DNA from: Actinomycetota bacterium
GTDB lineage: Bacteria; Actinomycetota; Actinomycetes; S36-B12
NCBI GenBank assembly: GCA_017857875.1
Contig: JAFMCH010000005.1
Coordinates: 1 to 57,006, forward strand
Length of the DNA: 57,006 nucleotides
Direction of reading: 5' to 3'
Part shown: one piece after another, positions 1 to 57,006 of the stretch
Layout: each line of letters opens with the position of its first letter
Position numbering within the stretch: the stretch's first letter is position 1
Made by a program: the position numbers and the translations under genes
The notes under the pieces: model-generated
The model's input: the letters and a program-made list of their open reading frames with translations, nothing else
What the model was told of the DNA's origin: nothing
Databases searched by the model: none

Positions 1-652
<652 letters not shown>

Positions 653-1390
653 CTATCGACCGGACTTGGGAGGTCGATCGGCCCCGGTCGCGTCTGACTC
701 GTCTTGATCCAAACGTCGGTATCGCTGTCCAACAAAGACCGCGATGATGCCGAGCGCTGCTGCAAAGAACAGCGCATAAGCCGAGGCGATCAGTTGAAGC
801 GCGGCACCGACTCCGGCACCTATGGCGTAACCGATGGGTGTCGCGGCCGCCACCATGGATCCCAGACGTCGGCCTGAGAAAGCAAGATCCACAGTGTTGA
901 GCAGAGCTCCATTGATCGCGACGGTTTGCACAGCCACGCCCAGAACCCGGGTCAACACAACGGCTTGAATCCCCTGACTAGCCGCCAGCACCGCGATGAC
1001 GCCGTAACGAACTTCGAAATCGACCTGGAACAAGATCAGTACGGCGGCTACCGTAAGTAACGCCGCTCCCCCGATCAGCGCCGTCCGACGAACAACGTAC
1101 TCGTCATGCCCACGACGTACCTGCACTTGCCGCAGCCAAATAACAATGATGATGGCGCCCACAAAACTCGCCAAACTCACCACACTGGGCATAACCGTTG
1201 ACGAACTGTCATCCTCGGCAACGCCGAGGGAAATGATGACGAGGTTGCCGGTCTGGTTAGCGACGAAAACCTTGTAGCGAAGAAAGGCAACCACGTCAAT
1301 GGCACCGCTGCTCATCGCAAGCAACATCACCATGCCAATTCCTGCTATGGCTTCATCACGCGGCCGCCGCGCAGTTTTATCAGTCGCCAT
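653..1390 (-). CDS. YoaK/DUF1275 family membrane protein
   Basis: Multi-TM protein with VVAFLRYKVFVANQTGNLV motif; start likely MATDK at 1390 rather than the longer ORF. Confidence 0.75.
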   Translation of the reverse strand: MATDKTARRPRDEAIAGIGMVMLLAMSSGAIDVVAFLRYKVFVANQTGNLVIISLGVAEDDSSSTVMPSVVSLASFVGAIIIVIWLRQVQVRRGHDEYVVRRTALIGGAALLTVAAVLILFQVDFEVRYGVIAVLAASQGIQAVVLTRVLGVAVQTVAINGALLNTVDLAFSGRRLGSMVAAATPIGYAIGAGVGAALQLIASAYALFFAAALGIIAVFVGQRYRRLDQDESDATGADRPPKSGR

Positions 1391-1414
1391 AACGCGCAAC
1401 GCTATCGTGGTGCC

Positions 1415-1999
1415 ATGAAATCGGGGGAAACACTCAAGCATCGCACACTGGCAGCGTTCATCTTGGGCTGTACCGCAGCGATCAGCCTGACCGCATGTGC
1501 CACTACGACCGCAACTATCGATGACACACGCCCCGGTGCAACGACTTCCTCAAACGCGATACAGCCCGTCGGCCCAGTGCTCACTGGCCAGGTCGTGCGG
1601 GTCGTCGATGGCGACACTGTGCGTGTGTTGGTCGATGGCACGACCGAGGACGTGAGTGTTCGACTCATCGGCATCGACACACCCGAAACAGTCGCCCCTG
1701 GCAAACCGGTGGAATGTTTTGGTCCTGAGGCCAGCGCATTTGCCGAGAGCCTCCTGGCCGGGGCACGTGTTCAGATCGAACTTGATCCCTCGCAGGGTGA
1801 GACGGATCGTTTTGGTCGACTGCTCGGTTATGTCTGGATCGACAACGGCGGCGAGTTCGAACTGTTCAATCTCGCTGCCGTTCGCGGGGGCTACGCCATC
1901 GAGTACCAGTACGACGACCCTTACACCTGGCAAGCACAGTTCGAGGCAGCCCAAAGGCTGGCCCAAAGCGAGGCTGCCGGACAGTGGAGTGCGTGCTAG
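1415..1999 (+). CDS. Thermonuclease-like (SNase) lipoprotein
   Basis: Lipobox-like LTACA after signal sequence; GQVVRVVDGDTVRVLVDG...RLIGIDTPE SNase signature. Confidence 0.88.
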   Translation: MKSGETLKHRTLAAFILGCTAAISLTACATTTATIDDTRPGATTSSNAIQPVGPVLTGQVVRVVDGDTVRVLVDGTTEDVSVRLIGIDTPETVAPGKPVECFGPEASAFAESLLAGARVQIELDPSQGETDRFGRLLGYVWIDNGGEFELFNLAAVRGGYAIEYQYDDPYTWQAQFEAAQRLAQSEAAGQWSAC

Positions 2000-2004
2000 C
2001 GGAC

Positions 2005-4926
2005 CTAGACCGGCTCGCCAGAACTGCCGTTGATGCGGGCCTCAGCCGCCGCGGCGCGCTGCAATGCTGCTTCGAGATCGGCCTGGGCCTCACCGAAACC
2101 AGCAAAGTCTCCGCGCGCCAGCGCCGCATTACCCCGATCAATCGCCGCCTGCGCATCTCGCAGCGCCAATGACAATTCCACGAATGGGTCACCGTCTGGA
2201 TTGGGATCCGGTGTCGGTGTGGGATCGGGATCGGGATTCGGATCCGGATCCGGATCGGGCGTCGGTTCAGGAGTCGGTGTCGGATTGGTCGAAAACACCT
2301 CGGCCAATGCCTCATCCAACGTGTCTGCCAGCGCAACGTTGGCGCCATACCCGACAAGCACCTTGCGCAGCAACGGATAGCCGTCTTGGGCCGCGCGCAA
2401 GAAGACAGGTTCGACGTACAGCAGTCCGTCATTGAAAGGCAGCGAGAGCAGGTTACCCAGGTCGACTTCGGAGCCGCCGCGACGAAGCAGTGACAACTGC
2501 GAGGCGATATCAGGGTCCGCTTCAAAGTTGTTCTGCACCTGTGTCGGACCAGGAATCGTTGTGTTGCTCGGCAATTGGAGCACACGTATCTTGCCGTAAT
2601 CAGGTCCGGGCGCTGAGTCTGCTGACATAAACGCCGCTAATGTCGGACGACGCTGGGGCGCAAAGGTGGTCGTCAACGAGAAGGCGGGATTAGCGGTTCC
2701 GGGCATCTGCAGCGTCAAGTAGTACGGCGGCTGATACTGCTGAATTGCCTGCGTGGGATCAAAAGGCACGATCCAAAAGTCAGTGCCGTTGTAGAAGGTG
2801 GCGGGATCAGTCACGTGATAACGCGTCATCATCGTGCGCTGCACCTTGAAGAGGTCCTGAGGGTAGCGCACGTGTTGCTCAACCTCGATGGGCATCTCCG
2901 AGCGATCCTTCACGACATCCGGGAACGCTTTACGCCAGGTCTGCAAGATCGGATCTTCCTCGTCCCATGCATACAAGGTCACCGTGCCCTCGTATGCATC
3001 AACAGTCGCCTTGACGGCATTGCGCATGTAGTTGAGATCATCCCGCGGGCCCAGCGCGGCGGTGCCCGACCGCACCGTAATCGAGTCGCTGGTTGCATCA
3101 GACAGGGACACCCGCGAGGAATTCGGATACTCGTTAGACGTCGTGAAGCCATCAACGAGCCACACGATTCGGCCATCGATCACCGCGGGGTACGGGTCTT
3201 GGTCAAGGGTCAGCCATGGCGCGATCTTTTGCACTCGAGTGAGCGGATCGCGATCCCACAAAACACGAGAATCCTCGTTGATCAGGTCGGTCAGCAAAAT
3301 ATTGGTGTCTTGGAACTTCGTCGCGAACACGATGCGCTGGAACAGTGAACCGATCGGCGATCCACCGTTTCCGGTGTAGGTGTTGTTCACCTGGCCGGTC
3401 GGGCTGGCGTCGTCGGGGTAGTCCAACTCCACCGGAGCCGTGCCTTCAGGAGCACCAACAATGGAGAAGTCCGGTGACAACTCGCCGAAGTAGATGCGAG
3501 GTTGTTCAACACCCAAAATGCCACGCGGTGGAATATCAAACTCAAAGAAGTCAGGGTTGCCGTTGCTTTCGGCGGTGTTGTCATAGGCAGCAACAAAACC
3601 GAACCCGTGGGTATACACCGCGTGCGAGTTTGCCCAGTTCTGCTGGTCTGCTGGAATCGAATTGACGTCAATCTCGCGCAGCGCTACGACGGCACCACGC
3701 ATGCCGTTTTCGAGGTCATAGCGGTCGACGTCAAGTTTGTCCGTGAAAGAGTAGTACGAGCGGATCTGCTGCAACTGGTTGAACGTCGTTGACACGAGAG
3801 CTGGATCTAACAGCCGAATATTGTCCAACGTGCCCGCGTTGGCAGAGATCACCTCTGTCGTCGGTGGCGACACAGTTCCGGGGTAGTCCTGGACATCAGC
3901 ATCGGCGATATCGAACGCATCGCGTGTCGCGGTAATGTTATTGGCGATGTAGGGCTGTTCGCGGACGAGTTCGCTCGGTCGCACCTGGAACTGCTGAACG
4001 ATCGCGGGGTACACGCCACCGATAATCAGCGAGGTCAAAATCATCATGCCCAGACCAATGGCGGGCAGAACCCAGTTGCGGATGAACATATTCACTATGA
4101 ACAACGCGGCCACCAGGATCGCCACGAAGGTCAAAATGGTCAGCGAGGGCAAAACCGCGTTGGCGTCGACGTATTTCAATCCGGTGAACCCTTGGACGAG
4201 CGGCTCACTCTTGACTGCCAGGCCAAACCTATCCAGCCAGTACGCGACGGCTTTAAGTAACAAGAACACGGCAACGAGCGCCGAGAGATGGACCTGGAAT
4301 GCGACGCTCGCCCGATCACCTTTGGGCTGCAGGCGAAGGCCGCCATACAGATAGTGCACCGCGGCGCCAATGAGAATAGACAAGATGATGACGGCGAAGG
4401 CGAACCCGAGCACAAAGCGCAAGAACGGATACGTGAACACATAGAAGCCGACATCGAGCCCAAATTGCGGATCCGTGATGCCAAAGTCGGTCGCGTTGCG
4501 CCAGCCGAGGAATGTTTCCCATTCTGCCGATGCTGACAAACCAGCCAAGAGTCCAAGGACCAACGGGATCGCGATCAGGGCGATGACGCGAAAGGGATAC
4601 AGCGCCATGCGATAGCGCTCTAGGCTTGCCTGTTCGGGAGTGAGAGTTGTAACGGTCGGTCGCAGTCGGTAGGCCAACCACATCGTGCCGGCGGTGACCA
4701 GAGCCATCGTGAGGCCGAAGGTGGCAAACAGAGCGAGTCGCGTCCACAGAGTCGTGCTGTACACACTGGTGGCCTCAACGGAGTCAAACCACAGCCAGTC
4801 GGTGTAGAAGCCGGTGAAGATCACGAAGCCCACGACTATGGCAACCAAAATGATGATCGTGGGCAGCAATACGCGCCCTCGTCGAGGTGCGCTAGGGGCA
4901 TTGCCGACAGGCGTGGCGGTAGTCAC
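2005..4926 (-). CDS. UPF0182 (COG1615) large membrane protein with Pro/Asp-rich C-terminal linker
   Basis: 973 aa, N-terminal TM helices, then large extracytoplasmic domain typical of UPF0182. Confidence 0.88.
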   Translation of the reverse strand: MTTATPVGNAPSAPRRGRVLLPTIIILVAIVVGFVIFTGFYTDWLWFDSVEATSVYSTTLWTRLALFATFGLTMALVTAGTMWLAYRLRPTVTTLTPEQASLERYRMALYPFRVIALIAIPLVLGLLAGLSASAEWETFLGWRNATDFGITDPQFGLDVGFYVFTYPFLRFVLGFAFAVIILSILIGAAVHYLYGGLRLQPKGDRASVAFQVHLSALVAVFLLLKAVAYWLDRFGLAVKSEPLVQGFTGLKYVDANAVLPSLTILTFVAILVAALFIVNMFIRNWVLPAIGLGMMILTSLIIGGVYPAIVQQFQVRPSELVREQPYIANNITATRDAFDIADADVQDYPGTVSPPTTEVISANAGTLDNIRLLDPALVSTTFNQLQQIRSYYSFTDKLDVDRYDLENGMRGAVVALREIDVNSIPADQQNWANSHAVYTHGFGFVAAYDNTAESNGNPDFFEFDIPPRGILGVEQPRIYFGELSPDFSIVGAPEGTAPVELDYPDDASPTGQVNNTYTGNGGSPIGSLFQRIVFATKFQDTNILLTDLINEDSRVLWDRDPLTRVQKIAPWLTLDQDPYPAVIDGRIVWLVDGFTTSNEYPNSSRVSLSDATSDSITVRSGTAALGPRDDLNYMRNAVKATVDAYEGTVTLYAWDEEDPILQTWRKAFPDVVKDRSEMPIEVEQHVRYPQDLFKVQRTMMTRYHVTDPATFYNGTDFWIVPFDPTQAIQQYQPPYYLTLQMPGTANPAFSLTTTFAPQRRPTLAAFMSADSAPGPDYGKIRVLQLPSNTTIPGPTQVQNNFEADPDIASQLSLLRRGGSEVDLGNLLSLPFNDGLLYVEPVFLRAAQDGYPLLRKVLVGYGANVALADTLDEALAEVFSTNPTPTPEPTPDPDPDPNPDPDPTPTPDPNPDGDPFVELSLALRDAQAAIDRGNAALARGDFAGFGEAQADLEAALQRAAAAEARINGSSGEPV
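2190..2290. repeat. Degenerate GGATCG/GGATCC hexamer-type repeat encoding (P-D/T-P)n
   Basis: Encodes PTPTPEPTPDPDPDPNPDPDPTPTPDPNPDGDP in the UPF0182 C-terminus. Confidence 0.8.
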
Positions 4927-4987
4927 TCTTTCAACCTACGTCACGATGGGTCACCGAGCAGCCGCGGCCCACTTGAAGGACGGTGAA

Positions 4988-6109
4988 CTAGGACAATTCG
5001 GTGGCCGGACACGAAACCGTAGGCGTCCCGGCCTGCCATGCCTCAAGCGCAACGAGGGCGTCATCGACCGACTCCACCGGCACGACGGTGAGTCCATCGG
5101 GCACCGCACCAGCGCTTTCCTCGCAGTGCTGGATCGGCATCAAGAACAACTCGGCTCCCGCGTCACGGGCACCGGCGAGCTTTTGCCGGATGCCACCAAT
5201 CGGCCCCACCTGTCCCGCGGGATCAATCGTGCCCGTTCCCGCCACGAAGTCGCCACCGGTCAGCGATTCAGGGGTCAAAATGTCAACGATGGCGAGAGTG
5301 AACATCAACCCGGCACTCGGGCCGCCCACATCTTGCAGGGTGAATTCGATGGGGAACTCAGCCGAGTAAAGAAGCCCCACACCAATGCCGACGTACGGCT
5401 GCTGCGCATCATCTGGACTGGCCACGCTCACCACGTCAACCGTGAGGGGTTCACCCTCACGCACGACCGCAAAGGCAAGCGTGGCGCCGATGGGTTGAGC
5501 GCGTACCAATTCCGAAACCTCACTTGGCTCCGTCACACTTTGCCCATTGATGGCCGTGATCTGCTCACCCGGGCTCAACTTGCCCTCGGCCGGTGAGCCT
5601 GCAACAACGGCGGTGATGACCGGGGTGGCGATAACCGGCCGGTCCAAGACACCCATGGCCGCGGCGATCGCGTAGGACTGGGATGTAGAAAACAGTGCCG
5701 CGTTTCGTTGGGTCACCTCTTCCCCGGTGATGTCATCGGGGTAGAGCAACTCCCGCGGCAGCACTGCCCGCGAGGTACTCGCCCACGCGGCCAGGGCCTG
5801 AAACACGGTGATCCGACTACGCGGTTCACCGGCTTCACGGACGGTAGTCATGTCCAGATGACCGTCAGTCGGGTACGTCTGGGTCTCGGTGATCTGCACG
5901 AGCGGTACGTCGTTGACCTCACCAATGGTGTTGAACGTGGGGCCCGGCGAAACGATCAAGAACGGCACCGGAAGCACGGCGGCGATCACGGCGAGTGCTA
6001 CTGCTGCCCCCGAGGCGATGAGGGCATTTCGGCCGCGAATTGACAGTCGACGCGAAGTCGGGGCACTGGTCGGCTCCGCTGAGCCGGGCTCTGCCGCGGG
6101 TGTCGTCAC
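4988..6109 (-). CDS. PDZ / Lon-like (S16) secreted protease, YlbL-like
   Basis: N-terminal TM; PDZ (SPAEGKLSPGEQITAINGQSV); Lon-type Ser (GGPSAGLMF) and Lys (IGGIRQKLAGARDAG). Confidence 0.88.
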   Translation of the reverse strand: MTTPAAEPGSAEPTSAPTSRRLSIRGRNALIASGAAVALAVIAAVLPVPFLIVSPGPTFNTIGEVNDVPLVQITETQTYPTDGHLDMTTVREAGEPRSRITVFQALAAWASTSRAVLPRELLYPDDITGEEVTQRNAALFSTSQSYAIAAAMGVLDRPVIATPVITAVVAGSPAEGKLSPGEQITAINGQSVTEPSEVSELVRAQPIGATLAFAVVREGEPLTVDVVSVASPDDAQQPYVGIGVGLLYSAEFPIEFTLQDVGGPSAGLMFTLAIVDILTPESLTGGDFVAGTGTIDPAGQVGPIGGIRQKLAGARDAGAELFLMPIQHCEESAGAVPDGLTVVPVESVDDALVALEAWQAGTPTVSCPATELS

Positions 6110-6423
6110 GCGGGGCGTTTACTCGACGAGGCACCGCGGTCTTGACCGTCGCTGCCTGATCGACGCGTACGACTGCGCTGCGGGCGCTGCGTGGGAGTGC
6201 CGGGTGAACTGGGTGAACCTTGTGAACCGGGCATGGGTCGCTGCATCGCGGCCCGGAAACGCTCCTGGTCAGACATAGAGGAGTGCATATCGATCTGCCG
6301 CGCCGGGCGGCTTCGCCAGGCAGCCCAGCCAAGGGCGGCAAGAGTCGCCCCCAGCGGAATGAGCCACCACAACAGGGCCGACACGTGGATCTCCTTCACC
6401 GATGACATCAGATCGCCAAACAT
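6106..6423 (-). CDS. Small membrane protein, function unknown
   Basis: ORF with one TM (LLWWLIPLGATLAALGWAAW); 4-nt overlap with the PDZ protease gene. Confidence 0.6.
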   Translation of the reverse strand: MFGDLMSSVKEIHVSALLWWLIPLGATLAALGWAAWRSRPARQIDMHSSMSDQERFRAAMQRPMPGSQGSPSSPGTPTQRPQRSRTRRSGSDGQDRGASSSKRPA

Positions 6424-6564
6424 CGATGCGCGCGAGTCACGCCCGCCGCACCGCGCGCCAGGATACGCCTTGACATGACTGCTCGCCCATCGCGGCCTGT
6501 CGGTTTCATCCTGCTCGTTGGCTAGTCATTGGTGACATCACCGCACCAGGACTACCGTGGAGGC

Positions 6565-7821
6565 ATGAGCAATCCCTTTGACATGAACGCCCTCGGTGCG
6601 ATGCTGTCTCAACTCGGGGCCATGATGCAGTCGGGCGGAACCACCAGTGGACCGGTTAACTGGGACCTCGCCCAAAGCACCGCACGCGACGCGATCGCCC
6701 AGGCCGGAGACCCCGGTGTCGATGAGGTGGCCCGCGTCCAGACAGTCGCCGCCCTAAATCTCGCCGACACCTGGCTCGACTCGGCCACAACCTTCCCGCG
6801 GGCCAGTACCGACGGCCAGGCGTGGAGTCGATCGGCGTGGCTGGAACATACGACACCCGCGTGGAAAACCATCGTTGCACCGATCGCCGAGCACATTCAG
6901 TCGGTAACGAGCGCCTCGCCTATGACCCCCGGCGTTGGCGCCGATCTTTCCCAGTTTGAATTGCCGCCGGCGCTGCGCGATGCATTTCCCGAAGGACTTC
7001 CACCCGAGGCCGCAGGGATGCTGGCCCCACTGTTGAACATGGCCCAGCAAATGGGCGCGAGCATGTTTGGTATGCAACTCGGGCAGGGGCTTGCCGCGCT
7101 CGCTACGCAGGTTCTGGGCTCTGCCGACGTGGGTGTTCCACTCACATCTGACCACCGCCCCACGCTGGTTCCCGCCAACGTTGCTGCCTTCACCGAAGGG
7201 TTGGGTATCGATGCTGATGAGGTGCGTTTGTACCTCGCCCTCCGCGAATGCGCACACCAGCGGCTATTCGCCCATGTCCCCTGGCTTCGCTCGCGGCTTG
7301 AAGGTGCCGTCGATGCGTACGCACGTGGCATTCACGTTGACACCGATCGCCTGCAAGGCCTGATGCAAGACGTTGACCCGCAGTCACTGGGCGATCCCTC
7401 GGCCCTGGCCGCACTCCTGGGCGAGGATGCCTTCGTCCCCGAGGACACCCCCGAGCAGGCTGCTGCCCTGGCACGACTAGAAACGCTGCTGGCATTAATC
7501 GAAGGTTGGGTAGACGACGTCGTGGGCCAGGCTGCTGGCGATCGTCTCCCGGCTGCTGATCGACTCGCCGAGACCATGCGTCGGCGGCGCGCTGCAGGTG
7601 GTCCGGCTGAGCGCACATTCGCTTCGCTGGTCGGCTTGGAGCTGCGTCCGCGAGCACTGCGCGAGGCCGCTGCCCTGTGGACCCTGGTGCGCGCCGAGCG
7701 CGGCATGGAAGGCAGCGACGGCCTGTGGTCGCATCCTGACCTCCTGCCTGACCGCGATGATCTTGATGATCCCGGCGCGTTCCTCACCCGATCAGCAGAG
7801 CAACCTGAGGATTTCGCCTGA
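6565..7821 (+). CDS. DUF2342 / putative zinc-dependent metalloprotease family
   Basis: MSNPFDMNALGAMLSQLGAMM... LALRECAHQRLFAHVPWLRSRL motif; lies next to the PDZ protease gene as in other actinobacteria. Confidence 0.8.
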   Translation: MSNPFDMNALGAMLSQLGAMMQSGGTTSGPVNWDLAQSTARDAIAQAGDPGVDEVARVQTVAALNLADTWLDSATTFPRASTDGQAWSRSAWLEHTTPAWKTIVAPIAEHIQSVTSASPMTPGVGADLSQFELPPALRDAFPEGLPPEAAGMLAPLLNMAQQMGASMFGMQLGQGLAALATQVLGSADVGVPLTSDHRPTLVPANVAAFTEGLGIDADEVRLYLALRECAHQRLFAHVPWLRSRLEGAVDAYARGIHVDTDRLQGLMQDVDPQSLGDPSALAALLGEDAFVPEDTPEQAAALARLETLLALIEGWVDDVVGQAAGDRLPAADRLAETMRRRRAAGGPAERTFASLVGLELRPRALREAAALWTLVRAERGMEGSDGLWSHPDLLPDRDDLDDPGAFLTRSAEQPEDFA

Positions 7822-7832
7822 GGCCCACACAT

Positions 7833-8417
7833 GTGGTCGATCTGCTCACCGCCTGGACGCCGCCCGATGAGCAGCAAGATCAACTACGCCAGGACTACCT
7901 CGCCTTCGTTATCGGGCACACAAGTGCCGGGGCGCGGGTCATGCGTGATGGTGATCCGCTGTATCGCGACTGCAATCCCGCCCACCTGACAGCCAGCGCC
8001 CTGATTGTGGATCCGATTGGTCAGCGAGTGCTCTTGACGCTGCACGGCGTCGTGGGGCGCTGGTTGCAAACGGGTGGTCACCTTGAACCTGCCGACCAAT
8101 CACTGCCGCAGGCAGCTCTGCGTGAGGCCCGTGAAGAAAGCGGTCTGACTGATTTACGGATCCTGAACGAGCCACTCCGCCTTGACCGACATTCACTGCA
8201 GTGCAAAACATCTGAAGGTTATCGGCGAACGACCGAGCACTTAGATGTCCAGTTTTGCGTGCTCGCCGAGGTGGACACCAATCATGTGCGAAGCGATGAG
8301 TCACTTGATCTACAGTGGTGGCCTTGGTCGGCGTTGCCCGACGGCAACCAGGGCGCAGATCACTCGGTCGCGGCTCTCGTCGATCAGGCCCGCCAGCGCT
8401 TACTCTTGACCGACTGA
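7833..8417 (+). CDS. NUDIX hydrolase
   Basis: GGHLEPADQSLPQAALREAREESGL Nudix box. Confidence 0.85.
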   Translation: MVDLLTAWTPPDEQQDQLRQDYLAFVIGHTSAGARVMRDGDPLYRDCNPAHLTASALIVDPIGQRVLLTLHGVVGRWLQTGGHLEPADQSLPQAALREAREESGLTDLRILNEPLRLDRHSLQCKTSEGYRRTTEHLDVQFCVLAEVDTNHVRSDESLDLQWWPWSALPDGNQGADHSVAALVDQARQRLLLTD

Positions 8418-8437
8418 CAATCGCGCTCTAAAGTTTC

Positions 8438-8510
8438 GAATGCCCTCGGGATAACGGGTCTAGTTGCGCTAGGGGAAGGCGCGGGTGGATTGCGAGCCCC
8501 GAGGGCATTC
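8438..8510. other. Candidate structured RNA or long-loop terminator: 13-bp inverted repeat, 47-nt loop
   Basis: GAATGCCCTCGGG (8438-8450) and CCCGAGGGCATTC (8498-8510) are perfect reverse complements; inner CTAG-TTGCG-CTAG mini-hairpin; lies between convergent genes. Confidence 0.55.
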
Positions 8511-8544
8511 TTATTGGGCCACAATACTTTTCATTCGCGATCAT

Positions 8545-9366
8545 TCATTCACCCGTGAACCGCGGGGCACGGCGCTCACGCGCTGCGGCCAGCCCCTCGG
8601 CAACATCGCTAGTCGCCAAGGTCACCGATTGCACCACGCCTTCCCAGCGCAAGGCCGAGGCTAGGTCGGTGGGCGCCGACTCGGCTAGGGCCAACCGGGT
8701 CAATTCGGCGGCCACGGGCGCAGTTGCGGCAATCGTGTGGGCCGAGGTCAGTGCGGTGTCGAGTAATTGCGCATCGGCCACGACCTGCGACGCGACACCC
8801 ATCGCGAGCATCTGCGGTGCGTCGATTCGGCGACCAGTAAGCAACAGATCACGAGCGGCACTGAGGCCGACCACCGATGGCAGCAAGTACGTGATGCCCA
8901 TGCCCGGGTGCAGGCCTAGGGCAGTAAACGGTACGGAGAACGCCGCGCTGTCACCGGCAATACGGATATCGCAGGCCAATGCCAAGGCCGCACCCGCACC
9001 CACCGCGGCCCCGTTGATCGCCGCGATGGTCGGCACCCCGATCTCACGAATCGCCAACCACGTCGAATAAAACGGCATCATCCGGTGCCGCAGGGTCGCA
9101 ACTGAAGCTCCAGGCTCGGCCCCAATCCAGCCCAGATCACCGCCGGCGCAGAAGGCCCGACCCTCACCGGTCACGACGACACAGCGCAGATCTGTGCGCT
9201 GCGCGAGGTGGTCCATGGCGCTGCGCCAGGCATCGGTCATGGGCACGGTCATGGCATTGCGACGTTGCGGATCGGCGAGGCTGACCACAGCCACCCCGCC
9301 GCCGTGGTCGTTCACCTGCACGATTCCCTCAGGCCCAAACGTTACTTTTTGTGACAAATCAGACAT
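8545..9366 (-). CDS. Enoyl-CoA hydratase/isomerase family protein
   Basis: Crotonase fold motifs: GRAFCAGGDLGWIG, AAINGAAVGAGAALALACDIRIA. Confidence 0.9.
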   Translation of the reverse strand: MSDLSQKVTFGPEGIVQVNDHGGGVAVVSLADPQRRNAMTVPMTDAWRSAMDHLAQRTDLRCVVVTGEGRAFCAGGDLGWIGAEPGASVATLRHRMMPFYSTWLAIREIGVPTIAAINGAAVGAGAALALACDIRIAGDSAAFSVPFTALGLHPGMGITYLLPSVVGLSAARDLLLTGRRIDAPQMLAMGVASQVVADAQLLDTALTSAHTIAATAPVAAELTRLALAESAPTDLASALRWEGVVQSVTLATSDVAEGLAAARERRAPRFTGE

Positions 9367-9427
9367 GACACGCCTCCTCTAGCACCCGCGGTACCTCATT
9401 CACTGCCAAGCCTGTCCTAGGGTGTCA

Positions 9428-9495
9428 GCGGGCCACCAACCGTGGCCCGCCGGGTGGTACACCCGGACCCCCGGCGTGCACGGGCACCTTGCCCG
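9428..9495 (+). promoter_or_regulatory. Three consecutive hairpins in the leader of the DUF5679 gene
   Basis: GCGGGCCAC-CAACC-GTGGCCCGC (9428-9450), CGGGTG-GTA-CACCCG (9451-9465), CGGGCA-CCT-TGCCCG (9481-9495), followed by AGGAGGA and ATG at 9522. Confidence 0.5.
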
Positions 9496-9521
9496 CGACA
9501 CAAGTTCTTGAGGAGGACCTT

Positions 9522-9677
9522 ATGGCCGAGTCATACACAGGCGAGGCGTACTGCGTGAAGTGCAAGGAAAAGCGTGAGTTCACCGGCCACGTGGAAGAGA
9601 CCAATGGTCGTCGCTTCGCCAAGGGCATCTGCCCCGTGTGCGGCACCAAGGTCACCCGCATTCTGGGCAAGGCCTGA
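9522..9677 (+). CDS. DUF5679 small zinc-ribbon protein
   Basis: MAESYTGEAYCVKCKEKREFTGHVEETNGRRFAKGICPVCGTKVTRILGKA; two CxxC pairs; AGGAGGA ribosome-binding site. Confidence 0.85.
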   Translation: MAESYTGEAYCVKCKEKREFTGHVEETNGRRFAKGICPVCGTKVTRILGKA

Positions 9678-9717
9678 TCCCGTAGATCGCTTCGTCCTCG
9701 ACGGCGTCTCACCACAT

Positions 9718-10965
9718 CACGTGGTGGACGCCGTCGAGCGTTTAGTGGCCCATCCCTCAATAGGCGGCTCCCCCGCGGAGGTGGAGATTCAGCGCGATCT
9801 GGCCCACCTATGGGAGCACGAGGGCCTCGATGTCACCACGTGGACAATTGACCCCGCCCAGTGTTTGCTCGACCCCGGCTTTCCTGGCATGGAGGTTGAC
9901 CGGGAGACCGGCCTTGGCGTGATAGCACGTTGGGCCGGGACCGGCGGTGGCCCCACCATGCTGCTGCTGGGTCACACCGATGTCGTCCCACCCGGCGACC
10001 TCCATGCTTGGTCATCGCCACCCTTCCAGCCCCATCACGTTGACGGACGCATCACCGGACGCGGGACCGCCGACATGAAGGCAGGCCTTGTCGCCGCGTG
10101 GCTAGCCGTGCGTGCCCTCCGGCAGCAGGGTCGACGGCTGCGTGGCGATGTGATCCTGGCCGCTGTAAGCGGGGAAGAAGACGGGGGCATGGGCACCTAC
10201 TCGCTGCTTGCTCAAGGCATCACCGCCGATGCCTGCATCATTCCCGAGCCCACCGATCTTGACATCGTGCCGGCCAACGGTGGGGCATTGACCTTTCGCC
10301 TGACCATCCGCGGTGCAGCCACGCACGCCTCCCGTCGCAGCGAGGGCATCAGCGCCATCGAGAAGTTCACCCTCGCCCTGCGTGCCCTCGATGAGCTTGA
10401 GGTCCAGCGCAATGCGGTTGTCGACCCACTCATGGAGCGCTGGTCGATTGCGTATCCACTGGCTATCGGCACGGTGCACGCGGGTGATTGGGCCTCAACA
10501 GTGCCTGATTTATGTATCGCCGAGGGACGCTTGGGAGTGGCCCTTGATGAATCCCCCGAGCAAGCCCGACTGGCATTAGAACAAGCCGTGCAGGGCTTGT
10601 GCGCGCACGACCCATGGCTTCGTGAACACCCCATCGACGTGCAGTGGTGGGGTGGGCAGTTCGCGCCGGGTCGCACCGATCCTGACCATCCGCTGGTTGA
10701 CCTCGTGGGCCGGGCACATCAATCGCTGACCGGCGCCACTGCCCAGGTATACGGCGCACCCTACGGTTCAGACCTGCGCCTGCTGGTCGCCGCGGGTATT
10801 CCCACGGTGCAATACGGTCCCGGCGATAGTCGCATCGCTCACGCCCCCAACGAATGGGTCACCGTCGGCGACGTGGTGACCTGCGCCCACACACTGATGC
10901 TTGTCCTCGAAGAGTTCTGCGAGATCGATGCCGCTGTGGATAACACACAACAGGAGATCCCCTGA
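9718..10965 (+). CDS. M20 family peptidase / deacylase (ArgE/DapE-like)
   Basis: GHTDVVPPGD, GRGTADMKAGL, GEEDGG metal-binding motifs; start position uncertain (GTG near 9718). Confidence 0.85.
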   Translation, partial: HVVDAVERLVAHPSIGGSPAEVEIQRDLAHLWEHEGLDVTTWTIDPAQCLLDPGFPGMEVDRETGLGVIARWAGTGGGPTMLLLGHTDVVPPGDLHAWSSPPFQPHHVDGRITGRGTADMKAGLVAAWLAVRALRQQGRRLRGDVILAAVSGEEDGGMGTYSLLAQGITADACIIPEPTDLDIVPANGGALTFRLTIRGAATHASRRSEGISAIEKFTLALRALDELEVQRNAVVDPLMERWSIAYPLAIGTVHAGDWASTVPDLCIAEGRLGVALDESPEQARLALEQAVQGLCAHDPWLREHPIDVQWWGGQFAPGRTDPDHPLVDLVGRAHQSLTGATAQVYGAPYGSDLRLLVAAGIPTVQYGPGDSRIAHAPNEWVTVGDVVTCAHTLMLVLEEFCEIDAAVDNTQQEIP

Positions 10966-10983
10966 GGCTGCCACAGTGAGTAG

Positions 10984-11991
10984 GTGACCGCGCCGACCCG
11001 TCCGCTACATGTCCACCACACCCTCCCCGAGCGTCCATGGCTGCGACGCGACGTTCCCTTGATGTGGCGCAGCGACACTCTGCTCCAGATCGGACTCGAT
11101 CCCCAACGTCTGGTCGTCATCGAGGTAGACCGAGCCCTCATCGCATGGGCGCGTGAACTCGGGGGTGACCGTACCTTGACCGCGGTGCTCACCGACGCAG
11201 AACAGCGAGGCCTAGACACCGCCGAGGTGAACCAGCTGTTACGGGCACTTACCGCAGCCGGGGCACTCGCTGATGCGGCCAGAGTGGCGGCCTGTGCACA
11301 ACAACTCACGGCCGATGAGCGAATCACCGCTCTGCGCCACGAGGCTGCCGCCCGCCACACCTACCGCGATACACGGGCACAATTGAGTGTTGATGCCCGC
11401 GCAAATGCCCGAATATCAATCGCGGGCAGCGGTTTTCTGGCCGACACCGTCGCCAATGCTTTGCGCGGCAGCGGCATCAAAGCGGTGGTGGCCGAGGCTG
11501 CTCCCTCGTCAGCGGCTCGTCAGGGCCGAGCACGCGCTGAGCAATCTGATCTGCACATCGTCGCCGACTGCTGGCAGCCTGACATCTTCGATGACCTCAC
11601 CTGCGGGGGCCTGGACCTAGCCCATCTCGCGGTTGGGGCGTGGGGCCGCCGCGGTGTGGTAGGCCCACTGGTCATTCCTGGCCACACCTCGTGCCTACGG
11701 TGCGTAACCCTGCACCAGCGTGACCACGACCCGTTGTGGCCGAGGCTGGCGATGCAGGCCGCACACGCCACCCCCGACATTGACGCACGTGACAGCCCGC
11801 TGGTGATGGCCTGTGCAGCACACACCGCAGCCCTTGCCTGTGCCTATCTTGAGGCTCGAGCGTGGGGTACGACGGGAACGGAGTGGGCAGGGACCTCACA
11901 GGTCATCACCATGCCCGGTGCTCGGGTGAGTTTTCGACAACATTCAGTACATCCGCTGTGCGGCTGCACCTGGAATTCGACTTCAGTCTGA
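10984..11991 (+). CDS. ThiF / TOMM-cyclodehydratase-like leader-binding family protein
   Basis: GSGFLADTVANALRGSGI E1-like Rossmann segment; CLRC...CGC cysteine pairs; no YcaO gene in the window. Confidence 0.6.
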   Translation: MTAPTRPLHVHHTLPERPWLRRDVPLMWRSDTLLQIGLDPQRLVVIEVDRALIAWARELGGDRTLTAVLTDAEQRGLDTAEVNQLLRALTAAGALADAARVAACAQQLTADERITALRHEAAARHTYRDTRAQLSVDARANARISIAGSGFLADTVANALRGSGIKAVVAEAAPSSAARQGRARAEQSDLHIVADCWQPDIFDDLTCGGLDLAHLAVGAWGRRGVVGPLVIPGHTSCLRCVTLHQRDHDPLWPRLAMQAAHATPDIDARDSPLVMACAAHTAALACAYLEARAWGTTGTEWAGTSQVITMPGARVSFRQHSVHPLCGCTWNSTSV

Positions 11992-12002
11992 GGGCTGCGC
12001 CA

Positions 12003-12230
12003 CTAGGCGCAGTCAGTGCAGGCTTCGATTCCGGGTAGGGCAACGATCACGCACTCTGGACAGGTGAATCGTGGGTGTCCCTGAGTGCGGTCGAATGACC
12101 ACAGAGCCAGCGGCATTTGCGTGCCTGACACACCACAATCAGCGCAGGCAATGGCAGCCGACGTCGCGGAGTCCGCAGTGCCAGGCTGGGCTGCATGTGT
12201 GGTGTTTCTCACACGTTCCATGATGGCCAT
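12003..12230 (-). CDS. Small CxxC-rich (zinc-ribbon-like) protein
   Basis: CADCGVSG...RFTCPECVIVALPGIEACTDCA; start likely MAIMERV at 12230. Confidence 0.6.
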   Translation of the reverse strand: MAIMERVRNTTHAAQPGTADSATSAAIACADCGVSGTQMPLALWSFDRTQGHPRFTCPECVIVALPGIEACTDCA

Positions 12231-12275
12231 GTCTCGAGAATATCGCAAGAGTGTCACAAAACACACCCCTGTCTT

Positions 12276-14393
12276 TCATAATTTTTCCTCAGAAATCAGC
12301 GTGGATGCTGCATCTGAGTCGCTGTCGGCGACCAAAGCGAGGAGTTGATCGGTGTAGCGAAGCAATTTATCGGGGCCGATGCCACTGATGGCCCCCAACT
12401 CAGCCGCAGATGCGGGCTTGACCTCGGCCAGGGCCTCCACCGTGGCGTCGGTGAGCACTACGTAGGCCGGCACCGCGCGCTCACGAGCTTGGGCGAGTCG
12501 CCACTGCTTCAGTCGTTCGACGAGTGCCTCATCGGCTGAGGTCGGGCATTGGCGGCACCTGCCACGCGCCCGTTCGGCGGGAGTGACCAGCGAAGTCGCA
12601 CAGGTACGACATGCCGCCGGTGCGCGGCGTCGGGATCGATCGGTGGTCTGCGGGCGCCGACCGGCCAAGCCCGTTTGGCCCGCGGTGTGGTCGGGTAGCG
12701 CAAGGGCGAGAAAGCGGCTGGGGGCGCGCACCCGCGCACCCGGCTGGCGGGCCTGGGCCCAGGTGAGCACGAGATCGTCCCGGGCCCGTGTGATGGCCAC
12801 ATAGAAAAGCCGCTGCTCCTCAGCCAGGTCTTCATCGGTGAGCGCCGGGGCATCACTAGACCACGAGGAAAACGGCAGTGTCCCCTCCGATAGCCCCGCC
12901 ACCACCACAATCGACCACTGCAGCCCCTTGGCAGCGTGAATCGTCGCGAGGGTCACCGCATCTGCCTGGGGAGCATGTTGAACGCTGGCCCGCACATCGA
13001 GTTCGCCCACCAGTGCGGTGAGGTCGGAGATTTGGTCGGTATCTGCGGCTAAGGCGTGGAGGGAGGCTAGCGACTCCCACCGTTGGCGTACCGCACCTAC
13101 GCCATTGGGTGGTTCCGGCGTGAAACCCATTACCGCGAGGACCGCCGCCACCTGTTCGGACAACGTGCCCGACATATGTTCACCAGACCGAGCCGCACCG
13201 CGCAGTCGAGTGATCGCCTCACGCACCTCAGATCGATCAAAAAAGCGTTCGCCGCCGCGCACCAAGACGGGCAATCCGGCATCGGCGAATGATTGCTCCA
13301 GGGCGGGTAATTGCGCCTTGGTGCGCACCAAAACGGCAATGTCTCGCGGAGCAGTACCTCGACCGATGAGGTCGCGGGCGAGGGCGGCTATGCCCTGCGC
13401 CTCGGCCACCTCATCGGCGAAATCGAGAACGCGCGGTGAACAGGCATCGGTCTTTTCGCGAGTGGCCACCAGGCTGCGGACGTCGACGGCCGAACCAGCC
13501 AGAACTCGATTAGCGATATCGACGATGGGCGGTTGACTGCGATAGTTGCGCACCAGATCACGTGCCGTTGCGGTCGGATACACAGTGGGGAACGTCTTGA
13601 GAAACTCATCACTTGCCCCGGCGAAGGTGTAGATCGTCTGTGCGACATCGCCCACCACGCACACATCATCATGACCGCCTAGCCACAGTTGCAGGAGTCG
13701 AAACTGGATCGGGCTTACGTCTTGAAACTCATCGACGGTGAGGGACCGATACGTGTCTTGAACCTCAGCTGCGATGTTCTTATCACCGTCGAGAATCTCG
13801 GCGCATAACAGCAACACATCGTCGAAATCAATGGACCCAGAAGCAACCTTTGTGTCTTCGTAGGCGCGATAGACGGTCGCGATCTCAGCGGGTGCAAGCC
13901 CTACCTCGCGCCCGTGCTGGGCAACGAGGTCGAGGTAATTCTCCGGGGATGTGTTGTGCTGCTTGGCCCAATTGATCTCACCGAGGATTTCGCGAATAAC
14001 TGCTGGATTGCTGCGCACCCCTACCGACCTGGTGGCTTCAACCAATAAACCCGAGGGCGAAGAAATCAATCGGAATGGCTCACCCCCGAAAAACCGGGGC
14101 CAGAAGTAGCGCATCTGTCGAAGTGCCGCGGCATGAAAGGTTCGCGCCTGTACCCCGGCAACGCCGAGGTTTCGCAACCGCTCGCGCATTTCACCGGCCG
14201 CTCGGTTGGTGAAGGTGACCGCCAAAACATGGCGAGGATCGACCGTGCCCTCCCGCACGCGGTAGGCGATGCGATGGGTGATCGCAGTGGTCTTGCCGGT
14301 ACCGGCCCCGGCGCTGACGACCAACGGACCCGGTGGCGCCAATGCCACATTCCGCTGCTGTTCGTCGAGCGGGTCGAGGATGGCATCGCTCAC
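12276..14393 (-). CDS. uvrD2: ATP-dependent DNA helicase UvrD2-like, with tetracysteine and HRDC domains
   Basis: AGAGTGKTT Walker A, VDEFQD Walker B, CRTC...CRQC, C-terminal HRDC-like region. Confidence 0.88.
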   Translation of the reverse strand: MSDAILDPLDEQQRNVALAPPGPLVVSAGAGTGKTTAITHRIAYRVREGTVDPRHVLAVTFTNRAAGEMRERLRNLGVAGVQARTFHAAALRQMRYFWPRFFGGEPFRLISSPSGLLVEATRSVGVRSNPAVIREILGEINWAKQHNTSPENYLDLVAQHGREVGLAPAEIATVYRAYEDTKVASGSIDFDDVLLLCAEILDGDKNIAAEVQDTYRSLTVDEFQDVSPIQFRLLQLWLGGHDDVCVVGDVAQTIYTFAGASDEFLKTFPTVYPTATARDLVRNYRSQPPIVDIANRVLAGSAVDVRSLVATREKTDACSPRVLDFADEVAEAQGIAALARDLIGRGTAPRDIAVLVRTKAQLPALEQSFADAGLPVLVRGGERFFDRSEVREAITRLRGAARSGEHMSGTLSEQVAAVLAVMGFTPEPPNGVGAVRQRWESLASLHALAADTDQISDLTALVGELDVRASVQHAPQADAVTLATIHAAKGLQWSIVVVAGLSEGTLPFSSWSSDAPALTDEDLAEEQRLFYVAITRARDDLVLTWAQARQPGARVRAPSRFLALALPDHTAGQTGLAGRRPQTTDRSRRRAPAACRTCATSLVTPAERARGRCRQCPTSADEALVERLKQWRLAQARERAVPAYVVLTDATVEALAEVKPASAAELGAISGIGPDKLLRYTDQLLALVADSDSDAASTLISEEKL

Positions 14394-14469
14394 GACCGCA
14401 TCGTGCCACGACGTCCAGACACCACCAGGTCAGGTGGCCAATCCGGTGGATAGCGAGCACAATGATGGT

Positions 14470-14745
14470 GTGAGTATCGCCGACCTAATGCCGACCGCAA
14501 CTGAGCCCATCACCATGTTCACCACGTCGTGGTGTGGATTCTGTGTGCGCCTCAAGGCTCAATTGGGCCGCGAGGGAATCGCGGTCCGAGAGGTCGATAT
14601 CGAGGCCGACGAACAAGCAGCCCACTTCGTGGAAAACCACAACGACGGTAATCAGACGGTGCCCACACTGCTGTTTGCCGATGGATCCACGCTCACCAAT
14701 CCGTCCCTGGGTTCGGTGCGCGCCCACCTCGCCGAACTGGCCTAG
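14470..14745 (+). CDS. Mycoredoxin / glutaredoxin-like protein (CGFC)
   Basis: PITMFTTSWCGFCVRLKAQL...QTVPTLLFADGS. Confidence 0.88.
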   Translation: MSIADLMPTATEPITMFTTSWCGFCVRLKAQLGREGIAVREVDIEADEQAAHFVENHNDGNQTVPTLLFADGSTLTNPSLGSVRAHLAELA

Positions 14746-15746
14746 CGGCGCATCTCCCACTCACCTGGGATCGAAGATCCAAACCAGTGCTCGATGAGTT
14801 TGCGTGCAATCGACACTGCCGGGGGTACCGCGACCGATCCATCAGCGCAAGCTTCCATCAGCTCGTCGCGGGTGAACCATCGAGCCTCGACGATCTCCTC
14901 CCCATCGACGCAAATATCCGTAGACGTCGCCCGGGCGTGATAGCCAAGCATCAGCGACCACGGAAACGGCCATGGCTGGCTGCCCAGATAGTGCACCTCG
15001 CCCACCGTGACGCCTGACTCCTCGGCTACCTCTCGGCGCACCGCTGCCTCGGCGGATTCACCTGCTTCCACGAATCCCGCCAGGGTAGAAAACCATTCCG
15101 GCTGCCAATCCACTCGCCGGCCCAGCAGCGCCCGATCATCACCGTCCACCACCAGCATGATCACCGCGGGGTCCGTTCGGGGGTAGGACTCTGCGGCACA
15201 GGCCAGACACTGACGCTGCCAGCCGGCCTGGCGAATAGCGGTGGGGGCTCCGCAGCGTGCACAGTGCGGATGCTGGGCATGCCAATTATCCAGGGCGACA
15301 GCAGAGACCAGTAGGCCGGAATCGGTTGCGGTCATGCGTGTTCCCGCCGCCCGTAAGTCGCTCCACTGACTGTCAGACGCTCCCCCATCAGCCTGATCGG
15401 TGACTCGAGCGGCAAAATGAGCCGTCTGCCCCACTACGCCGAGCAGCATTACCTGCATGGGACAGTCTGGCTGCATAGCGTCGGCCCATTCGCTGCCCAG
15501 GTCGATGGGTGATCGCCAATCGGCAAGCAAGCCAGAGCGAACGGCTGAGCCTGACCCGGTCGCTGCGGTAACGGGAAACCGGCCTTTCACGACCGGAATG
15601 ACACGCGTGGCCGTACTGCGCCAGGCTTCGGTCAGCCACCGCAAATCTCCACGACGCAGTTCACTGCGGTCGGCCGTGGCTCGAGCCAGGGTGAGATCGC
15701 TCAAGAGTCCGCGATTGAACGCGATTGCTTCACGTGACTCCTGCAC
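14742..15746 (-). CDS. nudC: NAD(+) diphosphatase NudC (zinc ribbon plus Nudix)
   Basis: CARCGAPT...CLAC zinc ribbon; GFVEAGESAEAAVRREVAEESGV Nudix box; SQPWPFPWSLMLGY. Confidence 0.92.
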   Translation of the reverse strand: MQESREAIAFNRGLLSDLTLARATADRSELRRGDLRWLTEAWRSTATRVIPVVKGRFPVTAATGSGSAVRSGLLADWRSPIDLGSEWADAMQPDCPMQVMLLGVVGQTAHFAARVTDQADGGASDSQWSDLRAAGTRMTATDSGLLVSAVALDNWHAQHPHCARCGAPTAIRQAGWQRQCLACAAESYPRTDPAVIMLVVDGDDRALLGRRVDWQPEWFSTLAGFVEAGESAEAAVRREVAEESGVTVGEVHYLGSQPWPFPWSLMLGYHARATSTDICVDGEEIVEARWFTRDELMEACADGSVAVPPAVSIARKLIEHWFGSSIPGEWEMRR

Positions 15747-15789
15747 GTCGCCACCCTAGACCGCACCACACCGTGGGACCATTACGCCT

Positions 15790-17004
15790 GTGGGCGTCTT
15801 CATTCGGCAGTTGACGGGGATTCGCGCCGTGGCTGCCGTATGGGTGCTGCTCTATCACCTGCAGGGCCCGCTCGACACGATCGGCGCCATGTCGATTCCG
15901 GTGCTGTCCGATGTCATTCGAGTCGGTCGGCTCGGTGTTGACCTGTTCTTCGCGCTGTCGGGGTTCATCTTGACCCACACCTATTTACGCAAGATCGGCC
16001 CACAGGCTCACGCGCGCGCAACCGTGGAGTTTTGGTGGCTGCGCCTGGCGCGTATCTACCCCGTGCACTTCGTGATGCTCAACATCGCCGGGATCGCCGT
16101 CGTCGCCCAGGCGCTCATTACCGGGGAAGACAAGGAGCGGTCCTGGCTCAATCCGATCGACTACATCCGCAATCTGCTCCTGATTCAAGAGTGGGGTCCC
16201 GAGCCCGAACGTGGCTGGAACGTGGTCGCTTGGTCGTTATCGATGGAGTGGTTGGCCTATTTGCTTTTCCCCGCCCTGGTACTCGTGTTGTTCATCATGC
16301 ATCGGCGCATCAGTACACCGGTACTACTGCTGGCGTGGGTAGTTGTGATCGTGCCACTGCTCGTACGCGGCTCAGTCGGTGATGACCCGTACTACGGAGG
16401 TGCATGGGGTTCGACAATTCGGGTGCTGACCGCATTCACTGCCGGTGCTATCACCTATTTGATCGTCGTGCGATTCATCGACGAAGACGGCCAGATTCGC
16501 CCCCGCGTCGAGCGACTGGCCACCTCAGTGTCCGTAGCTATGCCCCTGCTTGTGGTGGCTGGCGCATTGTTCCTAGGTCGCTGGGCCGGTGCGCAGCCAG
16601 ATATCTTGCTCACCGATCCCGACGCTGAGCCGCTTCCGCCGTATTTCCACCTGTGGTTGGTGCCACCGCTCATCGTGTGGATCGGCGCACTCGCCCTGTC
16701 GAAGCGAGGCCAGGCTAGATGGCTCTCCCGTGACACCATCGTGCTCGGCGGCCTCATCTCATACTCGCTCTACATGACTCATCTGGTGTGGTTGAGCACG
16801 TGGCGGGCCGGCATGAACGCAATCGGTCTTGAATCAGGGCCGCTCTACGCACTCAGCCTCCTGGCAGCGATCGCCATGGCTTTTGTCATTGCGTGGCTGA
16901 TGTGGAAGATTGTCGAAGAACCGGCTCGTCGTTGGCTGCGCAAGGCAGTGGGGGTGCGTCCGGTAGCCCCCGAAGAAGCCGCCGCCGATCGAAGGAACCC
17001 ATGA
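15790..17004 (+). CDS. Acyltransferase 3 (OafA/YrhL-like) membrane protein
   Basis: IRAVAAVWVLLYHL, FFALSGFILTHTYLRK and multiple TM helices. Confidence 0.88.
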   Translation: MGVFIRQLTGIRAVAAVWVLLYHLQGPLDTIGAMSIPVLSDVIRVGRLGVDLFFALSGFILTHTYLRKIGPQAHARATVEFWWLRLARIYPVHFVMLNIAGIAVVAQALITGEDKERSWLNPIDYIRNLLLIQEWGPEPERGWNVVAWSLSMEWLAYLLFPALVLVLFIMHRRISTPVLLLAWVVVIVPLLVRGSVGDDPYYGGAWGSTIRVLTAFTAGAITYLIVVRFIDEDGQIRPRVERLATSVSVAMPLLVVAGALFLGRWAGAQPDILLTDPDAEPLPPYFHLWLVPPLIVWIGALALSKRGQARWLSRDTIVLGGLISYSLYMTHLVWLSTWRAGMNAIGLESGPLYALSLLAAIAMAFVIAWLMWKIVEEPARRWLRKAVGVRPVAPEEAAADRRNP

Positions 17005-17477
17005 CGCGCACCCGCCGAGCACTCACCATCACTTTCGCCGCGGCCTTGCTTGCCGTTACCGGATGTGCGGCGAGCACGGACACCTCAGGCGCCGCCGGCC
17101 TTGACTTCGTTCCCGCCGACGTACTCGAGGGCACCTGGGAGGGTCAATTGTCGGTTATCCGATCCAACGGCCCCGATGTCATTACACATCCGGTGCTGCA
17201 ACTGGAGTTCACGACTGTTGATGAAGGACTGTTCCAGTACGACCGCCTTGTAGAAATCGCCGACGGCACCACATATACGTGGACCGATGGTCTCGGCAGC
17301 ATCAGCCCCGAAGGGCGCATTCAAACCACTGAACCTGGCGAGGCCTGGCTCATGACCGGATACCTCGCCGATGACAACACTTTGATCGTGCAGATGAGTG
17401 AGTTTGGCGAAACCGGGCAGGAAGTCACCGTCGACTCCTCGACATTCGCCGGCATCGCCACGCTTACGAAGCAATGA
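17001..17477 (+). CDS. Putative lipoprotein
   Basis: MTRTRRALTITFAAALLAVTGCAAS lipobox; overlaps the acyltransferase stop (ATGA). Confidence 0.75.
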   Translation: MTRTRRALTITFAAALLAVTGCAASTDTSGAAGLDFVPADVLEGTWEGQLSVIRSNGPDVITHPVLQLEFTTVDEGLFQYDRLVEIADGTTYTWTDGLGSISPEGRIQTTEPGEAWLMTGYLADDNTLIVQMSEFGETGQEVTVDSSTFAGIATLTKQ

Positions 17478-17562
17478 GACGTGACATCTGATCACCAGTG
17501 ATTCGCCTGTGAAACGTGTGAAGTCATTAGCTAGCAGGTGTCAATAATTTTTCCCAAAAGAC

Positions 17563-17590
17563 TTGCGTTGCCTGACACCGCAGGTATAAA
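17563..17590 (+). promoter_or_regulatory. Putative sigma70-type promoter of the ncRNA
   Basis: TTGCGT (17563-17568), 16-bp spacer, TATAAA (17585-17590). Confidence 0.5.
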
Positions 17591-17596
17591 ACTAAA

Positions 17597-17842
17597 TTAC
17601 TGAGTCGCAAGACGCAGGTCAGATCGGGAAACGACAACTGCTCCGGGGCAGATCCGGTACACATCACATGCTGGTGGTGTGAGAGTCGGGACGCGGTCTG
17701 AGGACAAAGATCGAGCCGGTCTCGCGGAAACGCGAGGCGCGCCCCATTGAACAGCAACGTAGGTGTGGGCCCTAGGTAACTAGGCGGAACGATTGTCGTC
17801 CGAAGGAAAGACCCCTCGAACTCATACTTCGAGGGGTCTTTT
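17597..17842 (+). ncRNA. Candidate stand-alone structured non-coding RNA
   Basis: No credible ORF; promoter-like boxes upstream; hairpins at 17660-17681, 17721-17736 (GAAA loop), 17771-17784 (GTAA loop), 17785-17802; ends in a 14-bp intrinsic terminator. Confidence 0.6.
17807..17842 (+). terminator. Rho-independent terminator
   Basis: AAAGACCCCTCGAA - ctcatac - TTCGAGGGGTCTTT: 14-bp perfect stem, 7-nt loop, T-run. Confidence 0.88.
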
Positions 17843-17910
17843 CCATTTATACGACATGACTGGCGCTGCAGCCGGCCGACACACCGAAGGTTGCTCCGCT
17901 GAGGCTCGCC

Positions 17911-20900
17911 TCACAGGTACACGAACTCCGCGTCCACCTGTCCCACCTCAACGCCGGTCAGTGATGCCCAAGCCAGGCGGTAAATCTCTAGCTGAGCCGG
18001 ATCGGCCGAACCGACATGGCCGGTCTTCCAATCCACCACCACATCGCGATCACCACGACGAAACACCGCGTCAATGCGTCCCTTGACCTGTCTTCCCTGC
18101 CACATCAAGACGAAAGGTTGCTCCACGGCAATCGGTGCGCTGTGGGCAAACTCTGTGTCAGCCAATGCCTGTTGAATCGCCGCAAGATCCCATGCCTCAT
18201 CGATGCCTTCATCAGCAGCGCCGGGCAGGTCATCGACATCGAACAATCGCGTGGATCGATAGTGCTGCTCGATCATGGCGTGTATGCGTGAGCCGCGGTG
18301 TGCTGCTGCACTAGGTGCCGAAGGCATCGGACGATCCAACTGCGCCAGGGTGTCCTGGGGGTTTCGAGTAAACCGGTTCAGTTCCGTCACCGACACCTGC
18401 GCTGGCAGAGCGCTCAACGTCGACCGCCCGCCGTCGGTCAACTGCGCCAGCAGCCGCTGGGCCTCATCGGTGAGCGCAGCTGCCCTCGTCTGGGCCAACT
18501 GTTCGCGCACAGCGTCAGCGGCGACTTGATGCGCGCGATGTTGGGGCGATGACATGAGCCAAGGCGCGCCCGCGCGCGCAGCTTGCTGGATTGGATTAAC
18601 GGCACCATCCGCCGGGGGTTGTGCCCAAGCAACGATCTCGTGTCCAGCCCCGATGCACCAATCGCGCACCTCCATTAAGTACGGACCTGGTCCTCGATAC
18701 TCCTTGGCGGTTGCCGACCAACCCGATCCAGTCAATGTCACCGAGCGTTGAGCCCTCGTAACTCCTACATAGAGCAAGCGCCGCTCTTCAATCTCATCGT
18801 GTGCGTGACTGGCCGCGATGAAATCGTCGTGGTCCTTCTTTCGAGGCTCTTGCCTTGGCTCGAGACACAGTCGAGGAAAATCGCGCAGTTCCAACGGTGC
18901 ATCCGGCCGTAGCCCCCATGGCACTACCTCTGCGGTAGTCGGCCACGTCTGTCTATGTTTCCCGCTGGGAAACTCAGCCGCACGCAGACCGGCTATGAAC
19001 ACATGCGGCGCCTCAAGGCCTTTGGCCCCGTGCACGGTCATCAGGCGCACAACATCGTCGCCGGAGTCACTATCGAGATCGGGTCCACCTTCACGCCGAT
19101 AGGCAGTTTCGGTGTATGCCAGAAATGCCGGCACACTGACGCGCCCATCGAGATCACTGAACCCACCCGCGAGTTCCATCAGCGTGTATACGGAACGCGT
19201 ATTTTCTGCAACGACACTCAATGATCCGATCAGGGCTTCGGTCCCTAGTCCGGTTCGAGTCAACACACGCTGCAACAGGTCACGCGGAGCCTCTGCGTGA
19301 TGGTTGCGCAGGTACTTGATCTCGCGCGCTAGTGCGCCGAGACGCTCCCGCGCTTGGGCACTGAGCGACTGCGCAACAGGATCGTCCAAACCATCGGCTA
19401 CCTGAATGCACGCATCGGACAGACTGAGGCGCTCGTGGGCATCTTGCCCGTACACGCTCGCGGCTAAGCGCTCGGATAGATCAGGCGTGTGCTGAACTGC
19501 GGCACGTGGCTGTGTGGCCAAGTGTCGAGCGATGCCACCGAGCGCAGCCATATCGCGCAGGCCGATGCGCCAGCGCGGTCCGGTAGCGATACGGGTGAAT
19601 GCGGCATTCGCGGTCGGATCGACCACTACGTGCAGATAAGCGAGAACCTGTTGCACCAGTGGATGTCCTATCAGGGTTCGCGCACCGACGATTTGCGTGG
19701 GTACACCCCCAGCAGTGAGCATCTGATCAATGCAGGCGAGGTGATCGGCTGTTCGGGCCAGCACCAATACGTCGCGCCACGGGCCAGAATATGATGCGAT
19801 CTCCTGAGCTACCCAGGCGTCTTCATCATCTTGGGTGTTCCAGAACCCGGCTCGCACGAATCCTGGGCCCACATCTTCAGCCGCACAGGTGAGTGGACCC
19901 ACCCCCCGATGAATCGACCGCAACGGCTCGGCCAGTGAATTGGCCAGGTCAAGAATTGCTGCTGCGCTGCGGCGATTATCGGTCAGTGGGTATGTGTCGG
20001 CCGGTCGTTTTTCCTGAGCTTCGGATACTTGTGGAAAATGCTCGGCAAAACGATCGATGTTGTCCACGCTCGCACCCCGCCATCCGTAGATAGCCTGGCA
20101 AGGATCACCTACGGCGGTAACGGGATGGCCGTGCGCGAATAGTTCTTGGAGAAGCAGCCGCTGGGCAATAGAGGTGTCTTGGTACTCATCAAGAAGCACG
20201 AGACCATAGGTAGACCGCAGGGTTTGGGCTACGACCGGGAATTGTCGAACAAGCGACAAACTGAGTCGCAGTTGGTCGGCGAAGTCGACGACGTTGCGGT
20301 GAAATTTCGCCTGCCGAAACTCATCTACAACATCGGCCAGGATGATGCGCTGCCCGGTGCGCTCGATCATCTGCTGACCGATTGACTGCAGCCGCTTGAT
20401 GTCATTCAGGGCCTGAAGTTGTCCGAGAAGTGCAGAAGCATCCGACCGAAGGAGCTCGGTACTCACATCGAGTTCGGCCAGGGCACCGTCTAGGTCGATG
20501 ACTCGATCGACCATCGTGTCGGGGCCGACGGCGAATGACCCCAGATCAGCCGTTGTGGTCGCCACCACGCGCGAGGCAAGTTGGTAGCGATCGATATCTG
20601 ACAGGACGACAGACTTAGATTCGATACCGAGTCGCACTCCATATTCGGCGATGATGCGGCTGGCAAAGGCGTGATAGGTCGACACAGACACCGCGTCAAC
20701 GAAGCCCGGGTCTGGACCTGCACCGGCCGCGTCCAACACCCCTTCTTTGTTGGCCGTGGATAGGTATCCACGGATGCGTTCGGCCAATTCGGCCGCGGCC
20801 TTATTGGTGAACGTCAATCCTAAAATCTCATCGGCACGCAACTGACCGGTCATCACCGCCCAGACAACACGCGCCGACATCACCGCGGTCTTGCCCGATC

Positions 20901-21054
20901 CGGCACCGGCAACGATGCTCGCCGGTCGCAACGGAGCGCTCAGCGCAGCCCACTGTGGCTCACTAGGTGTGAAACCCAGCGCGAGCGACATGTGCTCACG
21001 GGCGTTCAATGACGCGGGGGCAACTGGCGACCGCGAGCGCGACGGTTCGGTCAT
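17911..21054 (-). CDS. adnB: AdnB-like UvrD-family helicase/RecB-type nuclease
   Basis: AGAGSGKTAVM Walker A, LLDEYQD Walker B, C-terminal GRIDAVFRRGDRDVVVDWKTG nuclease motif; adjacent to AdnA-like gene. Confidence 0.88.
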   Translation of the reverse strand: MTEPSRSRSPVAPASLNAREHMSLALGFTPSEPQWAALSAPLRPASIVAGAGSGKTAVMSARVVWAVMTGQLRADEILGLTFTNKAAAELAERIRGYLSTANKEGVLDAAGAGPDPGFVDAVSVSTYHAFASRIIAEYGVRLGIESKSVVLSDIDRYQLASRVVATTTADLGSFAVGPDTMVDRVIDLDGALAELDVSTELLRSDASALLGQLQALNDIKRLQSIGQQMIERTGQRIILADVVDEFRQAKFHRNVVDFADQLRLSLSLVRQFPVVAQTLRSTYGLVLLDEYQDTSIAQRLLLQELFAHGHPVTAVGDPCQAIYGWRGASVDNIDRFAEHFPQVSEAQEKRPADTYPLTDNRRSAAAILDLANSLAEPLRSIHRGVGPLTCAAEDVGPGFVRAGFWNTQDDEDAWVAQEIASYSGPWRDVLVLARTADHLACIDQMLTAGGVPTQIVGARTLIGHPLVQQVLAYLHVVVDPTANAAFTRIATGPRWRIGLRDMAALGGIARHLATQPRAAVQHTPDLSERLAASVYGQDAHERLSLSDACIQVADGLDDPVAQSLSAQARERLGALAREIKYLRNHHAEAPRDLLQRVLTRTGLGTEALIGSLSVVAENTRSVYTLMELAGGFSDLDGRVSVPAFLAYTETAYRREGGPDLDSDSGDDVVRLMTVHGAKGLEAPHVFIAGLRAAEFPSGKHRQTWPTTAEVVPWGLRPDAPLELRDFPRLCLEPRQEPRKKDHDDFIAASHAHDEIEERRLLYVGVTRAQRSVTLTGSGWSATAKEYRGPGPYLMEVRDWCIGAGHEIVAWAQPPADGAVNPIQQAARAGAPWLMSSPQHRAHQVAADAVREQLAQTRAAALTDEAQRLLAQLTDGGRSTLSALPAQVSVTELNRFTRNPQDTLAQLDRPMPSAPSAAAHRGSRIHAMIEQHYRSTRLFDVDDLPGAADEGIDEAWDLAAIQQALADTEFAHSAPIAVEQPFVLMWQGRQVKGRIDAVFRRGDRDVVVDWKTGHVGSADPAQLEIYRLAWASLTGVEVGQVDAEFVYL

Positions 21055-24000
21055 GTCAACACTTGTCCCTTCGACTGAGCGGGGCACATGCGGGCGAAGT
21101 CACAGGACGAACAGTGGCCGCCTGGCCGCGCGGTGAAGTTCTCATTGCGAATCACCCGAACAGCATCACTCAGTGACTCGAGCAGAAAGCCAGGGTCGCT
21201 GTGCTGGGTCAGCGGTGGCTGACTGACCTGCTTGGGCGATGGGTCATTTTTCCCGGAGTCGACGCTGAGATGGACAAGCGATGCACCCGCCGAAGACGAG
21301 GCCTCGCTATCGGCGCCTAGTTCTTCGGTCAGGGCCCCGGTCAAGACAGCGGCCTGATAAAGCCCCAGTTGTAGATGTTCGTGCACGGCCTGTCCGGTAA
21401 GAGCCTTGGCGGAGGTCTTGAAATCAACGATGTGCCAGGCACCATCTGGTGAAATCTCCAGGCGGTCGATTCGCCCATTGACCGCCAACTGGTCAGATTG
21501 ATACTCCGTCGAAGCGCGATCTTCGCCCGACTGCCCCACCACACCGGTTGAGACCATCGCAGCGAGAACGTCCAGGTCGATCGTTGCGCGGATGGCTACC
21601 TCGCTATGACTGAGCGTGTCGGCGTTTTCACGGTGGTAGTAGCCCAAACGCTCCAGGGCTTCACGAACGCTACGACGCTTTGCGATGGAGTACCACGGCA
21701 CACTGATGCCAAGGTGGGGCCATACATCATCAAGCCAGGCATCCATGGCGGCCATGTCCGGGGCGACTTCGCCTCGGGCCAGCGCCTCAGCCAGTACGTG
21801 CACCAGCTGGCCGATCGGTGCCGCGGTGGTCACCGGCTCGCTAGCACGAGCGTGGCGATCGAGAAACCAGCGCAACGGACAGGTAGTCAGGCTTTCAAGA
21901 CCCGAGGCGCTCATCCGAACGGGGGCATCGGGTGCATTGATCGGCGCGAGTCCCTGGCTCACCGGGAGCACGTGCCACCAGTTGTCCGGGTGAGCGGCTG
22001 GCACCAGCAGGCGTCCGGTGTCATCGGTCTGTCGGGCTAGCGCGGCGAGTTGCTCAGCGGCATGCGTGCGCTCATCGCTGGCGACGTCATCATCAATCAG
22101 GGTGGAGCGAAGTTGCGCAACTAGACCGGCCATGGTGCGCGGGCGTGGTGGGTGAGTGGGCCGGTCATCGGTTGTGATGTCCATATCTGCGATGAAACGG
22201 CTGGGCCGTTCGCCACCGGATGCTCCCGCATCGACGGTTGCCACTACCGTCGTTTCACGAGCGCGAGTGAGCGCCATCACCATCAAGCGACGCTCCGCCT
22301 CAAGTGCCTCGCCTCGTTGGCTTGGTAGGTCGCGAACGGCGGTTGGATCAAGAAGGTCATCGACACCGAGTAGGCCCGAAGACATGGAGAGGTCCGGCCA
22401 GCGGCCTTCGAGCGCATCGAGCACGAACACGGTGTGCCACTGCTGCCCGCGTGCCTGGTGGGCCGTCATGATCGACACGCCCTCAGCGCGCCTACCTCGC
22501 CGCGCGCCGATGGACTCGGCCGCGATGCGCTGACCCTCGATTGCGGTGATGAAGGACAAAGTGCCCACCACCCCGCTGTTGCGCTCGGTCAATCGTGCTG
22601 CCGTGGCAAACAGCGCGACAATCGCATCAAGATCATGATCACTGGCCCGGTGCCCGGATTGGGCCGCGCGGTACAGGCGTTGTGGCCACGCCACGCCATC
22701 ACTGTTGGCAACGGCGTTATTCCATAGGTGCCATAACACCTCAACCGGGCTCGCACCTTGTAGCACCAGCGCTCGCGCAGCGCCTAAGGTTTCGCCCACC
22801 TGGCGCAACTGTCGGGCCGCGGGCAGGTCGTCGAGGCCAGCGGGTAAGCCTGTGGATTCTCCCTCAATCAGCCCGATCAACGCCGTCCGCTGCAGCGCGT
22901 TGAAGGCAGCCGGGACATGGTCGGGCTCGGCCGCGCGCAATTGCTCACGCCAGGCTCGGGCCAGTTGCCGCTGCGTTGCCGGATCGGTAGCCCCGAAGGG
23001 TCCGGACACCAGGTCGGCCACCTGCGTCTCGGTGAGTTGGTCGGGAGCCACCGCGGCCCGCAGTGCTGCCAGAAGTTGAGCCACCGCTGGCTCCATCGGC
23101 AGGGGGAGGTCATCGGCCACTGCGATGACCGGGATATCTCGCGACTCCAGCACACGTCGGGCTTGGGCGATACTGGCTGTGCGTCGGGTAATGATGGCGA
23201 TCTGCGACCACGGAACACCCTGATCGATGTGACAGGCGCGGATATCTTCGGCCACGTGGGCCAACAGGTCGCTCTCGTGTGCATAAGCCCGGACAACCAA
23301 ATCGCTGTCGAGACCCTCGACATCGCGCGCAGCCGGTGCGCGAAGTTGCTGGAGATATCGAGCCGGCAGACCCGGGGAAGAGGCTGTACGCAGAAGCCGG
23401 CGAACCGCGGTTTGTAGGTGAGTGCCACCTCGGTACACCTGCGGCGCAACAACAATATGCTCGTCGAGATCATCAGCCCGAAAACGCTGATCAATGAAGT
23501 CCGCGATAACACGCACATCGGATCCACGAAAAGCCAGAATCTGCTTGGCCGGATCTGCGACGACGACGAAAGTGGTAGTGGCGCCGACAACGGCGTCAAG
23601 CAAACGACCCTGCAACAGGTCAAGGTCCTGGTAGTCATCGACGTACACGGCCTGATAGCGCTGATGCAAAATCGACCGCACCTCATCGCGGCGAGCGATT
23701 GACTCTGCCAATTCGATCAGACCGGAGTAGTCAACGACGTTTTCCAGACTCGCCGTTTGACGTTCGATCTCCGCCAGCCGCTGAAGTGCGCGCAGTAGTT
23801 GTTGTTCGGTAGGTGCCAATCTGTCGCCCACATGGACAGGCTGCTCACGGTCACCCGCAATGCGATAGCTGCTGAGAAATCGTCGGACCTCATTGGCAAA
23901 TCCCACCGTCGACAGGGCGGCTGTGAACTCACTCGGCCAGATCACCGACCGGTCGTCGACCGAACCGAGGATCAGGTCACGGATGCGTAGATCCTCCTCA

Positions 24001-24359
24001 GCACCAGACAGCAGACGGACTTGCGCTTCCCCTTCATCACGCTCATCCACCGACCCGAAGTCACGCACGATGGTGAGCGCGAGGCCGTGTGGACTGGTGA
24101 TCACCGGGAGGACCCCGGTTTCCAGGAATGAACCCACCGTGGCTCGCAACCGCGCCAGAGCCGACCGCCCGGTGGTGAGTGCTAGCACCTGCGCGGGCCC
24201 ATAGCGGCGCACCGAATCGGTTATTGCCGCGGCTAAGGCCGTCGTGGTTCCGGTGCCGGGGGCTCCCAGATACAGCAGTGGCCCACCGCTGTGATCAATG
24301 ACCTGTCGCTGGGCGGCATCCCAAGGGCCCGCCCGTACGTGGGCATCCGGGCTGGTCAT
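21051..24359 (-). CDS. adnA: AdnA-like UvrD-family protein/RecB-type nuclease with Fe-S cysteines
   Basis: Nuclease GRIDRLEISPDGAWHIVDFKTS; CPLRWFL...CSSCDFARMC; motor motifs degenerate (GAPGTGTTT, VDDYQD). Start likely MTSPDAH at 24359. Confidence 0.88.
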   Translation of the reverse strand: MTSPDAHVRAGPWDAAQRQVIDHSGGPLLYLGAPGTGTTTALAAAITDSVRRYGPAQVLALTTGRSALARLRATVGSFLETGVLPVITSPHGLALTIVRDFGSVDERDEGEAQVRLLSGAEEDLRIRDLILGSVDDRSVIWPSEFTAALSTVGFANEVRRFLSSYRIAGDREQPVHVGDRLAPTEQQLLRALQRLAEIERQTASLENVVDYSGLIELAESIARRDEVRSILHQRYQAVYVDDYQDLDLLQGRLLDAVVGATTTFVVVADPAKQILAFRGSDVRVIADFIDQRFRADDLDEHIVVAPQVYRGGTHLQTAVRRLLRTASSPGLPARYLQQLRAPAARDVEGLDSDLVVRAYAHESDLLAHVAEDIRACHIDQGVPWSQIAIITRRTASIAQARRVLESRDIPVIAVADDLPLPMEPAVAQLLAALRAAVAPDQLTETQVADLVSGPFGATDPATQRQLARAWREQLRAAEPDHVPAAFNALQRTALIGLIEGESTGLPAGLDDLPAARQLRQVGETLGAARALVLQGASPVEVLWHLWNNAVANSDGVAWPQRLYRAAQSGHRASDHDLDAIVALFATAARLTERNSGVVGTLSFITAIEGQRIAAESIGARRGRRAEGVSIMTAHQARGQQWHTVFVLDALEGRWPDLSMSSGLLGVDDLLDPTAVRDLPSQRGEALEAERRLMVMALTRARETTVVATVDAGASGGERPSRFIADMDITTDDRPTHPPRPRTMAGLVAQLRSTLIDDDVASDERTHAAEQLAALARQTDDTGRLLVPAAHPDNWWHVLPVSQGLAPINAPDAPVRMSASGLESLTTCPLRWFLDRHARASEPVTTAAPIGQLVHVLAEALARGEVAPDMAAMDAWLDDVWPHLGISVPWYSIAKRRSVREALERLGYYHRENADTLSHSEVAIRATIDLDVLAAMVSTGVVGQSGEDRASTEYQSDQLAVNGRIDRLEISPDGAWHIVDFKTSAKALTGQAVHEHLQLGLYQAAVLTGALTEELGADSEASSSAGASLVHLSVDSGKNDPSPKQVSQPPLTQHSDPGFLLESLSDAVRVIRNENFTARPGGHCSSCDFARMCPAQSKGQVLT

Positions 24360-24420
24360 CACAGGGGATATTCCAGCACGCCGCTCCGACATCGGCATCA
24401 ATGTCTGCGACGATCATCAG

Positions 24421-26898
24421 GTGAAAGAGCACGCGACGGAATCGGAGGCGGCGAGTAATGCCGTCGATGACCCCGACTACGTGACTGTCACGTTGCCCCG
24501 CACACCCCCTGCTGATTCGACCGATGAGTCGGGGTCACATCCAACAATCGTCATCGAAGACGGGGTCATTCCTCGCCGCCTTCGCCGCCCCCTGGATCTG
24601 GCCCGCTTCAGCCTGGCGCTGGTGTTGACCGCCGGAGTCATCGCACTGGCCTACTTTGCCACCGGAACGACCGAGGGCATCGAAGAGGACATCATTGCGG
24701 GAACCAACCGTCTCCCCTCCATCATCGTGCTCGGCCTCAATGTGGTCGCTGGCCTGGGGTTGGTCGGCCTGCCCGTGGCCGCAGCGGTCAACCTGGTGAT
24801 TCGCCGACGTGTTCGACAACTCTTCGATGCCCTGGTGGGCCTGCTGATCACCGTTGTGGTCTTGACCGGCTTCAACTACTTCATCGTGGAATTCGCATCC
24901 AACCGACTCGCCTCGGCACTCACCGGCTCCTCTACCGGTCAGGTGTCTGCCACGGCACCGGTGATTGCGGGCCTAGTCACCTTTGTCACGGTCGCTCGAT
25001 TACTCAGCCGCCGACCCTGGAACGCGCTGAGCGTTCTGGTCATCGCATCACTATTAACCGTTGCCTTGGTCAGCGGCACTACCGCCGTACCGGGTCTGGC
25101 CATCACGGTATTCGCCGGCTGGATGTTTGGCCTCCTGGCTCGCTATGCGTTGGGCACACCAACGACCCGACCTTCGGGTGTGCAGGTCGCCGAAGCGATG
25201 GCTCGCGGTGACCTTCCGTTAACGATGCTGAGGGCGTCTCGCAACACCGCGATCGGCCGTCGATACCGGGCCACCACCCGCGTGGGACATGCCCTGGAAG
25301 TTGTTGTGTTCGACCGTGATCTAGAAGGAGCCGGGTTAGCCCGCTCCGCGTGGCGTGCCCTTCGCCTACGCGAGGAGAGCGCTGACTCCAGTTTCAATAT
25401 GCGCCGCTCGCTCGACCATGCCGCACTGATGGCCTACGCCACCGAGGCTGCCGGCGTGGCCGTGCCACGACTGCTGCTCGCCAGTGAGGTCGGCGCAGAT
25501 TCGACCCTGCTGGCCTATGAGTACATCGTCGGAAACCGGTTCGCCGATCTGGACAATGCTGACATCACCGACGACGATCTTCGCTCTGCTTGGACCTCGG
25601 TGCGCACCCTGCATGACAAACAAATGGCACACCGGGCTCTCACCGCCGACAACCTGCTGCGCGATCTAGAAGGCAAAGTGTGGGTGCTGGGTGAGTCACG
25701 CGGCACCGTGGCTGCCAGCGACGTTACTCAACGCATCGACATCGCCGAGTTACTCTGCACACTCGCGATGATCGTCGGGCCCGACCGAGCAGTTCGCACC
25801 GGACGCCAAGTCCTCGGCGTCAGCGCCCTAGCCCGGGCACTGCCTGTCTTGCAGCCGGTTGCACTATCGCGCACGACCCGCAAGGCGATGCGTAAGCGTC
25901 GCGATCTGATGGTTCAGTTGCGCGACGCTCTGGTCGAGATCCGACCCGATGGGGATGTTGAACAAATTCGCCTCGAGCGCATCAAGCCGCGCACCTTGAT
26001 CATGATCATTGTCGGCGGTATTGCCGCGTATGTGTTGCTCACGCAGCTCGCGCAGGTCGACCTCGTCACGCTTGTCTCTACGGCATCCATCACCTGGGTG
26101 GTCATTGGATTTCTCGCAGCCATCGCTACATACCCGGCGGCTGCCTGGTCCCTGAGTGGTTTTGTGCCCGAGCGGCTTGCCCTCAATCGTACGGTTCTGG
26201 CGCAGGTAGCCGGCGACTTCGCGACCCTGGTGTCACCCCCCACGCTGGGCGCCATTGCGATTAACCTGCGCTATCTCACCAAAGCCGGCCTCCACCCGGC
26301 GCTTGCCACAGCCAGCGTGGGCGTGTCACAGGTTGCCGCGTTTGCTGTGCATATTTTGCTACTCACCGGCTTTGCCATTGCTGCTGGAACACAGGCAGAT
26401 TTCACTTTTGATCCACCACCCTGGGCGGTGATTGCTGCGATCAGCGTCGCGCTGCTCATCATTATTGCGTTCGCGATTCCCTGGGTTCGACGCACCGTCT
26501 TCGGCCGAATCCGCCCATTGCTTCGCGAGGTCATCCCGCGCCTCATCACCGTGGCGCAGCGGCCCACAAAACTACTCGAAGGTATCGGCGGCATCCTGCT
26601 GCTCAATCTTGGCTACATCATCACGTTGATCGCGTGTGTTCGCGCCTTCGATGGTGATCTGAATGTGGCTGCAATCGCCGTGGTGTACCTGGCCGGGGCC
26701 ACGATCGGTCAGGCCGCACCCACTCCCGGTGGTCTTGGCGCGGTCGAGGCCGCACTGGCAGCCGGCCTCACCGCGGCCGGTCTGCCCGGTGGTATCGCGG
26801 TATCAAGCGTCCTGCTATTCCGCTTGATCACCTTCTGGATTCCGACGATTCCGGGTTATTTCGCGTTCAATTGGCTAACGAAGAAGGGCGCGCTGTAA
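24421..26898 (+). CDS. Flippase-like (UPF0104 / lysylphosphatidylglycerol synthase TM) protein with kinase-like domain
   Basis: GTG start; many TM helices; APTPGGLGAVEAALAAGL C-terminal motif; central kinase-like segment HRALTADNLL. Confidence 0.8.
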   Translation: MKEHATESEAASNAVDDPDYVTVTLPRTPPADSTDESGSHPTIVIEDGVIPRRLRRPLDLARFSLALVLTAGVIALAYFATGTTEGIEEDIIAGTNRLPSIIVLGLNVVAGLGLVGLPVAAAVNLVIRRRVRQLFDALVGLLITVVVLTGFNYFIVEFASNRLASALTGSSTGQVSATAPVIAGLVTFVTVARLLSRRPWNALSVLVIASLLTVALVSGTTAVPGLAITVFAGWMFGLLARYALGTPTTRPSGVQVAEAMARGDLPLTMLRASRNTAIGRRYRATTRVGHALEVVVFDRDLEGAGLARSAWRALRLREESADSSFNMRRSLDHAALMAYATEAAGVAVPRLLLASEVGADSTLLAYEYIVGNRFADLDNADITDDDLRSAWTSVRTLHDKQMAHRALTADNLLRDLEGKVWVLGESRGTVAASDVTQRIDIAELLCTLAMIVGPDRAVRTGRQVLGVSALARALPVLQPVALSRTTRKAMRKRRDLMVQLRDALVEIRPDGDVEQIRLERIKPRTLIMIIVGGIAAYVLLTQLAQVDLVTLVSTASITWVVIGFLAAIATYPAAAWSLSGFVPERLALNRTVLAQVAGDFATLVSPPTLGAIAINLRYLTKAGLHPALATASVGVSQVAAFAVHILLLTGFAIAAGTQADFTFDPPPWAVIAAISVALLIIIAFAIPWVRRTVFGRIRPLLREVIPRLITVAQRPTKLLEGIGGILLLNLGYIITLIACVRAFDGDLNVAAIAVVYLAGATIGQAAPTPGGLGAVEAALAAGLTAAGLPGGIAVSSVLLFRLITFWIPTIPGYFAFNWLTKKGAL

Positions 26899-26942
26899 TC
26901 GCGCATACTGCCAATTGACATGGTCGTTGGTACCTTCGCCCC

Positions 26943-27143
26943 ATGAGTGAAAACACAGAGGTCACGATCACCCCGCTGGTCGACGGACCACTTGAAGTCA
27001 AGGGACTGTCACGGGTCACCGATTGCAGCGGAAATATCATCGAAGAATCCCAGCGCGCGTATCTGTGTCGATGCGGCGCATCAAACAAGAAGCCATTTTG
27101 CGATGGATCCCACAAACGCGTCGGCTTCACCGCTAGCGACTAA
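26943..27143 (+). CDS. CDGSH iron-sulfur domain protein
   Basis: CRCGASNKKPFCDGSH matches the CDGSH 2Fe-2S motif. Confidence 0.92.
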   Translation: MSENTEVTITPLVDGPLEVKGLSRVTDCSGNIIEESQRAYLCRCGASNKKPFCDGSHKRVGFTASD

Positions 27144-27153
27144 TTCAAGCCGA

Positions 27154-27894
27154 TCACAATAAAGTGAGCACCACGGTGATTACTGGTGCGATCACCAGTG
27201 CGGGCAGCAGATCGCCAACGGCGATGGTGCTGATGCGCAGCAGACGCAAACCGATCCCGATGATCAACACTCCACCCGTGGCGGTTATGGCTGATACGGC
27301 AGAGGCCGCAACAACCGCGCCCAAAAACACGCCCAAAATCGTCAGGGTGCCCTGAACGATGCCCACCGCGATCGCCGACAGCGCCACCCCCCAACCCAGG
27401 CTCGCGGCGAACGCTATCGAAGCCACACCATCGAGGGTTGACTTCAGTGCGAGTTGTTCGATGCCTTCACCGAGGCCATCACTGAGTGCGCCCAAGATTG
27501 CCAACGGCCCGATGCAGAAAAGAAGTGACGCATCGACAAAACCTTCAATGAATCGGCGGCGGGCTTCGGTGCCAGACGATCGTGAGAATCTCGTCTGCAG
27601 CCACCCACCGATCCCCTCGAGCCGCTGTTCAATACGAAGCAACGAACCGATCACGCCGCCGATTACGACAGAGGCAAGCACGATCAAAATGGGGGCCGAT
27701 GAACCCACATCGTCAATCCACTCGGCATCAAACAGCGCCGCGACGTTCAAAGCGGCGACCACGAGCACAACGAGACCCAAGGCCTGGGAAATGAGGTCGC
27801 GGGTGCGGTCGGGCAATCGGGAACCGGCAATAACCCCGATGCCCGAGCCAATGACAATGGCCGCCATGTTCAACAACGTTCCGGCTCCGGGCAC
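27154..27894 (-). CDS. DUF554 family membrane protein
   Basis: GTLLNMAAIVIGSGIGVIAGSRLP; repeated TM and Gly-rich segments. Confidence 0.85.
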   Translation of the reverse strand: MPGAGTLLNMAAIVIGSGIGVIAGSRLPDRTRDLISQALGLVVLVVAALNVAALFDAEWIDDVGSSAPILIVLASVVIGGVIGSLLRIEQRLEGIGGWLQTRFSRSSGTEARRRFIEGFVDASLLFCIGPLAILGALSDGLGEGIEQLALKSTLDGVASIAFAASLGWGVALSAIAVGIVQGTLTILGVFLGAVVAASAVSAITATGGVLIIGIGLRLLRISTIAVGDLLPALVIAPVITVVLTLL

Positions 27895-27956
27895 CGGCGC
27901 AGTCTAGCCAGCCACGTGGTCGCTAGCCGGGCGAACCGGGTCGGCTCGTCCTTGGG

Positions 27957-29195
27957 CTAATAGGAAGGCTTGTCCGGTTCGATCTGATCAATCCATGCGG
28001 AGATACCGCCACCTACGTGCACGGCGTCGGCAAACCCAGCGCCCTTCACCACCGCGAGCACTTCTGCCGAGCGCCCACCCACCTTGCAGTGCAGCACGAT
28101 TGGTTTATCCGAGGGCAGCTTCTCCAGGGCCGAACCATCCATGAACTCACCCTTAGGAATCAACACAGCTCCTGGGATCTGGGCGATGTCCCACTCCACC
28201 GGCTCACGTACGTCGATCAAGATGAAATCGCGTTCGCCGCGATCGCGTTCGGCTAGCATTTCGGCAAGATCCTTGACGCTGATGGTCGACTCCCGGGCAG
28301 CCTCAGCGGCCTCGGTCGAGATGGTTCCGCAAAACGCTTCGTAATCAATGAGTTCTGTCACCGTGGGATTCTCGCCACAGACAGCGCAGTGCGGATCCTT
28401 GCGGATACGTACCTCGCGGTAGTCCATCTCAAGGGCGTCGTACACCTTGAGTCGGCCCACGAGGGGATCACCGATTCCCATGATCAACTTGATCGCCTCG
28501 GTGACCTGAATCGAACCGATCGACGCACACAGCACACCTAGCACGCCGCCTTCGGCGCACGAGGGCACCATTCCCGGGGGCGGCGGCTCGGGGTACAGAC
28601 AGCGATAGCAGGGGCCGTACTCGGCCCAAAACACACTTGCCTGGCCATCGAATCGAAAAATGGAGCCCCACACGTACGGCTTGTTCAGCAACACGCACGC
28701 GTCATTGACCAGGTATCTCGTGGCGAAATTGTCGGTGCCGTCAACGATGAGGTCGTAACCCGAAAAGATCTCCATCACATTGGTCGAGTCGAGTCGTTCT
28801 TCGTGAATCACGACATCGACATAAGGATTGATCTCCTTGATCGATTCGCGCGCACTCTCGGCTTTCGGTCGTCCGATATCACTGACCCCATGGATGATCT
28901 GCCGCTGCAGATTGGACTCATCAACAACATCAAATTCCACGATGCCCAGGGTGCCCACACCGGCGGCAGCCAAGTACATCAATGCGGGTGACCCAAGGCC
29001 CCCAGCCCCCACGCATAGCACTCGCGCCTTATGCAGGCGCTTTTGTCCGGCCATACCTACATCGGGAATGATCAGGTGTCGGCTGTATCGACGAACCTCA
29101 TCAACGGTGAGGCTATCGTCCGCGTCGACCAAGGGCGGCAAAGTGATTGGCAGCGCGCCCTTGGGCGTAACCGTGGACCGTGTGGCTGTTGTCAT
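27957..29195 (-). CDS. moeZ: Adenylyltransferase/sulfurtransferase MoeZ (MoeB plus rhodanese)
   Basis: VLCVGAGGLGSPALMYLAAAGVG; C-terminal rhodanese with VLHCKVGGRS active-site loop. Confidence 0.92.
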   Translation of the reverse strand: MTTATRSTVTPKGALPITLPPLVDADDSLTVDEVRRYSRHLIIPDVGMAGQKRLHKARVLCVGAGGLGSPALMYLAAAGVGTLGIVEFDVVDESNLQRQIIHGVSDIGRPKAESARESIKEINPYVDVVIHEERLDSTNVMEIFSGYDLIVDGTDNFATRYLVNDACVLLNKPYVWGSIFRFDGQASVFWAEYGPCYRCLYPEPPPPGMVPSCAEGGVLGVLCASIGSIQVTEAIKLIMGIGDPLVGRLKVYDALEMDYREVRIRKDPHCAVCGENPTVTELIDYEAFCGTISTEAAEAARESTISVKDLAEMLAERDRGERDFILIDVREPVEWDIAQIPGAVLIPKGEFMDGSALEKLPSDKPIVLHCKVGGRSAEVLAVVKGAGFADAVHVGGGISAWIDQIEPDKPSY

Positions 29196-29205
29196 GGGTT
29201 TCTCC

Positions 29206-30180
29206 TTAGGGGGCGACATCTTCAGTGTGGCCGATGAACCGACGCCAGGCATCTGCAACCTCGGTGGGGTGCTCCATCATCGCGACGTGACCTGAATCGG
29301 GCAGGACGACGACGTGGGAATCCGCAAAGTGGCGGGTAATGCGATGGGCGGCCTTCGCATCGACGAGTTGATCTCTCTGGCCGTACACGGCAAGCGTCGG
29401 GCACGTGATTCCTTCAGCCATCCGCCACACTCGACCCGAACGCGGATCAACGAACGTGGCTATCAACCCGCGCAGGGACGACAGCGTGGCATCAGTGACA
29501 TGTGGCAGGCCATCGCGGCGACCGACCTCATCAGCGATCAAGGACCGCCGTTCGTCTGTCATCCGTTCCGGTCGCGCATAAACCGACTTCACGGTGTCGT
29601 TGACGCGCTGTTCCACCGGTAGTTTCAAATATCTGCTCACAATGCGCTCGCCGATGCCCGGAATCGCAATGAGCGGCATGTGCGCGGCGCCTCGTCGAAT
29701 CCGCTGGCTGGGCAGCGCCGGTGACAACAGCGTGAGCGAGGCAACAAGATCGGGGCGTACAGCAGCCACGTGCACCGCCACATTGCCACCCAGAGAGTTG
29801 CCAAACACATGGAAGCGCTGATCGGCCGAGGGGAATGTCGGATGACCTTCAATACCCAGCCCGTTGAGATGATCAAGTAACGCGATCACGGCATTCGCGT
29901 GCCCCCGCGGGTGGTAATCGCCGTCGCGAGGCGGGGGCGAAAAGCCGAAACCGGGCAGATCAAGGGCGATCATGGCTAGATCGTCATCCATCTCACCCAT
30001 AAGTTCGATCCAGTTGAGCGATGACCCGCCTAGGCCGTGAATCAGCACCGCGCGTGGTCGATCGTTGACAAACACCGGTACCGGGTCGATAGATGAAAAC
30101 CCCGACGGCGACAGTCGAACGGTGACCTCACCGGTGGCAACGGGCACCACCTGAAACTGCCAAGAAATCGGTGCGGACAT
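29206..30180 (-). CDS. Alpha/beta hydrolase
   Basis: VLIHGLGGSSLNW, VFGNSLGGNVA nucleophile elbow, SGHVAMMEHP. Confidence 0.88.
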   Translation of the reverse strand: MSAPISWQFQVVPVATGEVTVRLSPSGFSSIDPVPVFVNDRPRAVLIHGLGGSSLNWIELMGEMDDDLAMIALDLPGFGFSPPPRDGDYHPRGHANAVIALLDHLNGLGIEGHPTFPSADQRFHVFGNSLGGNVAVHVAAVRPDLVASLTLLSPALPSQRIRRGAAHMPLIAIPGIGERIVSRYLKLPVEQRVNDTVKSVYARPERMTDERRSLIADEVGRRDGLPHVTDATLSSLRGLIATFVDPRSGRVWRMAEGITCPTLAVYGQRDQLVDAKAAHRITRHFADSHVVVLPDSGHVAMMEHPTEVADAWRRFIGHTEDVAP

Positions 30181-30262
30181 TCATCCATGATCGGTGTGCG
30201 GCCCGATCGTGTGGTGATCGGGGGTCATCTGAGCGGTCGAATCACGCGGCTACCATGGATTC

Positions 30263-30889
30263 ATGACCGTCGCCGGGGATCGCTCCACCACGCGATTGCC
30301 CCGCCAGGAGCGGCGGGCCCAACTGCTCAATGCCGCGCGTGAAGTTTTCGTCGCCCAGGGTTATCACGTCGCCGGCATGGATGACATTGCTGATCTCGCC
30401 GGGGTTACCAAGCCGGTGCTCTATCAGCATTTTCCCAGCAAACTTGATCTATATCTTGCCCTCCTTGATGAGGGCATCGGCGCGCTCTTGGCGACTCTGC
30501 AGTCGGCGATCTCGGCCACGAACGACAACCGCGAACGCGTTGAGGCAGCGGTCGGTGCCTACTTCGAATTCGTCGACAACCCGGGCAGTCCATATCGGCT
30601 GGTTTTCGAAAGCGACCTCACCCACGAACCGGCTGTTCGCGACCGGGTTGAGGCCGCCGACGCTGCTTGCGCGAGTCTGCTGAGCCGGGTCATCGCCGCT
30701 GATACCGGGCTCCTTGACGAAGAGGCGCAACTCCTTGCTGCTGGCCTGCTCGGCATGGCACACGTGGCCGCACGGCGATGGCTTCGAGACCGCGACGGAG
30801 TTGACCGGGCGACCGCAATCACGCTGGTGTCATCCCTTGGCTGGCGCGGCATCCGCGGTTTTCCGCGCAGTCACCCGCCCATGCCGTAG
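30263..30889 (+). CDS. TetR/AcrR family regulator
   Basis: RRAQLLNAAREVFVAQGYHVAGMDDIADLAGVTKPVLYQHFPSKLDLY HTH. Confidence 0.9.
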   Translation: MTVAGDRSTTRLPRQERRAQLLNAAREVFVAQGYHVAGMDDIADLAGVTKPVLYQHFPSKLDLYLALLDEGIGALLATLQSAISATNDNRERVEAAVGAYFEFVDNPGSPYRLVFESDLTHEPAVRDRVEAADAACASLLSRVIAADTGLLDEEAQLLAAGLLGMAHVAARRWLRDRDGVDRATAITLVSSLGWRGIRGFPRSHPPMP

Positions 30890-30961
30890 TGATCGATTTG
30901 GACTAACCTGCTCTTACACCGGGCCAGTCAGTCCCGTGCACCCAGTGGGAGGCGTTGTTTC

Positions 30962-31189
30962 GTGGAGGTCAAGATCGGCGTGCTGCACACCGCGCGCGAA
31001 ATCGTATTCGATAGCCCGTTAACCGCCGAGGAAGTGTCAACCGCCGTTCAAGCCTCGCTCACGAGCGACTCGGTGCTCAACCTGACCGACGACCGCGGCC
31101 GCACCATTTTGGTGCCCGCTGATCGCATTGCCTACGTTGAGCTCGGTGTACCCGCCACGCGACGCGTGGGCTTTGGCTCGACGGCCTAG
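30962..31189 (+). CDS. DUF3107 family protein
   Basis: GTG start; VEVKIGVLHTAREIVFDSPLTAEEV...DRGRTILVPADRIAYVELG. Confidence 0.88.
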   Translation: MEVKIGVLHTAREIVFDSPLTAEEVSTAVQASLTSDSVLNLTDDRGRTILVPADRIAYVELGVPATRRVGFGSTA

Positions 31190-31899
31190 GAGGCCAGACC
31201 CAAGGCCTGCATTCGACGGGTGTGCGCATCGGTGAGTCGCGCGAGCATGCGGCCGATTTCGGCCAGATCGGCGCCGGGATGGTCGACTCCACCGACGAGT
31301 AGATGCGTGAGCCCGTCGCGATCAGCGGCCACTCGCTGTGCCTGGCTGAGGGCCTCCCCCACCAGGCGGCGCCCCCACAGCGCAAGTCGGCCGCCCACTT
31401 TGGGGTCCCGTTCGATCTGGGCGCGCACCTGCGCGATCACGTAATCGGAGGTCTCCACATCTGAGCACACGCTCAGCACCAGGGCACGGGTGTCGGGGTC
31501 GACATAGGTGGCGATCTCACGGTAGAAGTCGCTCGCGATGCCGTCGCCGACGTAGACCTTCACCAATCCCTCCCACCAATCCTTGGGTGCGGTCTGGTCG
31601 TGAAATCCCGCGATCGCCGTTCGAAACGGCGCCATCGCGCTCAATACGTCTGCGCCCATCTCCTCAAGTCGATCACGCAGGGCCGTGAAGTGGGACATCT
31701 CCACATCGACGATCGACATCATCTGCACTTGATCGGCCAGGGTTGGCGCGAGCGCGGCGTCGGCGGCCATGCGTTGACAGGCGCTCAGCTCGCCGTAGGC
31801 GAGCACCCCCAACAGGTCGATCACACCCGCTCGATACTCATCGGTCCAGTCGGCCATATCAGCCGAAATCGGTACGCGCGGACGATCGTCACTTGCCAC
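31186..31899 (-). CDS. Ferritin-like fold protein
   Basis: Helical protein similar to the actinobacterial Rv3210c-type family; same neighbourhood. Confidence 0.7.
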   Translation of the reverse strand: MASDDRPRVPISADMADWTDEYRAGVIDLLGVLAYGELSACQRMAADAALAPTLADQVQMMSIVDVEMSHFTALRDRLEEMGADVLSAMAPFRTAIAGFHDQTAPKDWWEGLVKVYVGDGIASDFYREIATYVDPDTRALVLSVCSDVETSDYVIAQVRAQIERDPKVGGRLALWGRRLVGEALSQAQRVAADRDGLTHLLVGGVDHPGADLAEIGRMLARLTDAHTRRMQALGLAS

Positions 31900-31909
31900 G
31901 AAGCGCCAC

Positions 31910-31935
31910 CCTAGTACCCGCCGGGGTACCATAGG
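31910..31935. other. Hairpin in the divergent ferritin-like/rhlE intergenic region
   Basis: CCTA-GTACCC-GCCG-GGGTAC-(CA)-TAGG: 10 bp with a 2-nt bulge. Confidence 0.5.
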
Positions 31936-31999
31936 TCATCTGCAACCGCAGTTTTACTGGGGCGTGAGCCTCTGACGTGAACGAATTCTGGAGAACCCC

Positions 32000-33475
32000 C
32001 TGAGTCCCACTGAGAACCTTGTCCCTGTCATCGAGGAACCGACCGTTGAGATTGCGCCTACTTTCACCGAACTTGGCGCCGATATTGCTATCTCCACGGC
32101 TTTGGCCGAGCAGGGCATCGAACGCGCGTTTCCCATTCAAGCTATGTGCCTGCCCCTCGCTCTTGATGGGCGCGACCTGATCGGGCAGGCCAAGACCGGC
32201 ACGGGCAAGACCCTCGGATTCGGCATTCCACTACTGATGAAGGTCGACTCCACCCAGATCAAAGGCGCCGCCCCACAGGCCCTGGTCGTGGTTCCCACCC
32301 GTGAACTGTGCCTCCAGGTAGCTACCGACTTGGAAAAGGCCGGTAGTCAACTGGGCACCCGAGTGCTCAGCGTTTACGGCGGCCGGGCCTATGAACCGCA
32401 AATCGATGCCCTCACCAAGGGTGTCGACGTCGTGGTCGGCACACCCGGTCGGCTGATTGATCTGGCTCAACGCGGCAATCTGCGCCTAGGCGAGGTTCGC
32501 ATTCTCGTTCTCGATGAAGCCGATGAAATGCTCGATATGGGTTTTCTGCCCGATGTTGAACGCATCGTCGCGCTCGTACCCCCGGTGCGCCAGACAATGC
32601 TGTTCTCGGCCACGATGCCCGGACAGATCGTCAATCTTGCCCGCCGATACATGACCCAACCCACGCATATTCGCGCCAGCAACCCCGGCGACGAGCGCGC
32701 CACCGTCGATGCCATCGAACAGCACGTGTGGCGCGCCCATCCCATGGACAAGGTTGAACTGGTCGCACGAATTTTACAGGCGAACGGCCGCGGCCTGGCG
32801 ATGGTGTTTACCCGCACGAAGCGCAAAGCCCAAAAGGTCGCCGATGATCTCACCGAGCGTGGATTCGCGGCCGCGAGCGTGCACGGTGACCTCGGGCAGG
32901 GCGCACGTGAGCAAGCCCTGCGCGCCTTCCGCGCCGGCAAGGTTGATGTGCTCGTGGCCACCGACGTCGCCGCTCGTGGCATCGACGTCGAGGGTGTGAC
33001 CCACGTGGTCAACTATGAATGCCCCGACGATGAAAAAACCTACCTGCACCGTGTTGGCCGGACCGGGCGCGCTGGTGCCTCTGGTGTTGCGGTCACCCTG
33101 GTCGACTGGGAAGACGTTGCTCGCTGGCAGATGATCAACAAAGCCCTCGGGCTGGCCTTCGCCGAACCGGTGGAAACCTACTCGACGAGTGATCATGTGT
33201 TCACCGGCCTCGGTATCGACTCGAAGGTCACCGGGCGGCTACCACGAGCTGCGCGAACCCGCGCCGGCCTCGGGGCTGAAGATGTCGAAGACATAGGCGA
33301 ACCTCGCAAGAAGGCCGCGACTTCTACCCGCTCGACGAAGTCAACTCGGACAACCAAGCCCGCGGGTCAATCCGCGGCCAAAGCTGCCGATAAGCCTGCC
33401 GATAAAGCTGCCGCCACTGACAAACAGCGTCGCCAACGTCGTCGCACCCGTGGCGGAGCAACTAACCCCACCTGA
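32000..33475 (+). CDS. rhlE: DEAD-box RNA helicase (RhlE-like), inferred CTG start
   Basis: Q-motif, AKTGTGKT, VLDEADEMLDMGF, SAT, HRVGRTGRAG. Conserved N-terminal FTELG... lies upstream of the track ORF start (TTG 32102); SD GGAG at 31990-31993. Confidence 0.85.
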   Translation: MSPTENLVPVIEEPTVEIAPTFTELGADIAISTALAEQGIERAFPIQAMCLPLALDGRDLIGQAKTGTGKTLGFGIPLLMKVDSTQIKGAAPQALVVVPTRELCLQVATDLEKAGSQLGTRVLSVYGGRAYEPQIDALTKGVDVVVGTPGRLIDLAQRGNLRLGEVRILVLDEADEMLDMGFLPDVERIVALVPPVRQTMLFSATMPGQIVNLARRYMTQPTHIRASNPGDERATVDAIEQHVWRAHPMDKVELVARILQANGRGLAMVFTRTKRKAQKVADDLTERGFAAASVHGDLGQGAREQALRAFRAGKVDVLVATDVAARGIDVEGVTHVVNYECPDDEKTYLHRVGRTGRAGASGVAVTLVDWEDVARWQMINKALGLAFAEPVETYSTSDHVFTGLGIDSKVTGRLPRAARTRAGLGAEDVEDIGEPRKKAATSTRSTKSTRTTKPAGQSAAKAADKPADKAAATDKQRRQRRRTRGGATNPT

Positions 33476-33495
33476 TTTGACCCGTGCGAAACGAC

Positions 33496-33897
33496 TCAGT
33501 CGGGCAATACATTCCATGCGGTCAACGCGGCAATCAGTCCATCGGTAGTCGCCAGATCATGCAGTTGCGTCGCGGAGACCCACCGTGCATCACGAGCATC
33601 GTCACCGGCTCGAACTACACCAGCGGTCACGCGCGCGACATAGTCATTGACCACAAATATCGATCCCGAATCAGCCCGAACGCGTACTGATCCGACGAAA
33701 CTCTCCACCACAACGGTTAATCCGGTTTCCTCTGCCACCTCGCGCACGACAGCCTGCTCATCGGACTCCCCCACCTCCACGCGACCGCCGGGCAGTGACC
33801 ACCGTCCAGCAGCTGGCGCATGACCGCGTCGAATAACCAAAAGACGGCCCTGCTCGTCGTGGATGACCGCACCGACGCAGGCGATCAGCGGTGACAT
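33496..33897 (-). CDS. NUDIX hydrolase
   Basis: GGRVEVGESDEQAVVREVAEETGL Nudix box. Confidence 0.88.
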   Translation of the reverse strand: MSPLIACVGAVIHDEQGRLLVIRRGHAPAAGRWSLPGGRVEVGESDEQAVVREVAEETGLTVVVESFVGSVRVRADSGSIFVVNDYVARVTAGVVRAGDDARDARWVSATQLHDLATTDGLIAALTAWNVLPD

Positions 33898-33971
33898 GTC
33901 GCCTCCTGTGTGATCGGGAATTAGCCGAGGTTGGACCGGGTGTCCTCGATTATCGCGTAATCTGACCGGTC

Positions 33972-34679
33972 ATGACCTCACAACTGGCCACCGCGCCGCC
34001 CCACACCCCCTCTCGCTGGGCGCGACCCCTATTCGGAATCAACGCACTCGTGGCCTGGTCGGGTGTGCTCCTGCAATTTGTCTTGACCTCGCTGGGCACC
34101 TACCCGAGCGAGAACACCGTGAGTTCGATCCTGGGCAACCCCGACCAGGGGGCGCTGGGGCGTATCTTCGACTACTTCACCTACTTCACGATCCTGTCCA
34201 ACATTCTGGTGGCCGTCATGATGACGCTGCTGTTCATCAATCCCAGCCGCGATGGTCGAATCTTCAGGGTCCTCCGACTGGACACGATCTTGATGATCAC
34301 CGTGACCGGGGTGGTGTACAACTTGATTTTGGCCGGTGACGGACCCGGGCCGGTCGCATGGGGAGCCGTAGCCAATTCGCTCGAACACCAGATCACGCCG
34401 GTGCTGACCGTGGTCGTGTGGCTCGTTGTTGGTCCACGCGGCTGGATCAACGGGAAGGTCGTCGCATACTCGTTTGTCTTGCCCGTGGCCTGGCTGATCT
34501 ATGCGCTCATTAGAGGCGCGATCATCGATGCCTACCCCTACCCATTCCTTGATGTCATTGCCAACGGCTACGGCACCGTGTTTATCAACGTCATCGGGAT
34601 AATCATCTTCGCCCTGATCTTGAATCTGATCTTCTGGGGTATCGATTGGCTCTACGAGCGGGGCCGATCGCGCCGATAA
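33972..34679 (+). CDS. Pr6Pr family membrane protein
   Basis: Six or more TM helices; FDYFTYFTILSNILVAV signature. Confidence 0.75.
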   Translation: MTSQLATAPPHTPSRWARPLFGINALVAWSGVLLQFVLTSLGTYPSENTVSSILGNPDQGALGRIFDYFTYFTILSNILVAVMMTLLFINPSRDGRIFRVLRLDTILMITVTGVVYNLILAGDGPGPVAWGAVANSLEHQITPVLTVVVWLVVGPRGWINGKVVAYSFVLPVAWLIYALIRGAIIDAYPYPFLDVIANGYGTVFINVIGIIIFALILNLIFWGIDWLYERGRSRR

Positions 34680-34700
34680 TCGACCACCTAGATCGGTCGG

Positions 34701-35906
34701 TCACGTGCGCAGCTTGTACTCCTCCAGCAGCCGACGGGCAATAACCATCTTCTGAATATCGGCGGTTCCTTCACCGATCATCAGCATCGGCGCCTCGCGG
34801 TACAACCGCTCAATCTCGTATTCTTTGGAATACCCGTAGCCACCATGGATGCGGAAGGAATCCTCCACAACCTCTTTGCAGTACTCACTGGCAAGCATCT
34901 TGGCCATTCCGGATTCGAGATCATTTCGGTCGCCCGAATCCTTCTTACGCGCCGCCATCACCATCATCTGGTGGGCCGCTTCAACCTTGGTCGCCATATC
35001 TGCCAACCGGAACGCAACCGCTTGGTGCTCAGCAATGGGCTTACCGAAGGTGACACGCTGTTGGGCGTATTCGATACCCAGTTCGAAGGCTCGGGTGGCC
35101 AACCCGCAGGCACGAGCGGCCACGTTCACCCGACCCACCTCGACGCCGTCCATCATTTGGTAGAAGCCTTTGCCGGTTTCGCCACCCAGGATGGTGTCGG
35201 CTGGCAACCGCAGGTTGTCCATGATCAATTCGGTGGTATCGACGCCCTTGTAACCCATTTTTTCAATCTTGCCGGGGATCGTAAGTCCGGGAAGTACCTC
35301 ACCAAAGCCCGATGGTTTTTCGATCAGGAACGCCGCCATGCGCTTGTAGACGCTGGCACCCTCATCGGCGCCATCATCGGCGCGCACAAGCACGGCAACG
35401 AGTGTCGATGAACCGCCGTTGGTCAGCCACATCTTTTGGCCATTGAGAACGTACTCATCACCATCGCGCACAGCTTTGCTTTGAATCGCAGAGACATCCG
35501 AGCCACAGCCTGGCTCACTCATCGAGAACGCACCGCGAATCTCACCGGTGGCCATCTTGGGCAGGTAGTAGTCCTTTTGCGCCTGTGTGCCGTGATGCAT
35601 CAACATCCACGCAACGATGAAATGGGTGTTGATGACGCCGCTGACGCTCATCCAGCCGCGAGCGATCTCTTCGACCACGAGCGCATAGGTCAGTAGGGAT
35701 TGACCCAGACCGCCGTACTCCTCGGGCACCATCAATCCGAAAACACCGAGTTCTTTGAGGCCTTCGACAATGTCGGCCGGGTACTCGTCTTTGTGCTCAA
35801 GGAAGTTGGCGTTCGGGAGAATCTCGTTGTCCACAAAATCTCGCACCGCCTCCAAAATCTGCTCTTGGACATCATCAAGGCCATCGGTGTGGGCAAGGCG
35901 CGGCAT
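34701..35906 (-). CDS. Acyl-CoA dehydrogenase
   Basis: FSMSEPGCGSDVSAIQSKA; RIHGGYGYSKEYEIERLYREA. Confidence 0.92.
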   Translation of the reverse strand: MPRLAHTDGLDDVQEQILEAVRDFVDNEILPNANFLEHKDEYPADIVEGLKELGVFGLMVPEEYGGLGQSLLTYALVVEEIARGWMSVSGVINTHFIVAWMLMHHGTQAQKDYYLPKMATGEIRGAFSMSEPGCGSDVSAIQSKAVRDGDEYVLNGQKMWLTNGGSSTLVAVLVRADDGADEGASVYKRMAAFLIEKPSGFGEVLPGLTIPGKIEKMGYKGVDTTELIMDNLRLPADTILGGETGKGFYQMMDGVEVGRVNVAARACGLATRAFELGIEYAQQRVTFGKPIAEHQAVAFRLADMATKVEAAHQMMVMAARKKDSGDRNDLESGMAKMLASEYCKEVVEDSFRIHGGYGYSKEYEIERLYREAPMLMIGEGTADIQKMVIARRLLEEYKLRT

Positions 35907-35966
35907 GGTTCCTCCGAAAGGGTGGTGATCTACAAGGTGGACATCTGACCTGATGCTAACGGACGT

Positions 35967-36569
35967 TCACGAAATCGGCCTGCGCCAGAATCCGGCACCC
36001 GGATTGACAGCGGCCACCACGGCCACAAACGGCAGGGCAAACAGGGGTAGGACGGGCACGAATGACACCGCGAATAGCTGAGCCCAAAGCACCTGGAGCA
36101 GCACCGTCGGTGCCCACACGATGAAGAGTCCGACGATGCGATGGCCGACATCGGCATCTTTGGACAATATGCGGTCTCGAGCCAAAACCGCTGTGCCAGC
36201 GGCCGCCACCGCCGCCGGTGCCGCTGTCACTACGAGTGGAGCCGTGCCAAGTAGGACCGGCAGCCACACCAGCATCAGCGTTCCGATCAGGGCCAGCATG
36301 ATGACAACGCGACCCGACCTCGTTGGTGGCCCGAGCACCTCGCGCAGACGCTGACGAGTGAGCGCGGTGGGAACTGTGCTGGCCACCGTGTCGGCCAGCA
36401 CCGGAGCCAACAGCACATCGCGGGCCTGGCGCAGGGCCTGGAACCTGGCCGGGTCGCCCCCACGATCGGGGTGGGCCAACCGGGCCCACAGACGAAAAGC
36501 CCGCCTAATTTCAGCCTCGTTGGCCCCGGCAGCAAGGCCTAGGTGTGCCATCGCCTCAACCCGGGTCAT
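35967..36569 (-). CDS. Membrane protein with N-terminal J-domain-like region
   Basis: AHLGLAAGANEAEIRRAFRLWARLAHPDRGGDPARFQALRQARDVL then TM segments. Confidence 0.7.
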   Translation of the reverse strand: MTRVEAMAHLGLAAGANEAEIRRAFRLWARLAHPDRGGDPARFQALRQARDVLLAPVLADTVASTVPTALTRQRLREVLGPPTRSGRVVIMLALIGTLMLVWLPVLLGTAPLVVTAAPAAVAAAGTAVLARDRILSKDADVGHRIVGLFIVWAPTVLLQVLWAQLFAVSFVPVLPLFALPFVAVVAAVNPGAGFWRRPIS

Positions 36570-36616
36570 GGCCCCTCCATCCCGACGTCGATCAGCACCG
36601 ATGCCGATCTGTGTAC

Positions 36617-37594
36617 CTACTCGGTCGGTGGCGTGAAGTGTTGGGTGCGTTGCATACCCGCGGCGCGACCCTTGGCTGAAATCACCAGGGCCATCTTGCG
36701 ACTTGCCTCGTCAATCATCTCATCGCCCAGCATGACCGCACCCTTGGCGCCACCGGCCGCTGAGGTGAAGAATTCATAGGCGTCCAGGATCATTTCCGAG
36801 TGGTCGTAGTCCTCTTGACGGGGGCTATAGACCTCATTGGCCGCCTCCACCTGACCCGGGTGCAGCACCCATTTGCCATCGAAGCCGAGCGCGGCACTGC
36901 GTCCGGCTACACGGCGGTACCCCTCGACATCCTTGATCTGCAGATACGGGCCGTCGATCGCGTGCAGGTCGTGGGCCCGGGCTGCCATGAGAATGCGCAT
37001 CAAGATGTAGTGATAGGCGTCACCTGTGTCGTAGCCGGGGGGCTGCTCGCCTACCACGAGCGACTTCATATTGATGCTTGCCATGAAATCGGCCGGACCG
37101 AAGATGATCGTTTCAACCCGTGGGCTCGCCGTGGCGATCGCATCAACGTTGATCAGGCCTAGTGCGTTTTCGATCTGCGCCTCAATACCGATGCGCCCGA
37201 CCTCAAACCCCATCGACTTTTCGATCTGCGTGAGCAAAAGGTCAAGGGCAACAACCTGATCAGCGGTCTGCACCTTGGGCAGCATGATGCAGTCAAGGTT
37301 ATTGCCAGCCCCCTCGACCACGGCTACAACGTCGGCATAGGTCCATTCGGTGGTCCAGTCATTCACCCGCACCGTGCGCACTTTGCCGTCGTAGCCACCC
37401 TCATTGAGTGCAGCCACGATGTTGACCCGAGCCTCTGGCTTAGCCAGCGGCGCTACGGCATCTTCGATGTCCATGAACACCTGATCGGCTGGCAGGCCGC
37501 GGGCCTTGTCCAACATCTTCGGGCTTGAACCGGGCACGGCCAGGTTCGATCGACGGGCACGCTGACCTTTGGGCACGCTGGGATGAGTTGTCAT
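36617..37594 (-). CDS. CitE / HpcH-HpaI family CoA-ester lyase (malyl-CoA lyase-like)
   Basis: SNLAVPGSSPKMLDKA, VFMDIEDAVAP, IEAQIENALGL, FGPADFMAS. Confidence 0.85.
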   Translation of the reverse strand: MTTHPSVPKGQRARRSNLAVPGSSPKMLDKARGLPADQVFMDIEDAVAPLAKPEARVNIVAALNEGGYDGKVRTVRVNDWTTEWTYADVVAVVEGAGNNLDCIMLPKVQTADQVVALDLLLTQIEKSMGFEVGRIGIEAQIENALGLINVDAIATASPRVETIIFGPADFMASINMKSLVVGEQPPGYDTGDAYHYILMRILMAARAHDLHAIDGPYLQIKDVEGYRRVAGRSAALGFDGKWVLHPGQVEAANEVYSPRQEDYDHSEMILDAYEFFTSAAGGAKGAVMLGDEMIDEASRKMALVISAKGRAAGMQRTQHFTPPTE

Positions 37595-37634
37595 GCGGGC
37601 AGATTACCGGAGGCATCGGCTAGCCTCACCCTTG

Positions 37635-38917
37635 TGACCTCGGCCACCAGAGTCTTCGTGGCGCGCCTGTCCGGCGCGGGTGTTTTCGACCCCAAGGCCG
37701 ATCAGGTGGGCAAGCTCCGCGACATCGTGGTGATGCTCCGCAGCGAGCCGCGCCCACCGCGGGTATTGGGACTAGTCGTTGAGGTTGTCGGACGCCGCAA
37801 AATCTTTGTGCCGATGACCAAGGTGAGCGTCATCGATGCTGGGCAAATCGTGGTCAACGGTGTGGTCAACCTGCGCAGGTTCGAGCAGCGCCCCGGCGAA
37901 ACGCTGGTGATGGGTGACCTGCTCGATCGACACATCACCCTCGTCGAACCCGATAAGCACAGCAGCGCCGGTGGCACCGAGGACACCGCTTCGACCGTCG
38001 TGGTCATGGATGTCGGAATCGAACGAGAGATTCCTGGAGATTGGGTCGTCACGCAAATATTCGTGCGCCTCAAAGGTGGGCTTCGCCGTCGCGGCGAGAC
38101 ACGCGTGGTCGACTTTGATCAGGTGAAGGGCTTGACCCTCGCCACGCCGCAGCAGGGCGCTGAACATCTGCTCGCCACCATGGGAGACCTCCGACCGGCA
38201 GACCTCGCTCATGCTATTTCGGACCTGTCTCCCAAGCGACGCATTGAAGTGGCGCGCCAACTCGATGATGAACGCTTGGCCGATGTACTGGAAGAACTAC
38301 CCGAGGATGACCAGGTCGATATTCTTCAGCAACTCGAACGTGACCGAGCCGCCGATGTCCTAGAGGAAATGGATCCTGATGACGCCGCCGACTTGATTTC
38401 GGAGTTGCCACCCGACCAGGCCGCTGACCTGCTGGAGCGCATGGAGCCAGACGAGGCAGCCGATATTCGTCGGCTACTCAGTTATGACGACTACACGGCC
38501 GGCGGCATGATGACGACCGAGCCAATCGTGCTTCCACCAGACTCGACTGTGGCAGATGCACTGGCACACATCAGAAATCCTGACCTCTCCCCTTCACTCG
38601 CTGGCCAGGTCTATGTCGTTCGCCCCCCGATGGAGACTCCCACCGGGCGCTACGTCGGTACATGTCACTTTCAGCGTCTCTTAAGGGAACCACCAGGCAC
38701 ACTCGTGTCCGCCGTGCTCGATGCAGCCCTAGAGCCCATTAGTCCGGACACGCCGGTGGGTGAGGTGGCCCGGTACTTCGCCACCTACAACCTCGTGGCA
38801 TTGCCGGTGGTCGATAAGTCCGGGCGGCTCATCGGCGTGGTCACCGTAGACGACCTCGTCGATCACATGTTGCCTAAGGATTGGCGCGAGGGCGCGCCCG
38901 ATGTGGGAGCGCGCTGA
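37635..38917 (+). CDS. PRC-barrel-like plus MgtE N-terminal plus CBS domain protein, no transporter TM domain
   Basis: GTG start; repeated E-L/M-P/D-D-D-A-A-D motifs of MgtE_N; CBS region; no hydrophobic C-terminus. Confidence 0.82.
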
Positions 38918-39462
38918 TGGCACGCTCTCCGATCCCACGCCGACGCGAGATTCGTCTCGACCAACCTCTTGAGCGCGGTCGCCTCCGCAGCCCGTCCTAC
39001 GACCCGGAGAGTTTCGGGCGGTTCTCCGAACGCATCGCCCGCTTCATCGGCTCGTGGACGTTCATCGCCTGGATGACCGTTGTCATCGTGGCGTGGCTGC
39101 TGTTTAACATCTTTGCGCCCGAGAGCATCCGGCCTGATCCGTACCCCTTCATTTTCTTGACGCTCTTGCTTTCCCTCCAAGCCTCCTACGCCGCACCGTT
39201 GATCCTGCTGGCACAGAATCGACAATCCGATCGTGACCGAGTGCAGTACTTGGAAGACCGCGCCATGACCGAGCGCGTCATGGCGGATGCGGAGTTCCTT
39301 GCCCGTGAGATCGCATCCTTGCGACTTGCACTCGGCGACATCGCCACGCGCGACTATCTACGCGGTGAGTTACGCGACGCGGTCGAGGAAATTGCCCGCC
39401 AGATGGATGCTCGCATCGACGCACAAGGAGACCCGAGCGCGGGCAAGCACGACAACCCCTAG
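38917..39462 (+). CDS. DUF1003 membrane protein
   Basis: FSERIARFIGSWTFIAWMTVVIVAWLLFN...PYPFIFLTLLLSLQASYAAPLILLAQNRQ; TGATG 1-nt overlap with the previous gene. Confidence 0.9.
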   Translation: MARSPIPRRREIRLDQPLERGRLRSPSYDPESFGRFSERIARFIGSWTFIAWMTVVIVAWLLFNIFAPESIRPDPYPFIFLTLLLSLQASYAAPLILLAQNRQSDRDRVQYLEDRAMTERVMADAEFLAREIASLRLALGDIATRDYLRGELRDAVEEIARQMDARIDAQGDPSAGKHDNP

Positions 39463-39471
39463 CATCAAGGC

Positions 39472-40608
39472 ATGCCCACCATTAATCCCGATGATGTCAA
39501 TGCCGCCCTAGCCAAGGTGGAAGACCCAGAAATTCATCGACCGATCACCGACCTCGGCATGGTCAAATCGGTCGAAATCGACGGGGGTCGGGTGCGCGTG
39601 GCTATTTTCTTGACCGTCTCGGGTTGCCCCATGAAGGACACCATCACCCAACGGGTGACCCTCGCCGTGGGCAGCGTGCGCGGTGTTAGCGATGTCGAGG
39701 TCGAACTTGATGTGATGAACGACGAGCAACGCAAAAACCTGAAGTCGACGCTGCAGGGCGGACGCGAGGCCAAGGAGATTGTTTTTTCCCAGCCGGGCAA
39801 TCGCACCCACGTCTATGCGATCACCTCCGGCAAAGGCGGGGTCGGCAAATCATCGGTCACGGTCAACCTGGCGGTGGCCATGGCCGCTCGCGGCCAAAGC
39901 GTGGGCATCGTCGATGCCGATATCTACGGTCATTCGATCCCCGGCCTGATGGGCATTACCAGCCCGCCCACCGTGGTGGAGGGCATGATCATGCCCAGCG
40001 AAGCCCACGGTGTCCGCGCGATCTCGATGCTGCCGTTCAAACCTGGTGGCAGCACCCAACCGGTCGCTTTCCGCGGCCCGATGCTCCATCGGGCCCTCGA
40101 GCAGTTCCTGTCTGATGTGTGGTGGGGCGATCTGGATGTACTGCTGCTTGATCTGCCACCCGGCACCGGCGATATCGCGATCTCCAGCGCGCAACTGCTG
40201 CCCAGCGCATCCCTTGTTGTCGTCACGACTCCCCAGTCCGCTGCCGCGGATGTGGCGGTTCGCTCGGGCATGCTGGCCGAGCAAACCCATCAGAAGGTTG
40301 CCGGGGTCATTGAAAACATGAGCGGGTTCCCCTGCCCCCACTGCGGCGAACCGATCGATCTGTTCGGCGTTGGCGGTGGAGCCCGGGTGGCCGAGCAACT
40401 CAGCGCCGGATTGGGCTCGCCGGTGCCGCTGCTTGGCCGAGTGCCCTTCGATCCGCGGCTGCGCGAGGGCGGCGATCGGGGTGAACCACTCGTCCTTGCC
40501 GACCCGAGCGCACCTGCCGCAGCGTCACTGATTGACCTGGCTGATCAACTATCCAACAAGCCCCGGGGCCTGGTGGGGCAAGCACTAGGGCTCACCCCAT
40601 CGCGTTAG
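39472..40608 (+). CDS. apbC: Mrp/NBP35-family Fe-S carrier ATPase
   Basis: ITSGKGGVGKSSVTVNLA; DUF59-like N-terminus; FPCPHCG. Confidence 0.92.
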   Translation: MPTINPDDVNAALAKVEDPEIHRPITDLGMVKSVEIDGGRVRVAIFLTVSGCPMKDTITQRVTLAVGSVRGVSDVEVELDVMNDEQRKNLKSTLQGGREAKEIVFSQPGNRTHVYAITSGKGGVGKSSVTVNLAVAMAARGQSVGIVDADIYGHSIPGLMGITSPPTVVEGMIMPSEAHGVRAISMLPFKPGGSTQPVAFRGPMLHRALEQFLSDVWWGDLDVLLLDLPPGTGDIAISSAQLLPSASLVVVTTPQSAAADVAVRSGMLAEQTHQKVAGVIENMSGFPCPHCGEPIDLFGVGGGARVAEQLSAGLGSPVPLLGRVPFDPRLREGGDRGEPLVLADPSAPAAASLIDLADQLSNKPRGLVGQALGLTPSR

Positions 40609-40934
40609 GTAGCGTCGGGATCAAACCTCGGTGCGTTGTCAGCGGGCTTTACCGGCTTCTTGCCGGCATCATCGTCGTCATTGAGTAAATCGCCCATGAG
40701 GTTTCGGGGGTGATACTGACGGAAGTCCTGCAGGGTCTTCTTGGTTTCGTTGATGTCGATGCCAGCCGAGTCCACGAGGTCTTGGCGGGCCGTGGTCGCC
40801 ATCGCCCGCACATTGCGCAGCATGCGTGCGGCATCGGCTGCAGCCCTAGGCAGCTTCTCGGGACCAAAAATCAGCAGTCCAATCACCGCGAGAATTGCTA
40901 TCTCGCCAATGCCCACATCAAACATGTGGCTCAC
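40605..40934 (-). CDS. tatB: Sec-independent translocase TatB-like protein
   Basis: MFDVGIGEIAILAVIGLLIFGPEKLPRAAADAARMLRNVR. Confidence 0.88.
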   Translation of the reverse strand: MSHMFDVGIGEIAILAVIGLLIFGPEKLPRAAADAARMLRNVRAMATTARQDLVDSAGIDINETKKTLQDFRQYHPRNLMGDLLNDDDDAGKKPVKPADNAPRFDPDAT

Positions 40935-40998
40935 AGTACGTGTTCTGACCGCGCTTGTCCTTACCTAGCCCTGCTTCCGCCCACATCATTCTCAGCGG

Positions 40999-42081
40999 TC
41001 ACTCTCGGCGGTCGCCGCCCAGCCGCACCGCCACCACGAATTCCGCACCGCCACCGAGGACCGTCAACTCGATGGTGTCTCCTGGTGCGTTGTCGCGAAT
41101 GGCAATAATCAAATCCTCAGCCGTGTCGACCGGCTGTCCATCCACAGCAATGATCACATCACCGGCGACGAGGCCAGCACGTTCAGCCGGACCGCCGGGA
41201 TTGACTGTGTCAATCAGTGCGCCAGAGCCTCGGTAGGCTGGATCGAGGCTGACCCCGATCACCGGGGTCAGCGAGGAACCGGAGGCAATTAATTCGGCGG
41301 CAATCCGCTCAGCGGAGCGTGCCGGAATGGCAAAACCCAAACCGATGCTTCCCAGCTCACCACCGGCGGCTAACGTCGCGATTGCTGAGTTGACCCCAAC
41401 GACCTCACCCGCGCCGTTGAGGAGAGGGCCACCTGAATTTCCAGGATTGATGGGGGCGTCTGTCTGAATGGCATTGATGAAAGCGGTCTGGGCGGCTGAG
41501 CCGGTGGTAACCGGACGATCAAGCGCACTGACAATTCCTGAAGTCACAGTGCCAGCTAGGCCTAGAGGGGCCCCGATGGCAATCACCGCATCGCCTACTG
41601 CAAGTACTGAACTATCGCCCCACACGGCCACCTGAAGATCGCGTTTACCAACCTGCAAGACGGCAATGTCAGCAGAGATGTTTCGCCCAACAATTGTTGC
41701 AGCCGAACGTGTTCCATCTTCAAAGACCACCGTCACCTCAGCATTGGCACTATCGACCGCCGCATCAATCACGTGATTGTTCGTCACGATGTATCCGTCG
41801 GCTCGCACGACAAAACCTGATCCCGACCCGGAATCTAATCCGGCTTCGACCAGGATCGACACCACACTGGGCAGGACCTGCTCAGCAATCGAGGCGATAG
41901 TGCCCGCGACGGGTGCCTGACGCTCATTGACCTGCTGCGGCAATGGCTGCACCACGCCGGTGGTTCCTGCCGGGCGAGCAACCGATGAAGCTGTGAACCC
42001 CAAACCTATTCCGATTCCGGCACCCGCCAGCCCCAGCACAACAACGCCTACCCATGCCGCCAGCCACCAGCGCGTCGTCAC
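40999..42081 (-). CDS. HtrA/DegP-like S1C serine protease with PDZ domain
   Basis: TNNHVID, DIAVLQV, NPGNSGGPLLN, C-terminal PDZ. Confidence 0.92.
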   Translation of the reverse strand: MTTRWWLAAWVGVVVLGLAGAGIGIGLGFTASSVARPAGTTGVVQPLPQQVNERQAPVAGTIASIAEQVLPSVVSILVEAGLDSGSGSGFVVRADGYIVTNNHVIDAAVDSANAEVTVVFEDGTRSAATIVGRNISADIAVLQVGKRDLQVAVWGDSSVLAVGDAVIAIGAPLGLAGTVTSGIVSALDRPVTTGSAAQTAFINAIQTDAPINPGNSGGPLLNGAGEVVGVNSAIATLAAGGELGSIGLGFAIPARSAERIAAELIASGSSLTPVIGVSLDPAYRGSGALIDTVNPGGPAERAGLVAGDVIIAVDGQPVDTAEDLIIAIRDNAPGDTIELTVLGGGAEFVVAVRLGGDRRE

Positions 42082-43325
42082 GTCGGGTCACCAGAGAGGG
42101 CGGATTCCTTGCGCAAGGCTAGGCCCATGAAAGCCGCCACCAGCACGATCCCGGTTGCACCGACCGCGACGGTGACCGGTGAAGAGGTGACGTCGATCAT
42201 TACGCCCCAGGCCAAGACACCGATCGGGGCAGCGAAAACACCGATGGTCGTGGCGGCTGCCAAACCTTCCATTTCGTCGCCACCCGGCTCACTCGAACAA
42301 GCCGCTGCCGCGGCCCCGATCATCAAGGACCGATAGGTGAAGCGACAGGCACCCAAGCCAAAGCCGATCAGCGTCCACGCCACCAGATCAGAGGTACTCA
42401 GAGGCAGCAGGGCGCTCAGACTGAAGGCAAACATGAATACGCCCGCGCCCACCAATGCCCACAGCGATGCCTGGATAGCACCCCACCGCCGTTCAACGCG
42501 ACCGACAACCAAAGGGGTCACCACTCGGCCGGCACCGATGCCTGCCAGCACGAGTCCGGCGCCGGACGGCAGCGGGGCATGGTCGACGCTATTGAGGATT
42601 GGCACGATCAAGCTGATCATCGGCACTATGAATAGCGTCGTGGCAACCACCAGGATCACCACCTCACGGAGGCGCGCATTCGTGCGCAGGGAGCCGAGGA
42701 TTCTGCGCATCGGCTGACCGCGATCCTCCCGCGGCGGATTCGGCTCACGTAACGGCGCCACTCGCATCACAAACACCGCGAGCGGAATGGTGAGCAGACC
42801 ATTAGCGATGACCCCGGCGGCTGGATCCGTGGCGCTGATGATGCTGCCGCCGATGATGGCTCCCGCAACGGCGGCCAACCCCGACACAGCCGATCGCCAG
42901 GACATCGATGCGGCTATCGAAGTCTTATCGAAGTAGGTGCGGGTCACGATGGGGGTCAGCACGGCAGTGATGCCTGACAATAGACCGAAGACCGGAGCAG
43001 CAATCAATAAGACCGCGACCTGCTCGTCGGTGGTGGCCACGATGATTCCCGTGATGATCCACGACACTGCAACACCGGCCTGGGCCCAGGCGAACACCTT
43101 AAGGGGGCCTCGCCTAGCCGCAAGCCGTTCGGTCCAGGGTGCCGCGATACCCGCGCACACCAGGAGCAGGGCAAGGAACACGGCGGTGATCAGACCACCA
43201 TTCCCACTCGCACCCAAGGTTGTTGCCGCGGTGGCACCTAGGGTGCCCGCAATAGTCCCGGCTACCGCGATACCCCCGACCACAAGGTAGCCGACCGACG
43301 TAGAACGTGCGCCCGACTTGACCAC
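42078..43325 (-). CDS. MFS-type transporter
   Basis: About 12 TM segments; 4-nt overlap with the HtrA gene. Confidence 0.8.
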   Translation of the reverse strand: MVKSGARSTSVGYLVVGGIAVAGTIAGTLGATAATTLGASGNGGLITAVFLALLLVCAGIAAPWTERLAARRGPLKVFAWAQAGVAVSWIITGIIVATTDEQVAVLLIAAPVFGLLSGITAVLTPIVTRTYFDKTSIAASMSWRSAVSGLAAVAGAIIGGSIISATDPAAGVIANGLLTIPLAVFVMRVAPLREPNPPREDRGQPMRRILGSLRTNARLREVVILVVATTLFIVPMISLIVPILNSVDHAPLPSGAGLVLAGIGAGRVVTPLVVGRVERRWGAIQASLWALVGAGVFMFAFSLSALLPLSTSDLVAWTLIGFGLGACRFTYRSLMIGAAAAACSSEPGGDEMEGLAAATTIGVFAAPIGVLAWGVMIDVTSSPVTVAVGATGIVLVAAFMGLALRKESALSGDPT

Positions 43326-43351
43326 TGGGTTCCCCTCAGGAAAAAGCTGGC

Positions 43352-43519
43352 TTACGCCACAGCAGCGGTGAGTTTTTCGCCCAATTCGGTCACCTCGGTG
43401 ACATTAAGTTCAACCACGAGCCGGCCACCACCTTCAAGCGGAACCCGCATCACGTAGCTACGGCCTTCCTTGGTTACCTCCATCGGGCCATCGCCCGTAC
43501 GTGGCTTCATGGCGGCCAT
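43352..43519 (-). CDS. DUF3117 family small protein
   Basis: MAAMKPRTGDGPMEVTKEGRSYVMRVPLEGGGRLVVELNVTEVTELGEKL. Confidence 0.9.
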   Translation of the reverse strand: MAAMKPRTGDGPMEVTKEGRSYVMRVPLEGGGRLVVELNVTEVTELGEKLTAAVA

Positions 43520-43692
43520 GAATGATCCCTTCATTCGTGCACTCAAGCGGCTGCGTAACACCGTTTAGGCAGGGGCTCACATGCCCCATCTGTCAGTAAG
43601 GGCCCATTATCGCCTATCGCGTGCCACTTCGCTGCCTGCGGGTGCTAGTTGACCGGACCCGGCGTGCGGAGGCCCGCGTGTTCAGGGGGCAA

Positions 43693-43980
43693 TTAATCGC
43701 CGCGCAGCTGGCGGATCTGTTCATTGCGATCGGCAAGTTCGGCGGTGAGTCGCTCCACGACCGCATCAACATCACTCATCTTGTAACCGCGCACCGCTTG
43801 ATCAAGGTGGAGCTCGTCAACAGCATCGATCGATAATTCACCGATCGGTACCTCGACCAGGGCGGGGCGGCCCACATCGCCGGAGTCATCGGCCAGGCCC
43901 GGGTCGGGCCAACGATTCGTGGCCAACAGCACCGTTCCGGTAATCACCGCGATCCCCACGAGCACGAACAAGATGGCCAT
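43693..43980 (-). CDS. DivIVA-domain membrane protein
   Basis: N-terminal TM; LHLDQAVRGYKMSDVDAVVERLTAELADRNEQI. Confidence 0.85.
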   Translation of the reverse strand: MAILFVLVGIAVITGTVLLATNRWPDPGLADDSGDVGRPALVEVPIGELSIDAVDELHLDQAVRGYKMSDVDAVVERLTAELADRNEQIRQLRGD

Positions 43981-43995
43981 GGAGACTATGGTGCC

Positions 43996-44898
43996 ATGGC
44001 CCAACCTGGTGATCCTGCTTCGACCGCGCCCGGACCCCTCGTGTTGAACGGTCAGTCATTCGACTCTGACCAGCGCCTCATCATGGCGATCATCAATCGC
44101 ACCCCTGATTCGTTTTATGACGCCGGTGCCACATTCGCCGACGATGCCGCACTCGATGCCGCCCGCGAGGCGGTGGCCGCAGGTGCAAACATCCTCGACA
44201 TCGGCGGAGTCAAGGCAGGTCCGGGCGTCGTGGTGTCGGTGCGCGAGGAAATTGAGCGCACCGCCGAGTTCATCGCCACACTGCGCGCTGAGCACCCGCG
44301 CACGGTAATCAGCGTGGACACCTGGCGAGCTGAGGTGGGCGACGCCGCCTGTCGGGCTGGGGCCACATTGATTAACGATGCCTGGGGCGGGGTGGAACCT
44401 GAGTTGGTTGAGGTGGCCGCCCAATATGGCGTGGGCATCGTGTGTACTCACGCTGGTGGGCAGCACCCGCGTACGCGACCCCACCGCATCGCCTACCCCG
44501 ACGTGATGGCAGATGTACTGACGCGCACGCTTGCCCTCGCCACCAGAGCAGAACAGGTCGGAGTCCCGCGAAGCGCCATCATCATCGACCCTGGTCACGA
44601 CTTTGGGCTTAACACCCGTCAATCCCTTGAGGTAACTCGCCGGCTGGACGAGATGGTTGATACCGGTTGGCCGGTCCTGGTCTCCCTGTCTCGCAAAGAC
44701 TTTGTCGGTGAGACACTCGATATTTCAGTGCCCCAGGATCGTCTCACCGGCACCCTCGCGGCAACCTCCATAGCTACCTGGCTGGGTGCTCGAGTCTTTC
44801 GCGTACACGATGTCGCACAAACGCGCCACACCGTTGACATGGTGGATGCGATCCGCGGGATCCGCCAACCGAGCGTGAATAGACGTGGCTTGGCCTGA
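43996..44898 (+). CDS. folP: Dihydropteroate synthase
   Basis: LIMAIINRTPDSFYDAGATF; GANILDIGGVKAGPG; DPGHDFGLN. Confidence 0.92.
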   Translation: MAQPGDPASTAPGPLVLNGQSFDSDQRLIMAIINRTPDSFYDAGATFADDAALDAAREAVAAGANILDIGGVKAGPGVVVSVREEIERTAEFIATLRAEHPRTVISVDTWRAEVGDAACRAGATLINDAWGGVEPELVEVAAQYGVGIVCTHAGGQHPRTRPHRIAYPDVMADVLTRTLALATRAEQVGVPRSAIIIDPGHDFGLNTRQSLEVTRRLDEMVDTGWPVLVSLSRKDFVGETLDISVPQDRLTGTLAATSIATWLGARVFRVHDVAQTRHTVDMVDAIRGIRQPSVNRRGLA

Positions 44899-45030
44899 AT
44901 CTGGCGAGCGCTGAAAATCCGCCAGTCTTTACCCAACCCGAACATGGCTCGAATCACTTCCACACAGTGAGCACGCACAGTTGTTGTCATGGCGGCACAT
45001 CGGCCGCCCGATGGCAATAAGGAGAGCACC

Positions 45031-45651
45031 ATGCGAAACCGTCGAACCACTTCAGCCCTGGCCGCCAGCGCCCTGGTCTTGACCGGAATGGCCGGAATCG
45101 CCGTTGCGGCCGGCGCCCAGGCTGACGATGAAACCCCCGCGCCCGGAACGTCCGCACCTGGAGCCGCCGATACCGACCCCGAGCGAGACCGCGATCGCGT
45201 CGGCCAAGGTCCGCGTTCGGGCAAGGGCCAGATGCGTGAACTAGGCCAGAACATGCTGCACGGTGAGATCGTTGTCGAAGACGAGAACGGCGTCGCTCAA
45301 ACACGACTGATTCAACGCGGCGAGGTGACCGCGATCGATGGCGGCTCAGTGACCGTTGAGAGCAGCGACGGCTTTGTCGCGACCTACACGATCACCGATG
45401 AGACAGAGCAAAAGCGCGATCGTGAAGATGGCATCGCCCAGATCGGCGACACCGCTCACGTGAAGGCACAAGGCGATGGCTCAGCAGAATTCATCGGAGC
45501 CATGAGCCCCGAGGCCGAGGCCGAAATGGAGCAGCGTCGCGCAGACATGGAGGAGTGGATGTCCACACGTCCTGAGGGTGCGGGCAAGCCAGGTCGCGGT
45601 CCCGGTGGCCAGCGTCACGGCGGCCCGGGGCAGGCTGACGAAGCCGCATAG
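45031..45651 (+). CDS. Secreted protein, function unknown (DUF5666-like segment)
   Basis: Signal peptide MRNRRTTSALAASALVLTGMAGIAVAAGAQA; AAGGAG SD; charged Gly-rich tail. Confidence 0.72.
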   Translation: MRNRRTTSALAASALVLTGMAGIAVAAGAQADDETPAPGTSAPGAADTDPERDRDRVGQGPRSGKGQMRELGQNMLHGEIVVEDENGVAQTRLIQRGEVTAIDGGSVTVESSDGFVATYTITDETEQKRDREDGIAQIGDTAHVKAQGDGSAEFIGAMSPEAEAEMEQRRADMEEWMSTRPEGAGKPGRGPGGQRHGGPGQADEAA

Positions 45652-45670
45652 CCAGCCGATACGCACTCGC

Positions 45671-45755
45671 GGGGACTCCCGGGTAGACAGCGTGGTGAGG
45701 TGTCTGATTCACTTAGTTGAATTATCAATTACCTACCTGCGACCTAGGAGTCCCC
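45671..45755 (+). promoter_or_regulatory. Candidate RBS-sequestering inverted repeat in yceI leader
   Basis: GGGGACTCC (45671-45679) and GGAGTCCCC (45747-45755); second arm contains the SD and abuts ATG 45756. Confidence 0.5.
45713..45732. promoter_or_regulatory. Candidate operator
   Basis: TTAGTTGA-ATTA-TCAATTAC imperfect inverted repeat (core TTGA-N4-TCAA) upstream of yceI. Confidence 0.4.
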
Positions 45756-46304
45756 ATGAGTACCGACCTCGCCACCACGACCGGCACCTGGACCATCGAT
45801 CCCACCCACACGACGATCAGCTTTTCAGCGCGCCACGCGATGATCGCGAAGGTGCGCGGGCAGTTCAATGAATTCACCGGCACCTTGACCCTCGATGGTC
45901 AGTCACCGGCGCGGTCCACCGCAGACCTGACCATCATGAGCGCCAGTATCGACACCAATAACCTCGACCGCGATGCTCATTTGAAATCCGCAGACTTCCT
46001 GGATGTTGATCAGTTTCCGACCATCACCTTCACCACCACTTCGGTCAAGGCCACCGCAGATGGCTTCATCGTGTCGGGCGTTTTGGATATCCACGGGATC
46101 GCCAAGCCTGTAGACGTCACCTGGGAACTCATCGGCATCAACACCGACCCCTTTGGCGCAATTCGCATCGGCTTCGAAGGGCACACGGAAATCAGTCGCA
46201 AGGAGTTCGGGCTGGTCTGGAACGTGGCGCTCGAGGCCGGCGGCGTGCTGGTCGGTGATGCGATCAAGCTCAGCTTTGATGTTGAGGCCGTCAAGCAGGT
46301 GTGA
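45756..46304 (+). CDS. YceI family protein
   Basis: GTWTIDPTHTTISFSARHAMIAKVRGQFNEFTGTL; typical YceI. Confidence 0.92.
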   Translation: MSTDLATTTGTWTIDPTHTTISFSARHAMIAKVRGQFNEFTGTLTLDGQSPARSTADLTIMSASIDTNNLDRDAHLKSADFLDVDQFPTITFTTTSVKATADGFIVSGVLDIHGIAKPVDVTWELIGINTDPFGAIRIGFEGHTEISRKEFGLVWNVALEAGGVLVGDAIKLSFDVEAVKQV

Positions 46305-46328
46305 TCAACGCTGGGCTAACGTCGCGGT

Positions 46329-47264
46329 GTGACGCACACACACTCTCGCGAATCGGCAGCCGGAATCGGACTCGCAACCTATCGCGGTGACGCACTCCTA
46401 GACGTGTGGTTCCCCGAGCCTGTTCTCGACCCAACTCCGGCTTCCGTGCCCGGCATCGACACGGCTATTCGCGCCGATGACGTGCGGGGCCTGCATACCA
46501 AAACTATTCGCGTCGTCATCGACGATCTGGCGCAGGCGCCCGCTGATGCGGCCGATGCCTATCTGAGATTGCACTTACTGTCGCACCGACTCGTGCAGCC
46601 TCGAACAATCAACCTTGATGGCATTTTCGGCCTCCTGCCGCTGAATGCCTGGACCTCCCTGGGACCGGTGGCACCGGATGATTTAGCCAACACCACCCTT
46701 CGAGCGCGGAGCCATGGCGTTCACCTCACAGTCTTTGGTGTTGATCGCTTTCCCCGCATGATCGACTACGTCGCACCCACCGGTGTCCGCATCGCAGATG
46801 GCGACCGGGTTCGGCTAGGTGCGCACCTGGCCGCAGGAACGGTCATCATGCATGAGGGGTTCGTGAACTTCAATGCCGGGACCCTGGGCACATCGATGGT
46901 CGAAGGTCGAATTTCCGCAGGGGTCGTTGTGGGTGACGGATCGGATATCGGGGGTGGTGCCTCCATCATGGGCACCCTGTCTGGTGGGGGTCAAGAGGTC
47001 ATCACCGTTGGCGAGCAATGCTTGATCGGTGCCAACGCCGGAATCGGCATCAGTCTCGGTGACCGATGCATTGTCGAGGCTGGCGCCTACATCACCGGAG
47101 GCTCGCTGCTGACACTTCCCGATGGCCGCGTCGTCAAGGCGCGGGAGGTCTCCGGCGTCGACGATCTACTGTTTCGCCGTCATTCCGTCTCCGGTGCACT
47201 CCAGGCACTGCCTCGCACCGGCGATTGGGGTGGGCTGAACTCAGCGTTACACACAAACGCCTAG
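46329..47264 (+). CDS. dapD: Tetrahydrodipicolinate N-succinyltransferase
   Basis: Left-handed beta-helix hexapeptides; [20 protein letters not shown]...[20 protein letters not shown]. Confidence 0.93.
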
Positions 47265-47276
47265 CGGGTCCGGTGC

Positions 47277-48560
47277 CTAACGCGCTTCTAGGGCCACGTA
47301 GTCGCGCATCGGTTCGCCCACGTACACCTGACGAGGGCGACCGATCTTGGTCGTGGGGTCGTCGATCATTTCGCGCCACTGCGCGATCCAGCCGGGTAGC
47401 CGACCCAGGGCGAACAAGACGGTGAACATCCGCGGCGGAAAGCCCATCGCCTTGTAAATCAACCCGGTGTAGAAGTCGACATTCGGGTAGAGCCGACGAG
47501 ACACGAAGAAGTCATCAGCCAACGCGACCTCTTCGAGACGCAAGGCAATATCTAGCAGTGGATCCTTTACCTGCAATGCCTCAAAGGTCTCATAGGCGGC
47601 CTTTTTTACGATGGCCGCCCGCGGATCGTAGTTCTTGTACACCCGATGCCCAAAGCCCATCAGCTTCACGCCGTCCTCGCGGTTTTTCACCTGGCGAATG
47701 AAGGTGTTGACACCGCCGCCTGATGCATGGATCCCCTCGAGCATCTCCAGCACCGCCTGATTGGCTCCGCCATGAAGCGGACCGAACAACGCGTTGATGC
47801 CCGCCGACACGGAGGCGAACATATTGGCATGCGAGGAGCCCACCAGCCGCACCGTTGAGGTGGAGCAGTTTTGTTCATGATCGGCGTGGAGCAACAACAA
47901 CATGTTGAGTGTGCGCGAGACAACCGGATTGATCTCGTAATCCTCCGCAGGAACACCGAAGGTCATGCGCAGGAAGTTATCGACGAACCCGAGTGAATTA
48001 TCCGGATACAAAAAGGGCTGGCCGACCGACTTCTTGTAGGCATACGCGGCGATGGTGGGCATTTTTGCCAGCAGCCGGATGGTCGAGATTTCGACCTGCT
48101 CGGGATCAAATGGATCGAGAGCATCTTGATAGAAGGTCGACAGCGCCGAAACCGCCGAAGACAACACCGGCATCGGATGAGCATCCGGTGGAAATCCATC
48201 AAAGAAACGTCGCAGGTCTTCGTGCAGCATCGTGTGGCGTTTGATGTTCGACTTGAACTCGCCGAGCGCCTCTGGCGTGGGCAATTCGCCGTAAATCAAC
48301 AGGTAGGCAGTCTCCAAGAACGTGGATTGCTCCGCCAATTGTTCGATCGGATAGCCGCGGTATCGCAAGATGCCCTTGTCGCCGTCGATGTACGTCACCG
48401 ACGATGAACAGGCCGCCGTGTTGACGAAGCCGTGATCGAGCGTGACGTGACCGGTGGTGGATAACAGCGGAGCGATGTTGTAGCCATCTTCGCCGATGGT
48501 GGCGTGGACTTCGGGAAGGTCAAGGCTTCCACCCGGGTAGTTCAAGACCGCATCGGTCAC
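47277..48560 (-). CDS. gltA: Citrate synthase
   Basis: GILRYRGYPIEQLAEQS; LLHADHEQNCSTSTVRLVGSS; GFGHRVYKNYDPRA; start likely VTDAVLNYPGG at 48560. Confidence 0.94.
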   Translation of the reverse strand: MTDAVLNYPGGSLDLPEVHATIGEDGYNIAPLLSTTGHVTLDHGFVNTAACSSSVTYIDGDKGILRYRGYPIEQLAEQSTFLETAYLLIYGELPTPEALGEFKSNIKRHTMLHEDLRRFFDGFPPDAHPMPVLSSAVSALSTFYQDALDPFDPEQVEISTIRLLAKMPTIAAYAYKKSVGQPFLYPDNSLGFVDNFLRMTFGVPAEDYEINPVVSRTLNMLLLLHADHEQNCSTSTVRLVGSSHANMFASVSAGINALFGPLHGGANQAVLEMLEGIHASGGGVNTFIRQVKNREDGVKLMGFGHRVYKNYDPRAAIVKKAAYETFEALQVKDPLLDIALRLEEVALADDFFVSRRLYPNVDFYTGLIYKAMGFPPRMFTVLFALGRLPGWIAQWREMIDDPTTKIGRPRQVYVGEPMRDYVALEAR

Positions 48561-48676
48561 GCGGGACCTCCTTTGGTGAGCCCCGGTTAGGGCTTGGTCA
48601 TTGGCCCGGATGTGGGCACTCGATCGCTTTTGCACCAATACCGTACCTAGGTCCGGCATCGCCCCTGGCATGAACC

Positions 48677-49777
48677 CTACCCACGGCCACCGAGGCGCTC
48701 GGCAGCACGGTCAATGACCACGTCTGGGGCTGTGAGACACACGCGGACGTGTTCGGCACCGACGCTGCCGTAGAAGTCCCCGGGTGTGACCAGGATTCCT
48801 TCGGCCGCCAGCGCAGCCGCAGTTTGCCAGCAATTTTCCCCACGCGTGGCCCACAGGTACAGGCCTGCCTGACTGTGATCGATCCGAAAACCATTGCCCT
48901 GCAGGGCTGTGCGCAGGATGGCCCTGCGATGCAGATAGACCTCTCGTTGACGTTGCACATGCTCGTCATCATTGAGAGCGGCGACGGCCGCAGCCTGAAT
49001 CGGCGAGGGCACCAGCAATCCCAGATGCTTGCGCACCTGCAAGATCTGCGTCACCAACGCCTGATCGCCGGCCAGAAATCCGAATCGGTAACCCGCCATG
49101 TTCGACCGCTTCGACAGCGAATGCAGGCTGATAACGCCCTGCCGATCTGTGCCGCACACCTTGGGGTGCAGCATCGACACGTGCTCACCTTCCCAGGCAA
49201 ACTCCGCGTAACACTCATCAGATGCCACGACGGCACCAGCCTCGCGGGCGGCGGTGAGAAGCGCCCGCTGTTCGGCGGCCGTATGCATGCCGCCGGTGGG
49301 GTTACTCGGTGAATTGATCCAGACCAACGACGCACCGGCGATGTCGTCCACGTCATCGCTCACGACCACCTGACACCCAGCAAGACGAGCACCCACGTCG
49401 TAGGTGGGGTAGGCCAGCGTGGGAATCACGACGCGATCATCAGGCCCGAGCCCGAGCAGGGTCGGCAGTAGAGCCACCATCTCCTTGGACCCGATACTGG
49501 GAATGATGCGGTCAGCGTCGGTCAGGACTACATCGAGGCTGCGGGCCAACCAGTCAGCCGCAGCAGCGCGAACGGCATCGGAGCCGACCGTCGTGGGGTA
49601 TCCCGGCGCATCCGCGGCCTGACACAGGTCATGTTGGGCCATGCGTGGCGTGGGATCAACCGGCGTGCCGATGGTCAGATCGGCGATCCCACGTGGGTGG
49701 GCCTGCGCGGTAGCAACCAGCGGCGCTAAGCGGTCCCAGGGAAAGTCCGGCAGCGAGTGCGACCGAGCCGGAATCAG
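48677..49777 (-). CDS. dapC: Succinyldiaminopimelate transaminase, inferred CTG start overlapping ferredoxin stop
   Basis: PLP aminotransferase class I motifs; upstream in-frame SLPDFPWDRLAPL...HPRGIADLTIGTPVDPTPR precedes the track ORF start (49642). Confidence 0.88.
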   Translation of the reverse strand: MIPARSHSLPDFPWDRLAPLVATAQAHPRGIADLTIGTPVDPTPRMAQHDLCQAADAPGYPTTVGSDAVRAAAADWLARSLDVVLTDADRIIPSIGSKEMVALLPTLLGLGPDDRVVIPTLAYPTYDVGARLAGCQVVVSDDVDDIAGASLVWINSPSNPTGGMHTAAEQRALLTAAREAGAVVASDECYAEFAWEGEHVSMLHPKVCGTDRQGVISLHSLSKRSNMAGYRFGFLAGDQALVTQILQVRKHLGLLVPSPIQAAAVAALNDDEHVQRQREVYLHRRAILRTALQGNGFRIDHSQAGLYLWATRGENCWQTAAALAAEGILVTPGDFYGSVGAEHVRVCLTAPDVVIDRAAERLGGRG

Positions 49778-50100
49778 TTGTCTACTTCCTTGGCCGGCAC
49801 AAGGGTCACGATGCCGACATCAAAGGGCTGAGCGCCCAGCTTTGCCGCGCCCCCGGGTGACCCGAGGTCGGCGAAGAACTCAGCGTTCGCAGCCGTGTAA
49901 TCACTCCATTCATCAGGCACATCATCTTCATAGAAGATCGCCTCGACCGGACACACCGGCTCGCAAGCGCCGCAGTCCACGCATTCGTCTGGCTGGATGT
50001 AGAGCATGCGTTCGCCCTCATAAATGCAGTCAACCGGACATTCCTCAATGCAGGACTTGTCCTTGATATCGACACACGGAAACGCGATGACGTAGGTCAC
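49774..50100 (-). CDS. fdxA: 7Fe/8Fe-type ferredoxin
   Basis: MTYVIAFPCVDIKDKSCIEECPVDCIYEGERMLYIQPDECVDCGACEPVCPVEAI. Confidence 0.94.
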   Translation of the reverse strand: MTYVIAFPCVDIKDKSCIEECPVDCIYEGERMLYIQPDECVDCGACEPVCPVEAIFYEDDVPDEWSDYTAANAEFFADLGSPGGAAKLGAQPFDVGIVTLVPAKEVDN

Positions 50101-50127
50101 CTGGCTTGAGTCCCTTCACGCATTGTT

Positions 50128-50150
50128 CCGGGGCGGACTTCCCGCCCCGG
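50128..50150 (-). terminator. Strong GC hairpin between vanW-like stop and ferredoxin start region
   Basis: CCGGGGCGG-acttc-CCGCCCCGG: 9-bp perfect stem; no clear T-run. Confidence 0.45.
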
Positions 50151-50153
50151 GGT

Positions 50154-52052
50154 TCACGCTACAACGGAAGGTTCAACCGCGACGTTCTCACCCTGCGCCC
50201 CGTCAGAGTCCCCGTCTTCTTCGGGCGCCGGTGGGTCAGGTTCACTCGTCGGCTCGGGAGTTTGGGTTTCCTCGTCCTTGCTGTCTTCCTCGTTCTTTTC
50301 TTCGTCTTTTTCTTTTGGCTTCTCCCCGCAGATTACTCGCGGCGAGGGGCTGTAGTCGGTGGTAAAGGTTTCACGTGCGACCTCCTCGGTGCCCTGGTAA
50401 AAGACGCGGTCCACGTCAATGGTGAAGCCCTGGGTACCCGATTGCGCGGCACAGCGATCGGAGTTGTTGTAAATCGTGCTGAAATTAGTGACGCCGTAGC
50501 GCTGGCCAACCTCGGCCTCAATATCGGTGTACTCCTTGGTGCCGTACATCGTCACGGTCATCGATGTAGGTGTGGTGCTCGCCACGATGAAGACGCCGTA
50601 GGGGGTGTTGTTGCGGAACTTCATGTCGAAGTAGTCCCACGCAACCGTCGCTTCGAGTCCGGGCACATAGCGAGAGATGTAAATCGAATGTGCTCGTACC
50701 TCGACAGGCTCAAGGCCGGCGTAGAAAGCTGCCGACCACATCGTTGTGGTCGCCGCTGAGATGCCACCACCGAGCGCTTTGTCGAATACACCCCCGGCGC
50801 CAATGACATAGCCCTCCATGTAGCCGTCGACCGGGTCACGGTTCTCTGTCGTGTCATTCATCGAAAACGTGTCACCAGGCAGCAGTAACGTTCCGTTGAT
50901 GTATTCGGCGGCCAGCGCAAGATTGTGTTCCATGTATGGCGCGTAAGACACCTGCTGGGTAAAGCTAGAGATCTCTTCGACCACTCCCAGTGTTCGGGCG
51001 TCTGCGGTGGTGATGCTCGGGTCACGAACCGTGATGGGTGCGGTCGTCACCCGTTCGGCGCCCGTAAGGTCCAATACAGAGTCAACGGCGGCGGCCAGAT
51101 CGTCATCAGCCACGCCCTCACCGACCTTCGAGGGCACAACTGCCGGAGTCCCGTTCACGATTTGGAAGGTGGCGTTATTACCCGGAGTTTCGATCGGAGC
51201 CAACTGATCGGCGATCGACTTGTATAGCTTCGATCCGTTCAACACATGTCCGAACTCACCGTCTACCGCTTCGAAGCTCAAAGATTTGGCGATGACCTCA
51301 GGGGTTACCTCGGCCGTGACCGAACCCGCGCTCACCTGCACCGGACCTGAGACCGCATTGGTCGCGATGCCGTCACGTATAGCGATGGCCTGCTCTTCAC
51401 TCACAGAGGGCGGTATCGGGACCTCGGGCAGGCTCACCGCGCCACCGCCAGTCAAGTAAGCATCTGCCAAGAGGTCTACCGCAGCGTCGATATCGACCGT
51501 ACGGCCATCCTCGCCGGGCTCCAGAACAGGCTGAAGGCCCTCATAGGTCAGCGTCGGTTCGACCGGTTCGGTCTCCACGGTGCTGGCGAACTCCAGCAGG
51601 TTTTCGCCCAGCAGTTTCTCGTCAATGACAACAATCGGGTCGGCCGGAACCGGACCAAATAAGCGCTGCACCATGGCAAAGGGGTTGTACAGGCGGCCGC
51701 TAGCGGCCGAAACGGTGGCGGCCGCATCGAAGCGGAGCCCAAATTCAGCCGGGGATGCGTCGGTGGCGGACTCATAGGCGGTGATCTCGAGAGATTCATC
51801 GGCCATAGGTGCCAGTTCGGTGTTCAGCACATCGATCGCGGCAGATTGGGACAGGCCACCGATTTGAACGCCGAGCACGGTCGTATTGGCCGGAACGTCG
51901 CCGGCCGAGCCCACGAGCATGCCCGAGTAGAACGCTGCGGCCCCCGCTAGGACGCCACCGGTGATCAACAGCGTTCGCCGGGAGCCGGTGCCCCCAAAGG
52001 ACCACCGCCGCTCGGACGAGTCGGTGCCGTCCGGTGTTTCCGGGTAACTCAC
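50154..52052 (-). CDS. VanW family protein with peptidoglycan-binding-like repeats
   Basis: LPGDTFSMNDTTENRDPVDGYMEGYVIGAGGVFDKALGGGISAATTTMWSAAFYAGL; GTG start at 52052 preceded by AAGGAG. Confidence 0.88.
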   Translation of the reverse strand: MSYPETPDGTDSSERRWSFGGTGSRRTLLITGGVLAGAAAFYSGMLVGSAGDVPANTTVLGVQIGGLSQSAAIDVLNTELAPMADESLEITAYESATDASPAEFGLRFDAAATVSAASGRLYNPFAMVQRLFGPVPADPIVVIDEKLLGENLLEFASTVETEPVEPTLTYEGLQPVLEPGEDGRTVDIDAAVDLLADAYLTGGGAVSLPEVPIPPSVSEEQAIAIRDGIATNAVSGPVQVSAGSVTAEVTPEVIAKSLSFEAVDGEFGHVLNGSKLYKSIADQLAPIETPGNNATFQIVNGTPAVVPSKVGEGVADDDLAAAVDSVLDLTGAERVTTAPITVRDPSITTADARTLGVVEEISSFTQQVSYAPYMEHNLALAAEYINGTLLLPGDTFSMNDTTENRDPVDGYMEGYVIGAGGVFDKALGGGISAATTTMWSAAFYAGLEPVEVRAHSIYISRYVPGLEATVAWDYFDMKFRNNTPYGVFIVASTTPTSMTVTMYGTKEYTDIEAEVGQRYGVTNFSTIYNNSDRCAAQSGTQGFTIDVDRVFYQGTEEVARETFTTDYSPSPRVICGEKPKEKDEEKNEEDSKDEETQTPEPTSEPDPPAPEEDGDSDGAQGENVAVEPSVVA

Positions 52053-52083
52053 GCTGCTCCTTAGCGACGGGCTCGTATTGTCG

Positions 52084-52141
52084 TTACTACTGATTGTCAT
52101 TACTACTGATTGCCATTACTACTGATTGCCACTACTACTGA
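52084..52141. repeat. 16-bp tandem repeat, about 3.6 copies
   Basis: TTACTACTGATTGTCA / TTACTACTGATTGCCA / TTACTACTGATTGCCA / CTACTACTGA. Confidence 0.93.
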
Positions 52142-52204
52142 CGCTCCATGGTAAGCAATGGATCCATCTAATGCGCGCAGGCGCGCATTGATGACCGGTC
52201 CCCT

Positions 52205-52615
52205 CTAGGAACCGTCGTGGGCGCTCATCCGCGCGGCCAGCATCGACTGGGTCGCCGGCCGTACCGTGGCAGCGGCTGAACCCAGCACCACCCCGACCAG
52301 CAGATAGGTGAGTTGCCGCCCACCGGTGGTGATGATCAGGTCACCCGACCACGGTGTCTTGGTGGCAAATCCGATCGTCACGAACAACCAACCCACGAAC
52401 AGGGCACTGCCGGCCCAGCGCGTTCGGGTTGCGTTCACCGCGAGCCGAATGGCCAAAACGACGACACCGAGCATGAAAATCACGCCCCACGGGATCGAGA
52501 CGCCAAAAAGCGGGGTACGAGCCGCCTGAACGAAGGCTCCTACCGTGCCCACGGCCAGACCGAGGATGAAACTGACCAACGATGCCAGGTAGGGACCTCT
52601 TGACGTCGTGCTCAC
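52205..52615 (-). CDS. Small multi-TM membrane protein, function unknown
   Basis: About 4 TM helices; 4-nt overlap with mshB. Confidence 0.7.
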   Translation of the reverse strand: MSTTSRGPYLASLVSFILGLAVGTVGAFVQAARTPLFGVSIPWGVIFMLGVVVLAIRLAVNATRTRWAGSALFVGWLFVTIGFATKTPWSGDLIITTGGRQLTYLLVGVVLGSAAATVRPATQSMLAARMSAHDGS

Positions 52616-53511
52616 AAGATCCCGGCGAATAAATCGGTCTCGCGCCCGTCGGCAGGATGCGTGGATTCACCCGTTAGGGGCTCGGTGCGGGAGTAAACGA
52701 GTCGGAAATATTCCGTTCCCATCATCTGACGGCCGACCCCATCGGCGAGGGCGAAAAACCCGCCATCGGTGGTCACCTGGGTCGCGTGCTCGCGGAGGGC
52801 AGACATTTTGCGGTCTAGGTAGTCCGCGCCCTCCACCTGGGTGGTCACCAACTCATCGGCGATCGCAAATGGGGTGTTATCAGGATCAATATCGGCAAAG
52901 CCCGAGGTATCGCCAGCCGCCTTGAGGGCCGCCACCCCCTCGACCAAGACCGATCGCGGGAATGCGGTCCAATAGAACTTGCTGATACTCCACGGCTCAC
53001 CAAGATCCGGCCGGAATCCCGGTGCCTGCGCCAACGCCGCAGCGTACGTGGTCACTCGATGCGCCTGAATGTGATCGGGGTGTCCATAGCCGCCGAACTC
53101 GTCATAGGTCACCAATACCTGCGGTCGCCGATCACGAATTAGGCCAACCAGATCTGTGGCTGCCTCGAGCAGGTCGGCATTCATGAACGCCTGCGGATGG
53201 TCGTTGCTAGGGGTTTCGACCATGCCTGAATCCCGGTACTTACCGGGTGCCCCCAGCAGTTGCCAGTCGGCAATTCCGAGCACCGTCATCGCCGCGGCCA
53301 ATTCGGTGTGGCGATGAGGCCCAAGAGCGTCGGTGTCGGCTGCGGCGAGGTGCGCCAAGTCCGGCACCAAGACCTCACCCTCTTCACCGAGTGTGCAGGT
53401 CACCAGGGTTACCGCGACGCCTTCCTCGACGTAGCGGGCCATGGTGGTCCCGGTGCCGATAATTTCGTCATCGGGATGGGCATGCACGATCATCAGCCGG
53501 CGCTCAAGCAT
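52612..53511 (-). CDS. mshB: MshB-like GlcNAc-Ins deacetylase (mycothiol biosynthesis)
   Basis: LMIVHAHPDDEIIGTGTTMARYVEEGVAVTLVTCTLGEEGEV; FGGYGHPDHIQAHRVT. Confidence 0.9.
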   Translation of the reverse strand: MLERRLMIVHAHPDDEIIGTGTTMARYVEEGVAVTLVTCTLGEEGEVLVPDLAHLAAADTDALGPHRHTELAAAMTVLGIADWQLLGAPGKYRDSGMVETPSNDHPQAFMNADLLEAATDLVGLIRDRRPQVLVTYDEFGGYGHPDHIQAHRVTTYAAALAQAPGFRPDLGEPWSISKFYWTAFPRSVLVEGVAALKAAGDTSGFADIDPDNTPFAIADELVTTQVEGADYLDRKMSALREHATQVTTDGGFFALADGVGRQMMGTEYFRLVYSRTEPLTGESTHPADGRETDLFAGIL

Positions 53512-53620
53512 GTGTGCCACCCTACCCGCGCCCATCGCCCCAACTTTGGGCACATTGCGTCATGCCACGGCGCCTTTCACCCGAACTTCGACTCAGGCCA
53601 GATGACCTATCCCCCAAGAT

Positions 53621-55834
53621 GTGTACATGACCCCTGCGGCTGCTCGCCTCGACTCGGACTTTCCACGCCAACGCGCCCGCACCCGTGGATTTCGCTCCGG
53701 AGCGCCTCGCCAACCCACGTTGTCTCCCGATGCCGACCGCCTGGTCTTTTGCCGCAGCAATGCCGGTGATGATGCGTTAACGCACCTGTGGGTTGCCGAC
53801 CTGACGACGCCCGAGGAGCCGGTCGAACGTCGAGTCGCAGACGCTGGCGCGCTGATCGGCTCGGCAGCAACGTCTGTTCCGCCCGCAGAACTCGCACGCC
53901 GCGAACGCATGCGCGAAACAAGCGACGGCATCACGTCTTACACCGTAGATTCGGCCGTCACCAAGGCCGTCTTCATCCTCAATGGTCAGATTTACGTGGT
54001 GGCATTGGACGACCCCGCAGCGCAACCAATACCTGTTTCGAGCAACGGTCCGGCGATCGACGCGCGCCTGAGCCCAGACGGCATGCGAATCGGCTATGTG
54101 TGCGATCGCGCCCTGCATGTCGTATCGCTCGACACGGCTGAACAGGTAACGCTCATGCAGCCCGATGGCGAGCATGACTCATGGGGACTAGCAGATTTTA
54201 TTGCAGCAGAAGAGTTTTCTCGAGTGCGGGGCTGGTGGTGGCTAGCCGATAGCAGCGGAGTGATCGCGCAGCATGTGGATGAATCCCCCGTCGACACATG
54301 GTGGATTTCCGATCCTGCTGAGCCGTCGAACCAGCCACGCCAGCACCGGTATCCAGCCGCAGGGCGCCCTAACGCCACAACACGACTGCAGATCGCGACC
54401 CTCGCAGGCGAACACCACAGCATCGATTGGGACCACGATGAATTCGAGTACCTGACCAACGTGAACGTGAGTCCACACGGTCAGGTACTCGTAAGTCTGC
54501 TGTCACGGGATCAACGTCGCCAACGAGTACTGCGACTCGATTTCGACTCATCAGATACGGGTTCGTTGCAGACACAGGTCATCCGCGAACACACCGACGA
54601 TTGCTGGGTCGACGTGTTTCCCGGCAGTCCCGCACTGACCCACGACGGTGCACTTGTTGAAATTGTGCGTGATACCGCAACCGACACCAACCGGCTCACC
54701 CGCAACGGCACCTTCATGAGTCCAGGAGGGCTCAACGTTCGCTCCATCACGGAAGTCACAAACGCGGGTGTCCTCGTGCAAGGGTCTATCGACCCTACGC
54801 AGGAGATTCCGTATCTGGTCACCGATAACGCCGTCATCCCGCTCGTATCACGTGGGGTGGCGTCTGCGCGCATGTCAGGTTCAATCGCCGTGTGCACTCA
54901 CACAGGCATCTCGCAGTTGACCAGCACAATGTCGGTGTGTCGCATCACGACGCCCTCCGGTGACGTACCTGACATCACTCCCGTCGCCACCATCCGATCG
55001 CATGCCCAACAACCTGAACTGAGACTAAACGTGCACGTGATCGCACCGCCTGAAAGCCAACTGCCGATAGCCGTCGTGTGGCCTCAAGGACATGTGCCGG
55101 GCACCAAGAAGTTGCCCATTCTCCTTGCCCCGTACGGCGGACCGCACGCACGGCGCGTACTCGACGCGGGTGTCGCCTACGCAACAGATCAATGGTGGGC
55201 CAACCAGGGCTACTGCGTTGTCATCATTGACGGCCGCGGCACTCCCGGTCGCGGTCCGGCTTGGGAAAGAACCGTGCAGGGCGATCTCGCCAATCCGGTA
55301 CTCGACGATCAAATCACCGGGCTCGATGCGGTTCTTGCCACCTATCCTGACGACCTGGACGCTGATCGTGTGGGAATCCACGGATGGTCCTTTGGCGGCT
55401 ACCTCGCTGCCCTGGCGGTGCTGCAAAGACCCGATCGCGTGCATGCAGCTGTGGCCGGAGCCCCCGTTACACAGTGGCGTCTCTACGACACGGCATACAC
55501 CGAGCGCTACCTAGGCGACCCTCGTGACAACGCCGCCGCATACGACTCAGCATCACTTGTGAACCAGGCTCCCGCACTTTCTCGCCCGTTGCTGCTGGTA
55601 CACGGGCTTGCTGATGACAACGTCGTTGTCGCTCATACTTTGCAGCTATCAGCAGCACTCTTGGCGGCGGGTCGAAATCACGATGTGCTGCCGCTGTCGG
55701 GAGTAACTCACATGACCCCCCAGGAAGTAATCGCCGAGAACCTTCTGTTGGCGCAGCGAGATTTTCTCAACGGGCACCTACACAAAGCCTCATTGACTAC
55801 TTCCGGCGCGAGCGAACCTTCGCCCTTTCGGTAG
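53621..55834 (+). CDS. S9 family prolyl oligopeptidase / DPP-IV-like peptidase
   Basis: N-terminal propeller; GIHGWSFGGYLAALAV nucleophile; GLADDNVV; GVTHM. Confidence 0.9.
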   Translation: MYMTPAAARLDSDFPRQRARTRGFRSGAPRQPTLSPDADRLVFCRSNAGDDALTHLWVADLTTPEEPVERRVADAGALIGSAATSVPPAELARRERMRETSDGITSYTVDSAVTKAVFILNGQIYVVALDDPAAQPIPVSSNGPAIDARLSPDGMRIGYVCDRALHVVSLDTAEQVTLMQPDGEHDSWGLADFIAAEEFSRVRGWWWLADSSGVIAQHVDESPVDTWWISDPAEPSNQPRQHRYPAAGRPNATTRLQIATLAGEHHSIDWDHDEFEYLTNVNVSPHGQVLVSLLSRDQRRQRVLRLDFDSSDTGSLQTQVIREHTDDCWVDVFPGSPALTHDGALVEIVRDTATDTNRLTRNGTFMSPGGLNVRSITEVTNAGVLVQGSIDPTQEIPYLVTDNAVIPLVSRGVASARMSGSIAVCTHTGISQLTSTMSVCRITTPSGDVPDITPVATIRSHAQQPELRLNVHVIAPPESQLPIAVVWPQGHVPGTKKLPILLAPYGGPHARRVLDAGVAYATDQWWANQGYCVVIIDGRGTPGRGPAWERTVQGDLANPVLDDQITGLDAVLATYPDDLDADRVGIHGWSFGGYLAALAVLQRPDRVHAAVAGAPVTQWRLYDTAYTERYLGDPRDNAAAYDSASLVNQAPALSRPLLLVHGLADDNVVVAHTLQLSAALLAAGRNHDVLPLSGVTHMTPQEVIAENLLLAQRDFLNGHLHKASLTTSGASEPSPFR

Positions 55835-57006
55835 CCGGCAGCACTGTTGTGCGAATCCGGATATCAGCCGGCGTGATCTCGACGCATTCATCCTCGCGAC
55901 AAAACTCAAGTGCCTGCTCAAGAGAGATATTCCGGTGCGGAATGAGCGGAATCAACACATCGCCCGTAGCCGAACGCATGTTGGTGAGTTTCTTTTCCTT
56001 GGTGGGGTTGACATCAAGGTCGTCGGCTCGTGAGTTCTCGCCGACGATCATGCCCTCATAGACCTCGGTACCTGGGCCCACAAACAGGGTGCCGCGCTCT
56101 TGCAGGTTCGAGAGCGCAAAACCCGTTGTGGCGCCGCGGCGATCGGCCACGAGTGATCCAGTGGGTCGAGTGCGCAGTTCGCCGTACCAAGGCTCGTATC
56201 GATCAAAGACATGGTGCAGCAGCCCGGTACCACGCGTCTCCGTCAGGAACTCGGTGCGGAACCCGATAAGCCCACGCGCAGGCACCAGGTATTCCATGCG
56301 CACCCAACCCGTGCCGTGATTGACCATTTGCTCAAGGCGACCCTTGCGTAGAGCCATGAGCTGTGTGACAACACCTAAATAATCATCAGGCACGTCGATG
56401 CTGAGCCGCTCGACGGGCTCATGGACCTTTCCGTCGATCATGCGGGTGACCACCTGCGGCTTGCCGACGGTTAATTCAAACCCTTCCCGGCGCATGATCT
56501 CGACCAGAATCGCCAGTTGAAGCTCACCTCTGCCCTGCACCTCCCAGGTGTCGGGCCGCTCGGTTGCCATCATGCGGATGCTCACGTTGCCGATGAGTTC
56601 AGCTTCCAACCGTGTCTTGACCAGTCGCGCCGTGAGTTTGGTGCCGCTCGTACCGGCCAACGGTGAGGTATTGATACCAACGGTCATCGAGATACTCGGT
56701 TCATCGACGGTAATGACCGGCAGCGGGATCGGATTCTCCGGATCGGCCAGCGTCTCCCCGATCGTAATGTCGGGCAAACCGGCAACCGCGATGATGTCGC
56801 CGGGACCGGCGGAGTCAGTGGGCACACGATCAAGTGCCTGAGTAATGAGTAGTTCAGCGATACGTGCTCGCTGCACTGAGCCGTCAGCACGACACCAGGC
56901 CACGGACTGGCCCTTGGAGATCGTGCCCTCGTGCACGCGACACAGCGCCAAACGCCCCAGGTAGGGGGATGCGTCCAGGTTTGTGACGTGGGCCTGAAGC
57001 GGTGCG
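55797..57006 (-). CDS. typA: Translational GTPase TypA/BipA, C-terminal part (continues off the right edge)
   Basis: RPTGSLVADRRGATTGFALSNLQERGTLFVGPGTEVYEGMIVGENSRADDLDVNPTKEKKLTNMRS; coding continues upstream of the track start. Confidence 0.94.
   Translation of the reverse strand, partial: APLQAHVTNLDASPYLGRLALCRVHEGTISKGQSVAWCRADGSVQRARIAELLITQALDRVPTDSAGPGDIIAVAGLPDITIGETLADPENPIPLPVITVDEPSISMTVGINTSPLAGTSGTKLTARLVKTRLEAELIGNVSIRMMATERPDTWEVQGRGELQLAILVEIMRREGFELTVGKPQVVTRMIDGKVHEPVERLSIDVPDDYLGVVTQLMALRKGRLEQMVNHGTGWVRMEYLVPARGLIGFRTEFLTETRGTGLLHHVFDRYEPWYGELRTRPTGSLVADRRGATTGFALSNLQERGTLFVGPGTEVYEGMIVGENSRADDLDVNPTKEKKLTNMRSATGDVLIPLIPHRNISLEQALEFCREDECVEITPADIRIRTTVLPATERAKVRSRRK

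Follow-up and report, generated by a model that had tools for sequence, protein, structure and literature searches.

Actinobacteria have no 6S RNA, and it is replaced in them by unrelated RNAs, Ms1 and CoRP. Ms1 (RF02566; MTS2823, scr3559) is a stand-alone actinobacterial RNA of about 300 nucleotides, which forms a single-gene unit with its own terminator and is weakly conserved in sequence (PMC4191392, PMC9130861). The CoRP RNA is 516 nucleotides long, has tRNA-Gln/Glu synteny, and has homologues only in Corynebacterium (PMC11077062). The RNA described here is encoded in a 57,006-nucleotide stretch of DNA from an Actinomycetota bacterium (contig JAFMCH010000005.1), referred to as the window. 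It resembles Ms1 in being a stand-alone actinobacterial RNA with its own terminator, a promoter of CTTGC...TACAAA appearance, and weak sequence conservation. By contrast, Ms1 has a 6S-like fold, a different terminator loop, and a different synteny, with a HAD hydrolase and 6C RNA. Similar to CoRP, which escaped detection by homology with 6S or Ms1 (PMC11077062), the RNA is structured and lineage-specific; however, there is no tRNA in the window, and the CoRP gene order of tRNA-Gln, tRNA-Glu, RNA, and tRNA-Glu is not matched. The 6C RNA (RF01066) is also a structured RNA of actinobacteria, but it is about 75 nucleotides long, has C-rich loops, and has no match in the window. Antisense RNAs with YUNR U-turns likewise expose a short loop starting with Y-U-N-R on a stable hairpin; they pair with a known target RNA, whereas the body of the window RNA is predicted to be a multi-arm fold. 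Few structured RNAs of bacteria at this size have a covarying tertiary contact, and where the function of such RNAs is understood, it is mostly a central one.

The scan of the window against Rfam 15 returned no match at the gathering threshold; relaxing the limit to E = 10 added only hairpin matches at chance level, and the RNA in related loci did not match any Rfam family. The first-pass annotation had recognized no tmRNA, RNase P, SRP, or 6C RNA signature, and the scan assigned no known family. The genome has its copies of RNase P RNA and tmRNA (RF00010 and RF00023) elsewhere (G000:C12, G000:C101). The window has no match to the Ms1 model RF02566, whereas the positive control, locus L188, was found at 235 bits. 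This control was located by HAD-hydrolase synteny; it lies beside a HAD hydrolase and 6C RNA, and its promoter reads CCTTGCTGTG...GTACAAAGG. An Ms1 oligonucleotide used as a pattern had no match in 396 genomes. The literature searched contained no paper printing the terminator hairpin sequence and none combining Nanopelagicales with non-coding RNA; the main text of two large surveys of non-coding RNAs does not name actinobacteria. The RNA has no described relative in Rfam or the literature searched. Judged by its sequence and that of its relatives, it is almost certainly a non-coding RNA of about 250 nucleotides that stands alone, is highly structured, has its own promoter and terminator, and founds a family not in Rfam. 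It was missed by catalogues because its letters drift quickly; the loop, promoter, and architecture alone reveal it.

The RNA gene is an independent transcription unit (Table 1). The promoter-like boxes TTGCGT and TATAAA, separated by 16 nucleotides, are present as claimed in the first-pass annotation, and in relatives the promoter lies at a fixed distance from hairpin P1. The motif precedes P1 by 39–40 nucleotides in 32 of the 37 distinct upstream regions of homologues, whereas shuffling yields 0.6. The layout in relatives is CTTGYG, a gap of about 16–18 nucleotides, and a TAGAAAT-like box, in many cases preceded by A/T-rich DNA. As had been claimed, the open reading frames listed for the window include no credible one in the sense strand of the RNA. 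An antisense frame of 76 amino acids has partial, short matches in relatives, which do not keep it as a reading frame. Neighbouring genes in the window encode a membrane acyltransferase-like protein, a lipoprotein, and AdnB; adnB lies downstream on the minus strand (17911–21087) and is convergent. Because the RNA has its own promoter and terminator, and adnB is convergent, it is not a leader of adnB. A cis-regulatory leader or riboswitch was rejected, since no co-directional gene follows. The original proposal of a stand-alone structured RNA between the lipoprotein gene and adnB is supported, also by its covarying homologues and the lack of an Rfam match.

The minimum free energy (MFE) of the window RNA, terminator included, is −116.7 kcal/mol, compared with −84.5 ± 4.6 kcal/mol for dinucleotide shuffles (z = −7.0). 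The hairpins CTCGCG-GAAA-CGCGAG and CCTAG-GTAA-CTAGG are perfect, as first described. The helix CACATCAC-atgctg-GTGGTGTG is present; however, it includes one G-U pair and is not fully perfect. The fourth helix proposed, CGGA(A)CGA-ttg-TCGTCCG, is not conserved. Relatives pair that strand with the 5′ strand of P3, which closes the 3′ arm, and the local hairpin competes with this closing stem. The outer stem of P3 scores 18.3; strand swapping gave 13.3 ± 0.5, with no swap of 500 as good. The two GNRA loops, cited earlier as a sign of a folded RNA, exist, but they are not distinguishing, because tetraloop types interchange among relatives. The terminator was also recognized correctly; however, it is longer than the 14 base pairs reported, with 16 pairs and a seven-nucleotide loop, and its T-run is short. 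A simple terminator scan of the window did not list this hairpin.

Homologues and covariation, on which the initial proposal had been made dependent, were both found, and the covariation is strong. A DNA search of 59 relatives identified full-body matches with 67–70% identity in four genomes of the family to which the window belongs, and terminator-centred matches in most other genomes of that family. A 19-letter pattern from the terminator apex, scanned against GTDB genomes, recovered 65 stretches, almost all of them actinobacterial by title; L049 and L079 appear to be chance matches within other sequence. Two of the GTDB records, L063 and L071, are titled Rubrivirga sp. and Bifidobacterium breve, and their copies are Nanopelagicales-like; these bins are probably misnamed or mixed. 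Twenty homologues without the terminator were aligned without reference to structure (alignment A1), and the consensus fold has compensatory changes at 23 of 30 pairs. The covariance model R1, built from these 20 sequences and leaving out the terminator and the P3 outer stem, matches 20 of the 59 relatives, with body-alone E values from about 1e-51 to 1e-16 (best 2e-51). Thirty-seven distinct homologues aligned to R1 (alignment A2) have two-sided compensatory changes at 27 of 30 pairs, in an alignment that is fitted to the model, leans towards structure, and includes the 20 sequences that built R1; the structure-free A1 agrees with it on the fold. In A2, 95.5% of cells are paired, compared with 79.5% after shuffling, a control inflated by relatedness among members, and 24–40% with the partner strand slid. 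The covariation shows that one predicted fold is conserved: P1, a P2 arm with P2a and P2b, and a P3 arm with P3a, P3b, and P3c. Some genomes of the same family, for example G003, G011, and G023, have no match in the DNA search or with R1 or the terminator model R2; thus, the RNA is not needed everywhere or has diverged beyond detection. Genome G004 contains three divergent paralogues with identical heptaloops (L003, L026, L029), and a diverged subtype, in which P2 is longer, comprises L029, L025, L083, and L065.

Table 1 Features of the RNA gene in the window and recurrent neighbours of the RNA in relatives
Feature	Position	Strand	Basis
RNA gene, transcription unit	17563–17846	+	
−35 box TTGCGT	17563–17568	+	read in sequence; CTTGCG/CTTGTG in relatives
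−10 box TATAAA	17585–17590	+	read in sequence; TAGAAAT/TACAAAT in relatives
Predicted transcript, about 250 nt	17597–17846	+	promoter and terminator; start from position of −10 box
P1 hairpin GTC-GCAA-GAC	17604–17613	+	helix 1 of A2; 2 of 3 pairs compensatory, third invariant
P2 arm, CAGAT (17620–17624) × GTCTG (17696–17700)	17620–17700	+	helix 2 of A2; 94% paired, 4 of 5 compensatory
P2a hairpin CCGGG/TCCGG	17643–17657	+	MFE fold and alignment
P2b hairpin CACATCAC-atgctg-GTGGTGTG	17660–17681	+	helices 4–5 of A2; loop complementarity
P2b loop strand TGCTG (loop–loop contact)	17669–17673	+	
P3 arm, 17702–17713 × 17790–17801	17702–17801	+	MFE fold; strand-swap test
P3a hairpin CTCGCG-GAAA-CGCGAG	17721–17736	+	helices 6–7 of A2, all pairs compensatory
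P3b hairpin	17739–17769	+	helix 8 of A2; loop complementarity
P3b loop strand CAGCA (loop–loop contact)	17752–17756	+	
P3c hairpin CCTAG-GTAA-CTAGG	17771–17784	+	helix 9 of A2, all 4 pairs compensatory
Terminator hairpin, 16 pairs	17805–17843	+	MFE fold; R2 match, 62.5 bits
Near-invariant heptaloop CUCAUAC	17821–17827	+	comparison of loci
Olefin/beta-lactone-like neighbours	L033, L036, L037, L042, L044, L071, L077 and others		

The hallmarks of the RNA are a loop–loop contact and the heptaloop of the terminator, neither of which was named in the first-pass annotation, and not the GNRA loops. In the window, the P2b loop TGCTG is complementary to the P3b loop CAGCA. The two loops are complementary in nearly every member, with L107 as the exception, while the letters change: GTGC/GCAC, AATGTTG/CAACATT, and AAATGC/GCATTT occur elsewhere. 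Second-type members of the same family (L006, L008, L009, L010) show, by eye, other solutions: GTGCC/GGCAC, TGTCG/CGACA, GTACC/GGTAC, and GTGTC/GACAC. The mean score of the loop pairs is 13.0; exchanging loops between members lowers it to 11.5 ± 0.3, and none of 2000 swaps was as good, although this control is inflated by relatedness of the members. At the class level, a test based on MFE folds gave a score of at least 13 for 13 of 25 members, with 5.8 expected and a maximum of 12 in 200 swaps; the result is only moderate, and complementary loops are enriched. The predicted contact would lock the two arms together.

The heptaloop CUCAUAC hardly varies, whereas the stem that closes it changes freely, with A-U, U-A, G-C, or C-G as the pair next to the loop. 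Members found by pattern carry CUCAUAC by construction. Of three members outside the pattern set that were found by the body alone, L108 has CTCATAC on a changed stem, L114 has TTCATAC, and L113 has lost the heptaloop. The model R2 of the terminator hairpin, which was trained on CUCAUAC hairpins, matches 123 of 396 Actinomycetes genomes at E ≤ 0.01, with some of the matches being chance terminators. In the loop census, comprising 40 fetched loci and the earlier ones, CTCATAC occurs in 14 families (f1, f7, f11, part of f14, f16, f17, f19, f20, f26, f32, f33, f36, f37, and f41), a class-wide constancy that is partly selected by the training of R2, whereas the freely changing stem is not. The rest of f14 has CTCATGC, and f25 has CCCTTAC or CCCTTAT. 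The heptaloop is absent from the loci of f22, f24, and most of f31, whose R2 matches are probably chance terminators. Such terminator-only matches, for example L172, L174, L179, and L185, together with the terminator being the best conserved piece, would suit an ordinary long intergenic hairpin that is conserved only for termination, next to an unrelated GC-rich structure. This explanation is hardly tenable and is already contradicted: the body alone finds homologues (1e-51 to 1e-16) with extensive compensatory change, and terminators do not need a fixed loop.

In the favoured mechanism, which is put forward tentatively, the RNA would be abundant, and its folded core would expose the heptaloop for binding by a conserved partner. 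The contact-locked core would provide a compact, stable scaffold, the letters of which hardly matter, and the heptaloop would be the recognition site for a conserved partner acting in trans. U-turn loops of the YUNR type present the bases that follow, and the C-U-C-A of the heptaloop fits this pattern. Since the heptaloop is constant over many families while the stem is rewritten, a conserved protein fits better than changing mRNA targets and is probably the likelier partner. The complete explanation, identity and mechanism together, could equally well prove right or wrong. The alternatives are, in decreasing order of probability, base pairing with mRNA, RNA polymerase binding, and tRNA mimicry.

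A single-stranded, seven-nucleotide loop that begins in a YUNR-like manner and persists although its stem is rewritten, on a transcript from an independent unit with a terminator, might also be expected of a base-pairing regulatory RNA. The U-turn-like heptaloop would then be an antisense seed for GUAUGAG, which contains AUG and would make start regions the candidate targets, and the folded body would merely be a stabilizer. This function is rather doubtful, because a seed unchanged across many families requires an unchanged target, and small RNAs of that kind seldom have a rigid multi-arm core. GUAUGAG is absent from the 16S, 23S, RNase P, and tmRNA sequences of the CUCAUAC-bearing genomes examined. 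The complement of the CCCUUAC loop, GUAAGGG, is found near the 5′ end of 23S rRNA in f25 (L204, L205), probably by chance, since f32 genomes do not have a matching change. With no consistent complement in the sequences examined, rRNA, RNase P, and tmRNA were rejected as targets of the heptaloop.

The CAU anticodon loop of tRNA-Met and tRNA-Ile2 is CUCAUAA. Six of the seven positions agree with the heptaloop, and the equivalents of U33 and C34-A35-U36 are kept in nearly all families, with a pyrimidine at position 32. The RNA could thus imitate an anticodon arm, and titrate MetRS, TilS, or another anticodon-loop enzyme, or enter the ribosome. Such mimicry is very improbable: nearly all members end the loop with C instead of A, the f25 loop is CCCUUAC, G replaces A37 in part of f14, and an anticodon stem is far shorter than the stem of this hairpin.

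The Ms1-like CTTGC...TACAAA promoter, together with A/T-rich upstream DNA, suggests that the RNA is highly expressed. If abundant, it may act stoichiometrically, comparable to Ms1, CoRP, or 6S on RNA polymerase. By analogy, it could itself bind RNA polymerase as a lineage-specific functional counterpart of these RNAs, and it would then fall within an already known functional kind. Actinobacteria use unrelated structured RNAs in this role (Ms1: PMC4191392, PMC9130861; CoRP: PMC11077062), and the promoter looks similar to that of Ms1. RNA polymerase binding is nevertheless unlikely. The multi-arm fold with a loop–loop contact differs from the long bubble hairpin of 6S and Ms1, and neither R1 nor R2 matches the Ms1 locus L188 or, in a Corynebacterium-like genome, the interval that is syntenic to CoRP (L225). 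Ms1 synteny (HAD hydrolase, oxidoreductase) was not seen in the loci examined, with no HAD hydrolase among the neighbours of the RNA in the window or in the neighbour clusters read.

The family extends far beyond a single intergenic region. Outside the family of the window, R1 matches are only weak; however, all 13 with E < 1 among 36 class-level loci, one of which (L183) belongs to the window's own family, are on the strand of the terminator hairpin and at most about 360 nucleotides upstream of it. Among these loci, L170, L171, L176, and L177 share the promoter appearance and carry a P1-like hairpin. Common descent beyond the family of the window is likely from these sequence comparisons. A more speculative, and improbable, extension is that the class Actinomycetes has here an ancient RNA of housekeeping type, which was overlooked since its sequence is rewritten between families and which acts on a universal machine through the heptaloop. 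Its only fixed parts would be the architecture and the CUCAUAC loop, tRNA-CAU-like and with a U-turn, and the candidate machines would be the initiating ribosome, a tRNA-handling enzyme, or RNA polymerase. The terminator hairpin is present in Phycicoccus, Knoellia, and Pedococcus, cultivated actinobacteria that would make the function directly testable if the class-wide interpretation is true.

The genes flanking the RNA differ among loci. By reading, the upstream genes in many members are tRNA-guanine transglycosylase-like and YhhQ-like, and the downstream cluster is olefin-synthesis-like. Others carry PAC2 or a sigma factor, confirmed by Pfam, close to the RNA or up to a few kilobases away. 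The four flanking proteins of the window have no homologue near any other copy seen, and the adnB neighbourhood, in which the first-pass annotation had placed prospective homologues, is private to the window among these loci: the RNA is not tied to adnB or the lipoprotein gene. A phage or mobile origin was rejected, because there is no match in phages and none in viral contigs. The set of genes that adjoins the RNA in many relatives (Table 1) resembles one for olefin or beta-lactone synthesis, with an epimerase, a hydrolase–ligase fusion, and a thiolase, assigned by reading and not by profile. In f32, a tRNA-Leu(GAG) gene follows the RNA terminator by about 55 nucleotides in the same direction (L170 2861–2947, L171 3093–3179). 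Two related CCCUUAC-loop hairpins are about 4.1 kb apart in f25 (L166 5001–5039 and 9154–9192, minus strand; L173), and this spacing repeats in several f25 genomes. In Phycicoccus, Knoellia, and Pedococcus (L031, L052, L068, L069, L091), the body upstream of the hairpin reads as a tandem array of units of about 40 nucleotides, which contain CUCGGUG/UUCG-type tetraloop hairpins and are followed by the same terminator.
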